From contig NZ_CP029287.2 of assembly GCF_003201675.2 (NCBI RefSeq), forward strand, positions 2,406,001-2,470,000: a stretch of DNA of 64,000 nt. The letters are read 5' to 3'. Origin of the DNA: Metallosphaera hakonensis JCM 8857 = DSM 7519. GTDB taxonomy: Archaea; Thermoproteota; Thermoprotei_A; Sulfolobales; Sulfolobaceae. The notes beneath the pieces were generated by a model. The model did no database searches. It was not told where the DNA came from and saw only the letters and a list, made by a program, of their open reading frames with translations. Positions 1-64,000 of the stretch are shown in pieces (the first letter of the stretch is position 1; each line of letters begins with the position of its first letter). The translations under genes were made by a program, and so were the position numbers.

Positions 1-1110
1 TAATTCCACTGGACTTAAACCAAGTTGGTCTGCTAGGTCCTCCATCAACGTCTCAGTTATAAGAGCTGCCTCTGGTCTGCCTGCACCTCGATACGGTCCA
101 GTGGGCGGTCTATTGGTGTAAACCCCGAGGGCCCTAAGTTTGGCGAACCTCATTTTATATGGTCCGTTCGTCAGCGATGCTATAAACCCAGGAGTTGTGG
201 TGTTTAGGGTGAAGGCATACGCCCCTAAATCGACTGCTATCATTCCCTCTAACCCTAGGATAGTCCCGTCCCTTCTCGCGTGAAGTTTAAGCCTGGAGTA
301 TACGCCCCTCCCCTGCGTGGGATTGGTTAGATGCTCTCTCCTTGTTTCTATCCACTTGACCGGTCTCTTCAACTTCATTGATGCGAGGGAAGTGAGTACG
401 TACTCTGGGTATGCAGGAACCTTATTCCCGAAGCCGCCTCCAACGTTGGGAGGAGAATAGACTACTATTCTCTCAGGGGGAATGTTGAGAGCCTCTTGAA
501 GATCTGCCCTCACTCTAAAGGCTGATTGGAACGACCCAATAACGGTTAACGTATCGCCATTGTAGTAGGAGATGACTCCCTTCGGTTCCATGGGGTGTTG
601 AACTATCCTATCCTGAAGAAGTTCTCTCTCCACTGCGACCTCTGAGTTCACCAGTTGATCGAGATCACCCCCGTTTAGGTCTAAGTCGATTGCGATGTTC
701 CCCTTCTCATGTATCTTCACTTCTTCCCTCATAGAGTCTTGGATGGAGAGCACTGGAGTTTCCTGTTCGTAATCGACCTGTATTTCCTCCATGACGTCCT
801 CAAGTTCATACCTGTCCCCAGTTACGAAGGCAGCCACAGGTTGGCCTACGAAATTTACCCTTCCGTCACTGACAATGGGCATCTTAACTAAGTTCTTGGT
901 CCTCGGATCGGGTCTCACGGGCATGTATGTAGAAACTGCGTCCCAATCTAGAAATAGAAGGACGTTATCGCTCCGTGATATATCGGTAACTTTCCCACGG
1001 GCAATCTGTGACCTCACCACGCCCAGATATACTGTACCTGGAAGTTCTAAGTCGTCTACATATTTTCCTTGGCCGGTGATTTCATCCAAATGCTCCCTTA
1101 TCCTGATCAT
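1..1110 (-). CDS. Molybdopterin-binding large subunit of a CoxL/xanthine-dehydrogenase-type oxidoreductase (partial)
   Basis: The 370 codons visible on the minus strand are the N-terminal half of a molybdenum-cofactor subunit; the gene runs off the left edge and family members are usually 700-800 aa. The start is ATG at 1108-1110. Seen motifs are the cofactor-binding VGGGFGNK and the loop [10 protein letters not shown] near the edge. Established: form I CO dehydrogenases carry AYxCSFR at this loop, while AYRGAGR-type loops occur in form II and in archaeal aldehyde/glyceraldehyde dehydrogenases. I therefore infer an aldehyde-type oxidoreductase rather than a true CO dehydrogenase. FAD and 2Fe-2S subunits would be expected beyond the window. 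Confidence 0.85.
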
Positions 1111-1339
1111 GAGGAGTGCCTGTAATTATCACATAAAAAGCCTTTCTTGAACTTGTTTCATGTCGTATTTCACAGATTGCTCCTGAACCATGAGAGACGA
1201 GAATTGGAGAATCATGTGGTCTCATTTTACTTTCAGACTAGTTTTCACGCAAACACAGGGAGCCCTAGTCAACGCTGAATAGAATATCTTAAAGCGGACT
1301 GTCATTTTTCTTGGACTGAGAGTTGAATTATTTCAAAAA

Positions 1340-2845
1340 TTATTCAGGAGGTATCTCTTGGAAGACCTCCTTGAGTTCTATACCCTCCCTCCTTCTCAAT
1401 TGGCTCGCAATGGCATATATCAACGCCCCTCCTCCAACTAGCGCCACGAGATAGCCTGTTCCTATCACGTTTATCCCTGTGCTGGATACTACTCCAAAGA
1501 ACGGATTAGTTACCGATTCATAAGCTAGGAAAGCCATGAACAAAGAGGAGATCCCACCTAACGCGATCAGGAGGGGTTTTCTCTCGCTTTTTCCCACTTT
1601 AATCCCAGTTAATCCCACCAGGAAGAGGTAGATCGCAGCCAGCGGAGTGTAAGCGTAGAGGGATTCGGCTCCGTTCACCGAGATCAGGGGTATTGCCAAA
1701 AAGGCTAGGGTGAGGATTAGATCCAGGATGTGAGCCATGTAGGGTGAGGATGCCCTATTGAGTTTGGCGAAGAAACTCGGAAATACCCTATCAAAGGAGA
1801 ACGCGAAAACGTATCTAGAGAAGACCACGACGCCGAAGGCCATAACGAAGAAGTTCCAAGATATGAGTCCTAGCCCTAGGATCCATTGAACGATTGGAGG
1901 GGAGACTGCCATGGCCGCAGTCCAGAAGTTATAGGTGAACGACGGGTAATAGGACGCGTTGAAAGCATATCCGCCAACGACGTCCATGACCAGGAAAGGC
2001 ACTGTGATCATGATCGCGGTCAGTATACTCCCTAGGATCAGGTTCAGCTTAACGTTGCCCTTTGCCTCAGAGGCCACCGCTGGACCAGCGTAGAGCCAGA
2101 TGTACGCGAAGGACGCGAAGTAAGGTATCATGTAGACTGTGGATCCCCAACTGAACGTGGGACCGCTGTAGGTAACCGGCTTAACTCCCTCCCCAACAAG
2201 GAAATTACCTACAAGGCGATGAAAATCCCCAGCGTTAATTAGTATCGTGATCACTCCCAGGATTAGGGAGGCCGATGCGAAGACGCCAAGCCATGTGGTG
2301 AGGGAGTAACCCCATCTAGGTTTCACTATATTTATCCCTATGATGATGAGGAACGCTATTGCGGAAAGACCGTATATGAGGAGTTCCTGTTCCAGGGTGA
2401 GACTTCCATAGGGATTAACGAAGACGTTATTGCTCAAGTTGAGCAAGGAAGGAACGTGATCGAGGGTTCCGATCTCCGAGAGAACAGCGTTTATTGCAGA
2501 CACCGAGAAGAAGGCAGAGAGCGCAAAGAAGGGTGGCATGTTGAAGGCAATAGCTATACCCATTATGCTTCCTAACGTTCCGTTAAGTTTTCTAGATAAC
2601 CATACGTAGTCACCTCCTGTCCTCGGCATCCTGGTCATTAACGCGGTATACAGAAGAACCAAGGGGAGGGATATGAGGAAAGTTAGGAGAGAGGCCACCC
2701 ACAGGCTGGCTCCAGGGACTATGTAGGGGGATATTCCCTGAAAAACTGCGAGCCCTGCACCCATGTTCGCGACGTTAAGCATTACCAGGTCCTTAAGGGT
2801 GGCCTGCTTCACTAAACCTGAGGAGTGCCTGAGGAATTTCGACAT
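1340..2845 (-). CDS. APC-superfamily amino acid permease
   Basis: A 501-aa, very hydrophobic protein with about 12 membrane segments. The early stretch NVANMGAGLAVFQGISPYI and the following RMPRTGGDYVWLSR are typical of the amino acid-polyamine-organocation family, whose members exchange or symport amino acids across the cytoplasmic membrane. An upstream in-frame start at 2941 would overlap the divergent NAD kinase gene, so I chose the ATG at 2843-2845 (MSKFLRHSSGL). The intergenic space left (about 70 bp) is A/T-rich and can hold two divergent promoters. The substrate cannot be told from sequence. Confidence 0.88.
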   Translation of the reverse strand: MSKFLRHSSGLVKQATLKDLVMLNVANMGAGLAVFQGISPYIVPGASLWVASLLTFLISLPLVLLYTALMTRMPRTGGDYVWLSRKLNGTLGSIMGIAIAFNMPPFFALSAFFSVSAINAVLSEIGTLDHVPSLLNLSNNVFVNPYGSLTLEQELLIYGLSAIAFLIIIGINIVKPRWGYSLTTWLGVFASASLILGVITILINAGDFHRLVGNFLVGEGVKPVTYSGPTFSWGSTVYMIPYFASFAYIWLYAGPAVASEAKGNVKLNLILGSILTAIMITVPFLVMDVVGGYAFNASYYPSFTYNFWTAAMAVSPPIVQWILGLGLISWNFFVMAFGVVVFSRYVFAFSFDRVFPSFFAKLNRASSPYMAHILDLILTLAFLAIPLISVNGAESLYAYTPLAAIYLFLVGLTGIKVGKSERKPLLIALGGISSLFMAFLAYESVTNPFFGVVSSTGINVIGTGYLVALVGGGALIYAIASQLRRREGIELKEVFQEIPPE

Positions 2846-2914
2846 TTTAACCCAAAGTTTAAGTGAGAGTGAAAAAGATAAGTTATTACGGTTTAAACAA
2901 AATATGCCTATATC

Positions 2915-3928
2915 ATGGGACAGGTGTGGCAAAACATGCATGCCGAGAGCATACGAAAAGTTCTCCTTTACGTCGGTGAGGGAGGGGATAGGGTTAAGCA
3001 GAAGGTTATCAATGCCCTAGGGGTTAACGGTATTGAAGTGGAAAAGGATCCATCGGGGTCCTACGACGTCGTTGTTGTGGTGGGCACTGATGGGGATCTT
3101 CTGGAGTTTCTCCAGGAGTTCCCGTCGTCGGCCCCAATCTTTCACGTCAGTCCTCCCGGTTACACCACATTCTACGCCTCAGTGGAATGGGAGGAACTCG
3201 GTTCAGGACTAAGTAAAATCTCTAGAGGGGAGTATCACCTGGACCCCTCCACTAGGCTTAACGTAAATCTTGGATCAGGGGAAAAGGTTCACGCCCTGAA
3301 TGAGGTGGCGATCTTTCCGTCTAGGAGCGCTACCGTCATGGAGTACTCCCTACTCATCGACGACGAGGTCCTCTGGAAAGATAAGGCGGACGGAGCGATC
3401 GTGTCTACCCCAGCCGGATCCACAGCTTATGCTTTCTCTGCGGGTGGACCCATGATCTTAAAGGGCTCCAGGGTCTTCGTTGTAGTTCCCGTGAACTCCT
3501 TAAACCCCATGAGGAGAAGCCTTGTTGTGCCTGAGGACTCCGATGTCGTGATCCAGGAGATCTCCAGTTCTTCTCCCGTTGAGGCGGTAATCGATGGAGT
3601 GAGAAGGGTAAAGATAAGGGAAAGGATTGAGATCAAGAAGGGAGAGCCCGTCATCATGGTCAAACTCACCAGTAAGGTCGGCGAGAACATAGAGAGGAAA
3701 ATTAAGCTGGCCCTTGACCGTCAGGACATTCCGCCCAGCGCAAAGTTTGTGTTGAAGATGCTCCAGATATATGGGGAGGCTTCCCCCAAGGATCTCCTAG
3801 AGAGGACTGGACTACCCGAGAGGACCGTGAGGCATGCCTTATCCATTTTGGTAAGGAGGGGTTACGTAAAGAAGATCACCAATCCTAGAAATATCCAACA
3901 GAAATTATATAGAATCTCGAGGTCCTGA
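2915..3928 (+). CDS. NAD kinase with C-terminal winged-helix domain
   Basis: Residues about 50-265 match the ATP-NAD kinase fold, which phosphorylates NAD to NADP. The GGDG loop appears as GTDGD (residues 57-61), the NE pair is at 129-130 and the glycine-rich STPAGSTAYAFSAGGP is at 164-179. Residues about 272-337 look like a winged helix-turn-helix (PKDLLERTGLPERTVRHAL, then a charged wing). The total of 337 aa is longer than kinases of about 250-280 aa. A second in-frame ATG at 2939 is an alternative start. The gene is divergent from the permease. The kinase call is firm; the role of the added DNA-binding-like domain is unknown. Confidence 0.85.
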   Translation: MGQVWQNMHAESIRKVLLYVGEGGDRVKQKVINALGVNGIEVEKDPSGSYDVVVVVGTDGDLLEFLQEFPSSAPIFHVSPPGYTTFYASVEWEELGSGLSKISRGEYHLDPSTRLNVNLGSGEKVHALNEVAIFPSRSATVMEYSLLIDDEVLWKDKADGAIVSTPAGSTAYAFSAGGPMILKGSRVFVVVPVNSLNPMRRSLVVPEDSDVVIQEISSSSPVEAVIDGVRRVKIRERIEIKKGEPVIMVKLTSKVGENIERKIKLALDRQDIPPSAKFVLKMLQIYGEASPKDLLERTGLPERTVRHALSILVRRGYVKKITNPRNIQQKLYRISRS

Positions 3929-4183
3929 GAGCGATTGTGTGATCATAGAGAGATAGTATGTGTCCATGCAAGGGTGTTATGTTACGAATTCCAATCGGCT
4001 TACTCCCCTGGTGGGTTTAGGGAGATAGATCACAAGACCAACCCTACACTTCTGTTGGTCATCTCGTAGCCCTCTTGAAGTGGGCTGACATCTCCCTGAG
4101 ATAGGAGAGTAGAAAGAAACACCAGTTACACAAATATTCACCACATCACATCGACACCGCGATCTGTGGGAGCGCATCTTCAT
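3929..4183. other. Intergenic stretch without recognised gene
   Basis: This space lies between the NAD kinase gene and the first MITE. A 68-codon open frame on the minus strand (3977-4183) has arginine/serine-rich, low-complexity character and no family resemblance, so I do not call it a gene. No clear terminator hairpin was seen. Confidence 0.5.
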
Positions 4184-4458
4184 TTAGCAGTTGTTATACT
4201 TCCTAAGACTTTAAAGAGCAATATAACCCTCTCTAATACATTAAGTGGCTTTGGGATCTAGCATTGCACTTTAGACTATGACTAAGTATATACTTTTACG
4301 TGGCTAAACATCTTCATCAGTCTGAAGCTTTTCTTAAACATTTTTCAATAAATCCAAGAAATTCCTCCATATTTTTCATTCGGTTAAGTACTGACCAAAA
4401 ACTTTCTTGATAATGCTGGAAATCATGTATTACCGAGGGGAAGTAGAACGACTGCTAC
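4184..4458. repeat. MITE related to the 1213-bp IS (copy with internal insertion)
   Basis: The ends TTAGCAGTTGTTATACTT and (reverse) GTAGCAGTCGTTCTACTT match the terminal repeats of the IS at 56127-57339. From about 4290 to 4458 the sequence aligns with the 182-bp MITE at 58906-59087. Next to the left repeat there are about 88 extra bases bounded by a repeated TATACTT, so this copy was itself enlarged. No coding capacity. Confidence 0.8.
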
Positions 4459-4483
4459 TATACATGAATCTTAAGCCTTGAAA

Positions 4484-4612
4484 TGCTTTGTGGATCACTT
4501 CAATTTTCTCAGGTGTTAAGCTTATAGATTTTTCTTAAATTCTAAATCATACGTTAATTTAAAAGTGAATTTCAGATTGACCTTGATAAAAATTGAAGCA
4601 ATCCACAAAGCA
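4484..4612. repeat. 129-bp MITE (family with TGCTTTGTGGATC ends)
   Basis: Terminal inverted repeats TGCTTTGTGGATCACTTCAA and, on the other side, TTGAAGCAATCCACAAAGCA enclose an A/T-rich, non-coding core. The copy is flanked by a perfect 9-bp direct repeat GCCTTGAAA (4475-4483 and 4613-4621), the target duplication. Related copies lie at 17245-17372 and 34121-34247. The ends match those of the IS5-like element at 54971-58554, which has a 9-bp duplication too. It abuts the stop codon of the HEPN-like gene. Confidence 0.88.
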
Positions 4613-4622
4613 GCCTTGAAAT

Positions 4623-5309
4623 CTATTTTTCTCTTAGTCTTGAGAACAAGTTCCATACAAGCTGTGAGGATGAGGCAACGTTGCTCATAGTTGGATACAA
4701 ATTCCACTCTAGCTCACCGTGAGCAAGGAGGTTTCTGACGTTCATTGAAAGTCTGAGGGCTAGGCTCATCCTTTCATCGATGAATTTCTCAGCCCAATCT
4801 AATAACATACCTTGAGAGAACGGGAAAACTTCACCCTTCACTCTTACCTTGTACTTACTCCATCCCTTACGTCTAATGTAGAGTTTCAGTCTCCTGTAGT
4901 CCAGACCTCTCACGTTTACCTTATGCTTTCCATATCTCAATATCACTTTATCACCTATCCACTCTGAATACATACTCCTCAGCCCCATCTCTAGTATGAG
5001 GTAGGTTTCTAGGGTAGCCAAGTCATTTATTGAACATGATAATAACTTTAGGGCGTAACCTTGGGCCTTCAGGACCTTCTCAGGTAAGTCGTAGTGCAGT
5101 TCACCCTTTCCCAGGAAAAAGTATGGGATGTTTGCTAGGAAGATCCCAATCGTGTCTCTCTTACGTTCAATTTTCAGGGTTTCATCCCCTATTTTTACGT
5201 TGTTGTTATTTACCTCTATATTCTCAAGGGCCTCCAGGAGCAACTCGTCGTCTCCCTTCTTTCTATATTGGAAGAAATCGTTTATGACTCTTAATAGCTT
5301 CCTTTTCAT
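4623..5309 (-). CDS. Stand-alone HEPN-like protein
   Basis: A 228-aa protein that I cannot place by family name. It is mostly helical and charged. Near the C-terminus, R192-N-L-L-A-H197 fits the Rx4H motif of HEPN nucleases, in which Arg and His form the RNase site and a polar residue often follows the Arg. HEPN proteins act as toxins or abortive-infection effectors, often beside an MNT nucleotidyltransferase; no such partner is seen here. The start ATG at 5309 lies about 36 bp from the divergent next gene, with A/T-rich sequence between. The last codons end beside a MITE. HEPN assignment is inference from one motif and helical context. Confidence 0.6.
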
Positions 5310-5345
5310 GGATTAATTTTTTCTTTCTTAAATTTAAAATCAAGT

Positions 5346-6014
5346 ATGCCTGGAGGAAGAGGTAGAATAGGGCTCTTAGTCCCAGCCAACAACGCAGCTG
5401 TAGAATATGATTTCTGGAAAATGAGTCCTGAGGGTGTCACTATCCATTCCACCAGAATGAGACCGACTAAGGGTTGCGAACCCACTGATATCAATGAGTT
5501 TGTGAGGGAGCTTACCGAAGCCCATGAACTTCTCAGGGAAGTATCAGATGTGATAGTGTACGGAAGGACATATGGCACCCATGGAAACGCTGAACTAATT
5601 AGAAAGTTTGGCTTCATTATACCTGAAGACGCCGTAGAGAGGACTCTAAATAGGTTAGGTTTAAGAAAAATTTGGATAGCTACGCCCTACGTTAAGGAGA
5701 GGACATTGGAGGAGGTTAATTGGTGGAAGTCAAGGGGTTTTCAGGTCACAGGCTACGCAGGACTTAACAAGGTGAGGGGAATAGATATATCAAACACAAA
5801 TACTTTCACTATCTATAGATTAGTTAAGAAGAACATTGGGGATATACTCAAGGCAGACGCTGTCTATATAGCGTGTACAGCCCTCTCAACCTATGAGGTA
5901 AACCTGTATCTGCACGAAGATTTGGGTCTACCGGTAATATCTGAGAACTCGGGAGCGTTCCTTGAGGCCATGGAAAGACTGCATATAAGATATAAAATAC
6001 CTGGAATAGACTAA
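5346..6014 (+). CDS. Asp/Glu racemase-superfamily protein, maleate isomerase/arylmalonate decarboxylase-like
   Basis: A 222-aa protein with the layout of the maleate isomerase/arylmalonate decarboxylase group: [19 protein letters not shown] at the start, then two half-site regions. In this superfamily two cysteines flank the substrate. Here the second, C177 (YIACTALST), is present, but the first-site motif reads [10 protein letters not shown] with Arg74 where a Cys is normally found. A TATA-like TTTAAATTTAAAA sits just before the ATG at 5346, suggesting a leaderless transcript. A one-cysteine enzyme could be a decarboxylase-like variant or an altered isomerase. The reaction is unknown; the fold call is good. 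Confidence 0.75.
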
Positions 6015-6488
6015 AACTTGACGGCCAGTATCCTCTCCCTCATCTTGACGTCCTTCTCTCTAGTAAGCCTCTACAAAATTTTCCATTCCTCTAGATCATT
6101 ACAGAATATTTTAAATTTTTTGGAAGTACTAACGGTCGTGGACTCGACGTGGAACCTCGTGAACCACTTCTTCAACTTCAAGTCCACGCAAAGGAAGTTC
6201 TTGTCCTTCAACTCCTTCGTCAAGCTTCTCTAACTTCCCAAGCGTGCAGAGGAGGCTATGCACGCCTTTTTAACCACGTGACAAATATTCAGATTTTCCC
6301 TTTACTATTAAAATTTACACGCTATGTTTATTGCAAATTATATTAACATGCCATATTTCATGAAAAATTTTATCGCCTTTCTCTATATCTATCTCATTCT
6401 GAAATAGCTAATATCATTTCTTTCAAGTGAAATAACTTGGCGAAACATCACTACAACGGATCCATCAGAGCTCGACGAGATAAGGGCG
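6015..6488. other. Intergenic stretch, hairpin at 6242-6265
   Basis: No convincing gene. Open frames at 6018-6233 and 6149-6346 are low-complexity with no recognised relatives. A short inverted repeat, CGTGCA then TGCACG around 6242-6265, could form a hairpin but has no clear gene to terminate. Confidence 0.35.
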
Positions 6489-6740
6489 TTGCAGGTTAGG
6501 CTCAGAATGTATTCCCTTGTTGGGATGGTACTTTTAACTACGTCCGTTCTCCTGATGGTTATAGCGGTATCTTTCCTAGCCCTACCCAATGAAACTCGTG
6601 GGATTAACCGGGGAGTTAAAATCACGAGATCGGATCTTCGTCTATTGCAAGGAATTCTACGGAGAAATCTTGGGGATTATGGAGCTTTCACCTTTCGGGT
6701 TGATTTTCCTCCTGAGACTGAATTTTCATTTCAGGTTTGA
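6489..6740 (+). CDS. Possible small single-span membrane protein
   Basis: An 83-codon frame from TTG at 6489; it stays open upstream to about 6410 and contains a clear membrane segment (VGMVLLTTSVLLMVIAVSFL) followed by a basic stretch. Its 3' end overlaps the convergent alpha-E gene by about 50 bp, which argues for caution. No family is recognised. If real it is a small membrane protein with a cytosolic charged N-terminus. Confidence 0.35.
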   Translation: MQVRLRMYSLVGMVLLTTSVLLMVIAVSFLALPNETRGINRGVKITRSDLRLLQGILRRNLGDYGAFTFRVDFPPETEFSFQV

Positions 6741-7092
6741 CCAGAACGAAGAATTTCTCAATTGTTGACCCGAAATCGTTTACTCCCTTTAACACTGTCT
6801 CGAAGTAAACTATCAAATCCTCTTTCTCAGAGTCCAGTAGGAACTCTAAGCTGTTCAGTTGAATTAAGACAGTCTGGTCCCCGAAACCCCTAACGTTTTC
6901 CCTAAGGTATTGAAATGACTGCTTAAGGTAATTTATCATCCCTTCAGTTCCCTCTAGCCCGTATTCCCTTGAGAGCTCCTCAATGCTCAGCCCGTTCCTT
7001 AGGGAGAGGAGAGCGCACCTGCAGACGTTTTCCATTCTCTCGAGATATCTCCCTGCCCAATACAGCTTATACCCCATACTTTTAGGTAACAT
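6688..7092 (-). CDS. Alpha-E domain protein (short form)
   Basis: A 134-aa all-helical protein starting MLPKSMGYKLYWAGRYLERM; the AxRYLERxENxxR pattern is the hallmark of the alpha-E (DUF403) domain. Bacterial members are usually about 300 aa, so this is a short version. It is the third gene of an operon with the ATP-grasp (7864-9186) and transglutaminase (7082-7879) genes, overlapping the latter by 11 bp. Established: these three families recur together and have been proposed to make or process a peptide-like amide product. The exact substrate is unknown. Confidence 0.82.
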   Translation of the reverse strand: MLPKSMGYKLYWAGRYLERMENVCRCALLSLRNGLSIEELSREYGLEGTEGMINYLKQSFQYLRENVRGFGDQTVLIQLNSLEFLLDSEKEDLIVYFETVLKGVNDFGSTIEKFFVLVKPEMKIQSQEENQPER

Positions 7093-7879
7093 TCCTTTCC
7101 ACCTTAATCTTAACTTCCTTTAGCCATCCCTTTCCTGCACTAATGAAGGATCCTGTAACTGGACTAACATCTGTGAAGTCTCTTCCGATAGCGAATTTTA
7201 TGTAACCCAGGTTATACAGTTTACCTCTGGTGGGATCCACGTCTAGATAGGTTCCATCAGGGGTTAGCACTTCAACCCAGGCGTGGGTAGCCCGAGGCTT
7301 GTCATTAACAACTCCCATAGCGTATCTTGCCGGAATCCCGAGCGACCTAAAGATGGCTAGGGTAACATGAGTATAATCTTGGCAAACACCGTAGCCCAAG
7401 TTGTACGCCTCCAATGCAGTGGTGTATATGTTAGTAACTCCATTCTTGTACTTTATCTTTCCCTTGACAAACTTCACCACCCTCTCGATCACTTCCCCCA
7501 TGGTTCTCAATTCCTTCACCAATTCCCTACTAACCTCTCTGAACGGTTCAGGATCCACGAGTTTAGTGGGTAGGAGGAACGGGTTGAATCCGAAATCGTA
7601 GGGAAATTCGTGGTTCCTAACAACCTTCTGGTCAACCCTAACCTTGCTTCTGGAGTAAACCTCAAGTCTTCTATGGGACTCCTCTACCTTGACCTTATAG
7701 ACAATGTTCCCGAAGATATCTCTGTAAAAGGTCTTGTAACCCTCCGGTACACTCCCAACCTCATGGTCAAGGAGAATTTGATTGTCTCCGTCATACGGAA
7801 CAATCTTCAGGGTATCATCGTTAAGGATCACATCAGTCTCATATTCATAAATGCTGGTATACGTCACCTTGTAATCCAT
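7082..7879 (-). CDS. Transglutaminase-like cysteine protease/amidase
   Basis: A 265-aa protein with an N-terminal beta domain and the transglutaminase core. The triad is visible: C166 in GYGVCQDYTHV, H199 in RATHAWVEV, and an Asp in YLDVDPT (213-215). Such proteins cleave or form amide bonds. It overlaps the upstream ATP-grasp gene by 16 bp and the downstream alpha-E gene by 11 bp, a sign of translational coupling. No signal peptide, so it probably acts in the cytoplasm on the product of the ATP-grasp ligase. Function in archaea is inferred from gene neighbourhood. Confidence 0.88.
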   Translation of the reverse strand: MDYKVTYTSIYEYETDVILNDDTLKIVPYDGDNQILLDHEVGSVPEGYKTFYRDIFGNIVYKVKVEESHRRLEVYSRSKVRVDQKVVRNHEFPYDFGFNPFLLPTKLVDPEPFREVSRELVKELRTMGEVIERVVKFVKGKIKYKNGVTNIYTTALEAYNLGYGVCQDYTHVTLAIFRSLGIPARYAMGVVNDKPRATHAWVEVLTPDGTYLDVDPTRGKLYNLGYIKFAIGRDFTDVSPVTGSFISAGKGWLKEVKIKVERNVT

Positions 7880-9186
7880 ACCGGTTTCACCATCCCTCCC
7901 GACGAGTTATTTGTTACTCTACTTCCAAGGGTAGCAACACGACTTAAGACTGCTGTGGCCACCTTATCGTAATAAACGAAAAACCTGAAATCCGCATAGG
8001 TCTCATATAGGTAGTCTTGAACCACCGACGTGACTGTGTCGAATTCGAGAATCTCCTGGGCGATGAAGTGCTCGTACTCCTTGAGCATCTCCTTCATTAC
8101 ACTAACATCATCATCCTTAACAATGATTAATCCGATACCTCCATACCCTTCCCTCTTCTTTATAACGTATCCCCTTGGGCTATTTATGACCTTCTCTAGG
8201 TTTTCCCTCTCATAAAGGCATAGGGTAAGTGGCTGAACTACGCCCTCTAGCTTGATCCCGTATCTTTGGGCCAAGTAGGGAACCCAAACAAAACTAGCCT
8301 TATCGTCTGCAATTCCTGTCCCGGGGGCATTCGCGATCACCACGGATCCCCTAAGGTAGGCCCTCATTAGGCCAGGGGTTATGAAGTCGAGGTCGTCTAT
8401 TCTCCTGTAGATGACGTCTACGTGAACTTCACCCTGATCCAATGTCTTCACCACAACTTCGCTACCCTCAACCTTTATATCGCTGGGTTCAACGAGGATT
8501 ATCCCGAGCCTATCTGAGATGAACTTGTGCTCAAAATATGCAGAGTTATAGTTTCCGTCGCTTAAAATGGCTATGACCGGATCTTTGCTCCCGCTGACGT
8601 ATCTCAGGATCTCATACAGGTATTCGAGACCAGTAGGTTCGATCACGTCGTATCCGTCCCTGAGCTCTGGTGCAGAGTTGTAAACTTGCTCGAATACGGC
8701 ATATGAGTACCCAATCCCTGAAGGAATTCTCAGATTGTCCTCAAGGATATGAAGCATCCCATTAACCCTTACAATGTCGGCTCCATAAACATGAGTGTAT
8801 ATCCCCTTGGGTGGAGAAAACCCCATCATTTCAGGCCTGAAATGAAAATTGGTTTTGACTATCCAGTCTGGAATTGGGATAGATCTCTCCTCATATACCT
8901 CCCTTATGAAGCGATTTAAAACGTAACTTCTCGCGGTCAAATACTTGGATAAACTTGAGAAGAGATCAGAACTTAAGAGTCGAGGTAGGATATCTACTGG
9001 AACGCTCCTGTATCTTCCCGAGGTGTAGAACGTAAATCCCTCCATATAGGCCCTGAGGTTTACAAGCCTGTTAACGTCAAATATCCTATCCCCTAGTTTT
9101 TCTATATTTTCTACAAGCTTATAGTAGATCGGGTCACGGAGGAACTCATTATAGGCGGAATCCCTCATGATCTTTCTTATTTTCAC
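7864..9186 (-). CDS. Circularly permuted ATP-grasp ligase (DUF404/DUF407 type)
   Basis: A 440-aa protein matching circularly permuted ATP-grasp type 2: GADIVRVNGMLHILEDNLRI, the acidic ILSDGNYNSAYFEH region, and a late KKREGYGGIGLIIV stretch that carries the nucleotide-binding lysine and glycine loop. ATP-grasp enzymes join a carboxylate to an amine via acyl phosphate. It is the first gene of the operon with transglutaminase and alpha-E. Upstream the sequence is A/T-rich (TTATACATGG). Product unknown; the family is often linked to peptide or modified-glutamate formation. Confidence 0.88.
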   Translation of the reverse strand: MKIRKIMRDSAYNEFLRDPIYYKLVENIEKLGDRIFDVNRLVNLRAYMEGFTFYTSGRYRSVPVDILPRLLSSDLFSSLSKYLTARSYVLNRFIREVYEERSIPIPDWIVKTNFHFRPEMMGFSPPKGIYTHVYGADIVRVNGMLHILEDNLRIPSGIGYSYAVFEQVYNSAPELRDGYDVIEPTGLEYLYEILRYVSGSKDPVIAILSDGNYNSAYFEHKFISDRLGIILVEPSDIKVEGSEVVVKTLDQGEVHVDVIYRRIDDLDFITPGLMRAYLRGSVVIANAPGTGIADDKASFVWVPYLAQRYGIKLEGVVQPLTLCLYERENLEKVINSPRGYVIKKREGYGGIGLIIVKDDDVSVMKEMLKEYEHFIAQEILEFDTVTSVVQDYLYETYADFRFFVYYDKVATAVLSRVATLGSRVTNNSSGGMVKPVWITR

Positions 9187-9420
9187 GGTTATACATGGTT
9201 ATGACAAAAATTTAAGTCTTTCAGAGGGTAAAGTATTAAAACTATATCAATCTTTTAAATAAGAAATTAGAAAATTCCTACTCCAAGAACTTCATTTTAA
9301 AGCACCTGTGAAAAAGTATTCACTAGAAAGGCTCTTTAGAACTAGAAGCGAATTTACCCTATACTTCCTCGCATCCTAGTTGGAGAGGAGTCTTCAATAT
9401 CGTTCTACGATGGAACATCC
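9187..9420. other. Intergenic stretch without recognised feature
   Basis: A/T-rich sequence upstream of the ATP-grasp operon. Promoter elements for the minus-strand operon are expected near 9190-9230, but beyond an A/T-rich patch I see nothing distinct. Confidence 0.4.
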
Positions 9421-9607
9421 TTCAGTATGGGAGTCTCATTCTTCTGAGATAAATGATGATATTACTTAAATTGAATTTAAATCGTTAAGAAGTGAGTTTA
9501 ACATGGTCAAGGTTAAATATATAGAATTAATTTCACGTAGTTAAAAGGAGGTGCATAGGTTAGCTGAGGTCGAGGGGAATGACGTTTTCATGGAACGCTA
9601 GTAGTTC
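9421..9607. mobile_element. Remnant end of the ISH3-like IS
   Basis: The sequence starting TCAGTATGGGAGTCTCATTC aligns with the left end of the complete IS at 26062-27416, including the A/T-rich leader and the last codons of its transposase (AATTTCACGTAG and the following bases). Only the end and about 60 coding bases remain; it breaks off into the IS256-like remnant that follows. Confidence 0.8.
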
Positions 9608-9789
9608 CAAATCGCGCGGGCCATAGCTCTCTACTACAACCTATTGACCTATTTTCTCATTACTGTAAGAATATTACGATCATCCTCATTCCTCTCACTT
9701 TATCCGAAATATACCCAATAATTTGTACATTGGATAAGTCTAATTCAGGGCTAGAAAATACAATTCGCAATGGACTCCTGAGCCGCCCC
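9608..9789 (+). mobile_element. Remnant 3' end of the IS256-like element
   Basis: The plus strand encodes the last approximately 37 residues of the IS256-like transposase (QIARAIALYYNLLTYFLITV and on to a stop) and ends with the terminal repeat AATGGACTCCTGAGCCGCCCC. It aligns with the C-terminal end of the disrupted transposase at 55657-57948. The 5' part is missing and has been replaced by the ISH3-like remnant, so two broken elements are fused. Confidence 0.85.
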
Positions 9790-9969
9790 TAAAGCTAGTA
9801 CCAAGGCGCTTACTACAACTCTACGGCTAACAAGTGAAAGTACGAATATCGTAACGAAAAGTCCTAGAAGTGTTATTTTAAAACTTAAGTTATCATGATA
9901 GACTCTTGGATGTATTATTTTCTTCGTAATATACCAATGGAATTCTAGAGGACAATCAATAACAATCAT
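9790..9969 (-). pseudogene. Truncated small membrane protein gene
   Basis: A 60-codon start on the minus strand (MIVIDCPLEFHWYITKK) runs through a hydrophobic segment (LLGLFVTIFVLSLVSRRVVV) and then enters the IS256-like terminal repeat at 9789, where the reading frame becomes element sequence. It looks like a host gene cut by insertion; no relative is recognised. It could also be a chance frame. Confidence 0.35.
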
Positions 9970-10108
9970 AGTAGGAAAATGTTCGAAATCTAAAAGAGAT
10001 CAGTCAGAGATTCTGCTATCATCGATCAAACTTCCACTACAAAATTCATGTATAATTGCCAATCTGCTCCTCCTTAAGTGATCATGTAGATGGAACCATA
10101 TTTATCAA

Positions 10109-10264
10109 TCAATTAGAGAATTTATCTCTATTTTTCAGATACAAGGTGAGCAAGGGAATGTTCCCTAAGTCTTTACCTCGGGGCAAAAACTCCACGGCTT
10201 TACCACACTCCAGTGTTTCGGAGATGAATTTCGAAGCACCTTGAGTTACAAATGATAGAGACAT
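10109..10264 (-). CDS. Possible 51-aa protein of unknown function
   Basis: The minus strand from ATG at 10264 reads 51 codons (MSLSFVTQGASKFISETL at the start) with balanced composition, but there is no strong promoter or ribosome site and no recognised family. It may be the broken end of a larger gene. Confidence 0.25.
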   Translation of the reverse strand: MSLSFVTQGASKFISETLECGKAVEFLPRGKDLGNIPLLTLYLKNRDKFSN

Positions 10265-10360
10265 TTGATTGCGAGAATTGACTTAACCTCGTGTTGAATC
10301 CCCTTCTTCGCTTGAAACTGAGGTATCGCATAAAAGAGAAGGTCTCATTTCATGAATAAT

Positions 10361-10687
10361 CTAGTTCGTATTTTTCAGTTCGATTTCTTCTGTTCTGATT
10401 TTCTTTGCAGTCAAAACCGCGATTTTAAACTCTACATCCTCAATCTCCTCTCTAATTTTCCTCCATTTGTTCAATAAATTCAAAAGTCTCTCACCTTTTT
10501 CAGTGAGGCACTTTACGTTGTCCTTGTTGGAGATAAAATGTCCCTCCTCTAACTCTTTCAAGTACTTAGTGAGAAGCTCGTAACTTAGATTTGCCCTATA
10601 CATGATCTCTGTTTTCCTACCGCCCAGTGAGCATACAGTAAGTATGTCGGCGTAGATCTCCAGTTTTCCCCGTCTTTTCCCTGGCAT
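10361..10687 (-). CDS. Small winged-helix DNA-binding protein
   Basis: A 108-aa protein of the archaeal winged-helix type with a C-terminal coiled helix. The pattern TEIMYRANLSYELLTKYLKEL followed by LTEKGERLL is characteristic of this group. It is a paralogue of the gene at 17672-17947; together the two bracket the signal-peptidase/secreted-protein region. The last 30 residues are charged and probably dimerise. The family acts in transcription or chromatin; the target is not visible. Confidence 0.8.
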   Translation of the reverse strand: MPGKRRGKLEIYADILTVCSLGGRKTEIMYRANLSYELLTKYLKELEEGHFISNKDNVKCLTEKGERLLNLLNKWRKIREEIEDVEFKIAVLTAKKIRTEEIELKNTN

Positions 10688-11042
10688 AAGTAGTAGTGGA
10701 AATCTCTATATTTAAGTTGATTCTGATGTTTCTGATAAGTGATTTGTCAAAAGAACGGGAACGGTGTCAAATCTTCAAGGGCGTGAAGGAGAAGGCTATT
10801 TCAAAATCAATAATTATTTTCTAAAAGCAGTGCAATATTAAATGATGCCCCCTAATCTATGGGTGATTTAATATTCCAGGTATTCGGGTCTTCATCGGAA
10901 ATTCTTATATCTTGATCTCAATTAGGCGTTTGGTGAAGAAACAGCTGGCTGTATCCAGGAATGAAGGGAGTAAAAAGTCATTTTATAATAATATTATTAC
11001 AATAATAATGAAATAAATTCATGAGTTATACTTTAGCGCAAC
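10688..11042. other. Intergenic stretch before the IS1-type element
   Basis: About 350 A/T-rich bases with no open frame of note and no recognised repeat. The upstream promoter of the winged-helix gene should lie at its left edge (TAAATATAGAGATTTCCAC on the minus strand). Confidence 0.4.
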
Positions 11043-12209
11043 GGGAGTGTTCTCATGCAGTCATCTTATTCGATAACTACCTGTAAAATTATATTAGATG
11101 AGCTCTAATATGCTGTACTCCCCTCAAATAGGCCAGGTTCAAGGGAGTCTCCTCGCTGAAGAAAACATGCGGGTTCATGACGTTCAACAGGGCCAGGCTG
11201 TAGTCCGTCATCCCTCTGCTCCTGTTGACGGCCTTCGTGTCCCTGGCTAGCCGAGCTAAGTGCGACCTACAGAACGAGTTGTAACTCTCCGCGGTGTGGG
11301 TGTACTTCTTGCCCACGACGTGGTGATCTAGGACTTGATAGATTGAGTAGGCATCGGTGTAGTGGACCTCGCACTTGGGAAGAGAACTCCAGAGGAAGCT
11401 GAAGGTGTTGTAGTCCCTGTCGCCGGTGACGAAGAAGGGAACTCCGTCGACCAGGGCGTTCCAGATCCAGAGGTTCTGTCGTCTAGGACCGCGTCTCACG
11501 TGTACGTAAGTCCAGCTCTCGTCTATGACTCCAAGCTTTGCCCTGAAGGCCTTCAATTGGGCTTGCAGGATCAACAGGTTAACGTAGGCCTTCAAGCCGG
11601 CCCTCTTCACCAGGCTGTAGACCGTGGTCAAGGGCCTTCCCTCAACCTTGGATATTCCCCTCAAGCTCATCCTGTTGGTGTACTCCTTCAAGATTCTCTC
11701 CCTCTGCTCCCTGCTCATCCTGTGACTCGCGTCGTAAAAGGTCCTCCCGCAGACCTTACACCTGTACTTGCTCTTCCCTCTTGACGAACCGTTCTTGACC
11801 ACGCGGTCCGAGTTGCAGGAAGGACATCTCGGCCTCGCGTCCTTTCTTCTCTTGATCCCGAGTTTCTTGATGTAATAATACAAAGTGGAGGGCGGTATCT
11901 TGAGCTTGGTGACCTGCACTCCCATCACGTAAGCGTGGCGAATGCGATTTCCTCTGGTCTGTGCTTTCGGGGCCTAAGGTTTAAATTTCTTAGGACGAGA
12001 AGTATAAGTTGTGCGAGGGCTACGAGGTTCATGGCACCTACCTAAAGAACCTCGAGGTCCTCGCACATAAGTCTTTTCAATCCCACGCGTCCTCAAGTCT
12101 TCAAGTCCACTCGTTTCAACGACCACAAAAGTCCTTGAAGAGATTTCTGCCTCGCATTAATATTTTTACAGGTACTTATCGAATAAGATGACTGCATGAG
12201 AACACTCCC
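11043..12209 (-). mobile_element. IS1-type insertion sequence, about 1167 bp
   Basis: The element is bounded by long inverted repeats that start GGGAGTGTTCTCATGCAGTC and extend about 47 bp with few mismatches (11043-11091 and 12161-12209). It carries one transposase gene on the minus strand. Size and single-ORF architecture recall ISC1173-type elements of Sulfolobus (from memory, not a search). The region 11935-12080 outside the gene is also conserved in the remnant at 25022-25257. Confidence 0.85.
11089..11928 (-). CDS. IS1-family transposase with zinc ribbon
   Basis: A 279-aa transposase. After a short helical start comes a C4 zinc ribbon (CPSCNSDRVVKNG ... CKVCGRTFYD), then a helix-turn-helix (MSLRGISKVEGRPLTTVYSL) and an IS1-type DDE core: GVIDESWTYV, YTDAYSIYQV and HTAESYNSFCRSHLARLARD. 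InsA-like and InsB-like parts are fused into one frame, unlike bacterial IS1, which needs frameshifting. The last codons lie within the terminal inverted repeat. The start is GTG/ATG at 11928/11925. Probably intact and active-looking. Confidence 0.88.
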   Translation of the reverse strand: MMGVQVTKLKIPPSTLYYYIKKLGIKRRKDARPRCPSCNSDRVVKNGSSRGKSKYRCKVCGRTFYDASHRMSREQRERILKEYTNRMSLRGISKVEGRPLTTVYSLVKRAGLKAYVNLLILQAQLKAFRAKLGVIDESWTYVHVRRGPRRQNLWIWNALVDGVPFFVTGDRDYNTFSFLWSSLPKCEVHYTDAYSIYQVLDHHVVGKKYTHTAESYNSFCRSHLARLARDTKAVNRSRGMTDYSLALLNVMNPHVFFSEETPLNLAYLRGVQHIRAHLI

Positions 12210-12289
12210 GGGAGTACAGCATATTAGAGCTCATCTAATATATTTTTACAGGTACTTATCGAATAAGATGACTGCATGAGAACACTCCC
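12210..12289 (+). mobile_element. 80-bp solo end of a second, inverted copy of the IS1-type element
   Basis: These 80 bases are the reverse complement of 11043-11122 with about two mismatches and even encode the last residues of the transposase (GVQHIRAHLI, then stop) on the plus strand. They abut the complete element end-to-end with no spacer, giving two consecutive CACTCCC ends. Confidence 0.88.
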
Positions 12290-12368
12290 TAACTGCTATA
12301 TCAAAAAATATTTAAAATGTATAAAAACAAAAATAAAAATTATACCGTGTTATTCTATGGTTCTAGTT

Positions 12369-13070
12369 TCACTCAGTTAATTGGTAGCCGTACAAGTTCA
12401 GATAGTAGTCGAACGTAGTTTGACTAGGAGCTCCAGGATTATTAACTAACAATTCGACTATCAATATATCGTATCCAGGGTGTCCACCAGTTAGAACTAC
12501 TCCTCCTGTAGTGTAGTGCTGATTTACATTTAGGGTAGCTAGCAGAGTGAACTGAACTCCACCTAGGCTTATTTGTCCTGTCTTAGCTTGTGAAGAGCTC
12601 TGAGATATGGGTATCATGTTATTCGCGAACAGAAGTTTAGAGTTCAATGTAGAGGTGTTAGGATATGCCAGTATAAGGAATCCGATATTTTGATCTACGC
12701 TAGATGGCGAGAAATGCGGTTGCTCTATGGAGGCATTTACTAGAAGCGTTCCGTTACCGTTGTATTGGACGTCCACTACTTTCCAAACGTATATCGCAGT
12801 GTATGAGTTATTTTCATCGTTCATAAGATTAGTAGCTGGCGCACTTCCTGGTCCTACTTCAGGAAGATTAACTGTTAATTGGCCGCCGCTATTTACAGTG
12901 GCAAAATTCTCTAAGGGCTGAATCTCTATAAGGGCATCGTGGCTATTTATGTTTACCACGCTTCCTCCTACGTCAGTCCCAATACTGAAGCCCACAAGAA
13001 ACATCTGGGCAAACAGCACTGTGGCCAACGCGACTAACACGGATATTGCGGATATGGTTTTTAGATTCAC
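12369..13070 (-). CDS. Secreted or surface beta-rich protein with class I signal sequence
   Basis: A 233-aa protein starting with GTG at 13070. The N-terminus (MNLKTISAISVLVALATVLF) is a basic then hydrophobic signal segment, followed by a serine/threonine/asparagine-rich, beta-prone mature part with several N-glycosylation sequons (NNS, NAS, NTS) and no cysteine. There is no C-terminal membrane anchor. A TATA-like TTTAAATAG lies about 40 bp upstream. It neighbours a SipW-like signal peptidase operon (14429-16924). By size and composition it could be a fibre subunit such as the Sulfolobus threads or TasA-like bundling pili; this is inference. Confidence 0.6.
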   Translation of the reverse strand: MNLKTISAISVLVALATVLFAQMFLVGFSIGTDVGGSVVNINSHDALIEIQPLENFATVNSGGQLTVNLPEVGPGSAPATNLMNDENNSYTAIYVWKVVDVQYNGNGTLLVNASIEQPHFSPSSVDQNIGFLILAYPNTSTLNSKLLFANNMIPISQSSSQAKTGQISLGGVQFTLLATLNVNQHYTTGGVVLTGGHPGYDILIVELLVNNPGAPSQTTFDYYLNLYGYQLTE

Positions 13071-13466
13071 GTTTCCACTGAATAAACCTTACTGGGTTCG
13101 GGCTATTTAAATTAAATTCAGCATATAAAAATAAAATATATATCAAAGTTATTGTAGTATATATCATAGAGCCTGAGTTGTATCTATGAGAACCCAGATG
13201 AGGCCAAAGCTAAACGTTGGGGTTTCTGATTTGGTTCATGGTCCTATGAATAGGCTTAATCATGAGTGATTTTAAGGTCTAACCGGGCTTTCGCATAATG
13301 AGAGAAGCCTTCTAGGTTTGGCTTCCTATAGTGCAAGAGCTTCTAAGGGGATATAATATAATTAGATATAACCTCGGTATAATATTATAGATAACTCTGG
13401 TTAATATTATAGATAACTCTAGGATAGGTTGACTGTATGAGAACACTCCCGATTTCTTGCTTTTCA
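13071..13466. other. Intergenic stretch with tandem repeat and a solo IS1-type end
   Basis: Two near copies of TAATATTATAGATAACTCT lie in tandem at about 13379-13421, directly before an end of the IS1-type element (GGTTGACTGTATGAGAACACTCCC at 13427-13450). No opposite end is found nearby, so this is a solo remnant. The left part shows only the A/T-rich promoter region of the secreted-protein gene. Confidence 0.6.
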
Positions 13467-13628
13467 GGGCGATCCACGTCTCCATTGCGAATTCAGTTTA
13501 TTTAGCATCTATCAAATGAATTCAATTGAACGATCTCCCTTAACTAGGTAAGGATTCGCTCTTTATAGTTCCCTATATTCGATCTGTCCTAGCCATAATT
13601 ACAATTCGCGATTGACACCTGAATGGCC
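13467..13628. repeat. 162-bp MITE of the IS256-like family
   Basis: The ends GGGCGATCCACGTCTCCATT and AATTCGCGATTGACACCTGA (then ATGGCC) form imperfect inverted repeats sharing the TTGCGAATT block with the IS256-like element at 55590-58059. The core aligns with the copy at 62324-62486 and, inverted, with those near 20985-21145, 35223-35389 and 48385-48510. Non-coding. Confidence 0.8.
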
Positions 13629-13630
13629 TT

Positions 13631-14200
13631 TCATTTCTTTATAGGCTCGTCTATTGACGAAGTTAATAAATTAATATTTCTAGCTATTTGAGCTATAAGT
13701 ACAAGAATAATCCCTATAAATAGGATAATATTTCCATATAAAACGATTTTATACTGCAATGACGACATTAATTCCGATAACGGTCCCAACACAATTTCCG
13801 AGATAACAACGATAGCTAGTATTTTACCTGCTATTGCATAATGTCTTATCATGTTGATCCTGGTCTCAACGCTACCGAAATCGTTGGCCTTCTTCAGCAC
13901 GAGCTCAAGTTGGGCCTTTATGGGGCCGAACCTTTTGATAACCTCGTTGTAAATATCACCCCATTCCCTTCCCTGAAGGTTAGAGATGTAAACTATGAGA
14001 TCGTCAATGAGGCTAAACGTTTCTCCTTGAGATAACAAGTCAGTCAGGGCTATTAAGAAGTCGACAGTCTTAACGTTGAGTATTTTACCCTTGATCCGTT
14101 CTATTCTTGCAACGTAGTAATTAAATACTCTCCACAGAAGTATGGCACTAATCGCAGATAAGATCACATTGATGAGCTCAAGCACAATAGAAAACGACAT
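13631..14200 (-). CDS. Membrane protein of unknown function beside the signal peptidase operon
   Basis: A 189-aa protein with one N-terminal membrane span (about 5-25), a long charged cytosolic region (about 30-120, with amphipathic helices) and two C-terminal spans (about 122-142 and 150-172). No family is recognised; the topology is loosely like small archaeal secretion-platform proteins but lacks a diagnostic motif. ATG at 14200 is the start. It is divergent from the signal peptidase gene 228 bp away and lies between it and the secreted 233-aa protein, so a shared surface-structure role is possible. Confidence 0.6.
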   Translation of the reverse strand: MSFSIVLELINVILSAISAILLWRVFNYYVARIERIKGKILNVKTVDFLIALTDLLSQGETFSLIDDLIVYISNLQGREWGDIYNEVIKRFGPIKAQLELVLKKANDFGSVETRINMIRHYAIAGKILAIVVISEIVLGPLSELMSSLQYKIVLYGNIILFIGIILVLIAQIARNINLLTSSIDEPIKK

Positions 14201-14363
14201 TATTCATAAGTTACCGGACTTAACTTAAAGGATAGCTATGTGTCCATGGAGCGTGATATATATCATGGGCAAACATAGTAGGGGTAGCTGGATCAAATCC
14301 CTTCGTTCATAAATATCATTTACACTCGAAAGTAGTTATTAGATTTAATTGAAATGAGAGCGT

Positions 14364-14376
14364 TTTAAATATATAT
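14364..14376 (+). promoter_or_regulatory. TATA box of the signal peptidase operon
   Basis: TTTTAAATATATA preceded by GCG is a strong archaeal TATA box. The ATG at 14429 lies about 55 bp downstream, after GGAAGGTGA, which can act as a ribosome site, so this transcript has a short leader. Confidence 0.6.
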
Positions 14377-14428
14377 TTTTATTAGAAGAGAACCATGACA
14401 CTAATCTTCTATATGGAAGGTGAACTTT

Positions 14429-15541
14429 ATGGATAATCCTCTGCTGCTAGCTGTTTGGGAGTATGTGAAACCAGTTCTCAATGTCCTATTCAAGTTACTC
14501 TTAATAATAATCCTGGTTTTCTCTATTGCAGTCGTATCAGCTAACTTAGACGGTAGGCCTCTGTTCGTGGCCTTCACCAACGGCTACAGCATGTATCCTT
14601 TCCTCAAGCCCGGCGAACTTGTATTGATCGTACCGGAACCTTTGGCAGGAAAGATTGACGTTGGAAACATAGTGGTGTTTCATGACCCAGACTACGGTAA
14701 AATACCTGGATATCCTCCCTACATAATTCATCAGGTTGTGAATATAACGAAAGGTGGCCTCATAACTAAGGGAATAAACGACAATTACGTGGATCAGTTA
14801 TACATGCCTCCAGTTACCAATGGCCAGATTTACGGAAAGTTGCTAGTGGTAGATGGAAACCCAGTGGTGGTTCCTGGAATAGGCTCCCTGGTTTACTACC
14901 TTGAAAACGATTCCCTAGAGGGGGTAATGGTACTCACTGTGATCGGGGTTGCCTTTCTTGTGCTGGACTCTTCACTTGATAGGAGAAAGAGAAGAAGAGA
15001 AATTAACATTTCAACCAGGGGAGTGATGATAGGTATAGGTATCATTATAGTGTCGTTTACCGTGATATCCTCTCTAGCAATGTCTTTCTCAGCTACTTTC
15101 TCGTATTTCGCCGCATCAGGACCAGTGGAAGTGGCGGGAGGAGCTATAAATACCCCCTCCATAAATCTAGGCGTCTTAACTCCAGGAAAGACGGGGACTT
15201 ATGTGATTAATGTCAGTAACAAGATCATGCTTCCCGAATACGTGGAAATCTCCTCCGTAAGGAGCTCCTCTACAGCATATTACAACGTTACTCCCACCAG
15301 CGCGATCTTAATGCCCTCCCAAACCTTACACCTTAAGTTCACAGCGATAAATAACGGATCCAAGGGCCTGAACCTGGTCGTGGTTAAGGCCTTCGTTATC
15401 CCCACCCTGTTCCCACTCACTGCCTTAGAAGCTCAGTTTTCAAACTTTCCTTTGGCATTGCTACTGATTAGCGCCCTTCTTAGTACATTGCCATTTATAT
15501 TGTTCATTTACCTATTGAGGTTGAAAAAAGATGATTGGTAA
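14429..15541 (+). CDS. SipW-like signal peptidase I with extra membrane-anchored Ig-like domain
   Basis: A 370-aa protein. Residues about 1-150 form an archaeal/ER-type type I signal peptidase: a membrane span, catalytic Ser54 in NGYSMYPFLKPGE, a histidine in the YPPYIIHQVV motif (H101) and TKGINDN, which replaces the bacterial TKGDNN-type motif. Archaeal enzymes use Ser-His rather than Ser-Lys. The second half is unusual: two membrane spans enclosing a beta-rich external domain (about 200-310), then a final span and a lysine tail. ATG at 14429 is preferred over GTG 14420 because GGAAGGTGA precedes it. It is the first gene of a three-gene operon and overlaps the next by 11 bp. Confidence 0.82.
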   Translation: MDNPLLLAVWEYVKPVLNVLFKLLLIIILVFSIAVVSANLDGRPLFVAFTNGYSMYPFLKPGELVLIVPEPLAGKIDVGNIVVFHDPDYGKIPGYPPYIIHQVVNITKGGLITKGINDNYVDQLYMPPVTNGQIYGKLLVVDGNPVVVPGIGSLVYYLENDSLEGVMVLTVIGVAFLVLDSSLDRRKRRREINISTRGVMIGIGIIIVSFTVISSLAMSFSATFSYFAASGPVEVAGGAINTPSINLGVLTPGKTGTYVINVSNKIMLPEYVEISSVRSSSTAYYNVTPTSAILMPSQTLHLKFTAINNGSKGLNLVVVKAFVIPTLFPLTALEAQFSNFPLALLLISALLSTLPFILFIYLLRLKKDDW

Positions 15542-15974
15542 AATAACCCTAATCGTGTTTATTACTGCGGTTGCCTCTCTCCTGTTCTTCTCCTCTTTCA
15601 TGCCGGGGTTCAGCATCTCCAATTCGGGCTACCTTGAGCTTGGGCCCACCATGGCATACGGCTCGGTTCAGTACGTTGGCCCCTCAGGAAACTCCACGAC
15701 TTACTCGTTGTACTCTCTTTCGTTAAACGACATTTACTTGGTATCGTTCACTAATCAGGTTCAGATCGTGGTGTCATGTCCCTATGCCAGTGTGGTCTCC
15801 ATCAGCACAAATGGTCACTACGTTGTGCAGGGAGACCAGGTAATAATACAGGATAACCTATTCCCGTATGTCAACATTATCTATAATTCCACACATCAGC
15901 CTCAACCCACTATCTTAGTGCAAATGAGTATAGGCCAAGGAAGTCTTGGAGTAATAGGGGTCGATTCAGCATGA
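15531..15974 (+). CDS. Small secreted protein in the signal peptidase operon
   Basis: A 147-aa protein with a strong N-terminal hydrophobic signal (KITLIVFITAVASLLFFSSF) and a short beta-prone, glycosylatable mature region (NST, NSTH). It has no second membrane segment, so it is probably released or held by its uncleaved signal. No family is recognised. The gene overlaps the peptidase gene by 11 bp and the next gene by 4 bp (ATGA). It is a likely substrate or minor fibre component of this system; that is inference from the operon. Confidence 0.65.
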   Translation: MIGKITLIVFITAVASLLFFSSFMPGFSISNSGYLELGPTMAYGSVQYVGPSGNSTTYSLYSLSLNDIYLVSFTNQVQIVVSCPYASVVSISTNGHYVVQGDQVIIQDNLFPYVNIIYNSTHQPQPTILVQMSIGQGSLGVIGVDSA

Positions 15975-16924
15975 GAACGCGGATGACCATGTTGGGCATA
16001 GCCATAACTTTGTTGTTTCTTGCGTTAGCCAGCACAATGTTCTACTACGGTTACGCATCCAACGTTCCTTACGTTAAAACGTACCAGATCCCATCGTATT
16101 CTTATCAGGCTCAATTGAACTTATGGGATAATTTTCATATCAACGATTCCATATTATTTAACAATCAGACATGTATAAATTCTTCCTCAATGTTCTCCAA
16201 ATTAGTTGAGGGAGTAAACCTCATGGGGAACATATCGGTAGTCTCCAATGGGCCAATAGTTTACAACGGAAGTTACGTTATCTACCAATACATTCAAACC
16301 TCCGAGTGGTCCAAGTTCATTGGAGAGGTAAGAGGAGACATATCCGATTCCTCCCCAATCCTCTTCAAGATTACACCAAACGTAACTTATCTCAACAATC
16401 TAACTCAGAAGATCAACAACCAAGTGGGGTTGAGTTACACTCACTTCTCCCTGAAGGTAGTCGTCTTCGCTAATCTGACCCTTCACCATGGGAATTACAC
16501 GGTTCCCGTATCTCTTGAGAAAAGTATGCAAGTTTACTTCGGCTCAATTAATTACTCAGTGAGTCAGGATCCTGGAGGGAACGTAACTCAAACCTTCTAT
16601 CACGATAGCGTGATTCATGGGATGACGGGTTACAATAGGATGTTATTCTTATCTGGAGGAGTTTTTGCGGTATTCGGTGGCATATCATTCATGTACGGTT
16701 CAAAGGTGGAGGGAGCCGTGAGTCCAGAGGTCTTGGCCGAGAGGACCATAAGAAGGTTATCGGTCAAAGGTGCGCTTCCCCATTCTAGTCTTCCCGTAGT
16801 GAAGGTAAATAGCGCGCGAGGGTTCCTGAGAATGGTAAAAACATTGAATAGGGTACCAGTGGAGTTCGATAATGGTTTCTACTTCATCGACTCGGACACG
16901 TTCTATGTATGGTATAGAAGTTAA
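15971..16924 (+). CDS. Membrane-anchored exported protein, DUF5305-like
   Basis: A 317-aa protein with an N-terminal signal/anchor (TMLGIAITLLFLALASTMFY), a long external beta-rich, N-glycosylatable domain (about 30-215), a second span (RMLFLSGGVFAVFGGISFMY, about 218-240) and a basic cytosolic tail of about 75 residues. This layout resembles archaeal DUF5305 proteins that accompany signal peptidases, though I cannot confirm the family. It is the third gene of the operon (ATGA overlap). It may be an assembly or capping factor for the secreted partner. Confidence 0.6.
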   Translation: MRTRMTMLGIAITLLFLALASTMFYYGYASNVPYVKTYQIPSYSYQAQLNLWDNFHINDSILFNNQTCINSSSMFSKLVEGVNLMGNISVVSNGPIVYNGSYVIYQYIQTSEWSKFIGEVRGDISDSSPILFKITPNVTYLNNLTQKINNQVGLSYTHFSLKVVVFANLTLHHGNYTVPVSLEKSMQVYFGSINYSVSQDPGGNVTQTFYHDSVIHGMTGYNRMLFLSGGVFAVFGGISFMYGSKVEGAVSPEVLAERTIRRLSVKGALPHSSLPVVKVNSARGFLRMVKTLNRVPVEFDNGFYFIDSDTFYVWYRS

Positions 16925-17162
16925 TCTTTTTATTATATTTTATAATTAATAAATTTTTCAATAATTGAATGAATGAAGAAATGGGATTTCCTATGAAGAC
17001 TCCTTGTCTTTAGTTAAGTTGAGTTTCTCTTATCCATTTAAGGTCTTGATTAACTAGAATCGCAGATCTTTCGGTGAAATTTCATGGGATCGTTTACTTT
17101 ACCTATAAAAACATGGTTCTTTAATATTATTTTCTTAAGATACGTCGAATAGTTACTTCGTA
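16925..17162. other. Intergenic stretch after the signal peptidase operon
   Basis: A/T-rich, with a run TTAATCTTTTTATTATATTT directly after the stop codon that may serve as a pyrimidine-rich archaeal terminator. No gene seen. Confidence 0.4.
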
Positions 17163-17239
17163 CATTAATATTTTTGACAAGTTCTCAGTTAGGGACAAGA
17201 GATGTCTAGGTCAAATAGTTTACTGGAACTACTAATGTC
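17163..17239. repeat. 77-bp dispersed repeat (SM1-like), copy 1
   Basis: Imperfect inverted ends (ACATTAATATTTTTGACAAG and, reversed, ACATTAGTAGTTCCAGTAAA) enclose a conserved core TTCTCAGTTAGGGACAAGAG. Further copies are at 54441-54517, 55048-55120 (inverted) and 62182-62256. The size recalls the SM1 MITE of S. solfataricus (from memory). It sits 5 bp from the MITE that follows. Confidence 0.75.
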
Positions 17240-17244
17240 TCGGA

Positions 17245-17372
17245 TGCTTTGTGGACTTTTTCAGATTTTACAAGGATTAACGCCGTGCTCGCTTTTAAAT
17301 TGACGTTTGATTTCAAATATAGGAGGATACAATTGCCTAACATCTAAGAGAATTGAAGCGATCCACAAAACA
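17245..17372. repeat. 128-bp MITE (TGCTTTGTGGA ends), copy 2
   Basis: The ends TGCTTTGTGGACTTTTTCAG and GAATTGAAGCGATCCACAAA match the MITE at 4484-4612. The flanks TGTCTCGGA and TGTCCTGGG look like a decayed 9-bp target duplication (7 of 9 identical). Non-coding. Confidence 0.75.
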
Positions 17373-17671
17373 TGTCCTGGGAAAAAGTTAAAAATGAGAT
17401 AGGCGTGGTATTATGATAAATTACCTAATATTGTTCGTTAACACTAGAATAGAAGCATAGTATCTTCTATCTCTCTTTTAGATAAACTTCTAGAATTATT
17501 TAACCTGTTAACATAGAAAAAACCTATGAGTCAGTTCGTACCACTTCCACTTTTATGAGTTCGTGATTGAGCTCAAAGATTTGACAGAGTTCCCATAACT
17601 CTGGCAATATCATGACATCTAGTAAACATTATAATTTATAAGTTAAGTCTGTTAATTAACTTCGAAAGTTT
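17373..17671. other. Intergenic stretch before the winged-helix gene
   Basis: About 300 A/T-rich bases with no gene. The promoter of the next gene is probably the ATTATAATTTATAAG patch near 17628-17643, about 30-40 bp before the ATG. Confidence 0.4.
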
Positions 17672-17947
17672 ATGGTTAGAAGATCAAGAGAAGAAATAAT
17701 CTTAAGTGTCTTGGAGGGGTGCTCCGGGATGGGGGCCAACAAAACCAACCTGATGTATAGGTCAGGTCTTAATTACGACTCGTTCTTAAGATATTTGAAC
17801 CATCTTATGCAAACAGGGTTAATATCATTCTCAGACGGCAAGTATAGATTGACCCGTAAGGGTTTACAGATTATGGAGAAGCTCCAAAAATATGCTGAGA
17901 TTAAGAGAAACCTTGAGGAAACCAGAAAATTACTCTCTGACGTTTAA
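17672..17947 (+). CDS. Small winged-helix DNA-binding protein (paralogue)
   Basis: A 91-aa protein with the same plan as 10361-10687: TNLMYRSGLNYDSFLRYLNHL, a glycine-containing wing, LTRKGLQIMEKL and a C-terminal charged helix (LQKYAEIKRNLEETRKLL) that likely forms a dimer coiled coil. Such proteins are common small archaeal regulators or chromatin proteins. It follows the signal peptidase operon in the same direction but with about 750 bp of repeat-filled space, so it is probably separately transcribed. Confidence 0.82.
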   Translation: MVRRSREEIILSVLEGCSGMGANKTNLMYRSGLNYDSFLRYLNHLMQTGLISFSDGKYRLTRKGLQIMEKLQKYAEIKRNLEETRKLLSDV

Positions 17948-18430
17948 TGAGAAGTTTATGCTCTATCCTCTATACAGCCGGAAATCTGCGGTATTCATCG
18001 TCCTTTGATTGATTTATTTTAATCCTTTTTTAGTTACTATTTTCTAGGTCCGGGATTTTAATTGATCATTTCGATGGTAGCTGAGGTTATAAGTTTATAT
18101 ATTATTACGTGCTTTCGTAATTAGCGATCATTAATAATTGGAAATTATAGATATAATTTTTAAAAATATAATTAGAAATGAGCCATTAATTAAACAATTT
18201 TTAAGCCCCTATTCTTTGTGTCTTTACGAATTTCTACGATACTTTGTAATCACCTTTAGGATCCAGCAATGATATGATCCATCTCCCATTCATTAGATAC
18301 AATCCTGTAAAAACACGCAGTCAGCGGGACTCTAACCATTGTAAATCAATATATTGAAAATACAATATCCATAGTATCTTGGCATCAAATAAGGTCGTTT
18401 TTCTAGGATCGTCTCTCACTATTAAGTCTC
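17948..18430. other. Intergenic stretch, A/T-rich, nothing recognised
   Basis: Nearly 480 bases with many stop codons in all frames. No repeat family defined here was found in it and no gene is called. Confidence 0.45.
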
Positions 18431-18838
18431 TCAAATCTTTCTCTTTATCCTCTCTAACCTTATCTCCTCATCAATGTTCTTAATGAATTCATCAATCCAT
18501 CTATCTGCGGTCATCAAGCCGAACAATCGTTCGAAAACGCCTTCATACTCTAGGCTCATGGTCACCAAGTTAGCCTCATATTGGAACACCAACCTCCCAG
18601 TTCCAACATCTCCGCTCCTCACCTGGAAAACATATCTAATCTCATCTCCCTTAAATACAGTCCCAGACAACTCAAATTTCCTGAAGGCGAAAGAGCCGTG
18701 GCCTGAAAACGAAGTTCCCATTGCACTAAACTCTTTCACAGAGGGGAAGAGTCGAGGTATAACGAACGTTGGATCCGAGAGAACAGCGAAAACTGCACCC
18801 CTTTCATGACTCACCTTAAATTTCCTGCTCGCCTTCAT
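18431..18838 (-). CDS. START/SRPBCC-like protein (DUF3211-type)
   Basis: A 135-aa protein starting MKASRKFKVSHERGAVFAVL, the usual first strand and helix of an SRPBCC ligand-binding fold, followed by antiparallel strands and a C-terminal helix (DRWIDEFIKNIDEEIRLERI). Similar small proteins, including DUF3211 and CoxG-like ones, bind hydrophobic ligands or assist cofactor enzymes. It is transcribed alone on the minus strand. The ligand is unknown; the fold call is moderate. Confidence 0.65.
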   Translation of the reverse strand: MKASRKFKVSHERGAVFAVLSDPTFVIPRLFPSVKEFSAMGTSFSGHGSFAFRKFELSGTVFKGDEIRYVFQVRSGDVGTGRLVFQYEANLVTMSLEYEGVFERLFGLMTADRWIDEFIKNIDEEIRLERIKRKI

Positions 18839-19164
18839 TTAAGAGAATAAGTATTTCAGAATTATAAGCGTATTTTTAACGGAATTTAATGGTGCGATTA
18901 ATAACGATTAATGGAGGACCCCATATAGATGTGTAGAAAATTCTATTTATGGGTAAATTACGCAACTATGCTAAGTAGTCTCATGATTAGGGATGTACTT
19001 AATTTAGACCCAGTTCGCTGAAATATCCAAATTCTCCCTAAGCAATCAAAAATAGGAAACCGTCCAGAATTTATCATTTTTAACATAGAGAATAATTCCT
19101 AGCTTAAGCAATAACCCAGCTATCATGGGAAACTTTAATAAATGATGATTAAGGTTCTAATTGT
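18839..19164. other. Divergent intergenic region
   Basis: About 325 bp between two divergent genes. It contains ATATAGATGTGTAGAAAA at 18926-18943, a string that recurs at 47911-47928 and may be an element end, but there is too little to define one. The downstream TATA-like TTTAATAAATG lies near 19135-19145. Confidence 0.4.
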
Positions 19165-20862
19165 ATGGTTCAGTACAAATGGGTTGCGTTATCTAACACT
19201 AGCCTCGGAGTGTTCATGGGTTTCATGAACGCCAATATCGTCTTGATTTCGCTTCCAGCTATTTTCAGGGGAATTGGAATCAATCCCTTTAATTCATTTC
19301 AATATCTTCTTTGGATATTGTTTGGGTACAGTATCGTGTCAGCGATCTTGGTTGTAAATGTTGGTAGAATATCAGACATATTTGGAAGGGTTAGGATGTA
19401 CAATTTGGGTTTCGCTATCTTCACTATTGGTTCGGTTCTACTTTATCTCACGCCTGGTAAAGGCGATGTTGCTGCCCTACAGCTAGTTATTTATAGGGTG
19501 GTTCAGGCAATTGGAGGCTCCTTTCTTATGGCTAACAGCGCTGCCATTTTATCAGAGGCCTTTCCCGCAAAGGAGAGGGGTTTCGCCTTGGGACTCAACG
19601 GTGTCATTGGTATTTTCGGAGGAGTGGCTGGGATCATTATTGGAGGAATCTTAGCATCGGTTTACTGGAGAGATGTTTTTCTAGTGAATGTTCCCATTGG
19701 TATCCTAGGAACAATTTGGTCCGTAAGGTCCTTGAAGCAATTGAGTAAACCAGATAGGAACCAAAAGGTTGACGTTCCAGGCAATCTCCTATTCGCCTTG
19801 TCCTTGATCTTAATCCTTGTTGGGATAACTTACGGGATCCTTCCCTACGGCAATCAGGTAACCGGGTGGACTAATCCATACGTTATATCATCAATATTGG
19901 CTGGATTAGCTCTCCTGGGAACTTTCTTCTTCGTGGAGAGTAAGGTGAGGGATCCAATGTTCAGGCTGGAGCTATTTAAGATCAGGGCATTCTCCATGGC
20001 ATCCTTCGCCATAATTCTGGCTCAACTGGCTTTCGGTGGCTTGCAACTAATGCTGGTACTCCTTCTCCAGGCTATATGGTTACCGCTCCACGGTTACAGC
20101 TATCAGGTAACGCCTTTCTGGGCCGGTATATATCTTCTACCATTATTGGCCGGTTTCGGGATCATGGGGTCCATAGCTGGGAAACTATCGGATAGGTACG
20201 GGGCTAGGACATTAGCAACGGTAGGCTTAGCTATACTTGGGGCTGGACTTCTCTTTCTGACAACTCTTCCCTATAATTTCAACTACCTCGAGTTCGCAAC
20301 GATAATATTCATCTTGGGAATAGGGAATGGTCTATTCGTTTCCCCAAACACGGCCTCTCTGATGAACGCATCGCCTCCGCGCCATAGAGGCTCAGCCTCG
20401 GGAATTAGGGCAATGCTCACTAACACAGGAAGCACCCTAAGCATTGGAATCTTCTTCACCATAGTGATTGAGGTACTTTACCTGGTCTTGCCGAGCACAC
20501 TGAGCTCAGCCTTGACTTCTGCAGGAGCGGCACAGCTGATTCCCTATATGACCAAGATACCTCCAACTGCAGCCATATTCGCTGCGTTCCTTGGTTACAA
20601 CCCGGTCTCTGCAATATTGGGGCAACTTCCTTCTGAAGTCGCATCTTCAATTCCTGCCTCGGTCATCTCTACCATTACCGCTAACACCTGGTTTCCAAAC
20701 GTGATTGCTCCAGCGTTCATGCAAGCTTTAAGGACAGCGTTCCTCACTGCCTCTTTCCTCTCCTTCGCAGCTGCAGTGATCTCGGCCCTGAGAGGAAAGA
20801 CAGTAATCTACGAGGAGAGAGTAGTCGCCACAGATCGACGGGAGAAACGAACTCCTGTTTAA
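19165..20862 (+). CDS. MFS drug/solute exporter, DHA2 (14-TM) type
   Basis: A 565-aa transporter with about 14 membrane helices. The loop after helix 2 reads [19 protein letters not shown] (motif A), and the helix-4/5 region has [20 protein letters not shown], typical of the EmrB/QacA (DHA2) proton-driven antiporters. The start follows a leaderless-like A/T patch; the ATG at 19165 gives the usual short cytosolic N-terminus. It is monocistronic. Substrates of the family include drugs, acids and metal complexes and cannot be predicted here. Confidence 0.88.
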
Positions 20863-21321
20863 TTCTGGATATGATTATTTTCCACGGAATACATCAACTT
20901 TTTCCTGAAGAATAGTTAACATTAGAATGAGAGTCTATTCCGCATAAAAATCATTTGAACGAATCGTAAAAAGCCATAGGAGAGGTTATCTAGGGCTATT
21001 CAGGTTCTTCTCGTGAATTGTAATAATGAATAAGATGGATCCAACAAAGCAAGTTGTTAAGCGTTATCCACACAGTCACTACGGTAGTATTCAATTAAAT
21101 TCATTACAATTCTTTAAATAAACTGAACTCTGAATGGACGTCTTAATTCCTTGTCATTTAATCCCATAGGGGTTTTCTATACCACCTATTAATTATTCAT
21201 GGTCACTCACTTGAAGATAACGTCGAGAGGAGAAGTTTCTCCGTAATCCAAGATTTCAATGTTCCCTCGGTGCAAAAGTGTATTTGCAAAACCATTTTAA
21301 TTTTCATACCTACAATACCCC
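20863..21321. other. Intergenic stretch containing a decayed MITE
   Basis: Bases about 20985-21145 align with the IS256-related MITE (blocks GTGAATTGTAATAATGAAT, TATTCAATTAAATTCATTAC and TTTAAATAAACTGAACTC), but the outer ends have drifted. The promoter of the ABC ATPase gene lies at the right end (ATTTTAATTTTCATACC near 21293). Confidence 0.65.
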
Positions 21322-22032
21322 ATGGAATGTATAACGCTGACCAACGTAGTGAAGAGATTTGGAATCACTTACGCCTTGAATGGTCTCACCTTCTCCATCC
21401 CCTGTGGGGGTAGATACTCCTTGCTTGGGCCCAACGGTGCTGGGAAGTCTACAACCATGAAGATTCTTGCAGGACTGATCAGGCAAGATAACGGCGAAGT
21501 GTTAATCAGTGGGATGAAGCCGGGAACTAAGGAGGTCAAGAAGATATTAGCCTATCTTCCTGAGGATCCTGTTCCATACCGTATACTCACAGTGAGGGAG
21601 AACCTAGAGTACTTCGCATCCCTGAGAGGTATCCCAGATCCCAGGAGGAAAGCGGAGGATATGATAGATCTCTTCGGACTCAGGGAGTTTGAGAGGACTC
21701 AAGCTGGGAAACTCTCCAGGGGAAATCAGCAGAAGTTATCCCTTGCTCTCGTTCTCCTTCATGATCCCGAGATAGTCCTATTGGACGAACCTCTAAATTA
21801 CCTGGATATTCCAACGCAAGAGAGAATAATAAATATCCTGAAGGGAATGAACTCAACCTTTCTGGTTTCAACCCATATTATGTCCATAGCCTCTAGGCTA
21901 ACCGATCACGTTATCATGATATCCAGGGGTAGGGTGATCTGGGCGGGAAGCATATCCGACCTAAGAGCCTTGGGTCACGAGGACGAACCCATAGAGAGCG
22001 TTGTGTCAAGGATGATGTCCAATGATGGGTAA
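21322..22032 (+). CDS. ABC transporter ATP-binding protein
   Basis: A 236-aa ATPase with Walker A (GPNGAGKST), an altered signature ([13 protein letters not shown]), Walker B ([13 protein letters not shown]) and the switch histidine (STHIMS). It energises the membrane protein encoded next, with which it overlaps by 11 bp. The short domain and absence of a binding protein point to an export or processing type ABC system. Substrate unknown. Confidence 0.9.
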
Positions 22033-23371
22033 GCTCCTTAAGGTTATCATTCTATCTAGATTCCCAAAGAACACCATTCTTATGATCGTTCTTCTCGACG
22101 CCTTCCTCGTGGCCATAAGTCTGCCCGGAAGGAGTATCTCCCCAGTCATATCGCCAGAGTTCTCCCTTCTATCGACGTTGTATATTACCTTCCTCGTGGT
22201 AATATCTCCCTTCAACTCCAGGTTCAACCTCGTCACCAAATCTGACTCTGATTTTCTGGTAATGTTGCCCATTGACGACCATGAACTCATAGCTTCCTTG
22301 ATTGCGGGTTACTTTGTGGTGAGTCTTCTCTTCTCAGCCGTTTTCGTAGCCTGGTTCGTTTACGCCCTAGGGTTGGCGGGGCTATTGATTCCACCTTTTC
22401 TCGCCCTAGCGATCTCCTCGATGTCCGGGACGTTATATAACCTGAGTAATAGGCAAAAGGCAGTAGTTAGTGCTATCCTAGGTGCGTGGTTCCTGTCGGC
22501 ATTGGCTAAGTTTCCCCTCAGTCCGCTCTCAATGTTCGCTGGTTATGAATACGGTTATGTGATCCTCCCGATCTTCTCGTTAGCCCTCCTGGTCCTAGCT
22601 CTTAAACGGTTCAATTACACCGCATTCTCTACTCTCTCCTATACTCCACCAGGTAAAGTAGAGGTCAAGAGGGAGATAACGTTCAGTCCAGGTAATCCCT
22701 TCTTCCTAATGCTTTCCCGCAACTTGAAGATATTTGAACTAGGGGGGAGGATGAACCTAATGGGTAGTTACACCTTTGTATCCAGGAGAGTGGAATGGTG
22801 GAAGGTTCTCTCGTTGACCACTGCGGCCTCGGTGGCTCTTTTGCTTCTAAACTTCCTAGGTTTAAGGGGATTTCTTGTAAGTTTCTACGTCCTCTTAGGA
22901 GCTTGGATCTTCACAGTCTCATACTCTAACTCGGCCTTCATATCTGAACCGATCTGGCTAGATATGAACGTAATGAGCCCTCTTCAGTTTGCCAGGTATT
23001 ACGTTTTAAGTAAGGCATCTTCGGTGGCGTTGATGTTGCTCCCAATCTCTGTGGCTTTCCTCTTAATGGGAAGGCCAGGCTTTGCCATTGCCATATTGTT
23101 AGATCTTCCCCTCAGTTCGATCACAATCATGTCACTCTACGCTAGGTTCTATCAGGTGAACTTTCAGAATCCAATGACCTTCAGTGCGTCAAGGTACCTC
23201 GTTGGGCTCTTGACCACTATCCCTCTGGTGGGGATAGTGTTAGTGGCGTTTCTACCACTCCCTGGAGTCGTGGTAGGAGTTACGCTGTTTGAGAGCTTCA
23301 TCTCTCTCCCCTTCATGATGATGGGAGGATATTGGGCTAAGGTAGTAGAGAAGGTGGTGACTACGGTTTAG
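22022..23371 (+). CDS. ABC transporter membrane subunit
   Basis: A 449-aa protein with about 10-12 hydrophobic segments and a central loop (about 215-250). The gene starts inside the end of the ATPase gene (ATG at 22022), showing translational coupling. Residues such as [14 protein letters not shown] before a membrane block resemble ABC-2-like exporters of the crenarchaea. Together with 21322-22032 it forms a two-gene transporter; the substrate is not evident. Confidence 0.8.
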
Positions 23372-23595
23372 TTCTGGGCTACCAGGTAAATTGCGTAATA
23401 GATCTGAAAATGACTTGATGTGATCGATGAGTCAGTAATATCAAGAGGAAGCAAGACAACTACTTGAGTTAAATGTGAAGATAGTGACGAGTGTAGATAT
23501 CATGAAACTACTCATTCAGTACTGCATAAGGGATCATCCTCAACCTCCGAGCTGGGACTTCTACTGGAAGCTACGTTCCTCACTATTGAAATCCC

Positions 23596-24828
23596 TCATA
23601 AATCCTGGTCCCTCCCCATTACCCAGTCGGCTAGTTCCACCTCCCTAATCCCCTCCTCTAGAGTCCTAGTCTCCCCCTCAAGTGAAACTATCACGGCCTC
23701 CCTCACCTCGGTCTCCTGCATAGCCTTTCTCACCTTACTCACGTGTTCGGTGTCTACGTTCAAGGTGACCTCCACTAAGGATTTCCTCCGGCCTCTCATG
23801 GCCATGAAGTCCACCTCCCCCCCATCCTTCAGCATGTAGTAGTTTACCGCCCAAGATCTCTTGAGTAACTCCGTAAAGACCAAATTCTCCAACTTCCTCC
23901 CCAGGCTGTCCTGGGAGTCTCCCGAGTCGTAGAGGGAGGCTATGCCCAGGTCCACCAGGTATAGCTTCTTAGGTGATATTGCCCTCCTCCTCTCAGAGTA
24001 GTCGAATCTCTTTACGGGGAAGAGCAGGAAGGCCCTCCTCATGTACTCGGCGTAGTTCATAACGGTCTTGACGTCAACCTCTACTCCCATCCCTTTCAAA
24101 ACCTTCCTCACCGAGTTCCAGGTAATCATATTAGAGTAATTGGACAGGAGGAGGTCAAAGACTGCCCTGAACTGTTCCACGTCCCTTATCCTGTTCCTCT
24201 CCACCAGGTCTCTGTAGAAGACGGTCTCCACAATATCGATGAGTTTCTCCCTAGACCTGTAGATCCAGGGCTCTGGGAAACCACCCCACTCCAGGTAGTC
24301 CTTTAGTGTACTGTTGAACTTCCCCTTCTCTCTGAAGTCCCTACCAAGAGAAGGTAAGAGTTCCCTAAGGGAGAGGGGAAACACTATCTGAGTGGACTGC
24401 CTCCCCCTCAACCTACTCGGGATCTCCGAAGAAAGGAGAGAGGAGGAGGAGCCAGACACCGTCAGCTTGAAATCCTTCACGTCGTGGAGCCACCTAAGCT
24501 TGAAGTCCCAGTCCTTCCAGTCTTGAACCTCATCGAGGAAGAGGTAAACTTTACCTTCTGGATACTCGGACCTGACGAGCTCGGCCAGCCTACGTGCGTC
24601 AATTCCCCTGAATAGGGGGTCGTCCAAGGAGACGTATATAACTCTCTCCTCAGACTCCATGAGTCTCCTGACTTCCTTGAGCATCAGAAAAGTCTTTCCT
24701 ACCCTTCTGGGTCCTGCCAATACTGTGATGTCCAGGGAAGAGAGATCTAGCTTGATCTCCCTAGGTATTTCCCTGATAAACTGGAGCGCCCCCACATACT
24801 CCTCCGTGATTTCCCTTAAGTTTATCAT
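23596..24828 (-). CDS. AAA/DUF4143-type ATPase
   Basis: A 410-aa protein of the AAA_14 plus DUF4143 architecture: Walker A GPRRVGKTF (about 38-46), Walker B VYLFLDEVQDW, sensor-like LTVSGSSSSLL, then a nuclease-like C-terminal DUF4143 region with KKLYLVDLGIASL and GGEVDFMAMRGRRKSLVEV. The latter GxxVDF...VEV block resembles a PD-(D/E)xK core. Such ATPases are common, variable, often mobile genes of unknown role in archaea. A perfect 23-bp palindrome lies between its TATA box and start codon, suggesting tight repression, perhaps by its own product. Confidence 0.88.
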   Translation of the reverse strand: MINLREITEEYVGALQFIREIPREIKLDLSSLDITVLAGPRRVGKTFLMLKEVRRLMESEERVIYVSLDDPLFRGIDARRLAELVRSEYPEGKVYLFLDEVQDWKDWDFKLRWLHDVKDFKLTVSGSSSSLLSSEIPSRLRGRQSTQIVFPLSLRELLPSLGRDFREKGKFNSTLKDYLEWGGFPEPWIYRSREKLIDIVETVFYRDLVERNRIRDVEQFRAVFDLLLSNYSNMITWNSVRKVLKGMGVEVDVKTVMNYAEYMRRAFLLFPVKRFDYSERRRAISPKKLYLVDLGIASLYDSGDSQDSLGRKLENLVFTELLKRSWAVNYYMLKDGGEVDFMAMRGRRKSLVEVTLNVDTEHVSKVRKAMQETEVREAVIVSLEGETRTLEEGIREVELADWVMGRDQDL

Positions 24829-24850
24829 GTTTAGAATACTATTCTAAACA
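24828..24850. promoter_or_regulatory. Perfect 23-bp palindromic operator at the ATPase start
   Basis: Two 11-bp arms, TGTTTAGAATA and TATTCTAAACA, are separated by one base. The palindrome begins at the A of the start codon and the TATA-like TTTAAATTAA (24851-24860, minus strand) lies directly upstream of it, so a bound protein would cover the transcription start of a leaderless mRNA. Confidence 0.75.
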
Positions 24851-25021
24851 TTAATTTAAAGATTTGGATCTCCATTCCAAACCTAGTGTAAACCCTAGAG
24901 TCCATGCGGGGATTCATAAATGAGGTTTATCCGTTGGAACGTGAAAACTCTTTTGAAGACACTTATATTTCAAGATGATCCTGGTCCATTTCTAGACGTC
25001 TCAGAGTCCGCGGTCATTGAA

Positions 25022-25257
25022 GGGGAGTGTTCTAATGTAGACATCTTACTCGATAAATTATCGTGTAATTATCTAGGTCGGGCGTGAAATGGAAGTCTAG
25101 TAGAAAGGTTCTTACGCGGGGGCCGTGAGATACGATGGGGAGTGAGATGGACCTCACAACCCTCGCATAACTTATAATCTTGATCTTGAGGAATTTAAAC
25201 CTTAAGCCAAGGAAGCACCGCTTGAATAACGTGGCGCTGGCCGTGGCATACGTCATG
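25022..25257. mobile_element. Remnant of the IS1-type element
   Basis: The left end GGGGAGTGTTCTAATGTAGA matches the IS1-type terminal repeat. The following bases to 25257, read in reverse, align with 11935-12050 of the complete element (shared GGTTTAAATT and TATGCGAGGG blocks). No transposase remains. A 74-codon frame on the minus strand here is element sequence, not a gene. Confidence 0.7.
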
Positions 25258-25262
25258 GGAGG

Positions 25263-25622
25263 GAACTGTTCTCATGCAGTCATCCTATTCGAGATATATC
25301 TGTAATATTATATAAGATTATCAATAATAATATATTATATCCCCTTAAATAAGATCCTCTTAAATAAGGGCCCATTTAAGGGGATCCTCTTCAACGGAAA
25401 CAGTCTCGGCCCCGAGATTTTTAAACTCTGCAAGGGTAAGTATTTCCACTGGCATCTGCGTTGAGTCTCTTTGTCCTTTCACGTAAACGTTTACAAGATT
25501 ACTTCATCCCTTGATATCTCTAAGTCCTTTCGCACGAATATTGTTGAAGGAGTAATTCTTGGACTATTCTAAATATTCTCCCTGTTTATTATGGAATAAG
25601 ACGGCTTCATGAGAACACTCCC
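25263..25622. mobile_element. Second decayed IS1-type derivative
   Basis: The left end GAACTGTTCTCATGCAGTCA and the right end GGCTTCATGAGAACACTCCC are terminal repeats of the IS1-type element about 360 bp apart, enclosing non-coding sequence with CCCTTAAATAAGATCCTCTT-type internal repeats. It is a deletion derivative or MITE of this family, directly beside the previous remnant. Confidence 0.7.
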
Positions 25623-26061
25623 TAATAGCTGGGTGTACACATCCTTTAACCTAGTTATGGAAAAGGAAATAAGGACAACGGTCTGACATTAAACATCGTG
25701 ATACACAATGAAATTCCGATGACATCTTACGGAAACCTCTGGAGCTAGCTAATTTTTTAAAAACCTCCAATGTAGATTGAAAGTTTCTATCATAACTCCG
25801 TCTTATGTTGTTATCTACATTAAAATGAAGAATAAATATTAAAGTAATTATTCATAAGAATTATAGAGTGAAACAATTTTCCGATAAATGCTATTCCGAA
25901 TCCCCTAGGTTAGGAATGTTAACCAAGATAAACGGTTAGACTGACGAGTCCTGATGAAAGTCCTCACTCAGACTGAGCTGGATTCAAACACGAGGAACTA
26001 AATAAGTAGAATCAAAAGTCGACTTTCCAGTGGATCTGAGGTGGTCCTTTTCCTTCAAACG
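25623..26061. other. Intergenic stretch between IS elements
   Basis: About 440 bp with no gene recognised. It may contain the lost continuation of the zinc-ribbon gene interrupted at 27416, but I could not recognise it. Confidence 0.4.
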
Positions 26062-27416
26062 TCAGTATGGGGATCTCATTCTTATGAGATAAATGAGGAT
26101 ATTACTTAGATTGAATTTGATCGGTACTATTCAAATATCATGATATATATTTTGTGAAAATAATTGCTAATAAATCAGTTTAGTATTCTAAAGATTAAAT
26201 ATATAGAATTAATTTCACGTAGCTGGGAGGAGATGCATAGGGTTAGCTGAGGTTGAGGGGAATGAGGTCTTCACTTCACGTAACGCGAGTTCCTGTTTCG
26301 CTCTTACCTCTCGGTCCAGGAGGTTCGAGAGGGAGACCGAGAACTCCCATAACTTGACCTTCCTCCAAGAGCGGATCATGAGCCAGACGTTCAAGAGAAA
26401 ATAGGAGAGGAGGACGAGGACCAGTTCCTTCCTCACGTCACAGGTCCTGGTCCTGATCCTGAGCTCCTCAAGGGAGCGGAAGGCGTTCTCCACTCCCCAC
26501 CTCTCCCTGTACGTCTCTGCCAACGCTATGGCACCGTGAAGGTCGGTCTCCCTCCTCACGAGGAAGGCGACGATCTTGCCGTCTCCCTTCCTCAGGACAA
26601 TGAGGTAAGCTCCGGTCCAGTGTCTCACGCAGAGGAAGCCCGTGTACCTAACTTCGCCGAGGCTCACGTTCACGTCCTGCAACATCCCCACGTACTTCTT
26701 GTACATCTGGGCCTTCGCAATAACGAAGTCTAAGCCCAACTCCAAGAGGAACTTGATCACCTCATTCACCGCGAACTCCCTGTCCGCGAAGACCATGACG
26801 AGTCTCAGCCTGTCCTCCTTCAACTCCCTCACGATTACCTCCATCACCGTCTTGAAACCCTCAGCTACGTTCTTCACGGTCACGGGGATCACGTCCAGGA
26901 AGCTCCTCTTCCTCCCCAGGAGAAAGATCGCGGCTTGAACGAGTCCCCACGACGTCCCCTTAGTGGGCTTTATCCTGCTCAAGAGGCTCTTGTTACCGTG
27001 GTACTGGGGTATGGCGTGGAAGTCCACCGCTACCTTCCTGTCCCTGACCTCCCTCAACCTCCTCCTCCCCAACTCCCTCAATGCCTCCCTCACGTCCTCA
27101 ACTTCAACGCGGTTCAGCTTCAGTGCACGTCTCCCCTCGTTCCCCAACCTGCTCAGGTAGCTCCCCATCGCCTTAAACAAGGCACTGAGGAGCTCCTCAG
27201 GGAAAAGCATTTTAGCGAGGACCGCGTAAATTATCTTGAGGGCGGACCTGGCGAAATCCCGGTTGAACTTCGCCAGTTTCGTTTGATTCACCCGTTTCAT
27301 ATGTTCAGGTTCGCCCTCGCGTATACAAACTTTTCTCCAGAAATTCCCATCCTCTCAACTTTTTCTGGATTTCACTCATCTCGTTTTTTACGCGAAAAAC
27401 GAGATTCCCATACTGA
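26062..27416 (-). mobile_element. ISH3/IS4-like insertion sequence, about 1355 bp
   Basis: Inverted ends TCAGTATGGGGATCTCATT and (reverse) TCAGTATGGGAATCTCGTT bound a single transposase gene on the minus strand. A partial copy of the left end is at 9421-9607. No clean target duplication is visible; the flanks CAAACG and TGTAAG differ. It truncates the zinc-ribbon gene at its right side. Confidence 0.85.
26215..27300 (-). CDS. ISH3/IS4-like DDE transposase
   Basis: A 361-aa transposase. The DDE core is visible as KVAVDFHAIPQY (first Asp), RLVMVFADREFAV (second Asp) and ETYRERWGVENAFRSLEELR, the Y(2)R(3)E(6)K-like signature of IS4-related enzymes. The reading frame is intact and ATG at 27300 lies about 115 bp inside the right terminal repeat, so the element may be functional. 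Confidence 0.88.
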   Translation of the reverse strand: MKRVNQTKLAKFNRDFARSALKIIYAVLAKMLFPEELLSALFKAMGSYLSRLGNEGRRALKLNRVEVEDVREALRELGRRRLREVRDRKVAVDFHAIPQYHGNKSLLSRIKPTKGTSWGLVQAAIFLLGRKRSFLDVIPVTVKNVAEGFKTVMEVIVRELKEDRLRLVMVFADREFAVNEVIKFLLELGLDFVIAKAQMYKKYVGMLQDVNVSLGEVRYTGFLCVRHWTGAYLIVLRKGDGKIVAFLVRRETDLHGAIALAETYRERWGVENAFRSLEELRIRTRTCDVRKELVLVLLSYFLLNVWLMIRSWRKVKLWEFSVSLSNLLDREVRAKQELALREVKTSFPSTSANPMHLLPAT

Positions 27417-27585
27417 TGTAAGTCGGAGGATATCCCCACGACTGTCCCCCAATTGGAGGTGGGTTCTGATTAGGCGGAGAAGGTACACTCGGAGAGTAAA
27501 CCGACTGTAGATTATACCCACAGGACGAACAAAAGAGAGCATTATCAGGATTTTGTGCTCCACACCTAGGACAATATTTGGGCAT
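27417..27585 (-). pseudogene. Zinc-ribbon protein gene truncated by an IS
   Basis: The minus strand starts MPKYCPRCGAQNPDNALFCS, a C4 zinc ribbon (CPRCG...CSSCG) followed by a proline/tyrosine-rich linker (SPPNQNPPP). Similar archaeal proteins carry a membrane or repeat domain after the linker. About residue 56 the sequence enters the IS end and a stop follows after nine element codons (extending to 27388). The rest of the gene is missing. Confidence 0.75.
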
Positions 27586-27760
27586 ACATATCTATTCATT
27601 TAACGAGTTATAAATTCTTCTGAATTAATTGTGTTTCTAGTTAGAGGTTTTTTGCCAAACTCCTGAGAGGACAGATTCAAGACTGCTACTTGGAAGTCTA
27701 GAAAATCCTGAAACGGTATGGGCTAGTTAATCTTAAAGTTAATCAGGTTTCAGAGTTTGC

Positions 27761-28462
27761 ATGGATTCCAGTGTAGAGGCTAGCGACGAAGAATTGAAAA
27801 AGATTTACGAGGATATCCCACCCAGTTACGATAGGGCCAACAGGTTCATCTCGTTTAATCAGGACGTGAAGTGGAGAGCTAACCTGGTTAAGACTTTGCT
27901 GAAGTTTTGCCCCAACCCATCTAAGGTCCTGGACGTGGCGGCTGGCAAGGGAGAACTTTCGTATGTCCTAAGGAAGTATTGGCCAATCGTTCTCCCAGTG
28001 CTCACCGATTACGCTGAGAACATGTTGAGGTCGAGCGTAGTTGAGGATGATAAAGTTCAGGCATCATTTGATCACCTTCCATTCAGGGATAGTTCCTTTG
28101 ATATTGTTATGAGTAGTTTCGCTCTCCACGCATCGGATGACATAGAGGTTGTTATAGGAGAAATGGCAAGAGTCTCTAAACACGTTATGGGCTTCATAGC
28201 TATGGGTAAGCCAGATAATCCCGTGAAGAGAGCCTACCTTGGACTTTACCTGAGGTTCGTCATGCCCTATATAGCCCGGTTTGGAGGGGCAAAGCCCAGG
28301 GATTACAAGTACATATATTTCATATTTAGGAGGCTCCACACTAACTCTTGGTATAGATCCCTGTTCTCAAGGGTTCTAAACGTTATAGTTTACAAGGAAC
28401 TGGCCCTAAATCTATTTTACTTTGTAGTTGCCATGAAGAGAAATGAACTTCAGGTGAATTAA
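27761..28462 (+). CDS. SAM-dependent methyltransferase, UbiE/MenG-like
   Basis: A 233-aa class I methyltransferase. Residues 20-40 ([20 protein letters not shown]) match the UbiE/MenG N-terminal signature and VLDVAAGKG (56-64) is the SAM-binding motif [16 protein letters not shown] is motif II. UbiE/MenG enzymes methylate the quinone ring precursor; in Sulfolobales the quinone is caldariellaquinone, so a role in its synthesis is plausible but not proven. ATG at 27761 follows an A/T-rich TTAAAGTTAATC. Confidence 0.85.
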
Positions 28463-28676
28463 GCTAGTTGAGAGTCTGGAAACACTGCCAGGAACAATGA
28501 CTGGAAACCTACTAAGGTTGCTGATCAAGGTTTGTTAGAGGCATAACATGTGGTGCCTCAACTCGTTCACTGAAATGATGTGGGCACTCCTGGAAGTCTA
28601 GATGGACTAAACTGTGGCTCTTCAATGCAGGTAACGTGAGAAGCTTGTATAAAAAGAAAAAAATTAATGATAAAAA
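28463..28676. other. Intergenic stretch between convergent genes
   Basis: About 210 bp. An A-rich run at 28650-28680 would be a T-rich terminator for the plus-strand or minus-strand gene. Nothing else seen. Confidence 0.35.
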
Positions 28677-29303
28677 TTATGGGGCATGAGCTAAGTGTGC
28701 GGGTATCGTCTCCACGCCTATGACTGCTCCCAGTATCCCAGCCACTATGACTACCAACCAAAAGAGAACGAACAAGATAGTCCACGAACCTAGGGACGGA
28801 TCCTTGTTCGCGTTCTGCTCCTTCAGGTAATCAAGTTTCAAAGTGACGGGGAAGCCCAGAACTCCTGCCAGACCATAGGTAACATATAAGCCCAATAGGG
28901 CCAGAGGTTCCTGCGTAAGGCCGAGCTTGAACCCAACTACCCCGTAATATATCGTAATTAATCCAACGAATAGAGCAAATATTCCAGTAGTTTGCAATCT
29001 CTTTCCAGTATAAACTGCAAAGGAGTAAGAAAGCACAATTATCCCCATCAAAAGGTAAACGTCGTTGAACAGTATATTGTAGCTTCCAGGTAAGGTCCAG
29101 GTGAACTCACCCCACAGCGCGATGACCGTGATCACAACGCCTAGAATTCCAGCTGGCACAATAGAGTCGTCGAGGCTTCTCTTAATTCCCTGGTAACCTT
29201 CCTTTCTGAAACTGAGATAGGCCTGAATGCTGGTGTAACTGATTAAAACTGAAACTAGAGGTAACGTAAACAACATCAAGGCGAGATCATCTATGAATAC
29301 CAT
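28677..29303 (-). CDS. DUF981-like multispanning membrane protein
   Basis: A 208-aa protein from ATG at 29303 with about six membrane helices. The conserved block RSLDDSIVPAGILGVVITVI and WTLPGSYNILFNDVYLLMGI resembles the archaeal DUF981 family. I chose ATG 29303 (MVFIDDLALMLF) over 29369 because the TATA-like TTCTTAAAAACTTAGG lies about 35 bp upstream of it and the longer start falls in a T/A-rich promoter-like stretch. Function unknown. Confidence 0.72.
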   Translation of the reverse strand: MVFIDDLALMLFTLPLVSVLISYTSIQAYLSFRKEGYQGIKRSLDDSIVPAGILGVVITVIALWGEFTWTLPGSYNILFNDVYLLMGIIVLSYSFAVYTGKRLQTTGIFALFVGLITIYYGVVGFKLGLTQEPLALLGLYVTYGLAGVLGFPVTLKLDYLKEQNANKDPSLGSWTILFVLFWLVVIVAGILGAVIGVETIPAHLAHAP

Positions 29304-29369
29304 TTGAATCACTGAATAATTCTTGATTCCTAAGTTTTTAAGAATAGAGTATCGATATATATTCAACAC

Positions 29370-29677
29370 GCGTTTTTAAGGAAAATATTTCTCTTTTCAA
29401 ACACAGAGTCGTTTTTCTATAATGATAAAACTATGTTTGTATGGAAATATGGAAAAATATCTACAAAGCATCACTCTCATACACAACTATTCAAGGTCGC
29501 AGGCCTCTCGGTTTCAAACCAGGGCTAGAGGTGAAGCGTGTCATGCCTTACGGCTAAAGACGCTTTCCGTTTGAAGAAAGTAGGGATGAGAGTTTACAAT
29601 AGGGCGCGTGAATCGCCTACATCAGCCATTTGGAGGAATTAACAGCTCGAAGATAACGTAAAATGTAAATTGCATTA
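29370..29677. other. Intergenic stretch with a structured patch at 29500-29610
   Basis: The patch contains GGTTTCAAACC inside CCTCT...AGAGG and a second hairpin CTTTCCGTTTGAAGAAAG (29568-29585). It does not fit tRNA and no gene is seen. It might be the end of a lost IS200/IS605-type element or a small RNA. Confidence 0.35.
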
Positions 29678-29684
29678 AAGTTTT

Positions 29685-29722
29685 AAGTTACGGGGGTGTA
29701 ACTAAGTTACAGGGGTGTAACT
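29685..29722. promoter_or_regulatory. Two tandem 19-bp palindromic repeats before the ATPase start
   Basis: AAGTTACGGGGGTGTAACT is followed at once by AAGTTACAGGGGTGTAACT. Each has 6-bp inverted arms (AGTTAC/GTAACT). The second unit ends at the T of the TTG start codon. A TATA-like AAGTTTTAAG overlaps the left edge, so the pair lies where a repressor would block transcription. Confidence 0.75.
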
Positions 29723-30792
29723 TGCTCTTCGATACAGAGCCGAAGACGTCCTTAAGTGATTTGTTTGACAGGGAGGAGGAAGTTGAAAAATTAAAGAGAG
29801 GATTAAACGAAAGACTAATCCTAGTCCTAGGGATAAGAAGAATAGGGAAGTCGAGTTTAATCCTTTCTACGTTAAATTCACTGGGAATAGACTACGTCTT
29901 TATAGATGTGAGAAAAGTATATGACGGTGTAACAAGAAAAGTATATATTGAAAAGCTTTTAGAGGAGATCTACTCCTCGTTAACTAGACTTAGCAAGAAG
30001 GAGTACATAAGAAGCGTGTTTGAAAAAATCGGAATTGAAGTTGAGTACCCCGTTAAAGTAAGAATAAGAGGTGAGGCTAAGGATAACTTAAGCAAAGTAT
30101 TCGAGGCCCTTAACGAGATAGGACTTAAGAAAGGTAAAGTCCCGGTGGTCTTTGATGAAACTCAGTATTTAAAGTACTCTACTTTGGGTTTAAGACCGTT
30201 TTTTGCTCACATTTATGATTATATGAAGGGAATTACATTGATCCTAACGGGTAGTGAAGTTGGTTTACTTCATGACTTTCTTGGCCTTGACGATCCAAAA
30301 TCGGAACTTTACGGGAGGTATTACTATACTGTGGAATTAAAACCGTTTAATGAGGATAAATCCAAGGAGTTCTTAAGGAGAGGATTTAAGGAAGTAATAG
30401 TTGAAGTAAAGGAAAGTGTGATAGGGGAAGCTGTCAAAGAACTAGACGGTATTGTGGGTTGGTTGGTCTATTTCGGCAAATTATATCTAGAAAGAAAGGA
30501 GGGAGCAATAGAGGAGGTAAAGGAGATCGGTTCCAATTTAGTTAAAGAAGAATTAAAGGAACTTGAGATAAGGAGCCCCTTCTATCTTCTAATACTTAAG
30601 GCTATAGCTAGTCTAGGTAAGGCCAAGTGGAAGAACATAATGGACTACGTTACAGCAACAACTGGGAGAAAAGTAAATAACGCTACTCTTTATAGAGAAT
30701 TAAATACATTGATGAACATGGGGTTTATAGAGAAAGTCGACGAAGAATATAGGGTTACTGACCCAATAATTAGGTATGCAGTGCTAAAGTGA
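29722..30792 (+). CDS. Archaeal AAA-type ATPase with C-terminal winged helix
   Basis: A 356-aa ATPase of the archaeal ATPase/STAND group. Walker A is GIRRIGKSS (about 37-45), Walker B VPVVFDETQYL, a sensor ITLILTGSEVGLL, and the C-terminus (about 285-356) is a winged helix (NATLYRELNTLMNMGFIEKV). The start is TTG at 29722; no ATG lies near the family start. The gene is more AT- and lysine-rich than nearby housekeeping genes, in line with mobile ATPases of this family. Role unknown; tandem palindromes abut the start. Confidence 0.87.
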   Translation: MLFDTEPKTSLSDLFDREEEVEKLKRGLNERLILVLGIRRIGKSSLILSTLNSLGIDYVFIDVRKVYDGVTRKVYIEKLLEEIYSSLTRLSKKEYIRSVFEKIGIEVEYPVKVRIRGEAKDNLSKVFEALNEIGLKKGKVPVVFDETQYLKYSTLGLRPFFAHIYDYMKGITLILTGSEVGLLHDFLGLDDPKSELYGRYYYTVELKPFNEDKSKEFLRRGFKEVIVEVKESVIGEAVKELDGIVGWLVYFGKLYLERKEGAIEEVKEIGSNLVKEELKELEIRSPFYLLILKAIASLGKAKWKNIMDYVTATTGRKVNNATLYRELNTLMNMGFIEKVDEEYRVTDPIIRYAVLK

Positions 30793-31333
30793 TTTTCCTA
30801 AGGGTTAATATGAATGCGAAGAGCTTAGGTATCATTCCTTTACTTTCATACTATCCAAATGATGTAGCTGAATCCTAAATTTCAGCTGAAATGATCCGAC
30901 GTTGTCATTATCAATGAGTCATCACTTAATGATCGAGATTTCCACCCTTCTAAGGAAACGTAAATCCAATTCAACTACGGAGAGGTTAGGAGATTGGACG
31001 ACCATTAACGGGATCTCAAAAGAATATGCCAACAAACTCGAGGAGAGGTTGAGTGAATCGAAGGACCATTGTCCTGGACTCCCTACCACAGAGATAAGTA
31101 AATGGGCTACCAGTTATAGTTGATTATTTCACCTGAGAATCACGTCTCCTGCACATCTATACACGGAAGTCTCAGGACGTATAAGGGAAGCATCAACTTT
31201 TACCTTATTGTGTTGTCCCCGTTGTTCTTGCTCAGCCCCTAACGTACTCACTCTTCATCATACCTAACGCGATTAGTTAAAATTCTTGTATAATACTGAA
31301 GTTATCCATAGATCAATAAAGTTTAATTCAAAA
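30793..31333. other. Intergenic stretch, nothing firm
   Basis: About 540 bp. A 73-codon frame (30902-31123) is serine/threonine-rich with no recognised family, and I treat it as chance or a decayed gene. A/T-rich ends may hold terminators of both flanking genes. Confidence 0.4.
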
Positions 31334-31855
31334 TTACCTCTTGCTTTCCAATTTCTGTAAATCAGACAATACGAGGTTGTACAGTGTTTCAAGTTCCTTT
31401 CCCCATTCTTCTGGAAACCACTTCTTAATATTCTGAAGGACTATCTTTATCGTCAAGGTTAAATCATGCAGTACCTCATCTTCAGTCTTATACTTTGAGA
31501 AGTCTGGGTCAAAGCCATTATATTGGTAGTCGTGAAGAAGTAAGGCAACGTTTGTTATTTCTTCGACTTCTGTGTAGCCTATTTTCGCTAAATCAATCGA
31601 GATCCCTTTTAGCGCGTGTGATGGCGCGCTGTATCCTCTCTTTATATACCATTCGCTGTTTAGCTTATCCAAGTTTTTAGTAACTAAGGCTGAAAGTAAG
31701 GCTTTAACTGCACCAAATGCTTTGCCCGCAGAGTTTCTACTCCTTCCCGCCAGCCACATGTTTATAGCTATATCTAAATCATCAAGTGTTTCTATGATTC
31801 TAGCCCTAATGTAAGCTTTTTTGTCAAATTTGGGTGTAAGTAATTTCTCTTCCAT
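31334..31855 (-). CDS. PaREP1 family protein
   Basis: A 173-aa all-helical protein of the PaREP1 family (MEEKLLTPKFDKKAYIRARI; SRNSAGKAFGAVKALLSALV; SAPSHALKGISIDLA). The family is abundant in Sulfolobales and Pyrobaculum, varies between strains, and is related by fold to HEPN proteins. I prefer ATG 31855 over 31876 because the TATA-like TATTTAAG (31880-31887, minus) is 25-32 bp upstream, fitting a leaderless mRNA. Biochemical role unknown. Confidence 0.82.
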   Translation of the reverse strand: MEEKLLTPKFDKKAYIRARIIETLDDLDIAINMWLAGRSRNSAGKAFGAVKALLSALVTKNLDKLNSEWYIKRGYSAPSHALKGISIDLAKIGYTEVEEITNVALLLHDYQYNGFDPDFSKYKTEDEVLHDLTLTIKIVLQNIKKWFPEEWGKELETLYNLVLSDLQKLESKR

Positions 31856-31912
31856 AATCCTAACTTGTTTAATCAAACTTAAATACGTGATGAAAATACG
31901 GGAAGATAAGTT

Positions 31913-31932
31913 AGTGAAGTCTTGACTTCACT
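31913..31932. promoter_or_regulatory. 20-bp inverted repeat upstream of the PaREP1 gene
   Basis: AGTGAAGTC, two bases, then GACTTCACT: perfect 9-bp arms about 60 bp upstream of the PaREP1 start. It could be an operator or a hairpin. Confidence 0.5.
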
Positions 31933-32289
31933 TCGTCAATATCCTTCCTTGCATTATCTTCCTTCTAAGCTAACAAGGGATAGTTCAAAGATTTCAAGTA
32001 ATAGTTACACCTAGTTAGTTCCCATCCTTATTTTCTGCAGATATGGAGCGTCTCCGGCTACTAGGCACCATACGATTCGCCTCCAACGAGCCATGGTGGC
32101 AAAACCCCGTTTAACATCGTAGAAGGTTGGAGTTCCATTATTGTAGAGAGCGTCTCAAGCACACATAGCTGAATAAATATATATCAAAGCTTATATATAA
32201 TTATTCAAAAGAGAATAGAAAAGTCAGGAGAGATCAAACTGACTACCATCTTTAAGTCCGCTTATCCGTATCCATGGTATAGGAGCGCC
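31933..32289. other. Intergenic stretch, nothing recognised
   Basis: About 360 bp between PaREP1 and the end of the radical-SAM gene; no gene-like frame, repeat family or clear hairpin. Confidence 0.4.
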
Positions 32290-33879
32290 TCAATCGTCAA
32301 TGGAGAAGTATCTATTTCTCTTCTCATCGGTCTCACTGTACACAATGACCTTACTTGATGAGATGAGTTCCTCTAACTTGGACTCTGGAGAAAGGGATTC
32401 CTCTCTTATTAGTTTGGCCGTTCTAATTAGCCCGGTGGGGAGACTTATAACGATCTCCTTCATGTAATGACCCAATCTCTTCGCGAAATACTTCTCAGCT
32501 TTTCTTAGAAGTTCCAGTTTCCTTTCCGGTATTCTCGTTCTAGTAAACTTGCTTCTGATCCATTTCCTTACATAGAAGCTATAATTCCCATAGTACTGAA
32601 GGAATTGTGTGAGGAGAGGGTTCACCTTAGTCCTCATAACAGGTAAAAGTACGTCATAGTAGTCCCAGTTCAAGGTAAAGAGCTTCCTCTCTTTTAGAGC
32701 TTTAACGAAGATCCTGGTACCTGGCAGCGGGGTGTAAATACTGAATTGAACGCTGTCGGCACCAAGATCCGATAGCTTATACGCGAATTGAATGGTCTTC
32801 ATCATTTTTCTGAAGGTATCGTATGGAGCACCGAGTATGAGGCCTATTAACACAACGACACCGTTCTCATGAAGAGTCTTCACGGCCTTTTCGGCCAGGT
32901 TAGTTACCGTACCCTTGTGAATCTTCTTGAGGGTCTCATCATCTCCAGACTCCACCCCGAGGAACGCTATCCTAAGCCCGGCATCTGAAGCTCTCCTTAT
33001 TACTTCTGGATTCTTGGCGGTTATATCAACTCTCATTTGGGTTATGAAGTTAGTAACGAGTCCCCTTTCAATCATTTCGTGGAAAAGTGCCATTCTGTCC
33101 TTGATGTTGGGTTGGACAATGAAAATATCGTCGGTGAAGAAAACCCAGGAATAACCCAACTTCTTCACATCAGATAACTCCCTAATCACTCTATTGTTGG
33201 ACTTGTTTCTCCAAGTGTTACCCCATGTGGGAGTCACTGAACAGAACTCGCAAGCGTATGGACAGCCTCTGGACGTCTCTATGCACGCAACAGTCTCGTT
33301 CTTTCCGAAAACATCGAACGTGTACTTCTCCCTATCAACCAGGTCAAAGGCCGGCATGGGCAATTTATCTAGGTCCCTAATCAGTGGCCTGGGAGGAGTC
33401 CTCTTTACGGAACCGTCCTTAGTTCTGTACACTATTCCCTTAACCTTATCAAGTTCCTTGTTCTCAATGGCCCCAGGTAATTCCATCATGGTTTCGTCGC
33501 CTTCTCCCATTACAACCACATCGAAGTTACTCCTTAGCATTTCCTCCGGGACAAAGGTGGCGTGATGTCCCCCAGCCACTATGGTTACTTCTGGATCCAT
33601 CTCCTTAATCCCCTTTGCTATTTGGGATGAAACGTTATGGGCGGCTGTAGCGTGAAGTGTGATCCCTACTATATCTGGATTGAATCTGAGAGTCTCGTTA
33701 ACCACCTGAGGAACTGTCATCATATCGGCTTCCATGTCGATTATTCTTACCTGATGATCACCTGTGGACCTCACGTCTCCCGCCAATTGAATCAGGCCCA
33801 GGGGTACGGGTATAAAGCCAAAGCTTCTAAGATACCCACTACCGGTTGGGTTACTTGGCCTGATGAATATAACTTTCAT
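32290..33879 (-). CDS. B12-binding radical SAM protein, candidate GDGT ring synthase
   Basis: A 529-aa protein from ATG 33879 (MKVIFIRPSNPTGSGYLR). N-terminal residues about 1-150 form a cobalamin-binding Rossmann-like domain; the radical-SAM motif is CPYACEFC (C206, C210, C213), followed by a TIM-barrel region (LGVESGDDETLKKI) and a basic C-terminal domain. Established: in Sulfolobus, B12-type radical-SAM enzymes GrsA and GrsB put cyclopentane rings into tetraether lipids, and a related enzyme makes calditol. Length and layout suit these lipid enzymes, but I cannot separate them from other class B enzymes. A TATA-like patch precedes the start; monocistronic. Confidence 0.8.
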   Translation of the reverse strand: MKVIFIRPSNPTGSGYLRSFGFIPVPLGLIQLAGDVRSTGDHQVRIIDMEADMMTVPQVVNETLRFNPDIVGITLHATAAHNVSSQIAKGIKEMDPEVTIVAGGHHATFVPEEMLRSNFDVVVMGEGDETMMELPGAIENKELDKVKGIVYRTKDGSVKRTPPRPLIRDLDKLPMPAFDLVDREKYTFDVFGKNETVACIETSRGCPYACEFCSVTPTWGNTWRNKSNNRVIRELSDVKKLGYSWVFFTDDIFIVQPNIKDRMALFHEMIERGLVTNFITQMRVDITAKNPEVIRRASDAGLRIAFLGVESGDDETLKKIHKGTVTNLAEKAVKTLHENGVVVLIGLILGAPYDTFRKMMKTIQFAYKLSDLGADSVQFSIYTPLPGTRIFVKALKERKLFTLNWDYYDVLLPVMRTKVNPLLTQFLQYYGNYSFYVRKWIRSKFTRTRIPERKLELLRKAEKYFAKRLGHYMKEIVISLPTGLIRTAKLIREESLSPESKLEELISSSKVIVYSETDEKRNRYFSIDD

Positions 33880-34120
33880 GGTTATATTTGGGCTCAAATC
33901 ATTAAAAACTTTAGTATTAACTAAAGGATAATTAGATATGGAATAGTCTGCTATCTCACTCATATTTCTTGAGTCTTCATGTTAATGATTGAATCATAAT
34001 GACTCCAGAGATCGAATGATAGTCTTGAACACTGTAATCTTTACTAGAAAATGTTGTAGATTGTCCACTTAAATCAAAATCTCAACTAATCTTGGCTTGT
34101 CATGGCGAGAAGCTAACATA
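33880..34120. other. Intergenic stretch upstream of the radical-SAM gene
   Basis: It carries the minus-strand promoter region (AGCCCAAATATAACCATG at the start). An upstream in-frame start at 33963 exists but the family start is at 33879. Nothing else seen. Confidence 0.4.
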
Positions 34121-34247
34121 TGCTTTGTGTATAGCTTCAATTTTCCCAGGTGTCAAGTTCATAGGTTCTCTTAAATTCTGAATCCTACGTTGAATTAAAA
34201 GTGGATTTTACGTTAACCTTGATAAAATTGAAGTAATCCAGAAAGGC
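34121..34247. repeat. 127-bp MITE (TGCTTTGTG ends), copy 3
   Basis: The ends TGCTTTGTGTATAGCTTCAA and TTGAAGTAATCCAGAAAGGC are a drifted version of the 4484-4612 MITE; the cores align throughout (TCTTAAATTCTGAATC, GATAAAATTGAAG). No clear target duplication remains. Confidence 0.78.
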
Positions 34248-34548
34248 CTGAAGAAAAGGCGGTTTATACGTTCGAGAATCCTTGGTTCTTTTGTAATTCT
34301 GAAATCTCATCCGAATTAAGATAATTCGGTGAAGGGCTATTATTCACATCGAGAAGAGGGATTTACAAATATTGCTCCCAAAAGAGATATTCACAACCTT
34401 ACCTCCTGTCTCTCCTCGGTTTTCTCTTACGATCCACGATCGATTTTTTAATCTTATCTTACAGAAACAAATAGAAATAGTATGTATCCCTGGATTGCCC
34501 AGGAACATAGGGAATAAGATTATATTCTTATGCGATAAACCAATTCTC
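34248..34548. other. Region upstream of vapB
   Basis: The vapB frame stays open upstream to 34372, but the extra residues show no family resemblance. A TATA box TATATTCT (34521-34528) lies 21-28 bp before the GTG at 34549, which supports the short form. Nothing else recognised. Confidence 0.5.
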
Positions 34549-34761
34549 GTGTCTACGGTTTACGGTATACGAATCCCAAAGAAGCTGAGGGAGTTAATGG
34601 CATCTGTAGACATTGATTGGCAAAAGGAGATAAGCGGATTCATAGAGGCGAGGGCCAAGAAGGCGTTAATGAGCAAATACCTTGAGGAGAGTAGGGAGAA
34701 GTTAGAGAAGATGAAGAATATAGATAACGCAGAGCTAATAAGAGAGGATAGGGAAAGTTGA
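34549..34761 (+). CDS. vapB: VapB-type antitoxin
   Basis: A 70-aa protein starting with GTG (VSTVYGIRIPKKLRELMASV). The ribbon-helix-helix DNA-binding strand and helices come first, then a charged tail (IREDRES) that binds the toxin. VapB represses its own operon and neutralises VapC. The start is chosen by the TATA box 21-28 bp upstream and by family length. The stop overlaps the TTG start of the next gene. The toxin gene is frameshifted, so the antitoxin may be a relic or a solo regulator. Confidence 0.78.
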   Translation: MSTVYGIRIPKKLRELMASVDIDWQKEISGFIEARAKKALMSKYLEESREKLEKMKNIDNAELIREDRES

Positions 34762-35164
34762 TACTTGACTCCTCAGCTATTGCTTCACTCTTTTTTAGAG
34801 ACGACTTTACGGAAAAGGTTACACAAATAGTAGAAAGAGCTGACGAAGAGCTTATCACGCTTGATTTTTCCTTGGCGGAAATTTCAAACGTAGCATGGAA
34901 GAGGATGATCATATTCAATGAGGACAAGGCTGTTATATTGAAACAGTTACGGAACAGCCTAAACTTCATCAAGACTCTGTCTAGTATAGTGAGGATGGAA
35001 GACATCATGGAGGGAGCAATTAACTTAGCCGTTAATCAAAGGGTACCGTTTTACGACTCTGCCTTTCTTTAGCGTCTGAAAGAAACATGACGTTACTTAC
35101 GACTGATAAGAAACTCTATAGTCTCGCCAATGCTGATTTGAAGAAGCATATACGTCTTCCCTAG
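34758..35164 (+). pseudogene. vapC: VapC PIN-domain toxin gene with a -1 frameshift
   Basis: From TTG 34758 the frame gives a PIN domain: MILDSSAIASLFF (first Asp), SLAEISNVAWKR (Glu) and VPFYDSAF (Asp), then stops at 35072. The bases that follow, read one base back, continue as LASERNMTLLTTDKKLYSLA up to a stop at 35164, the normal PIN C-terminus with the last acidic site. A single missing base in the run CTTTCTTTAG explains this. It could be a mutation, a sequencing error in a T run, or programmed slippage. VapC toxins cut tRNA or rRNA. Confidence 0.8.
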
Positions 35165-35222
35165 ATTTTAATGTTGTGAGTTCTTTTAAAAAGAAGTAAA
35201 CTGTTCTGCCAAGTCTCGGTCA

Positions 35223-35389
35223 GGGGACGATTCAGGTGTCAATTGCGAATAGTAATTATGACAAAGGTGGATTAAATAATGGAAATTGTTAATTGCGAAT
35301 CCCTACATAGTAAATACTAGATTATTCAATTAAATTCATTCTATTTCGCTAAATAAACTGAACTCCCAAAGGAGACGCGAATTGTCCCC
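35223..35389. repeat. IS256-related MITE, inverted copy
   Basis: Ends GGGGACGATTCAGGTGTCAA and GAGACGCGAATTGTCCCC enclose a core that aligns in reverse with 13467-13628 and 62324-62486. It directly abuts an IS256-like end, giving back-to-back terminal repeats. Confidence 0.75.
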
Positions 35390-35546
35390 ACTACAACCTA
35401 TTGGTCTGTTTTCTCATAATCGTAATAATATTATAATCTTACTTATTCTTCCAATTATAGCAGAAATATATCCAGCAATTTCTTTATTGGATTGCCCTAA
35501 TTCATGACAAAATATTGCAATTCGCAATGGACTCCTGAATCGCCCC
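35390..35546 (+). mobile_element. Remnant 3' end of the IS256-like element
   Basis: The bases CTACAACCTATTGGTCTGTT encode the last transposase residues and the sequence ends in AATGGACTCCTGAATCGCCCC, the terminal repeat. The rest of the element is absent; the MITE lies where it should be. Confidence 0.8.
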
Positions 35547-35595
35547 GAAGCGAGGAGAGTAGCGGTTTATATATGACTAAAAGTAATTTTTATTA

Positions 35596-36072
35596 ATGGA
35601 AGAGGGATCGATGCACATCTTAGAGAGCGAGCATCTGAAGTATTTAACGAAGGTTTTCGAATTGGCTTTACGTGAAGTTGAAAGTAGGTTGACGGAAGAG
35701 AAGGGTTTTCTCTCGGTGGAGTACGAACTATATCCCTTTGACTCGGAGAGAATAGTAATTACGGCAAGTAATAGAAAGATAGGAGAGGATGTGGAAGAAG
35801 GTGAAATGCGTATTCCGGTAGTGGACCCAAAAACATATTCTCTGTCCATCGAAAACCTTAGAATAGAAGGGGAAAGTAAACTTACAGGAGATGCGTATTG
35901 TTTCATGTGGAACGGTCCTCTAGTCGGTGTGGCTACTGAAGTTTACAGGGTTAAAGTTACGCCGGTTATAGAGAACAAGACGTTCAATGTTACTCTTTCA
36001 CTTAGTAATGTCAATAAAGATGCAAATATAATAGCGAATGAAATATCTGAGATACTAGATAACTGTTTTTGA
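35596..36072 (+). CDS. Hypothetical protein upstream of an interrupted toxin-like gene
   Basis: A 158-aa soluble protein (start ATG 35596 or 35611) with charged alpha-helical N-terminus, beta-rich centre and no recognised domain. It lies 46 bp upstream of the gene at 36119 in the same direction, so it may be its partner, for example an immunity or antitoxin protein, but an A/T-rich TATA-like patch at 36088-36100 could drive the second gene alone. Function unknown. Confidence 0.6.
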   Translation: MEEGSMHILESEHLKYLTKVFELALREVESRLTEEKGFLSVEYELYPFDSERIVITASNRKIGEDVEEGEMRIPVVDPKTYSLSIENLRIEGESKLTGDAYCFMWNGPLVGVATEVYRVKVTPVIENKTFNVTLSLSNVNKDANIIANEISEILDNCF

Positions 36073-36118
36073 ATTGTTGAGGAAAAAGTTTTTAAAATAA
36101 TATTGCTTTTTCCTCCTC

Positions 36119-36290
36119 ATGGTATTCATATATGATTCCGGTTATCTCTATAGGTATGTGGATAGGGCGGAGTTATGTTTTATTCTAGAAAATGGTATAG
36201 TTTACTCTACGAAAAATCCTAAAGGAACTCACTGGACTACACTTTTTACAGATTCACCCTCAATTGCTAGGAATTGGCTTGCGATAAGTG
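36119..36290 (+). pseudogene. ADP-ribosyltransferase-like gene interrupted by a TnpB element
   Basis: The first 57 residues include YLYRYVDRAELCFILENG and HWTTLFTDSPSIARNWLAIS. The plan YR-(v)-x-x-x-EL-x-x-I-x-x-G and a later WxT...SPxxARxW strand/helix resembles ART-type toxin folds. At about 36290 the sequence enters the right end of the TnpB element. If the element is removed, the frame continues for about 15 codons after about 37614 (GRPKIILRKIILVG) to a TAG. Toxin identity is inference from a short stretch; the insertion is clear. Confidence 0.55.
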
Positions 36291-36420
36291 AACTCACCCC
36301 GCCCTTACGGACTGGGCTTCCTGCTTCCTAGCTCCACCTTGCCAGTACCGAAGTACCGGTAGAGGGCGGAACTCCACAGGCCCTAAGGGTCGCACCGACC
36401 CCGATCTACGTAAGATGTTC
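36291..36420 (-). ncRNA. Candidate omega/reRNA at the TnpB element right end
   Basis: The last ~130 bases of the element, overlapping the tnpB 3' end, contain G/C-rich self-complementary runs (GTACCGGTACTTCGGTAC on the minus strand; CCGTAAGGGCGGGG at the end). In known IS605 elements this region produces the guide RNA, with the guide taken from DNA beyond the right end, here from about 36290 downward. No experimental boundary can be drawn. Confidence 0.4.
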
Positions 36421-37532
36421 AGGGAGGCGTTGTAATCACGGTCTGTGATCCATCCGCATCGTGGACAGGAGAACACTCGGTCGAGGAGGGTTAGGTCTTC
36501 CTTCACGTAACCGCATTTGGCGCAGGTTTTAGACGTGTACGCCGGATCCACAAGGGCGATGGATTTACCGTGCTTCTCCATCTGATACTTCAAGATCATC
36601 TTGAGCTCGTGGAAGGCGACGTCGTGGAGCCTCATCCTCATCCTTCGGAGGGAGTTGCCCACGAGCTTCTTGACTTGTATGTCCTCCATAACGAGGACGT
36701 CGTAGTTCCTTGCAAAATGTTTACCCAGCCTCATGTAGAGGTCTTTCCTCAGGTTCTTGAGGTGCTCGTATGCCTTGGCTAACTTGACCTTCGCCTTGAA
36801 CCAGTTCTTGGAGAGGAACTTCTTCCTGGACAGGATTCGGTGTAGGTGCTTCACCTTCCACAAGGCCTTCTCGTAAGGCTTCATGTTGGGGAAGTACTCC
36901 CCATCGGAAGTCATGATGAGGGTCTTGATGCCCACATCAAGTGCAGTTACCTTGTTGACCTGAGGTAGCTTGGGGAACTCGTAATCGACCACGAAGGAGA
37001 TGTAGATCCTCCCCGAAGGCATCAACTTCACGATCACTCTCTTTACCTTATCAAGGGGGAAGTCCCTATGCACCAGAACCTTGAAGACGCCCAGGTGGGA
37101 GAGGCTCAGCTTCATCAACTTCTTGGGGTGGCCCTCCCTCGCCTCTCTGCTATTCTTCCTGATTATCTTCGCGCTCAGCACCTTCCATCCGCTCTGCGGG
37201 TACACAAGCGAGTACCATCTGTGGGGCTTCCTCTCCTTGGGGAAACGCGCCAATCCCTTGAAGAACCTCTCCCTAGCCTCGTAGAAGCGATCTGCAACGT
37301 TCTGCGCCACCTGAGAGTGCATTTGTTTATACTCCCCGTCCTGCTTCCTCAGGTCTAGGGCTAGTTGCCTCAACTGGGTTTGATTCAGACCTTTTCCATC
37401 TCTTGCATAGAAATAGGAGTCTGCCCAACGCAGGGTGTTGTACAGCTCACACGCCATCCTTAACTGGGCCTTTAACGCCCTCAACGTTTGCGAATTTGTG
37501 TAAGCTCGAAACCTGAATCCTACGTCAGGCAT
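36294..37532 (-). CDS. tnpB: TnpB RNA-guided nuclease (OrfB)
   Basis: A 412-aa TnpB from ATG 37532 ([20 protein letters not shown]). The RuvC core residues are in [10 protein letters not shown] (Asp), [10 protein letters not shown] (Glu) and [11 protein letters not shown] (Asp), with the zinc site CAKCG...CPRCG between the last two. Established: TnpB is a small DNA nuclease guided by an RNA from the element's right end and is an ancestor of Cas12. Start 37532 is favoured by the TATA-like TTTAAATA about 25 bp upstream; an earlier ATG (37571) would include it. The frame is intact, so the nuclease may be active. Confidence 0.92.
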
Positions 37533-37750
37533 TAGGAGAATTTTGAAGAGCCGATATTTAAACTTATACAAAGGGGGCTATCCATCCCCTCCCTGACCGG
37601 TAGACCCAAAATCATTTTACGAAAAATAATTCTGGTTGGGTAGTATCAGATTCGTAAAAAGTAATAGAATTTATTGCTTTGTGAAGAGCGCAACAAATTG
37701 AAGAAAGGTTTAAGGCGAGGAACCCGGTATTATCACGTGGTGAACCTAAG

Positions 37751-38220
37751 GTGGTAACACCGGGTCTTCCTCACCAAAATAATCTACAACAAATAGGATA
37801 TAAATTACTTTCCATGTTAACCTTCAAGGGGAGAAGGGCGGAGGAGGTAGCGAGAGTTCTGGTCTCCGCGTGCTTATGGAAGGACTCCGTGGAGGGCAGG
37901 TCCAACGGGTACAACGTGTCACCTCAGACCGTGAGGAACTACGTGGAGGAGCAGGGAAACGAGGTTGTGGAGAAGCTCCTGGAGTCCATGAGGAGGATTT
38001 CCATGGAGATGCTCAAGGGAGTGAAGGAGGTCGACGTTTCCATAGATTGGACCACGAAGACGTGGTACGGTAAGCCGGTGAACGGGTTGGGTAGTTCGGC
38101 CAAGGGGAGCTCGTGGAACTACGCCACCGCGACCACGAAGTATCAGGGAATGGTGCTCCTCCTGGCCTTCGTTCCCCAAGTTAACGGGATGACCAAGGAC
38201 GAGATCGTGAAGTTCCTCGT
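37751..38220 (+). pseudogene. 5' part of an IS4/ISH3-like transposase split by another IS
   Basis: The frame from 37751 (TFKGRRAEEVARVLVSACLW; SIDWTTKTWYGKPVNGLGSS) carries the first catalytic Asp of a DDE transposase and ends at the TCGT target where another IS begins at 38221. The 3' part resumes at 39453. Rejoined at TCGT, the frame is open and gives about 352 aa (KFLV then EQIAGMGFKVRLV). The ends of this outer element were not found. Confidence 0.85.
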
Positions 38221-39448
38221 GAGACTGTCCGGAATGTAAAAAATTGAATTTTTATTGACGAGAATAAGTCGGTTCCTAGCGTTAATCTGGATTAAATTGA
38301 AGTAACACTTAAGTCAGAGGAGGAGAGGGTAGTACCATGGCGCGGACTTTAAGAGGAGTCCCAGACTTGATGTACTACCCTCTTCCCCCAAGGGAGGATA
38401 TGCCGTGGAGGGAAAAATGGTTAACGGAGATCAAACCCGTGCTGGACGCCATGGATTTGGAGAGGTTTCTGGGAGAGGGCGAGCTGGTTTACCTGAAGTT
38501 GTTAATCGTCATGGTGCTCTACTCCTGTTCCTATAGGGAAGCGGTGAAAATGGTCAACGTGAACGTGGTCGTGGCATGGTTCGTGGGGAAGAAGGTGGGT
38601 AAGAGCACGTTGCACGACTTCGTGGGGAGATTGTACGGGGCGAGGAAGAAGTTGTTGGAGATCTCCTTCAAGCTTGAGGAGAAGTGCCTACCCAGTTACC
38701 TCCCTGCGAGCGCGCACCTCGTGGACTTCACGGCGTGGCTCGTGGACTCCTTCCTCCTGGACTTACCTCCTGGAAAGAGGAGCGTGGAGACCTTTGCGGA
38801 GAAGGCGGAGCTGGAGAGGAGGGAAGGTAACCTGGAGAGGGCCAGGAAGCTGCTCTCCCTGGGGAGAACCAAGAGAAGGTTCCAGGGAAGGTGGACCAAG
38901 AAGAGAGGTGTCTCGCACTACGGGCTCAAGGCAATGGCCGTGATCTCCGTCTCCCTCTTCGTGAGGTCCATCACGGTGAAGCTGGCCAACTTCTCGGACA
39001 AGAGGTTCAAGTCACCGCTCAAGGGGATTAAGATCGCGGACAGGGGATTCTCGCCCTCCCCGACACAGCTCATCGCGCGCGAGAAGCCCTTCACTACCCT
39101 GAGGGCCCACGTGGAGTTCTTCGGCACCTACCTGGACGCGTTCTGGAGGCCCTACGGGACCACGACCTGGAGGAACGACGTCTTCCTTCACGTCCTTGGA
39201 GTGATCTACAACATCAAGATGTTCCTCGCTATCCAACGGAGGACTCCTCCAGGACGTAGAGTCGTTCAGCTCTGAGACGCGTCCCCACGCGATCAGGCAA
39301 CACTATGCGCGATAGATAAATCCTCTCGTCTTGATATTTTTCCATGATAAAGTTTTTCTCGATAATCCAGGTTTCACCCTTCTGGCAATATTAATATTTA
39401 TCATTCTGTTTATCTATTCGTTCAGATAATTACATTCCGGACACTCTC
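38221..39448 (+). mobile_element. IS5-like insertion sequence, 1228 bp, inside another transposase gene
   Basis: Inverted ends GAGACTGTCCGGAATGTAAA and (reverse) GAGAGTGTCCGGAATGTAAT are flanked by a 4-bp target duplication TCGT (38217-38220 and 39449-39452). One transposase gene lies inside. A 215-bp MITE with the same ends and a 4-bp duplication is at 58654-58868, and a solo end at 54292-54318. Confidence 0.9.
38337..39275 (+). CDS. IS5-like DDE transposase
   Basis: A 312-aa basic protein with a helical N-terminal DNA-binding region (LVYLKLLIVMVLYSCSYREA; KKVGKSTLHDFVGRLYGARK) and a DDE core: SAHLVDFTAWLVDSF (Asp), KGIKIADRGFSPSP (Asp) and a C-terminal R-rich helix. The family of this enzyme is not certain. 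The frame is intact, starting at ATG 38337 about 117 bp inside the element. Confidence 0.82.
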   Translation: MARTLRGVPDLMYYPLPPREDMPWREKWLTEIKPVLDAMDLERFLGEGELVYLKLLIVMVLYSCSYREAVKMVNVNVVVAWFVGKKVGKSTLHDFVGRLYGARKKLLEISFKLEEKCLPSYLPASAHLVDFTAWLVDSFLLDLPPGKRSVETFAEKAELERREGNLERARKLLSLGRTKRRFQGRWTKKRGVSHYGLKAMAVISVSLFVRSITVKLANFSDKRFKSPLKGIKIADRGFSPSPTQLIAREKPFTTLRAHVEFFGTYLDAFWRPYGTTTWRNDVFLHVLGVIYNIKMFLAIQRRTPPGRRVVQL

Positions 39449-39452
39449 TCGT

Positions 39453-40041
39453 GGAGCAAATTGCGGGAATGGGCTTCAAGGTGAGGCTCGTAACCCTGGA
39501 CGCGGGCTTCTACACCGTGGAAGTCCTCAGGTTCATATCGCAGTTCAAGTACGTGATGGGAGTCCCCGTGGGGGACGTGAAGATATACGAGGAGTTCGAC
39601 GGGGAGTACGCGACCAATAGCAAGAGACGTAAGAAGGAAGAGCAGGTCAACTTCAGACTTCTGGTGTATGGTAAGGAAATCGTTAAGAAGAAGAGGAAGA
39701 CCGTGGTGTACTTCGCGAGGGCGACCAACCTCAACCTAACCAAGAGGGAAGTGCTGAAGCTGTACAACAAGGTTAGGGGTCCCATTGAGACGTCTTACAG
39801 GAACATCAAGGCCTTCCTTCCCTTCACGAGCTCCACCAAGTTCGTCTTCCGCGAGTTGATCTTCGTGCTGGCCATGGTCTTCTACTCGCTTTACACCGTG
39901 TTCAAGGACGTCATGAGAAGGGAGGAGTTCAGGTTGCTGCTCATCCTCTGCTTTCTAGACGATCTATCGGATCTCAAGGATTTTATATTTACTCTTGAGA
40001 AAACACTTAATAACAAGATAGATTTATTTTTACGGAGGTGA
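39453..40041 (+). pseudogene. 3' part of the split IS4/ISH3-like transposase
   Basis: The continuation of 37751-38220. It has LVTLDAGFYTVEVLRF (second catalytic Asp) and NKVRGPIETSYRNIKAF (the YxxR...E/K-type end of the DDE core), then a hydrophobic C-terminal segment. After its stop, ACCGTGACGGAAGGGGTCTT may be the outer element's end, though no matching left repeat was found. Confidence 0.83.
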
Positions 40042-40130
40042 TTTTGGGGTCTACCGTGACGGAAGGGGTCTTTCGCCCCCTTTGAACCCCCATTAAGATA
40101 AACGATTACGCAATTCCGTCTCAGGCCAAG

Positions 40131-40487
40131 ATGAGCAATTACGGTAAATTTCATGTGGCTTACCTTTTCGGTTCAGGAAAGGCGTGGATCAAGGCGGGTG
40201 GGGGAGTTAGGGCCAAGGAGGGATTTCTAGAGGGTCCTCTCTACTCTCCCATGGGTGTCACTTACGTTGGTAGCATCATGAATGAGGAAATGAGATTTGA
40301 AGTGAACATATCAGTTAACAAGTTATCCTCAACTACTTCGGTGAGAATAATGTATAATGTTGATGAAAAGTCTAATTTTTGGCAGAGGATTGCTGGATTT
40401 AGTTTCTATGATCTAATAGATCACGTGGTGAAAGGTCATCTAGTTGCCGTTCTATCTAACTACCCTATTATGAAAAGAACGTGTTAG
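40131..40487 (+). CDS. Small protein of unknown function
   Basis: A 118-aa protein that I cannot assign. It starts MSNYGKFHVAYLFGSGKAWI and has alternating strands with a final helix, loosely like an SRPBCC fold. It lies just after the transposase and before an alpha-helical gene. No ribosome site or operon partner stands out. A chance frame is possible, but composition is protein-like. Confidence 0.5.
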   Translation: MSNYGKFHVAYLFGSGKAWIKAGGGVRAKEGFLEGPLYSPMGVTYVGSIMNEEMRFEVNISVNKLSSTTSVRIMYNVDEKSNFWQRIAGFSFYDLIDHVVKGHLVAVLSNYPIMKRTC

Positions 40488-40610
40488 CGAGCGACGTTGC
40501 CTCCGTTTTAAGGATGCCTAGGAGGGGGAAGGGACAAGTTCTCTCTAGCAAAAGAAACTCCCCGTGTTCGAAGGCCATTTCCCAGTGAGAAGGACTAGCT
40601 TGCGTTGCAT

Positions 40611-40620
40611 TTTTAAATAT
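40611..40620 (+). promoter_or_regulatory. TATA box fixing the start of the next gene
   Basis: TTTTTAAATA-like box centred about 24 bp before the ATG at 40639; this argues against the longer start at 40564. Confidence 0.55.
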
Positions 40621-40638
40621 TCAGAGATGATAAATATC

Positions 40639-41097
40639 ATGGAATTGTCTGTAGATCAGATTATGGAGAAGTTGAGATCTGGTAAGGTCAGTAAGGAGGA
40701 GCTGTGGAACTACCTCCAAAGTAGTAATAAGGACGTCAAGCATGAGGCGTGGGTTACCGCTCAAAAAATGATTGAGAGGAAACATAGTCTCCTCCTGGAT
40801 TTCCTTTGCTTCCCAGATCATGGTACAAGATATAGGGCTTGGAATCTATTCCAGGACTTCATGAACGAATTTGATAGGGAAGTCATAAACTCCAGGACAG
40901 GATGCCTTCTTGAAATGCTGAGGGATGAAGACCTTAACGTGAGGAGACTCACTTGGTATGTTACTCTCCCAAGGGTTCTACAATATCTTGATGTTAATAT
41001 AGTAAAGCAATTGGTCAGGTATTGTGAAGAGGTGGCTGTGGATGAATGGAAGGAACTAATTGAGGACACGTGTAGAGAACTCGGTTTAATGAGGTAA
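40639..41097 (+). CDS. All-helical protein, possibly HEAT-like
   Basis: A 152-aa protein of paired helices (VSKEELWNYLQSSNKDVKHE; RTGCLLEMLRDEDLNVRRLT; VNIVKQLVRYCEEVAVDEWK). The repeated Asx-Asp-Val-(K/R)-(H/R) helix starts suggest HEAT/ARM-type repeats, which mediate protein contacts. The chosen ATG fits the TATA box. Function unknown; monocistronic. Confidence 0.62.
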   Translation: MELSVDQIMEKLRSGKVSKEELWNYLQSSNKDVKHEAWVTAQKMIERKHSLLLDFLCFPDHGTRYRAWNLFQDFMNEFDREVINSRTGCLLEMLRDEDLNVRRLTWYVTLPRVLQYLDVNIVKQLVRYCEEVAVDEWKELIEDTCRELGLMR

Positions 41098-41354
41098 AAG
41101 GAGAGGTCTTCAAGGGCATAATTCAAACCAGCTTCGTTAGCTCGCTCGATTCATTGTAAGTTGCATAATGGTGCGTGAAAGGTCATAGTCCTGATAAGTT
41201 TTCAATTTCGCTCAGGTTTAACAATACTTTGTTAAGACACTAAACTCTTTAATGAGATGAGGGCAGTTCTTGTGGGAGAGAGGTAGAATCGCTTAACAGA
41301 GCCTTTACAAGGAATGGACTAATTCCGAATCTTTAATTCGTTACGTAAGTGAGA

Positions 41355-41738
41355 TCAGAACTTGGTCCCCAACTTCTTTAGGTCAGAGTCGTTACTTATC
41401 ATTTCTGCGTTGACGCTCAGCGAGCAGTAGTAGTGTATAGCGTCCTCAAAGTCCAAGCCATATCTTTTAGCTATATCGTAGACCTTGTGAAGTTCTCCTG
41501 GGTCCAGGTGGATGAACCCCACGTTTAAGCCACTTAACGCTTCTGCCACTTTCCTCATAATTTCTTTCTTGCCCTCCCTGGTCAAACGTAAGAGTATTAC
41601 AATAAGCTGGAAGAAAGTGATCTCAGAGGTTTAAATTTCATCAGTGCTATCGATCCAGTGCTCAGCCTTCTCCCAAAAGTTCACGTCATAGATTAAGTAG
41701 TAGACCAAGATGTTCACGTCGAAGTATCCTTTAACCAC
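41355..41738 (-). pseudogene. vapC: VapC PIN-domain toxin gene with an in-frame ochre stop
   Basis: From GTG at 41738 the frame reads VKGYFDVNILVYYLIYDV (first Asp) to codon 36, a TAA at 41631-41633, then continues in the same frame (TREGKKEIMRKVAEALSGLN; FEDAIHYYCSLSVNAEMISN; NDSDLKKLG) to 41355. All PIN acidic positions remain. One base change would restore 127 aa. The start overlaps the AbrB antitoxin gene by 25 bp. Either a dead toxin or a readthrough product. Confidence 0.82.
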
Positions 41739-41965
41739 TTTTTAGTCCTCTCTTCAAGGCCTTCCCTCAATACTTGATCAACGTCCTTAGAGCCCAAACT
41801 TGCCTTAAACATACCTCTATAGCTCCTTTTAGGTAGAATCTCTATTTTGTTGCCCTCCACGATTATTTCCACTTTATCAATGATGTTTAGTTTATCCCTT
41901 ACGTCCTTGGGGATGACCATTCTACCCTTTCCGTCTACCCTGACCAAGAAACGTTCCTTTTTCAT
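41714..41965 (-). CDS. AbrB/SpoVT-type antitoxin
   Basis: An 83-aa protein (from ATG 41965) with the swapped-hairpin AbrB fold: FLVRVDGKGRMVIPKDVRDK then VEIIVEGNKIEIL, and a C-terminal toxin-binding tail (GLEERTKKWLKDTST). It pairs with the PIN gene that follows with overlap. The TATA-like CTTTTTAT (41989-41996, minus) is about 27 bp upstream of ATG 41965; a GTG at 41986 is the alternative. It probably autoregulates. Confidence 0.83.
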   Translation of the reverse strand: MKKERFLVRVDGKGRMVIPKDVRDKLNIIDKVEIIVEGNKIEILPKRSYRGMFKASLGSKDVDQVLREGLEERTKKWLKDTST

Positions 41966-41986
41966 GAATTCCACTTCTATTCCCAC

Positions 41987-42340
41987 CCATAAAAAGTCAT
42001 AGCGAAAGTGGAGCGCCCCCCGTCATATCACTAAGTCCGTTCTCTTCCATAGGGCTTGAGGTAAAGTGCATCGGATCATACTTTGGGAGATGTTAACTTT
42101 CATGAGAAATTTCAACGGGGAGCATTATCTCTACGGATGAAATCTCACATCCCCTTAACCTTCGTGAGATGAAATAGCCAAGGAAAAATCAACCTCATCA
42201 TGAGGAGTTTCGGGTTCCTACTTAAGGAAAAGGCCAAGTTAGTTCCCTCTTATCACTGTCATGCGATTTCCCAGGTCACCTCTGAACCCCTTAACCAGAT
42301 TAAAACATTCGTCGTGATGTTCATTACAATTGATGGTGAA
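41987..42340. other. Intergenic region before the etf operon
   Basis: About 350 bp without a gene. No repeat family found. The etf promoter lies at its right end. Confidence 0.4.
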
Positions 42341-42350
42341 TTTATATACA
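42341..42350 (+). promoter_or_regulatory. TATA box of the etf-fix operon
   Basis: TTTATATACA centred about 33 bp before the ATG at 42379 gives a leader of only a few bases. Confidence 0.65.
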
Positions 42351-42378
42351 AGACTTACGTAATTTAAGATGAAAACAA

Positions 42379-44172
42379 ATGGTAAGAGTTATTGTCTCCA
42401 TCAAACAGGTTCCAGATGCCGACGACTTGAGGGTTGATCCTGTGACCAATACTTTGGTTAGGGAAGGAGTACCAGCGGTGGTCAATCCTCCCGATCTGCA
42501 CGCCATTGAAGAGGCTGTCAGGATTAAGGAAAGGTACGGAGGAAAGGTAACGGTTATTACCATGGGACCGCCGCAGGGAGAGCAAGCCCTTAGGGACGCT
42601 CTGGCCATGGGAGCGGACGAAGCTTACCTGATCACTGATAGGGCCATGGCTGGAGCGGATACGTGGGCCACCTCCTATACCCTGTTTAAGGCTATTCAGA
42701 AATTGGGGGGAGCGGACCTATACCTTTTCGGGAGGAGGGCAGTGGACGGTGAGACGGAACAGGTAGGTCCACAAACTGCCAAGTGGCTAGGAATCCCGGT
42801 CTTAGGTTACGTGAGGGAGGTAAAGGAGCTTGACGATAGGCACGTGGTGGTTGTGAAATCCACTGAGGTAGAAGAGGTGACAATGGAGGCGCCCGTTCCT
42901 GCAGTTCTCACCATTTTGGATACTGCCAACAAACCCAGGGAGCCGGACATCAACTCCTTAATCAAGGCCAAGACCGCCAAGGTACCCAAGTTAACCAAGG
43001 ACGACATAGGGGCGGAACCCAATAGGATCGGACTGGCCGGTTCCCCAACTAAGGTCATAAAGGTTCATCCTCCGCCAAAGACCAGGAACCCGGAGATCAA
43101 GAACGCAAAGGACCCCGGTGCCATAGATTGGTTAGTGGAAAAGATAAGGGACTCCATCAAGGAGGATCAGAGTTTCACCGAGAATTACGTGAAGCCTAAC
43201 CCAAAGGTTAAGGTTTCGGGGGAGGTTTGGGTCTACGTAGATCACGTCAATGGTTCCCCTAATCAGGCGTCCTTTGAGATTATGGCTGAAGCCAGGAGGA
43301 TAGCTGACCTAATGTCCACCAATCTGGGAGCAGTGCTCATAGGCGATCACGTTGACTCCATGATCGAAATGGCTTTCAGTCACGGTGCTGACAAGGTCTA
43401 TCATGCAGTAACCAAGGGCTTCAACTATTACGATAACGACGTGTTTACGCAGGCCCTCTCTCAGCTCATCAGGAAATATAAGCCTGAGGCGGTCATGTTC
43501 CCTGGGACTAGGAACTCGAGGGAATTGGCCTCAACCACGGCAATTGCAGTGGATACTGGACTCATAGCCGATTGCACTAGCTTTGAGGTGGATGAGAAGG
43601 GAATCCTGAACTCCACCAGACCTGACTTCGGTGGAAAGGAGATGTCAACCATAATCTGTCCCAACTCGAGGCCGGTAATGGTCACTGTGAGACCTGGAGT
43701 CTTTAGGCCAATAAGAATCCAGGGTAAGGGGGACGTGGTTAGGGAGGAGATTGAGGACCTGTTCACAAGGTTTAAGGTAAGGGAGAGGAGAACTCTCGAG
43801 AGGAGAAACGTGTTGGCGGAGGCGGACGTGGTAGTGGGAGTTGGAAGGGGAATACGTGACCCGTCCAACATCAAACTCGCTGAGGAGTTGGCGTCGAAGT
43901 TGGGAGGAGTGGTGGGCGTGACCAAGCCCTTAGCAGACTCTGGATGGTATCCCAAGGACAGACAAGTGGGTCAAACCGGAGTTACAATAAGGCCCAAACT
44001 TTACATTGCGATCGGTTTATCTGGAGCCGTTCAGCACTTGGTTGGAATTTCAGGAGCGAGAAGGGTCATCGCCATCAATAACGACCCAGATGCCCAGATT
44101 TTCAATAACTCTGACTACGGCTTAGTTGGAGATCTCTTTGAGGTTGTTCCGGAGCTGGTGAGGAGGCTATGA
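42379..44172 (+). CDS. Fused electron-transfer flavoprotein beta-alpha (EtfBA)
   Basis: A 597-aa fusion. Residues 1-250 are the beta subunit (RVIVSIKQVPDADDLRVDP; VTVITMGPPQGEQALRDALA); residues about 280-597 are the alpha subunit, ending in the FAD-binding motif (GVTKPLADSGWYPKDRQVGQ; IGLSGAVQHLVGISGARRVI; INNDPDAQIF). ETF carries electrons from acyl-CoA and other dehydrogenases. The start/stop ATGATG at 44169-44174 couples it to fixC. Fusion of the two subunits is known in Sulfolobales. Confidence 0.93.
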   Translation: MVRVIVSIKQVPDADDLRVDPVTNTLVREGVPAVVNPPDLHAIEEAVRIKERYGGKVTVITMGPPQGEQALRDALAMGADEAYLITDRAMAGADTWATSYTLFKAIQKLGGADLYLFGRRAVDGETEQVGPQTAKWLGIPVLGYVREVKELDDRHVVVVKSTEVEEVTMEAPVPAVLTILDTANKPREPDINSLIKAKTAKVPKLTKDDIGAEPNRIGLAGSPTKVIKVHPPPKTRNPEIKNAKDPGAIDWLVEKIRDSIKEDQSFTENYVKPNPKVKVSGEVWVYVDHVNGSPNQASFEIMAEARRIADLMSTNLGAVLIGDHVDSMIEMAFSHGADKVYHAVTKGFNYYDNDVFTQALSQLIRKYKPEAVMFPGTRNSRELASTTAIAVDTGLIADCTSFEVDEKGILNSTRPDFGGKEMSTIICPNSRPVMVTVRPGVFRPIRIQGKGDVVREEIEDLFTRFKVRERRTLERRNVLAEADVVVGVGRGIRDPSNIKLAEELASKLGGVVGVTKPLADSGWYPKDRQVGQTGVTIRPKLYIAIGLSGAVQHLVGISGARRVIAINNDPDAQIFNNSDYGLVGDLFEVVPELVRRL

Positions 44173-45332
44173 TGTACGACGTTATCGTCGTGGGAGCCGG
44201 ACCTGCAGGGAGTGCGGCCGCGTTTAAGGCGGCCAAAATGGGGGCCAGGACCCTAGTTGTGGAGAGGGGATCGGAGCCAGGTGCGAAGAATGTGTCAGGT
44301 GCCATGGTCAGAGTGGAGGATCTGAGTCTATTTGACGTGAAGACCTTACCAGCGGAGAGGGAGGTGAAGAGAGTGAGGCTAGTCCTTGGAGGAGACCTGC
44401 AGGTTGAGATTAAACCCAAGGAGAGATTGGTGAACGTGGGGAGGCTGAAACTGGATAAGTGGATGGCATCTCAGGCCGAGTCCGCGGGCGCGTTAGTGAT
44501 AACTAAGACCACTGCACTCAAGGTGACTCCCGAGGGGATCATCACTGATAGGGGACCAGTGTCGGGAAAATCAATAGTCTTAGCTGAAGGTGCAAATGCC
44601 ATCCTATCCATAGGTTCTGGGTTGAGGAGGGACCTCAGACCCGAGGAAACGGTTCAGACAGTGAAAGAGGTGTACTCGCTGAACAAGGACGAGGTAAACA
44701 AGCGTTTCGGACTCACTGGGGATCAGGAGGGAATCGCAGTCAGATACTTGTTCCAGGATCCTGTTCCAGGGGCGGGATTCCTTTATACCTACAGGGACTC
44801 CGTAGCCTTTGGAATAGGAGTTCACATGAGTTCCCTGATCTCCCACAGGATCAGACCTCAGGACGTCCTGGAGGAGGTGAAGAGGAGCCTGGGAATTCAG
44901 GAATTGGTTAAGGGCTTCTCACTTAGGGAGTACTCCGCGAAAATAATTCCGGAGAACGGGTTCCCGTCATGGAGGCCATGCCAAGGAAACGTCTATCTCG
45001 CCGGAGATGCGCTGGGTCTAGTGAACCCCATTACGTTTAACGGAATAGGACCTGCAGTCATATCAGGAGGATTAGCTGGGGAACATGCGGTCAATGGGGA
45101 GTGTCATGAGTACGAGACCTCTCTTCTGAGAGATAGGATAATCTCCCAATCGGTCAAAGTAAGGCCTCTTGTTAGGGAATTGCTCAATGAGAGGGTAATG
45201 AGGAACTACATATCCATGGCAACCAATCTATCATCGTCCTGGGTTTCGGGTGATCTCTCCATGACTCCATTGAAGGAGAACTCGTTTACCCTTCTAAAAC
45301 ACGTCTTACTTCTCATGGGGGCGACATCATGA
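44169..45332 (+). CDS. fixC: FixC-like ETF-quinone oxidoreductase, flavin part
   Basis: A 387-aa flavoprotein starting with the Rossmann motif DVIVVGAGPAGSAAA and carrying GNVYLAGDALGLVNP near the C-terminus. It passes electrons from EtfBA to the membrane quinone (here presumably caldariellaquinone). Unlike mitochondrial ETF-QO the iron-sulphur domain is a separate protein, FixX, encoded next (4-bp ATGA overlap). Start is ATG 44169 or 44172. A lone iron-sulphur-free FixC is normal for this family. Confidence 0.92.
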   Translation: MMYDVIVVGAGPAGSAAAFKAAKMGARTLVVERGSEPGAKNVSGAMVRVEDLSLFDVKTLPAEREVKRVRLVLGGDLQVEIKPKERLVNVGRLKLDKWMASQAESAGALVITKTTALKVTPEGIITDRGPVSGKSIVLAEGANAILSIGSGLRRDLRPEETVQTVKEVYSLNKDEVNKRFGLTGDQEGIAVRYLFQDPVPGAGFLYTYRDSVAFGIGVHMSSLISHRIRPQDVLEEVKRSLGIQELVKGFSLREYSAKIIPENGFPSWRPCQGNVYLAGDALGLVNPITFNGIGPAVISGGLAGEHAVNGECHEYETSLLRDRIISQSVKVRPLVRELLNERVMRNYISMATNLSSSWVSGDLSMTPLKENSFTLLKHVLLLMGATS

Positions 45333-45616
45333 GAGTTGAGGAGAAGCTTTACACCCTAAGGTATAAGAGGGACGAGGAGCCACATCTGAGAATAATCAAT
45401 CCACAGCAATGTTTGGAGTGCGAGAGGGAATACGGTCAACCGCAACCCTGCATCTCTGTGTGTCCAGCCAACGTGTACTCTTGGAACGGTGAGAAATTAA
45501 TCCTCTCATACGAGAACTGCGTGGAATGTGGTGCATGTAGAATAGCGTGCCCTTTCCACAACATCTCATGGAACTATCCCAGATACGGACTTGGAATGTC
45601 CTTAAGGTACGGTTAG
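45329..45616 (+). CDS. fixX: FixX ferredoxin-like protein
   Basis: A 95-aa ferredoxin-like protein. Cysteines occur at 28, 31, 41 and 45 and in the 4Fe-4S motif C64-x2-C67-x2-C70-x3-C74-P. FixX is the iron-sulphur partner of FixC in ETF-quinone electron transfer. The gene overlaps fixC by 4 bp (ATGA) and closes the operon. Confidence 0.92.
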   Translation: MRVEEKLYTLRYKRDEEPHLRIINPQQCLECEREYGQPQPCISVCPANVYSWNGEKLILSYENCVECGACRIACPFHNISWNYPRYGLGMSLRYG

Positions 45617-45644
45617 GTTTTTTAAGTAGTATTTGATATAATAT

Positions 45645-46043
45645 ATGATAATGAATGTTGGACAATTAGTTGTGAAAAAGATCGTTTCTCTCCCTCTGAC
45701 TTCCACCATGAGGGAGGTCGCTAAGACCATGAGGGAGAACGACGTGAGCTCAGTGTTATTGGTAGATGACATGGGGGGAATAGTCTCGATTGTAACTGAG
45801 AGAGACATAACAAAGGCAGTTGCGGAAGGAATGGACTATTCGACCCCAGCAACTAAGTTGGGCAATAGTCCTGTGATCTCTGTGGAAAGGGAAACCTCGT
45901 TAGTCGAGGCCTTAGAGGTAATGGGGGAGAAAAGAATAAGACACCTTGTAGTTACGGATGAGGGGAAGCCCTTGGGGGTAGTATCCCTAAGGGAGATAGC
46001 AAACACCTTGACAGTGATTTCATATGCGGAGACCTCCTACTAA
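45645..46043 (+). CDS. CBS-domain pair protein
   Basis: A 132-aa protein made of two CBS motifs: SLPLTSTMREVAKTMRENDV...VTERDITKAV, and SVERETSLVEALEVMGEKRI...VSLREIANTL. Such stand-alone pairs bind adenosine nucleotides and act as energy sensors. It is 28 bp after fixX but has its own TATA-like TTTTTTAAGTAG (45619-45630), so it may be transcribed separately. Start ATG 45645 or 45651. Confidence 0.88.
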   Translation: MIMNVGQLVVKKIVSLPLTSTMREVAKTMRENDVSSVLLVDDMGGIVSIVTERDITKAVAEGMDYSTPATKLGNSPVISVERETSLVEALEVMGEKRIRHLVVTDEGKPLGVVSLREIANTLTVISYAETSY

Positions 46044-46282
46044 TGATAGATTTTTGATCTCTGTTTTAAGGACACTGGATTCCTTTCCGAAGCAGGCAAT
46101 TCGGGACTTCTTTAAAGATTGTAATGTCTGATCTTGATTAATGTAATTTGGTGATGAAAAGAGATAAAAATCACAAAGAATCCTTAAGTTACCGATCTCA
46201 AATCACTAATGAGATATATTTAGATATAATATTCTATTTCCTCTTAGGAAAATTTATTAGTAATGATTCTCAAAGACATGCA

Positions 46283-47635
46283 ATGCCTCAGAGAAGTAAG
46301 GAAGGTACATTCATCGTAATTGCTACAATAATTACAGCTATAGGTAGTCTTTTATTTGGATATGATACTGGAGTTATTTCTGGGGCGATCCTTTTTATTA
46401 AGGTTCAGTTCTCACTAAGTCCCGCTGAAGAAGGATTCGTCGTTAGCGCGGTACTAATAGGAGCACTAGTGGGTGCAATAACTGGTGGTCCATTTACTGA
46501 TAGATTAGGGAGAAAAAAGGTAATAATATATTCTGGAGTCCTTTTTATTATAGGAGCATTAGTTCCCGCAATTGCAGTAAACGTCCCGATGTTAGTTTCT
46601 GGTAGAATAATAGCCGGCTTAGGTGTGGGGACTGCTTCTTTCGCTTCACCATTATACATCGCGGAAGTGTCTCCCCCCAAGGCTAGAGGAAAATTGGTTT
46701 CTGTCTCGCAACTTCTCATTACTATTGGAATAGTTGTGTCGTATCTTACTGATTTTGTTTTAGCCCCATCTGCTAATTGGAGAGCAATGTTCGCATTAGC
46801 TGTTATTCCTGGTTTTGCCTTAGCTCTCGGAATGTTTTTCATGCCGGAAAGTCCTAGGTGGTTAGTGGCTAAAACAAGGATAAATGAAGCTATAAATGTT
46901 CTCAAAGAAATTAGAGATTCAGGAGTTGATAAAGAGGTAGAACAGATTGAAAAGGAACTTGCTGAGGAGAAGAAGAGCTGGAAAGAGCTATTCAGTCCTG
47001 TAGTCAAAACGGCGTTAATAATAGGTGTTCTTCTGGCAATATTTCAACAAGTTACTGGAATAAATACTGTAATATACTATGCACCGACCATTCTTCAGTT
47101 GGCAGGGTTCTCTTCAGCATCCGTTTCAATTTTAGGTACTGTAGGTATAGGCATTGTAAACGTGATTATGACAGTAATTGCGTTAAGTTTGATTGATAAA
47201 CTGGGAAGAAGACCTTTATTGATAGCGAGTTTAAGTGGAATGACAGTTACGCTATTTCTTCTTGGATATTTCTTCTTAATTGGATCTAAATCATTAAGTA
47301 CGGTAGCCTTGTTGAGCCTTATAGGTTATGTCGCGTTCTTTGCAATTGGTTTGGGACCGGTTTTCTGGCTATTGATTTCCGAAATATTTCCTTTGAGCGT
47401 TAGAGGCATTGCGAGTAGTTTTGCGGCGTTTGTAAACTGGACTGCAAACTTCGTTGTGGCGCTAACGTTTCCTGACCTTATAATTAATATAGGCAAGACA
47501 TATACATTCTGGGTTTATGGAATAGTCAGTATAATTGCAATAATATTTATTATTAGATATGTTCCAGAAACCAAGGGTTTAAGTTTAGAGCAAATACAGG
47601 CTTTGCTTGCTAAAAAATTTCGAAGTGATAGCTAA
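46283..47635 (+). CDS. Sugar-porter MFS transporter
   Basis: A 450-aa, 12-TM protein of the sugar porter family: GSLLFGYDTGVISGAILFIK at helix 1, the DRLGRKK loop, PESPRWLVAKTR after helix 6, QQVTGINTVIYYAPTI in helix 7, DKLGRRPLL, and the C-terminal PETKGLSLEQIQ. These are sugar:H+ symporters. ATG 46283 is the family start; an upstream in-frame ATG (46148) adds 45 unrelated residues. The gene uses more A/T-ending codons than its neighbours, which suggests recent transfer. Confidence 0.9.
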   Translation: MPQRSKEGTFIVIATIITAIGSLLFGYDTGVISGAILFIKVQFSLSPAEEGFVVSAVLIGALVGAITGGPFTDRLGRKKVIIYSGVLFIIGALVPAIAVNVPMLVSGRIIAGLGVGTASFASPLYIAEVSPPKARGKLVSVSQLLITIGIVVSYLTDFVLAPSANWRAMFALAVIPGFALALGMFFMPESPRWLVAKTRINEAINVLKEIRDSGVDKEVEQIEKELAEEKKSWKELFSPVVKTALIIGVLLAIFQQVTGINTVIYYAPTILQLAGFSSASVSILGTVGIGIVNVIMTVIALSLIDKLGRRPLLIASLSGMTVTLFLLGYFFLIGSKSLSTVALLSLIGYVAFFAIGLGPVFWLLISEIFPLSVRGIASSFAAFVNWTANFVVALTFPDLIINIGKTYTFWVYGIVSIIAIIFIIRYVPETKGLSLEQIQALLAKKFRSDS

Positions 47636-47658
47636 ACATCTTAGTTTTTAAAAGTCAT

Positions 47659-47911
47659 ATAGCAGTTGTTCTACTTTCACGTCGCTTAAACGTTTTCGTC
47701 AAACCGAGGGCACCCTCTAAACGTATTTCGACGAACCTGAGGAGTTCCTCCACGCTCTTCAGATTAAGGGACCCGATCAGGTCCCTAATCGCGTTGATTA
47801 CCATCACGAAGAGGAGCAGGTAGCCCTAGAGCCTTCTCTTCTTGAGGAAGGGGGAGTCCTGCACACCCAGTGTCTTCACATCCCTGTGTAACTTCTCTAT
47901 CAAGGCTCCCT
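47659..47911 (-). mobile_element. 3' fragment of the 1213-bp IS
   Basis: It begins with ATAGCAGTTGTTCTACTTTC, the terminal repeat, and on the minus strand encodes the last approximately 75 residues of the 371-aa transposase with frameshifts and stops. It ends abruptly at GTATAGATGTGTAGAAAA. The 5' part is absent. Confidence 0.82.
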
Positions 47912-48001
47912 GTATAGATGTGTAGAAAACGACATTTTCAGGTGAAATATACAGCTGTATCCCGTAGCCCGGAGACTTCTCTGGACTGCAGCTGGTCTCA
48001 T

Positions 48002-48052
48002 CCTTTCTCCTTGTATTATATATTTTGCTATAACAGAAGCATCAATAATTAT
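48002..48052 (-). pseudogene. Remnant of a VapC gene N-terminus
   Basis: The minus strand reads IIIDASVIAKYIIQGER, a PIN-domain start, then runs into unrelated sequence next to the IS fragment. The usual start codon has become GGG (48053-48055). Only about 17 codons remain; the antitoxin gene upstream is complete. Confidence 0.65.
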
Positions 48053-48263
48053 CCCTGTCTTCCCTTACCATTTCTGCACTATTTGACTTGGTTTCTGGAA
48101 TGAGGAAAAGTATCTCATTAATCTTCTTTAAAATCTCTCCTTTTTCCAATTGCTCAACTCTTTTCCTAATAAAACCCTCTATTTCTTCATTCAATTTCAT
48201 ATCATGCTTCTCCATTTCCTCACGCAATTCCTTATCCATGCTTAGAATGTACACCATTTTCAT
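48042..48263 (-). CDS. vapB: VapB-type antitoxin without toxin
   Basis: A 73-aa protein (MKMVYILSMDKELREEMEKH ... MVREDRDNY) of the VapB class: a short strand, two helices and a charged toxin-binding tail like that of 34549-34761 (REDRES versus REDRDNY). The toxin gene that should overlap its stop is truncated. A solo antitoxin may still bind DNA or neutralise related toxins. Confidence 0.68.
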   Translation of the reverse strand: MKMVYILSMDKELREEMEKHDMKLNEEIEGFIRKRVEQLEKGEILKKINEILFLIPETKSNSAEMVREDRDNY

Positions 48264-48723
48264 AATATAACTTTAGTTTCCGTCAACTACAGATCTATCT
48301 GTGTAGATAGAAGACCATATTAGCCTAGGGAAAAAGGAACGTGATTTTCCTGATCTATCCAAACGGTTTAAACACTGAACTCCAATTACGAACTGTAATT
48401 TATGAAAATGATGGATCTAATAAAGTAAGTTGTCAGTCAGGTATCCTCGCACGCTCATAGCAATAGTATTCAATTAAATTAGTTATACTACTTTAAATAA
48501 ACTAAATTAGTAATAATTATAGAAGAATTATAAACTTTAATTGTCAAAATGTTATCATCTCGAGGTATAGATTATTTCTGTGAATAGATTTTTGTTCAAC
48601 GTCTAGGGTAATGAGGAAGACATAAAGTAACCCTGGTTATCCTCACGATCTTGATGAATAAATTTTGCTTTACTTAAGAGAAGATTACGAAGGACTTAAA
48701 AGTGTAAAATTTAATCTGAATTT
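48264..48723. other. Intergenic stretch with a decayed MITE
   Basis: Bases about 48385-48510 retain blocks of the IS256-related MITE (TATTCAATTAAATTAGTTAT, TTTAAATAAACT) with lost ends. An A/T-rich region at 48700-48720 (GTGTAAAATTTAATCTG) is the likely promoter of the next gene, whose ATG is at 48724. Confidence 0.55.
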
Positions 48724-49875
48724 ATGGATATATACGAAGCAATCTCGAATCCGGTAAGAAGGAGGATACTTGAGTTGTTGGAGGTCCCCATGACCTTCTC
48801 AGAACTTTCAAACGAGCTGGCACTGGATAGTCCCTCCCTATCCTTTCATCTTCGTAAGTTAAATGGGCTAGTCGTAAAGGATCAAGAGGGGAAATATCAT
48901 CTGACAGATGAGGGGAGAAGGGCCTTAGGCATAATTCGAGGGATAGATTCATCGAGTATGTTGAAGCAGGTTGTTGTCGAGTATCTCGGTGAGGTTAAAC
49001 TGGACAACGAATACCTCCTCAAGCTCAAGGGAGAGGGCAAGAAGTTAGTCATAAGGAACGTAAAGAAGGTAGACCTAACCGGAGTAAATTCCGATTTACT
49101 TTCCGACGTCTTGGAGGTAATGGAGAACGTGAAGACTCTCCTCTGCACCGAGGAGACGTACTCTGCCATTAGGGACAGGATTCACGGGGAAGTAACTAGA
49201 GTTCAGGAAAACGAGAGGGCGAAGATCAAGGTTAAGAACGATCACGGGGCCGAGTTTCATCTCGGGAACTTCCTGTCATCAATACTGAGCATACCGAGAT
49301 TCAACAACCTAGTGACAGTGTATGACGACGCCATCACCTTCACTCCCGACCTTGAGATTTCCCTAGATGGAGGGATGATATCGCTGGTCAAGGGCTCACC
49401 TCACCTCCTTGCTCAATGCCACGACATAGAGGACTTGGACTTATCCCCGGGTAAAATCAGAGCGGACGGTTGTTCCCTTAGGATTCAATACCCTGACCTG
49501 AGGACTCTCAAGATTGATGTAGACGGGGGTAAAGTGTCACTGAAAGAGGTAAAGGTCGACTCGCTCGACGTGGAGATGGACGGGGGGATGGTACACCTCG
49601 ATCTGGGGAACAGAGAGGGAAAGATCAAAATTGATGGAGGGAAGGTAGATGGTAGAATTCTCTACGGCAAAGGTAACAGCTCGCTTTCCCTAGATATCGA
49701 GGGAGGAATGGCCGATTTGACTCTCTCGATACCAGAGGGAGTGGGAATATTGACGTCCTCCTCACTGGACTTAGGACTGACCTCATTGCCCAAACCCAGA
49801 CAAGGAAGGGAAGGAACCTTGATCATCTCGACTCAAGTCCAGGGCGGATTGGTGAAGGTCAAGGAGGGAGACTAA
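48724..49875 (+). CDS. ArsR-type regulator fused to a beta-helical (DUF4097-like) domain
   Basis: A 383-aa protein. Residues 1-75 are a winged helix (SNPVRRRILELLEVPMTFSE; SPSLSFHLRKLNGLVVKDQE). Residues about 210-383 contain DGG repeats (DGGMISL, DGGKVSL, DGGMVHLDL, DGGKVDG, EGGMADL) with the regular strand spacing of a DUF4097-type beta-solenoid. No signal peptide, so cytosolic. It is 1 bp before the ABC ATPase gene and likely controls that transporter. The solenoid may sense membrane or ligand state; unknown. Confidence 0.8.
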   Translation: MDIYEAISNPVRRRILELLEVPMTFSELSNELALDSPSLSFHLRKLNGLVVKDQEGKYHLTDEGRRALGIIRGIDSSSMLKQVVVEYLGEVKLDNEYLLKLKGEGKKLVIRNVKKVDLTGVNSDLLSDVLEVMENVKTLLCTEETYSAIRDRIHGEVTRVQENERAKIKVKNDHGAEFHLGNFLSSILSIPRFNNLVTVYDDAITFTPDLEISLDGGMISLVKGSPHLLAQCHDIEDLDLSPGKIRADGCSLRIQYPDLRTLKIDVDGGKVSLKEVKVDSLDVEMDGGMVHLDLGNREGKIKIDGGKVDGRILYGKGNSSLSLDIEGGMADLTLSIPEGVGILTSSSLDLGLTSLPKPRQGREGTLIISTQVQGGLVKVKEGD

Positions 49876-49876
49876 C

Positions 49877-50680
49877 ATGTCAGTCGTTGAGGCGAAGGGA
49901 GTGTGGAAAATGTACGGTAAACTCGTGGCGAATCAGGACATCTCCTTCGAGATCAATGAGGGGGAGTTCGTGACCTTTCTGGGTCCCAACGGAGGAGGAA
50001 AGACCACCTTGATGAGGCAAATTTACGGAGAATTAACTCCCACCAAGGGAGAAATCAAGGTTATGGGAAAGAGGCCCAGTAAGATGCTTAAGTTCATGGG
50101 GGTGGTACCGCAGGAAGGGAAACCCCTAGATTCCCTCACTGCTTGGGAACACGTGACCCTTCTCGGCATGATTAAGGGCCTATCCAGGGCTGAGGCCAGC
50201 TCCAGAGGTAAGGAGCTCCTGGACAAGATGGGAATAAATCCCAAGACTAGAGTCGACGATCTCTCAGGAGGAAGCAAGAGAAAGGTCCTCATTATATCTG
50301 CGATCATCTCCGAGCCGAAACTTGTGATATTGGACGAGCCTACGGTGGGGCTGGATCCAGAGGCCAGGAGGGAGGTCTGGAAACTTCTCCTGGACATGAA
50401 GAAGGACGGAAAGACAATAATCTTGACCACACATTACATGGAGGAGGCGGAGGAACTCTCTGACAGAATATATTTCGTAAACAAAAGGATTATGATGGAG
50501 GGATCGGTGCGGGAACTCAAGGGGAAGTTCTCTGAATATTATGAAGTCCTCAACCTCGATACGGGCGAGAAGTACATAGTCAAGGGAGAGGAAATCAGGG
50601 ACTTCCTTCAAAGGAGCAACTTCAGGTTCGAGGTCAGACTTCCTTCCCTTGAGGAAATATACATGAGGTTATTTCAATGA
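49877..50680 (+). CDS. ABC exporter ATP-binding protein
   Basis: A 267-aa ATPase with Walker A (GPNGGGKTT), signature LSGGSKRKVLI, Walker B (LVILDEPTVGLDP) and switch HYMEEAEEL. The DrrA/CcmA-like profile points to an exporter. It overlaps the permease gene by 4 bp and follows the regulator at 1 bp, so the three form one operon. Substrate unknown. Confidence 0.92.
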   Translation: MSVVEAKGVWKMYGKLVANQDISFEINEGEFVTFLGPNGGGKTTLMRQIYGELTPTKGEIKVMGKRPSKMLKFMGVVPQEGKPLDSLTAWEHVTLLGMIKGLSRAEASSRGKELLDKMGINPKTRVDDLSGGSKRKVLIISAIISEPKLVILDEPTVGLDPEARREVWKLLLDMKKDGKTIILTTHYMEEAEELSDRIYFVNKRIMMEGSVRELKGKFSEYYEVLNLDTGEKYIVKGEEIRDFLQRSNFRFEVRLPSLEEIYMRLFQ

Positions 50681-51354
50681 AATTCTTTACTCTTGTAGAA
50701 ATATATCTCAGGCAGATCCGCTTTTATCTACTAACTACCCTCTTCTTCTTGGTACTCTTTCCCTTAGCCCTTATCTTCAATCTCCCCAGTTTCAACACCT
50801 TGGTGGGCACCATGACTCTATTCATCTTCCTGGACGGTTTCCTGTCAATTTCACAACAGATTTCGTTCATGAAAACCGAGGGACATTTAACCTTGCTCTA
50901 CGTTTCTGGCTCGCCCAAGTGGTTGACAGCGATCTCTACGGCCTTCGTAACCTTGGTTATCTCCATCCCGCTTGCATTAATGATCGTGCTAATATCGGGA
51001 AGGGCGATAGAACTTAACGTCAATTGGGTTTACTTGACGGCGACGTTGATTTTGTCGTTATTGGGATCAGTCCTGTTGGGTCTTGATCTTGGATTGACCT
51101 TTACGCAGAGACAGGTAAATCAGCTATCTCAAGTCCTGGGACTGGGTCTGTCCTTCTTCGCGCCGACGTTCGTTCCCTTTTCTTCCCTTCCCATATACTT
51201 TAGGGTGCCCTCTCTCTTGGAGCCTACGACCTACGTTGCCCAGGCACTTAGAAGTGATCTTCAGGGAAGTTTCTCTTGGGAGTGGAATCTTGGAATAGTG
51301 GTGATAATATTCATATCTATCCTGATATACTCGAGGGCAAGTAGAAGGCCTTAG
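50677..51354 (+). CDS. ABC-2-type exporter permease
   Basis: A 225-aa protein with six membrane segments, of the ABC-2 transporter layout (short first helix, central hydrophobic core, final LGIVVIIFISILIYSRASR). The ATGA overlap with the ATPase gene shows coupling. With the ATPase it forms a drug- or lipid-type exporter under the control of the upstream regulator. Confidence 0.85.
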   Translation: MKFFTLVEIYLRQIRFYLLTTLFFLVLFPLALIFNLPSFNTLVGTMTLFIFLDGFLSISQQISFMKTEGHLTLLYVSGSPKWLTAISTAFVTLVISIPLALMIVLISGRAIELNVNWVYLTATLILSLLGSVLLGLDLGLTFTQRQVNQLSQVLGLGLSFFAPTFVPFSSLPIYFRVPSLLEPTTYVAQALRSDLQGSFSWEWNLGIVVIIFISILIYSRASRRP

Positions 51355-51579
51355 TTATTTCTCTGATGGAAGAGAGTTGATATTCTAAAGATAGTGGGAA
51401 TCCTCGGTCTCTAAAAACCGATTTTTACCACCTGTATACCTATTGATCAAGGAAACGACGTTTGCTTCCGATGAGTTCCCAACGTTGTATATTCAGGGTA
51501 AGTAGATGTAATCACCAAGGGAATTATTAAGTGCTGTTCAATGGGAAACAGTTATCAATTCCCAATTCATTAGGGAACT

Positions 51580-52470
51580 ATGGCTACATTAATCGGACGA
51601 AGGGGTGATGGTCCAAGGAAGTTCAGGGAGTTGATGTCAACAAAGGAGATCATCCTCGCCCCCGGAGCCTTTAATTCCCTTTCGGCCAGGCTCATTGAGT
51701 CCACCGGTTTCGACGCTGTTTACATGACCGGTTTCGGAACTTCGGCAAGCCTTCTTGGATACCCGGACGTTGGACTCCTAACCATGAGCGAGATGGTTGA
51801 GAACGCTAGGAGGATAGTCAATTCCGTGAATCTACCCGTCATAGCCGATGCCGACACGGGGTATGGCAACCCAATCAACGTAATTAGGACAATCCAAGAA
51901 TACGAGAAAGCTGGAGTTGCGGGTATTCACATAGAGGACCAAGTGTTTCCAAAGAAATGCGGGCACATCTCAGGAAAGGAGACCGTATCCCTTGAAGATA
52001 TGGTTCAAAAGATAAGTGCAGCTAAGGACGCCAAGAGTAGAGACTTCGTTTTAATTGCTAGAACTGACGCAATCGCAGTTGAGGGATTGGAGAGTGCCCT
52101 AGAGAGGGCAAAACAATACTATAGGGCAGGGGCCGATATGTTATTTGTGGAAGCTCCAGAATCGGTAGAACAGGTGGAGACGATTTCTAAGGAACTAAGG
52201 GGAATACCCCTGTTGTTCAATTGGGCGGAAGGCGGAAAGACGCCTCCTCTGGACCTTGAGACGCTCAAGAAGTTCGGCTTTAAGGTTGTAATATTTCCAA
52301 TAAGTACCCTCCTTTCCGCGACTCTAGCCATGAGGAATGTCCTTGAGCAGATAAGGAAGGATGGTACTCCAATCAACGTAATGGACAAACTCTATCCCTT
52401 CAGGAATTTCCTAGAGTTCATTGGGTTGCCAGAGGTACAAAATCTTGAGAAGAAGTATAAGAGCAAATAA
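51580..52470 (+). CDS. PEP mutase/isocitrate lyase-superfamily enzyme
   Basis: A 296-aa TIM-barrel protein of the PEP mutase/(methyl)isocitrate lyase family. Visible active-site parts are the DADTGYGNP loop (D90, D92), the metal-binding HIEDQ (E119, D120) and KKCGH (125-129), which carries the catalytic Cys127 of lyases. Cys presence favours 2-methylisocitrate or isocitrate lyase over PEP mutase. Such an enzyme would release succinate plus pyruvate or glyoxylate. The gene stands alone with about 225 bp of upstream space; substrate preference is inference. Confidence 0.85.
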   Translation: MATLIGRRGDGPRKFRELMSTKEIILAPGAFNSLSARLIESTGFDAVYMTGFGTSASLLGYPDVGLLTMSEMVENARRIVNSVNLPVIADADTGYGNPINVIRTIQEYEKAGVAGIHIEDQVFPKKCGHISGKETVSLEDMVQKISAAKDAKSRDFVLIARTDAIAVEGLESALERAKQYYRAGADMLFVEAPESVEQVETISKELRGIPLLFNWAEGGKTPPLDLETLKKFGFKVVIFPISTLLSATLAMRNVLEQIRKDGTPINVMDKLYPFRNFLEFIGLPEVQNLEKKYKSK

Positions 52471-52852
52471 GGACTATTTTAATATTTTCATTATCATCAT
52501 CTTTACTAGATATGCTTCAAAAATCTTAACCTATATTTTATTCTCGATATCAAGCTATCTTATGATCAAGATTTACTCAATGACGCTGGATCTTTGGTTA
52601 TGCTCAGGTAGAATGCTGACATGATGTTCATGATTAACGAAAACTGTCAGTTATGAGCTAATTTTGAGCTAGGTTTTGAACAGAACTCTGCATTTCTCCT
52701 GAACCGATCCATATGTGAAGTTTACTTTGAAGGTATTTTTTCGTTGTTATTAAATATTATATGATCGTGTTTTTCCCTCATCAATAACTGATCATCATCA
52801 AAAATTTTCTAAGAAGTCAATAAAATTTTTCAATTAAGTTTATTAGAAATAT
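52471..52852. other. Intergenic stretch, nothing recognised
   Basis: About 380 A/T-rich bases between convergent genes. T-rich runs near 52735-52750 and 52815-52830 could terminate transcription. No repeat family found. Confidence 0.4.
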
Positions 52853-53974
52853 TTACCATATTTTTTTAAATAGGCTTATTTCTGGCGTCGAGGTCAATTT
52901 ACTTTTTCCTTCCATAAGCTTTCTCTCGACTTTCTCTATATTCATCAACATTTTCTCCTCGTCCACCTCCCATTTACCTGTAGTAGTGAAGTGCTCATAG
53001 GGAATTGATGCAGTGAGGAGATATTCGAACCTAGGCATAAAGGGATGAGCCATAACTTTTGCGCTTACATTAAGATTATATTTTAGTTCAGAAATGTATT
53101 TCAATATAGGCTGAATCATGTTATCTTCTGGAAAGATAGCAGCATAAAAAGTTCCATCTCTTAACTTATAAACGTGAGTTAACGTTGGTATTCTGGTAAG
53201 ATCATGGAGTAAATCCTCGTTATCAAATATAATGCTCAATCTAGTATGCTTCCCTCCATTTAGCCTTACCATGAAACCGGTTATGATTCCTTTTCCAATT
53301 AAATGTTCGTGATAATGTTTTAAAACAGTTCTATATTTTACTCCCATAATTTCAGCAACCTGCTTCAATGAAAGAGTATTATGCATCTGTTTGATTCCAA
53401 TAATCGAGAGGTCTAGCATATCAGGCTTAAAACCATCACTAAGATCTGGTAAATACATAGGCCGCCTTTGGGATACCAGGAAATCATCTTTATATCTTCC
53501 TAGGCTAAAATCATATGATGAAAAGTCATAAAGGAATTGTAATGTTTCCTGAATCTTGTTAATTCTAGAATATCTTAATAGATCTCTAGACTCAAGCTCA
53601 TCCAGTATCCTTTTGAAAGAACTCTCATATCCCTGCGGTATCCATAAAAATGTGATAGATTCATCAGGAGAATAAGAATTTTTTAATATTGCTCCAGGAA
53701 AACCATCTAAAATATCGTATATGTCTACCAGGTGTACTAACGGGTGCAAGAATCCTTCTATAAAATATAGCTGTAATCCCAACGGCTCTGGTCGAACCAA
53801 ATATGATATTAGTAATGAGAACCTCTTTTTCAGGAAGTTCAGCATATTCTCGGTATCATCGTAATTGATTAAAGCTCCTAATATCCTAGAATTAATGTCA
53901 CCATAACGTTGCAGTTTGTTTAACAAGTAAGCAATTTTTGAATCATCAAACTCGTTGGGCTCTATCATTCTCAT
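52853..53974 (-). CDS. HTH protein with regulator-like layout
   Basis: A 373-aa soluble protein. Residues about 205-245 form a helix-turn-helix (LSLKQVAEIMGVKYRTVLKH) followed by a wing (GKGIITGFMVRLNGGKHTRL); the rest is mostly alpha/beta with no named domain, though the region after the wing resembles a ligand-binding Lrp-like domain. The ATG at 53974 is followed by acidic residues. AT-rich codons distinguish it from core genes. Probably a transcription factor; target unknown. Confidence 0.62.
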   Translation of the reverse strand: MRMIEPNEFDDSKIAYLLNKLQRYGDINSRILGALINYDDTENMLNFLKKRFSLLISYLVRPEPLGLQLYFIEGFLHPLVHLVDIYDILDGFPGAILKNSYSPDESITFLWIPQGYESSFKRILDELESRDLLRYSRINKIQETLQFLYDFSSYDFSLGRYKDDFLVSQRRPMYLPDLSDGFKPDMLDLSIIGIKQMHNTLSLKQVAEIMGVKYRTVLKHYHEHLIGKGIITGFMVRLNGGKHTRLSIIFDNEDLLHDLTRIPTLTHVYKLRDGTFYAAIFPEDNMIQPILKYISELKYNLNVSAKVMAHPFMPRFEYLLTASIPYEHFTTTGKWEVDEEKMLMNIEKVERKLMEGKSKLTSTPEISLFKKIW

Positions 53975-54036
53975 TATATCATAAGTAACTTTTTGTTAAT
54001 AAAGACAATGCTCCATATAGCTCCCAATCTAGGTAG

Positions 54037-54290
54037 GTGAGGGAGGAGGCTTTGAGGATGCATTCTAATATGGGCATGAGGGCCATATCCAGGATGCTCA
54101 ACGTACTGCAGGGTACTATTTTCTTATGGGTTAAGCACTATGGTAGGCATAGGTATGAGAACATTGTGAAGTTGCAGAGGCTAAGGATTCGATCAAGGGA
54201 GAATACTAAGGTCGTCGACTAGATGCAGATTTACTTGTATAGAGTCATTAGAGCATTCTAGAAGCAGGTCCTGACTTGCTATGTTTACAT
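54037..54290 (+). mobile_element. Decayed IS1-like transposase remnant
   Basis: The plus strand has MHSNMGMRAISRMLNVLQGT and IFLWVKHYGRHRYENIVKLQ, the HTH of a small IS1-like transposase, then a stop at 54220 and further short frames. No ends are clear. Confidence 0.6.
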
Positions 54291-54291
54291 G

Positions 54292-54318
54292 TGAGAATGT
54301 CCGGAATGTAAAAAATAA
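54292..54318. mobile_element. Solo end of the 1228-bp IS family
   Basis: GTGAGAATGTCCGGAATGTAAAAAAT-like end at 54292-54318; no opposite end nearby. Confidence 0.6.
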
Positions 54319-54340
54319 TTTTCATCAATGATTAAGGTTT

Positions 54341-54440
54341 TCATGATGTTACCTCAAGCTCGACCCCTATTAGTGTTACTCGAAATGTAGAATCAATTAT
54401 TCTTATCTTATTCTATTGAAACAAATTGAAATCGCAATGG
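54341..54440. mobile_element. Remnant 5' end of the IS256-like element
   Basis: About 100 bases align with the 5' end of the IS256-like element at 57949-58048 (ACCCCTATTAGTGTTAC, ATGTAGAATCAATT, AAATTGAAATCGCAATGGAC). It breaks at ATGGAC where the 77-bp repeat starts; the final CTCCTGAGCCGCCC is missing. Confidence 0.8.
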
Positions 54441-54517
54441 ACACTAGTATTTCTGACAAGTTCTCAGTTAGGGACAAGAGATGTATAGGTCAAATACTTA
54501 CTGGAACTACTAGCGTG
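54441..54517. repeat. 77-bp dispersed repeat, copy 2
   Basis: CACTAGTATTTCTGACAAGT to ACTGGAACTACTAGCGTG; same core as 17163-17239. It sits exactly at the break of the IS256-like 5' remnant. Confidence 0.8.
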
Positions 54518-54524
54518 AATCATG

Positions 54525-54580
54525 TATACTATATCCTGCTCATGAAATAAGATTAAAATTCACAAAATAATGTGAGAATA
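54525..54580. mobile_element. Decayed end of the IS5-like element
   Basis: CTCATGAAATAAGATTAAAA and TTCACAAAATAATG align with the right end of the IS5-like element (58521-58554: CTCATGAAATAAATTGAACC, ATGCACAAAGCAT). Confidence 0.5.
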
Positions 54581-54633
54581 ACTTGAATGCCATAAAGGTT
54601 TGCTTTGTAGTAAACATCATTCTAAATAATATT

Positions 54634-54774
54634 CTAAACAGACCCACCGTCAGTGTCCGAAAGACCAGCGTGTATCACGATTCCGTGGGCTGCTAATAAT
54701 AAGGAGGTTGCCATGGCTCCCATCACAACTAGCTTTATAACGAATTGGGTTTGGATTGGATTTAACTTTATCAT
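54634..54774 (-). CDS. Small 46-aa single-span membrane protein
   Basis: The minus strand from ATG 54772-54774 reads MIKLNPIQTQFVIKLVVMGA and then MATSLLLAAHGIVIHAGLSD, a single membrane helix flanked by a basic N-terminus and an acidic C-terminus, ending at TAG 54634-54636. Such small helices occur as subunits of respiratory complexes or toxins. Upstream A/T-rich AATTGTTTAGAACAATT and similar sequence could hold the promoter. It is the only intact gene in the debris here; function unknown. Confidence 0.55.
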   Translation of the reverse strand: MIKLNPIQTQFVIKLVVMGAMATSLLLAAHGIVIHAGLSDTDGGSV

Positions 54775-55047
54775 TTTTGGTCAATTATCAATTGTTCTAA
54801 ACAACTTTTTAATTTTTTTATAATAACTCTAAGTAAATTCAATTTTACGCTCATTTACTGACGCAGAACAATTAACAATTTATAAGAAACAACGGTTGTA
54901 AGTAAACGAATTTCAGCTACAACTAGTCTTTTCTAGTGTATTACGGTATAAAAGCTTTTATACAGACTGTGTGTTGTGGATCGCTTCAGAATTATACAAA
55001 AATTTTTAAATAATCGCGTCGAGTATTACTCATGGAGAGGAGCAAGT

Positions 55048-55120
55048 ACACTAGTATTTCCAGTAAGTATTCGACCTAGACATCTCTTGTCCCAAGCTGA
55101 GAACTTGTCGGAAACACTAA
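55048..55120 (-). repeat. 77-bp dispersed repeat, inverted copy 3
   Basis: ACACTAGTATTTCCAGTAAG to CTTGTCGGAAACACTAA is the reverse of the 17163 copy. It lies in the first codons of the IS5-like transposase gene between two copies of GGAGCAAGTAC (55039-55049 and 55130-55140), a probable insertion footprint with about 10 extra bases. Confidence 0.78.
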
Positions 55121-55127
55121 CGAGGGA

Positions 55128-55589
55128 CTGGAGCAAGTACGACGAGAACGTGGTAACTAGGTACGAGTTGATGTTCCCGTTCTACGTCTTCGAGCACTGA
55201 TGGGAATTACTTCAGGAGGAGAACAGGCACGCTAGGACCAAGTACAAGGCGCCCAAGGAGTTCAACGACTTCCTAGCCTTCCTGCACGTGTTCTTTCCTT
55301 ACAGGGGAGTGGAAGGGGTGCTTAGGGCATTAGAGAGGACGGGAATCATCCCCACGAGCTTGGACTACTCCACCGTGTGGAAGAGGGTCTCGGAAATGGA
55401 GTTGACCTTCCCCGAGACCAACGAGGAGCTTGAGGTAATAGCTGATGGCACGGGTATCACGGATAGGGGAGGTCAGTACGTGGTCGCGAGGTGGGGTAAG
55501 AAGAGGTACTCCAAGTTCCTCAAGATCGAGGTGGTCATGGACAAGGGAGAGTTCAACGTGATCAGCGCCGAGGTCACGACCAACGAAGT
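55128..55589 (+). pseudogene. 5' part of the IS5-like transposase, broken
   Basis: The frame DWSKYDENVVTRYELMFPFY VFEH reaches a TGA at 55198, then continues in the same frame (FLAFLHVFFPYRGVEGVLRA; EELEVIADGTGITDRGGQYV, catalytic Asp) up to AACGAAGT at 55582-55589, where the IS256-like element is inserted. The 3' part is at 58068. Two disruptions plus an N-terminal repeat insertion make it dead. Confidence 0.83.
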
Positions 55590-56126
55590 GGGCGGCTCAG
55601 GAGTCCATTGCGAATTGTATTTTCTAGCTCTGAATTAGGCTTATCCAATGTACAAATTATTGGGTACATTTCGGATAAAGTGAGAGGAATGAAGAAGACT
55701 GTAATATTATTACAGTGATGAGAAAATAAGTGAATAGGTTGTAGTAGAGCGCTATGGCCCGCGCGAGCTGTAGTATCCTCCAGGGAGAGTGAAACAACCC
55801 GAACCTCCTCCTCTCCAGGAGGGAGTTGAAGGACTCGACCAGGTTGTTGGTCTTAAGCCACTTCCAGAGCTTCTTGTCGGCGATGAGGTAGCTTAGAAGA
55901 GTCGGGTTGGTCTCGGGCTTGATCTTGCCGAGCTCGGCTGACGAGGTGATCGCGTCCAGGGCCTCCCTTTCCTCCTTGGTCGCGCGACGCTTGAGGTGGA
56001 CCAGGCAGCCCTGCCTCCCCACGTGAAGTTCAGCTAGGGAGATCGCCCTGTCCAAGGCCTTGATCCCGTCAGCTACCACCAGGACGAAGCTGGTCTTCTT
56101 CCAGACCCTGACCAGGAGACTCCAAT

Positions 56127-57339
56127 ATAGCAGTTGTTCTATTTTCCCTCGGTAATACGAAATTCATGGTACTATCGAAAAAGTTTTTAGATTGATGTCT
56201 TGTTGAGTGAAAATTGTGAAGTCCCAGAAAGAGAACGAGCTGGACGTCGCGAGGAGCGAGTTCATCAGGGCCTTCAATTTCGTAACTGGGATACTTAGGA
56301 TGAAGAGGCTGAGCAGGAAGGTCGCGTTGGGTTTAGCGCTCATGGTATTGATCGGAGGAAGGGCAAGTATTAGGAACGCCTCCATCTCGTTCGGGCTGAA
56401 CTACGCGAACTTGTTGAGGGCGCTGGAGCACCTGGAGGAAGCTTGGGGGAAGTACCTGGAGGCTTTGAGGGCGCTGATAGTTGGGCCGGTCGTGGTGATA
56501 GTTGACGACACCTTCGATCACAAGCTCTACTCCAGGGTTGAGAGCGTTGCCAGCAGGTACGGGAACTACTTCGCCTGGTGCTCCATGCACAAGGGGTACG
56601 AGTCCGGAGTGCAGGTCCTCACTGTGGCCCTGCACGACTTGGGTACGGGAAGGAGCTACATGGTTGGGGCGTTCCCCTACGCCACGAGGAAGATGTGGGA
56701 GAGCGGCCAGGTGAGCGAGTTTCGAACCAAGATCGAGATGGCTGCCGAGATGATTGAGGTCCTCAAGACCCGATTCCCCGTGGTAAGGGTGGTGTTCGAC
56801 TCCTGGTATTGGTCGGAGAAGCTCGTTAAGGACAACGTGGTGTCTGAGCTGAAGTCCAACAGGAGGCTCCTCAGGGTTAGGTCAGCGGAGGGAGAGGACG
56901 CGTTGGAGGTGGAGGGGCACCTCCACGTGGGAGATCTTCCTCCCGGATCTTACTTCGCTGACCTGACCCTGGGAGACCATGTCATTACAGTGAAGTTGTT
57001 GATACTGGAATATAAAGATAGCAGGCTCAACCTGTACACCACGGACCTGAACATGGAGGACGAGACGATCGAGGAGACGTGGAAGATCAGGTGGGAGATA
57101 GAGAAGTTACACAGGGACGTGAAGACGTTGGGAATGCAGGACTCGTCCTTCCTCAAGAGGAGAAGGCTTCAGGGTTACCTGCTCCTCTTCGTGATGGTAG
57201 TAAACGCTGTAAGGGACCTGATCGGGTCCCTCAAGCTGAGGAGCGTGGAGGAGCTCCTCAGATTCGTTGAAAATGGTTTAGGGGGCGCACAGGGTCTGAT
57301 GAAAATGTTTAAGCTACGTTAAAGTAGAACAACTGCTAT
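56127..57339 (+). mobile_element. Innermost IS, 1213 bp
   Basis: Ends ATAGCAGTTGTTCTATTTTC and (reverse) ATAGCAGTTGTTCTACTTTA are flanked by a 5-bp duplication CCAAT (56122-56126 and 57340-57344). It has one intact transposase gene. Size and ends recall ISC1217 (from memory). Its deletion derivatives are at 4184, 47659 (fragment) and 58906. Confidence 0.9.
56207..57322 (+). CDS. Transposase of the innermost IS
   Basis: A 371-aa DDE transposase starting at GTG 56207. The first Asp is in VVVIVDDTFDHKL, the second in VRVVFDSWYWSEKL, and the Glu in WKIRWEIEKLHRDVKTLG; this is the IS701/IS4-like pattern. The frame is intact, so this is the youngest and most likely active of the three nested elements. 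Confidence 0.88.
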   Translation: MKIVKSQKENELDVARSEFIRAFNFVTGILRMKRLSRKVALGLALMVLIGGRASIRNASISFGLNYANLLRALEHLEEAWGKYLEALRALIVGPVVVIVDDTFDHKLYSRVESVASRYGNYFAWCSMHKGYESGVQVLTVALHDLGTGRSYMVGAFPYATRKMWESGQVSEFRTKIEMAAEMIEVLKTRFPVVRVVFDSWYWSEKLVKDNVVSELKSNRRLLRVRSAEGEDALEVEGHLHVGDLPPGSYFADLTLGDHVITVKLLILEYKDSRLNLYTTDLNMEDETIEETWKIRWEIEKLHRDVKTLGMQDSSFLKRRRLQGYLLLFVMVVNAVRDLIGSLKLRSVEELLRFVENGLGGAQGLMKMFKLR

Positions 57340-58067
57340 CCAATAGATGGCGTCCTCAGCCTCGCTTATGATGACCTCGAGGACCGCCCTCTTTCCCTCC
57401 CGAGTTACGCCTATAGCCACGAGGAGGACCGCCTTTCGTCCCTTGAGCTTCACGTACTTCCCGTCAACTATAACGTACTTGAAGTCGTTGCCCGTTTCAA
57501 TCTCGGGCATCCAGAGCTTGGCGTTCAACTTGCCTCCCTTCACCGAGTAGACCAACATTAGGGACGCGAAGACCTTCCTTTCCTCCCTCAGTAGAGTCTC
57601 CTCGACCTGGGTCCTCACCCTCCCTTCACCGTAAAGCACTGGCAGCTTCACCGATATCCACTCCAACTCGTACTTCGTCTCCCTCTCGTCCATCACGATC
57701 CCAAACCCCTTCAGGAACCTGTAGCTCGCGTAACCCTTCCTCTTCACATCCTTACCTCTCTGGTAGTTGGGACTAATCCTCTCAGCTTCCTCCAAGGCCA
57801 TCCTCTCGATCTCCTGGACCGGTTTGTTTAATAAGGCGTCATCGGGTAATATCTTGGGGACGAGCGTGAGGGATATCTTCCCAGGTCCCTCTACGAGCTC
57901 CATAATCCGGACGTAGAGGGTTACCTCGTTCACAGTTGACAGTTCCATGATATTACCTCATGCTCGTCCCCTATTAGTGTTACCGAAAATGTAGAATCAA
58001 TTTCTACTATCTAATTCTATAGAAATAAATTGAAATCGCAATGGACTCCTGAGCCGCCCAACGAAGT

Positions 58068-58497
58068 TGAGGCTGCGGTCGAGACCGTGAAGGACCTACA
58101 GGCCCAGGGTAAGGAGGTCAAGAAGTTCTACGATAAGACTTACGACGCCAACAAGGTCTACGAGACGGGAGTCGAGGTCGTCGTCCCGCCCAGGGAGAAC
58201 GCCTCCACCAAACGGGGACATCCCGCCAGACGAAAGGCCGTGCGGGAGTTCAGGAAGTTGGACAAGAGTTGGAGGGATAAGAAGGGCTACGGGATGAGAT
58301 GGCTCGTGGAGTCCCTATTCTCAGTGAAACGAACCTTCGGGGAGTCCGTTCGGGCCACGAGTTTCCACGGTCAGGTAGTGGAGGCTAGGCTCAAGTTTTG
58401 GGTCTACGCCTGGATGACCTACATAACCAGGTCGTGGGGAGAGCTCCAGGGATCAAGGTCAAGACTTAACGACCAGATTAATATAAATAATTACTGA
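58068..58497 (+). pseudogene. 3' part of the IS5-like transposase
   Basis: The frame continues from AACGAAGT as EAAVETVKDLQAQGKEVKKF and ends with YGMRWLVESLFSVKRTFGES, the Y/R...E-K-type C-terminal signature of IS5 DDE enzymes, then a stop at 58497. Joined to 55128-55589 it rebuilds the transposase. Confidence 0.83.
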
Positions 58498-58563
58498 AGA
58501 GCTATTTACACTATATTATTCTCATGAAATAAATTGAACCAATGCACAAAGCATACAGACTGT

Positions 58564-58653
58564 TACGCTTTTAGATTTAACGTTCTCGATATACAGAAAG
58601 TAGTTTAGACCTAAGCAGTTTGGAATTCGTCGCTAAATATCAAGGACGCACGT
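58564..58653. other. Short flank between elements
   Basis: Non-coding DNA between the right target duplication of the IS5-like element and the MITE that follows. It carries the left ACGT target copy at 58650-58653. Confidence 0.5.
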
Positions 58654-58868
58654 GAGAATGTCCGGAATGTAAAAAATTCAATTTATATTGTGAAGAATAT
58701 TTATATTTTTATAATTTTTTCCTACCAGTTATTCGAATCATCTATCTCGGGGGAATGGAGTCTCACGATAGACTGTTTACAGGCTATCCAGATAAAACCT
58801 TATACCTAGAATAATTCTTGTTTTCATATGAATATTTTCGCCGAAATATTTGCATTCCGGACATCATC
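58654..58868. repeat. 215-bp MITE of the 1228-bp IS family
   Basis: Ends GAGAATGTCCGGAATGTAAA and GCATTCCGGACATCATC match the IS at 38221-39448 and are flanked by ACGT on both sides (58650-58653, 58869-58872), a 4-bp duplication like the parent's. The core is A/T-rich and non-coding. Confidence 0.87.
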
Positions 58869-58905
58869 ACGTATACTCGGTTATACTTTGATAGGAGTGT
58901 TTCTT

Positions 58906-59087
58906 ATAGCAGCTGTTATACTTTTACGTGGCTAAACATCTTCATCAGTCTGGGGCTTTTCTTAGACATATTTCAATAAATCCAGGAAATTCCTCCATAC
59001 TTTTCACTTACTTACATACTAACCAAAAATCTTTCTTGGCAATACTGGAGAACATGTATTACCGAGGGAAAGTATAACAACTGCTAT
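58906..59087. repeat. 182-bp MITE of the innermost-IS family
   Basis: Ends ATAGCAGCTGTTATACTTTT and (reverse) ATAGCAGTTGTTATACTTTC are flanked by TTCTT (58901-58905 and 59088-59092), a perfect 5-bp duplication. Its left ~45 bp match the IS 3' end (ACGTGGCTAAACATCTTCAT) and its right part the IS 5' end (GTATTACCGAGGGAAAGT). It is a deletion derivative with a foreign or degenerate middle; size recalls SM2. Confidence 0.9.
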
Positions 59088-59092
59088 TTCTT

Positions 59093-59282
59093 ATTCATGT
59101 TTGCGTGGAGCTATCCTGAAGACAGGTTCCCCGCTACGAAGACCTAGAAGGCAGGGCGATTCAGAAGGCAGGGCGATTCAAGAGTATTCTATGCGAGCTG
59201 AATGTATTGCTTATACCAGCTTAGTTCTAATGATGATGGAGAGGTTTGAGTATAACTATACGCCTGGCTACTACCAGGTAGA
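59093..59282. other. Stretch with an 18-bp tandem repeat
   Basis: GAAGGCAGGGCGATTCA occurs twice in tandem at 59148-59181. A 61-codon frame at 59101-59286 spans it but has no family and overlaps the amidotransferase end, so I do not call a gene. Confidence 0.45.
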
Positions 59283-59972
59283 CTAAATTTCCACAAGCTT
59301 CCCCTTCGCTGCCTGCCTTACGGTTCTGCAACCCACCTTACCAAGGGAAGAGGAGACAACGAATCCATCTCCCACCAGAAGATCGTAGTAGGGGTCATTG
59401 GAGTTAGCCCAATTAAAGTACAGAAGCCTCGCCTTGGACAAGGGAGAGCCCACTCCCCTCGGTATCTCAAGGACGAGTAAGTTAAGGGCAGACCTAGTGT
59501 AGGGAATTAGATCCTGGACTCTGGAGAGTTCATTCCTGGATAGGAACTTCGCCACCAGTTCGGAATCCACAACTCCCTCAGCTTTCATTCCCACTTCCTT
59601 GGAGAGAGATAGGTCGACGCTCCCGTTGTGGGCCAAAAACAGAATCCTCCTATCGTTACTCTCCAGAAAGGGATGGGAATATATGGGGGAAACTAGAGAG
59701 GGATCGGAGGCCTTCCTAGCGTGAATTATAACCTTCATGTCCCCCGAAAGGGAGTCCACGAGATCGATTAACGTGCTCCGCTCTGACGGATCGAAAATGG
59801 GTTTAGCGCTACGATGATAAATCAGTCTGTTCTCCGTCAAGGCAACCATTCCCCATCCATGAGGATGGGACCACCCCTTCAGGGGATCGTCCTCCGCAAC
59901 TTTAACAAGGCAATCCGCAAGTTCCCTTAGCTTAGCCCTATCATGACCGCTGTACCCTATCATTCTGCACAT
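59283..59972 (-). CDS. Class II (Ntn) glutamine amidotransferase-like protein
   Basis: A 229-aa protein beginning MCRMIGYSG, where Cys2 becomes the N-terminal nucleophile after Met removal. SHPHGWGMV, VIIHARKAS and LAHNGSVDL are the substrate-binding blocks of the GATase_4/YafJ group. These enzymes hydrolyse glutamine amide for an unknown acceptor. It is stand-alone, without a synthase domain. Start ATG 59972 is fixed by the Cys2 rule. Confidence 0.88.
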   Translation of the reverse strand: MCRMIGYSGHDRAKLRELADCLVKVAEDDPLKGWSHPHGWGMVALTENRLIYHRSAKPIFDPSERSTLIDLVDSLSGDMKVIIHARKASDPSLVSPIYSHPFLESNDRRILFLAHNGSVDLSLSKEVGMKAEGVVDSELVAKFLSRNELSRVQDLIPYTRSALNLLVLEIPRGVGSPLSKARLLYFNWANSNDPYYDLLVGDGFVVSSSLGKVGCRTVRQAAKGKLVEI

Positions 59973-60709
59973 GAAGATGCCACCTATCCTTTTCTGAGTT
60001 ATCCCGCCTTTAAGACTAGGCTATTTTCTTCGTAGCCCTGTTCCAATAGAGGAGGGAGAAGTTTCACAGGTTTCAAGGATGATTCGGACTCCTTGTCATT
60101 ACTTTCAAGTTTCACGTTAACTACGGAGATGCGTGTCATGGACGGTCGATTAAGCAAAGGTATCACAATGCCGCTTACCTCGTTGCTATTCCCCATAAGG
60201 TAAATGGACTCAAAATACCTAAAAAGTTTTACAAAGCCTCATTCTTGAGGCTCTCTAGCCTCTCAAGTGCTCCCTTGACTCTCGATGTATGAAATAAACT
60301 TAGAGCCCCACCTGTTTACGTGGAGAAGTCTCCTCACCACTGAACCTCGCGGATCAAGGATCTCAGCCCTTAACTTCAGGGCGATCATTTTCTCCCAAAC
60401 CAGTCGTTTCATATATCACTTCAGTTTTCGTGAGTATTAGACTCATCCAATTCTCATAAATTCAAGAATTAATGTAGAATTGAAAGTAAATTTAGGGTCA
60501 ATCCTCGAAAGCTGAAATAGTTCACGAACCATGATTTGGGGAAACATTGAAACAGGAATGTATACTTAGTCATTGTCTAAAGCGCAATGTAGCATCCAAA
60601 GTCACTCGATGTATCAGAGAAGGTTACGTTGCCCTTTAAAGTCTCAGGAAGTATAATCACGAAAAGACCTCTAATTTTTTACAAGGGTTATCTTACTGTA
60701 CTCTCTTTC
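59973..60709. other. Intergenic stretch with a possible short gene and a decayed MITE
   Basis: A 65-codon frame on the minus strand (59999-60196, MGNSNEVSGIVIPLLNRPSM) ends 26 bp before the amidotransferase start and could be an upstream operon gene, but it has no recognised relatives. Bases about 60420-60535 weakly resemble the TGCTTTGTG-type MITE core (AATTCTCATAAATTC, GCTGAAATAGTTCACGAACC). Nothing else seen. Confidence 0.35.
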
Positions 60710-61231
60710 TTAAGAGTCAAACTTTTCTACAAATGGGAAGACCAGCCTCTCCTGCGACTTACCGGCCACGATTAAGGCTAACTTGTCCAGTGCGGGCTCT
60801 CTCTGAAGTTCCCAATTGAAGAGACCTCCATTAAAAGGAACCAGAACGACCGAATCGAAGTTAGGGACAAGCCCTTTAACTACGTCCACCTGTTCCATGA
60901 ACTTATCTGGAAATGGGCTCATTTTATTCAAAACCAGGATTTTCTTTCCCACCACTCTTAACGTCTCTAGCGGTAGGAAGGGGACTTCAGTAACTAGTAC
61001 TGTAACGTCCTGACTGTTATCAACTCCACTGGGTCTCATATCGTAAATCACGAGCTCTGGTTTCGGATCTCTCCTGAAACCTCTTCCCTCAAGGTAGTTT
61101 TTACCGGTCATGTTCTCGGTTAAGTCCTTAAAGTCAACCCTGAAACCCATCTGTTTGAACTTGAACAGCATGTAGAGGGCAACCAAAGTTTTGCCAGTTC
61201 CCCCCTTCATTCCAGTTACGTAAACCTTCAT
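60710..61231 (-). CDS. ParA/MinD-like ATPase
   Basis: A 173-aa protein starting MKVYVTGMKGGTGKTLVALY, with the deviant Walker A KGGTGKT of the ParA/MinD/ArsA class, an internal LVIYDMRPSG (switch region) and a final alpha/beta part. ATG 61231 is favoured by AGGTGGA just upstream; an overlapping GTG at 61255 is possible. It follows the 244-aa gene as one transcript. It is shorter than usual (about 250 aa), so it may handle protein positioning or cofactor loading rather than plasmid partition. Confidence 0.8.
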   Translation of the reverse strand: MKVYVTGMKGGTGKTLVALYMLFKFKQMGFRVDFKDLTENMTGKNYLEGRGFRRDPKPELVIYDMRPSGVDNSQDVTVLVTEVPFLPLETLRVVGKKILVLNKMSPFPDKFMEQVDVVKGLVPNFDSVVLVPFNGGLFNWELQREPALDKLALIVAGKSQERLVFPFVEKFDS

Positions 61232-61247
61232 TGTACTCCACCTGAAC

Positions 61248-61982
61248 TTAGACACGACTTGACTCCAAGCACTTTAGGCATTCCAAGGGATAGTGACTGC
61301 TCCTCATTTTGAGCTTCATGATCACGTCGAAAATTTCCCCCTTCGTTACTGGCATGAACACTGATCCCAGCGGTCTGCAGAACAACTCCCAGGAGTTAAC
61401 CACTATTTCGTTCCTTCTCCTCTCCTTTATCTTAACCACCGTCATATCCGTCATCCACTTGGTCGGTCTGATCAAGTACTCTTCATCCTTAAGTCCCCCA
61501 TTTATGGACCCAATTGAGACCTCCTCCTCTTGCCTCACGAAGGTCACGTAACTCGTCTTTCCAAGAAGGAAACCGAGTAGGCCGGTTCTGGGATCCTCAA
61601 TGGGAAAATCTCTCCCAATGAGGTATCCGTCAACTCCACTCTTCAAGTTAACCCTGGAGTCGATATCCCAGGTAAGGTAATCGTTCTGTTTCCACTGGAA
61701 GGAGACGTTCAGAAACTTCATAGGGTTCTCATGTCTCAGTTGGGGTTCCACCGATAAGGGAGAGCCCTCTATCCCGGTTGGAACCTGATGTTCCCTCAGC
61801 GATCCGGCTAACTCAAGGGTCTCCTTCAACGTGTCTGGCATGGGATAAAGGATGACCTCTCTGAAGAAACCCAGTTTGGTCACGAGCTTAGTGGGATCGT
61901 TAACGTCCATGATGACTCCTATTCGACTCATATCGCCGTAGTAGTTCGCGTTCAGGAGGTCTGACGCATATACCTTTTCCAT
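61248..61982 (-). CDS. Hypothetical protein in operon with the ParA-like ATPase
   Basis: A 244-aa soluble protein that I cannot assign. It starts MEKVYASDLLNANYYGDMSR and has two C-terminal cysteines in PLECLKCLESSRV, a CxxC that could bind metal. The ATPase gene starts 16 bp after its stop. The middle is beta-rich. Its function is probably linked to the ATPase; unknown. Confidence 0.68.
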   Translation of the reverse strand: MEKVYASDLLNANYYGDMSRIGVIMDVNDPTKLVTKLGFFREVILYPMPDTLKETLELAGSLREHQVPTGIEGSPLSVEPQLRHENPMKFLNVSFQWKQNDYLTWDIDSRVNLKSGVDGYLIGRDFPIEDPRTGLLGFLLGKTSYVTFVRQEEEVSIGSINGGLKDEEYLIRPTKWMTDMTVVKIKERRRNEIVVNSWELFCRPLGSVFMPVTKGEIFDVIMKLKMRSSHYPLECLKCLESSRV

Positions 61983-62181
61983 TATTATGTTTATTCTTAA
62001 TTAGCTTTTAAAATTTTCATAAGGTATTACGAGGTATGACGATTTAATTTTAAGATATCGAATAGTAATGTGTAATTCTCATCGTCACTAGCTAAAACTT
62101 TTCAGAATGTCCACACTGGGTTAAGCCCTAAGAGTTTAAACCCGCTGTGTTGAGAGATACCCTAGGAGTTCCCTTTATTGA
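61983..62181. other. Intergenic stretch upstream of the ParA operon
   Basis: A/T-rich with AAAATTTTAAAAGCTAATT on the minus strand just upstream of the 61982 start, likely the operon promoter. Nothing else. Confidence 0.4.
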
Positions 62182-62256
62182 CGTTAGTACTTCTGACAAG
62201 TTCTCAGGCAGGGGAAAGAGATGTTTAGGAGAAATACTTATTGGAACTACTAGTGT
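62182..62256. repeat. 77-bp dispersed repeat, copy 4
   Basis: CGTTAGTACTTCTGACAAGT to ATTGGAACTACTAGTGT, with core differences (CAGGCAGGGGAAAGAG) from the other three copies; the most diverged copy. Confidence 0.75.
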
Positions 62257-62323
62257 AGAAAATAATGTAGAAAACACATTCATATCTCAAATACATGGCT
62301 GTACCCAGTGTCTAAGATCTAAT

Positions 62324-62486
62324 TGGCGATTCATGTCTCCTTTGCGAATTCGGTTTGTTTATCGAAAGAGAATGAATTTAATTGAATGCTCTCGTATGGA
62401 CTATGTAAGGATTCACGCTTAACAATTTCCTTTATTTGATTAATTTTTGCCATAATTACAATTCGCAATAGATCCATGAATCGCCC
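62324..62486. repeat. 163-bp MITE of the IS256-like family (best copy)
   Basis: Ends GGCGATTCATGTCTCCTTTG and ATAGATCCATGAATCGCC are flanked by a perfect 8-bp duplication GATCTAAT (62316-62323 and 62487-62494), equal in length to the parent's. TTGCGAATT and AATTCGCAAT blocks are shared with the IS256-like ends. Non-coding. Confidence 0.88.
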
Positions 62487-62564
62487 GATCTAATATCTAA
62501 ACTAGTCTATAAGGAAAAATACAGAAAAGATCTCCCCATATCGTAAAAGAGGATCCAGAGCTAC

Positions 62565-63089
62565 TCATGAAAGTCTTCTCTCCAGAAAGGCCAACGTACT
62601 TCCCAAAGCCATGAGTACTCCCCCAACAACTTCAACCCAATTGGGATTTTGAACAAGTCCCATTTTATTAACCTTCACGTGAACGTAAACGGGCACAGTA
62701 ACGTTGTAAGAACTGCTTTCCACCACCTGATTCACAACCTTTTGGGTGGTCACGTTGCCACACTTCAAGGTCTCGTTTTCGGCTATAACTACCTTGTTAA
62801 CACTCGTAACTATCTCCTTGTATTTCACGATGGTCCAATTACCGGGCGATAGGGGAGAGGAGAAGGGTAACTTCACTAGATGTTCCCCGTCATGTATTAT
62901 GAGCACATACACGGTGGTGTTTGTGGCGTTCTCGCTCACGGTCACGAATCCTTTGGCCGTGGGAGGGAATTCCAGTTGAAGAGGATGTGAACTCAAGGTA
63001 ATCGTGAAGCTTACCAGCGCATCTATTGAAACCGTTCCCAGGGCTAGGACGGCAATCCCCAGGGCCAGGATCAGGGTACCTATTCTCAC
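62565..63089 (-). CDS. Membrane protein downstream of an ABC permease
   Basis: A 174-aa protein starting with GTG 63089. It has an N-terminal hydrophobic segment ([20 protein letters not shown]), a beta-rich external part with N-glycosylation sequons (NAT, NTT, NWT), and a C-terminal span (WVEVVGGVLMALGSTLAF). It overlaps the permease gene by 4 bp (GTGA), so it is part of the ABC operon and may be an external accessory subunit. No family known. Confidence 0.68.
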   Translation of the reverse strand: MRIGTLILALGIAVLALGTVSIDALVSFTITLSSHPLQLEFPPTAKGFVTVSENATNTTVYVLIIHDGEHLVKLPFSSPLSPGNWTIVKYKEIVTSVNKVVIAENETLKCGNVTTQKVVNQVVESSSYNVTVPVYVHVKVNKMGLVQNPNWVEVVGGVLMALGSTLAFLERRLS

Positions 63090-63826
63090 GCTTCATACCC
63101 CCTGAACTTAACGAAACCAACGACCAAAGCTATCAACGCCAAGCCCAACTCCATCACTACTCCAGTGGTGATCTGAGGTAAAAGGTCTTTTCCCAGGGAA
63201 TCCGCTATCCAGAGCACGTAGGGATTTGCGAACGAGGTCAGATAGAGCAATCCCGTCCCTCCTTGGATAATTTGATAATAGCCCAACGCTCCACCGAAAA
63301 CGAAGATTGATCCCAACGTGAACATGGACGCAAGGGTGGTGACTCCAGGACTCCGCAGGAGGACGGTGAGGAGGAAAACCACGTTGAGGGAGAACAGGTA
63401 ACCCGATGTGAAGGTGGCCAAGAGGAGCCATGGGACAGCAATTCCCGAGAGAAGGGAGTAGAGGAGAGATGTCAGAAACCAGAGAATCCACGGCACAACT
63501 ACGTCAGTGAAGTAGATGTAGAGAAATAATGTAGTCCTACTGGCTGGCATGGTCAGAAAGGAGATTATACCTCCCTTGTACATGTGGTCTCCCGTAACGA
63601 ATATGACGTTCCTTAACCCTAGGGCGAAGGCTAAGGTCTCCGAAACGCTTATCACTGGGGTGAAACCCAAGACTACTCCCAGGAGGCCGAAGTCGCCCCT
63701 CTCATAGAAGGCAGAGAGGAAGACGTTCGCAACTAACATCGTGGGGAGCACTAACTCCAGGGTCGGCTCCCTGTATCTTTCCCTGAAGACTATCTTAAAT
63801 ATCTGAAAACCTCTTGAACGCCTCAT
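63086..63826 (-). CDS. ABC transporter permease
   Basis: A 246-aa protein with about six membrane segments ([60 protein letters not shown]). It lies between an ABC ATPase gene (overlap 32 bp) and the membrane protein gene (overlap 4 bp). The GDH...[19 protein letters not shown] region resembles ABC-2 permeases. Start ATG 63826; the substrate is unknown. Confidence 0.82.
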
Positions 63827-64000
63827 CTAGGGAGGACCTCCTGAAGGTTATTACGTTGATGTGGTGCTCGTCTAGGATATCAATAATTTCCCTTAAGTTG
63901 CCCGTCAGCCTAATGTAACCGCCGTCCATTACTCCCTTTCCCAAGACTTGAAGGGCCCTCTCTGGGTCGTCCACTAAGAGGTAGATCTCTCCCTCGTCGG
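63795..64000 (-). CDS. ABC transporter ATP-binding protein (partial, C-terminal end)
   Basis: The last 67 codons of an ATPase gene entering from the right edge: [20 protein letters not shown] ... [13 protein letters not shown], then TAA at 63795-63797. The [13 protein letters not shown](K/R) ending is the standard C-terminus of DrrA/CcmA-type ATPases (LEEVFL-type motif). The nucleotide-binding motifs lie outside the window. Confidence 0.78.

Follow-up and report, generated by a model that had tools for sequence, protein, structure and literature searches.

The presence of a SipW-like signal peptidase gene among genes for exported and membrane proteins raises the question of what such a peptidase would process and to what end. 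We analysed this locus within the window (the whole stretch of 64,000 nt of DNA under study), which comes from a thermophilic and acidophilic archaeon. Our reading, held at a probability of about 0.6, is that these genes form a dedicated SipW-like cassette for exporting and assembling a donor-strand surface fibre of the TasA/Abp kind, the fibre being predicted from its genes.

Results

All genes on which the first-pass annotation had based its proposal of a fibre system were found in the sequence. Two lie on the minus strand: the gene for a 233-aa secreted protein (12369–13070), the proposed major fibre subunit, with a hydrophobic N-terminus and orthologues beside the peptidase; and that for a 189-aa membrane protein with three transmembrane (TM) segments (13631–14200), a conserved companion with a homologue near the cassette at almost every Sulfolobaceae locus (hhalign 98% between type A and type B). 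On the plus strand, the peptidase ORF (14420–15541) overlaps by 11 nt the gene for a 147-aa exported protein (15531–15974), the proposed minor or cap subunit, which in turn overlaps the gene for a 317-aa membrane protein (15971–16924) by 4 nt (ATGA). These overlaps make plausible the translational coupling of the peptidase to two exported-protein genes that had been claimed. By reading the sequence ahead of the peptidase operon we recognised a TATA-box-like stretch, ttttaaatatatatt (14363–14377, plus strand); TGATATATATCA at 14254, also before the peptidase gene, occurs in few copies and is weakly above chance. Scans with sigma-70-type promoter and terminator models, which are not meant for archaea, stayed at chance level.

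The locus is framed by two paralogous winged-helix genes, as the earlier reading had it, and both products, of 108 aa (10361–10687, minus strand) and 91 aa (17672–17947, plus strand), match profiles of the HTH_45/Sso10a family. Upstream of each gene lies a palindrome that is a candidate operator, TTTGACA-N15-TGACAAA (10743–10771) for the 108-aa regulator and TTTGACA-N15-TGGCAAT (17580–17608) for the 91-aa regulator, with exact forms of the palindrome in M. javensis and one further genome (G102). A search for an operator common to the regulator and the structural genes picked up the palindrome ahead of the regulator genes only.

The peptidase ORF opens with GTG at 14420. Since GGAAGGTGA stands directly ahead of ATG 14429 and orthologues begin at this same position, the latter is the likelier start, giving a SipW-like signal peptidase I of about 370 aa (14429–15541, plus strand). 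Ser57, His104 and Asp125 (numbered from GTG 14420) are invariant in 15 sequences; the window peptidase scores 50.1 bits against TIGR02228, slightly below the cut-off of 51.85, and all 15 members match this model. The catalytic Ser/His/Asp and the family score thus point to an archaeal-type (S26B) signal peptidase I. The SipW model matches seven of the 15 long peptidases, the profile of the entire peptidase found no match among PDB sequences, and the same genome additionally encodes a short peptidase of 143 aa. The long enzyme is built of the catalytic part, a TM segment, a cytoplasmic loop, a second TM segment, a putative Ig-like ectodomain (15074–15460, plus strand) and a C-terminal TM segment. 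The AlphaFold2 model of the ectodomain has a pLDDT of 42, and its top matches, all weak, are MSP/SPD-2/PapD-like; as the model is poor, we set the Foldseek matches (MSP/SPD-2/HYDIN PapD-like) aside as signs of kinship. The peptidase had been described as bearing an extra external Ig-like domain: the second outside domain stands, while its Ig-like fold, perhaps MSP/PapD-like, is plausible at low confidence.

The 233-aa protein carries a single N-terminal hydrophobic segment (residues 8–26) and four N-glycosylation sequons, which agrees with its earlier description as secreted and glycosylatable; the 147-aa protein has one hydrophobic segment and two sequons. Both share a signal-peptide motif, FLVGFSIGT (residues 24–32) in the 233-aa protein and FMPGFSISN in the 147-aa protein. 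The pattern [FW]x[PAVT][GA]Fx[VIL][SG][NT], chosen post hoc, has 16 matches among the 1324 ORFs of the loci examined, against 0.045 expected from shuffles, and all 16 belong to the 233- or 147-family. The likeness stops short of the mature body, and homology was not detected between the mature parts of the two proteins. Judged by eye, the N-termini (MNLKTISAISV and MIGKITLIVF) have no class III (prepilin) site ahead of the hydrophobic segments, as had been noted before, and a type IV pilus was rejected on this ground.

The 233-aa family found no match in family libraries and no PDB sequence match in a profile search at E<=10. Neither exported protein matches the TasA/camelysin family (PF12389, TIGR04088), and PF06510 (DUF1102) does not match the 233-aa protein; a PF06510 search in 60 relatives was likewise negative and is uninformative, since the controls were also unmatched. 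In profile–profile comparison, the 233-aa family reached 42% against DUF1102-type subunits with the signal peptide and 7% without it. AlphaFold2 gave an all-beta model of the 233-aa protein with a pLDDT of 45, and Foldseek found no match to it at E<=0.001; matches to phage tailspikes and viral jelly rolls were not taken as kinship because of the poor model. The low quality of this model and that of the ectodomain follows from the AlphaFold2 input, which was limited to the window and M. javensis sequences.

The 317-aa protein consists of an N-terminal TM segment, a glycosylatable ectodomain, a second TM segment and a cytoplasmic tail, with 11 N-glycosylation sequons between the two TM segments. 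Its M. javensis orthologue scores 29.8 bits against PF17231 (gathering score 29), and the window copy, 62% identical to that orthologue, scores 12.9 bits, below the cut-off. By sequence, the protein can be assigned to the DUF5305 family (PF17231).

The synteny check in Sulfolobales that had been suggested gave a positive result. In five genomes (G032, G042, G050, G146 and G159), S. acidocaldarius among them, the 233-aa protein, the peptidase, the small exported protein and the membrane protein are encoded in this order on one strand, the small gene being recognised by position in G032 and G146. The gap between the gene for the 233-aa orthologue and the peptidase gene downstream of it measures 44–48 nt in five genomes, and the protein is 88% conserved between Metallosphaera species. 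It is present in 9 of 31 Sulfolobaceae genomes, eight of which have at the locus a long peptidase of the close kind, type A, compared with 0 of the remaining 22 (Fisher 1e-6, ignoring relatedness). Type B relatives within the family have a long peptidase homologous over its full length (hhalign 99.6%, 298 columns) and a 430–490-aa protein homologous to the 317-aa protein (97%). One genome (G155) keeps the 233-aa gene, with transposon genes in the places expected for the peptidase and DUF5305 genes, so the 233-aa protein may not strictly need these two partners. By coordinates, the S. acidocaldarius locus would be Saci_1793–1796, with Saci_1793 as the 233-aa homologue and Saci_1794 as the peptidase.

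Beyond the family, a peptidase gene is adjacent in 12 of 20 DUF5305 loci and an HTH_45 gene is present in 9 of 20. In other Thermoproteota, the peptidase and DUF5305 pair lies beside HTH_45 regulators and TasA/camelysin- and AbpX-like secreted proteins, with matches to TasA (Pfam M73, 9e-13; PDB 8AUR, 2.8e-4), to AbpX in locus L106 (PDB 9SJ2, E 4.5e-8) and, more weakly, to AbpX in L107 (E 0.02). In haloarchaea the pair adjoins DUF1102-type proteins. The order secreted protein, signal peptidase, small protein, DUF5305 protein is kept in locus L129, which has an additional Ig-rich gene, and in two haloarchaeal plasmids; peptidase homology with these cassettes reaches 99.8% over 289 columns. In DUF1102-type cassettes, minor and major subunits are homologous whether or not signal peptides are removed. 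A tblastn search of plasmids with DUF5305 gave no match, the L129 peptidase query found matches in plasmids, and viral contigs searched for relatives of the locus yielded none.

Discussion

Of the SipW/TasA-like logic that the first-pass annotation had proposed, the core is strongly supported by the recurrence of the peptidase and DUF5305 pair beside TasA-, AbpX- and DUF1102-type proteins; that a fibre forms, how the 233-aa protein folds and that a donor strand is used are carried forward as predictions. TasA and AbpX are known donor-strand fibre proteins. Since gene sets of like composition in other genomes include fibre proteins of the TasA and bundling-pilus types, the genes probably specify a surface fibre new to Sulfolobus-type archaea.

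An unlikely but credible alternative has the peptidase and the DUF5305 protein process and present a surface protein that does not polymerise, be it a coat, an adhesive protein or one associated with the S-layer; the 233-aa protein would then be monomeric or coat the cell. It would fit a family that shows no recognisable TasA, AbpX or DUF1102 homology once the signal peptide is removed, and a fifth S. acidocaldarius filament has not been reported; however, TasA- and AbpX-type fibre proteins occur in the related peptidase/DUF5305/HTH_45 cassettes, and a second, minor protein sharing the N-terminal motif is easier to reconcile with a fibre than with a coat. We consider improbable a secreted antagonistic or signalling pair, bacteriocin-like as the sulfolobicins are, in which the peptidase and membrane protein would serve maturation or immunity and the winged-helix proteins regulation. 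A small secreted pair with a dedicated peptidase, nearby regulators and a patchy distribution would suit it, yet the cassette spans Sulfolobaceae to haloarchaea with DUF1102/TasA-type partners, and the 233-aa protein is well conserved between Metallosphaera species, as most antagonistic proteins are not. The sulfolobicin locus (Saci_1371/1372) is distinct from the peptidase/233-aa locus. An ordinary spare signal peptidase with chance neighbours deserves virtually no weight: membrane- and exported-protein genes are common and every functional step here is inferred, but a gene order conserved in several Thermoproteota families and in Haloarchaea refutes a chance neighbourhood, and the gene overlaps and the separate housekeeping peptidase also speak against it.

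For the donor-strand fibre, we infer the peptidase–substrate pairing, the subunit fold, strand exchange and fibre formation, together with the roles of the ectodomain, the DUF5305 protein and the regulators, as follows. The 233-aa protein would cross the membrane through Sec and be processed by a peptidase of its own, not by the short housekeeping enzyme. The 147-aa protein, with the same cleavage-site motif, would be cut by the same enzyme and may start or cap the fibre, as TapA, the minor subunit, does for the TasA fibre. The peptidase ectodomain could keep cut subunits held at the membrane until the next subunit takes the new N-terminal strand, the DUF5305 protein could serve as membrane platform or anchor, and the two winged-helix proteins, sharing one operator, may regulate the locus. 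A fuller version, which we offer tentatively and well short of even odds, would make this a fifth Sulfolobus filament with a subunit family that has no known relative, a peptidase whose PapD-like chaperone domain unites cutting with donor-strand hand-over, a DUF5305 platform, and a plan extending from Sulfolobales to haloarchaea.

S. acidocaldarius is among the leading models of archaeal surface filaments; the presumed Saci_1793–1796 locus predicts a further cell-surface polymer, immediately testable in a genetically tractable strain; if the prediction is true, its filament would be the fifth there. One recurring archaeal cassette joins DUF5305, HTH_45 regulators, DUF1102/TasA/Abp-type subunits and a two-domain signal peptidase, and it supplies candidate assembly factors for donor-strand fibres. 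A literature search on DUF5305 or DUF1102 terms found no paper, and one on the locus none beyond a BarR ChIP study.

Among known systems, four filaments have been described for S. acidocaldarius, none assigned to the peptidase/233-aa locus (PMC11607397). The thread (Saci_0406) resembles the predicted fibre in its published features: Sec secretion with a class I signal, glycosylation and a beta-rich build. It differs in belonging to a separate locus, Saci_0404–0409, for which no peptidase has been described (PMC9715654); the same paper calls the route of thread assembly unknown. Identity of the 233-aa protein with the thread was rejected on this different locus in S. acidocaldarius and on the absence of a PDB match, though thread structures are published.

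With the Bacillus tapA-sipW-tasA (and camelysin) operon the locus shares a dedicated S26B peptidase (S/H/D) beside major and minor secreted proteins; here too, by gene arrangement and the separate short peptidase, a dedicated peptidase is coupled to the genes of its predicted secreted substrates. Unlike the Bacillus operon, the peptidase here has a second ectodomain and extra TM segments, a DUF5305 protein and HTH_45 regulators are added, and the 233-aa protein has no recognisable TasA similarity. The link to archaeal bundling pili (AbpA/AbpX) lies in the AbpX-like proteins inside the peptidase–DUF5305–winged-helix clusters of L106 and L107, whose peptidases are of another build with a long N-terminal membrane part, whereas the 233-aa family has no sequence similarity to any chain in the PDB, AbpX included. 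The haloarchaeal cassettes have a DUF1102-like major subunit, weakly so in Halarchaeum and unrecognised in Halobaculum, and HTH_45 genes were not seen directly beside the cassettes of these two; they nevertheless share with our locus a peptidase homologous over its full length and the same order of DUF1102-type protein, signal peptidase I, small protein and DUF5305 protein.

Gene layout and flanking regulators

The window (2406001-2470000) lies within a complete genome of 2.54 Mb, whose closest named relative is Metallosphaera javensis. On the + strand, the signal peptidase gene (likely start ATG 14429) comes first, followed by the gene for a 147-aa exported protein, which overlaps it by 11 nt, and by that for a 317-aa membrane protein, which overlaps the 147-aa gene by 4 nt. 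The - strand carries the gene of a 233-aa secreted protein as well as that of a membrane protein of 189 aa, and the whole set is flanked on both sides by winged-helix genes, both of the HTH_45/Sso10a family. The gene set and the two flanking regulators described in the first-pass annotation were borne out. An insertion element (11042-12289) separates the left regulator from the 233-aa gene; it encodes a 279-aa transposase (11089-11928), and its 51-nt inverted repeats (11042-11092 versus 12160-12210) are 96% complementary. Its right end is duplicated (12160-12209 and 12240-12289), and a relic with 74% similarity lies at 13401-13450.

A TTTGACA-N15-TGTCAAA-like palindrome lies upstream of the 108-aa winged-helix gene (10743-10771) and of the 91-aa one (17580-17608); the distance is ~55-95 nt for both paralogues in the window, in the Metallosphaera genome G102 and in M. 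javensis. By whole-genome search, the copy ahead of the 108-aa gene is the genome's only one at one mismatch, and at two mismatches the background about equals that of a control pattern. Judging from these upstream sequences, the two winged-helix genes look co-regulated with each other.

Conservation in Sulfolobaceae

In five related genomes (G032, G042, G050, G146 and G159), the 233-aa gene is found on the same strand, 44-48 nt upstream of the peptidase, with a small exported gene and then a 317-aa homologue downstream, and with winged-helix and 189-aa homologues near the cassette; the small gene of G032 and G146 falls below the homology-search threshold and was assigned from position and N-terminus. 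The 233-aa gene is reversed in the window's Metallosphaera, G084 and G102. Among the 31 family genomes, the 233-aa protein is present in 9, the long peptidase in 17 and a short peptidase (~140 aa) in 26, the window's genome among them. A close relative of the window's long peptidase (type A) accompanies 8 of the 9 233-aa genes. At most of the remaining long peptidases (type B), a 167-187-aa secreted protein with a weak DUF1102 match replaces the 233-aa protein; these loci also encode a small exported protein (103-117 aa) and a homologue of the 317-aa protein that is 430-495 aa long. In profile comparison the two types matched each other at 99.6% for the peptidase, 97% for the 317-aa and 98% for the 189-aa protein.

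The remaining one of the nine, genome G155 (locus L049, 9150-12000), retains its 233-aa homologue and carries transposon genes at the expected site of the peptidase, 147-aa and 317-aa genes. Where ordinary archaeal peptidases have a KGDN box, the long peptidases of Sulfolobaceae have KG[IV][NH] (residues 117-120 in the window), and D125, beyond this box, is invariant among them.

We take G042 to be S. acidocaldarius DSM 639; its 317-aa homologue ends at 1563679. BarR ChIP peaks have been reported at 1563444, within Saci_1796, and at 1563826, a short way beyond its 3' end (PMC4977709). Since 1563679 falls between the two peaks, this homologue is very probably Saci_1796, and by counting the other cassette genes would be Saci_1795, 1794 and 1793. 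The peaks (locus L044) stand at the operon's 3' end, ahead of the winged-helix gene Saci_1797 (PMC4977709), whose expression was unchanged in a barR deletion (PMC4977709).

Proposed major and minor subunits and a proposed mechanism

The small protein of DUF1102-type cassettes is a paralogue of the major protein in shortened form (95-97% with signal peptides, 66-92% without). In the window's type, the 233- and 147-aa families have their signal peptide and the start of the mature chain in common (70%, E 4e-5), and comparison without signal peptides detected no homology between their mature bodies. The shared N-terminal motif, [FW]x[PAVT][GA]Fx[VIL][SG][NT], is absent from all other ORFs (16 matches among 1324 examined; 0.045 expected from shuffles, a figure that is a guide only because the motif was defined after the sequences had been seen).

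We propose that a single dedicated peptidase cuts both proteins at this same motif, that cleavage frees an N-terminus which would act as donor strand, and that the minor protein may start or end the polymer. The peptidase ectodomain could hold subunits; a possible PapD/MSP-like fold is hinted at only by a choice_anch_D match below threshold (E 0.11) and by weak Foldseek matches obtained with a poor query model.

The cassette beyond Sulfolobaceae

The 317-aa family corresponds to DUF5305. At 20 DUF5305 loci sampled from other Thermoproteota, an adjacent signal peptidase was found in 12 and an HTH_45 gene in 9. Locus L129 encodes, in order, an HTH_45 protein, a DUF1102 protein, a peptidase with the same ectodomain, a small exported protein and an Ig-rich protein, followed by the beginning of a DUF5305-type gene, assigned from position and resemblance. 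A DUF7344 regulator-like protein lies immediately upstream of the DUF1102 gene, next to HTH_45, in L129 (2425-2919), the cassette of G203. On haloarchaeal plasmids, the order secreted protein, peptidase, small protein, DUF5305 recurs in Halobaculum and Halarchaeum, and the peptidase adjoins DUF5305 in Natrialba, Halostagnicola and Halocatena. The peptidase homology spans the full length including the ectodomain (99.8%, 289 columns); outside Sulfolobaceae, this ectodomain occurs in only 2 genomes among the 398 Thermoproteota searched, one of them already in the query.

Most peptidase-bearing DUF5305 loci of other Thermoproteota also encode ~200-aa secreted proteins. Some of these are TasA/camelysin proteins, above cut-off in Pfam and NCBIfam, and in PDB searches some match the fibre protein TasA (2.8e-4) or AbpX of archaeal bundling pili (4.5e-8). 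The first-pass reading of the locus as a SipW/TasA-like fibre system, whose filament itself is predicted, gains partial support from the recurring conserved cassette and from these TasA/AbpX-type neighbours elsewhere.
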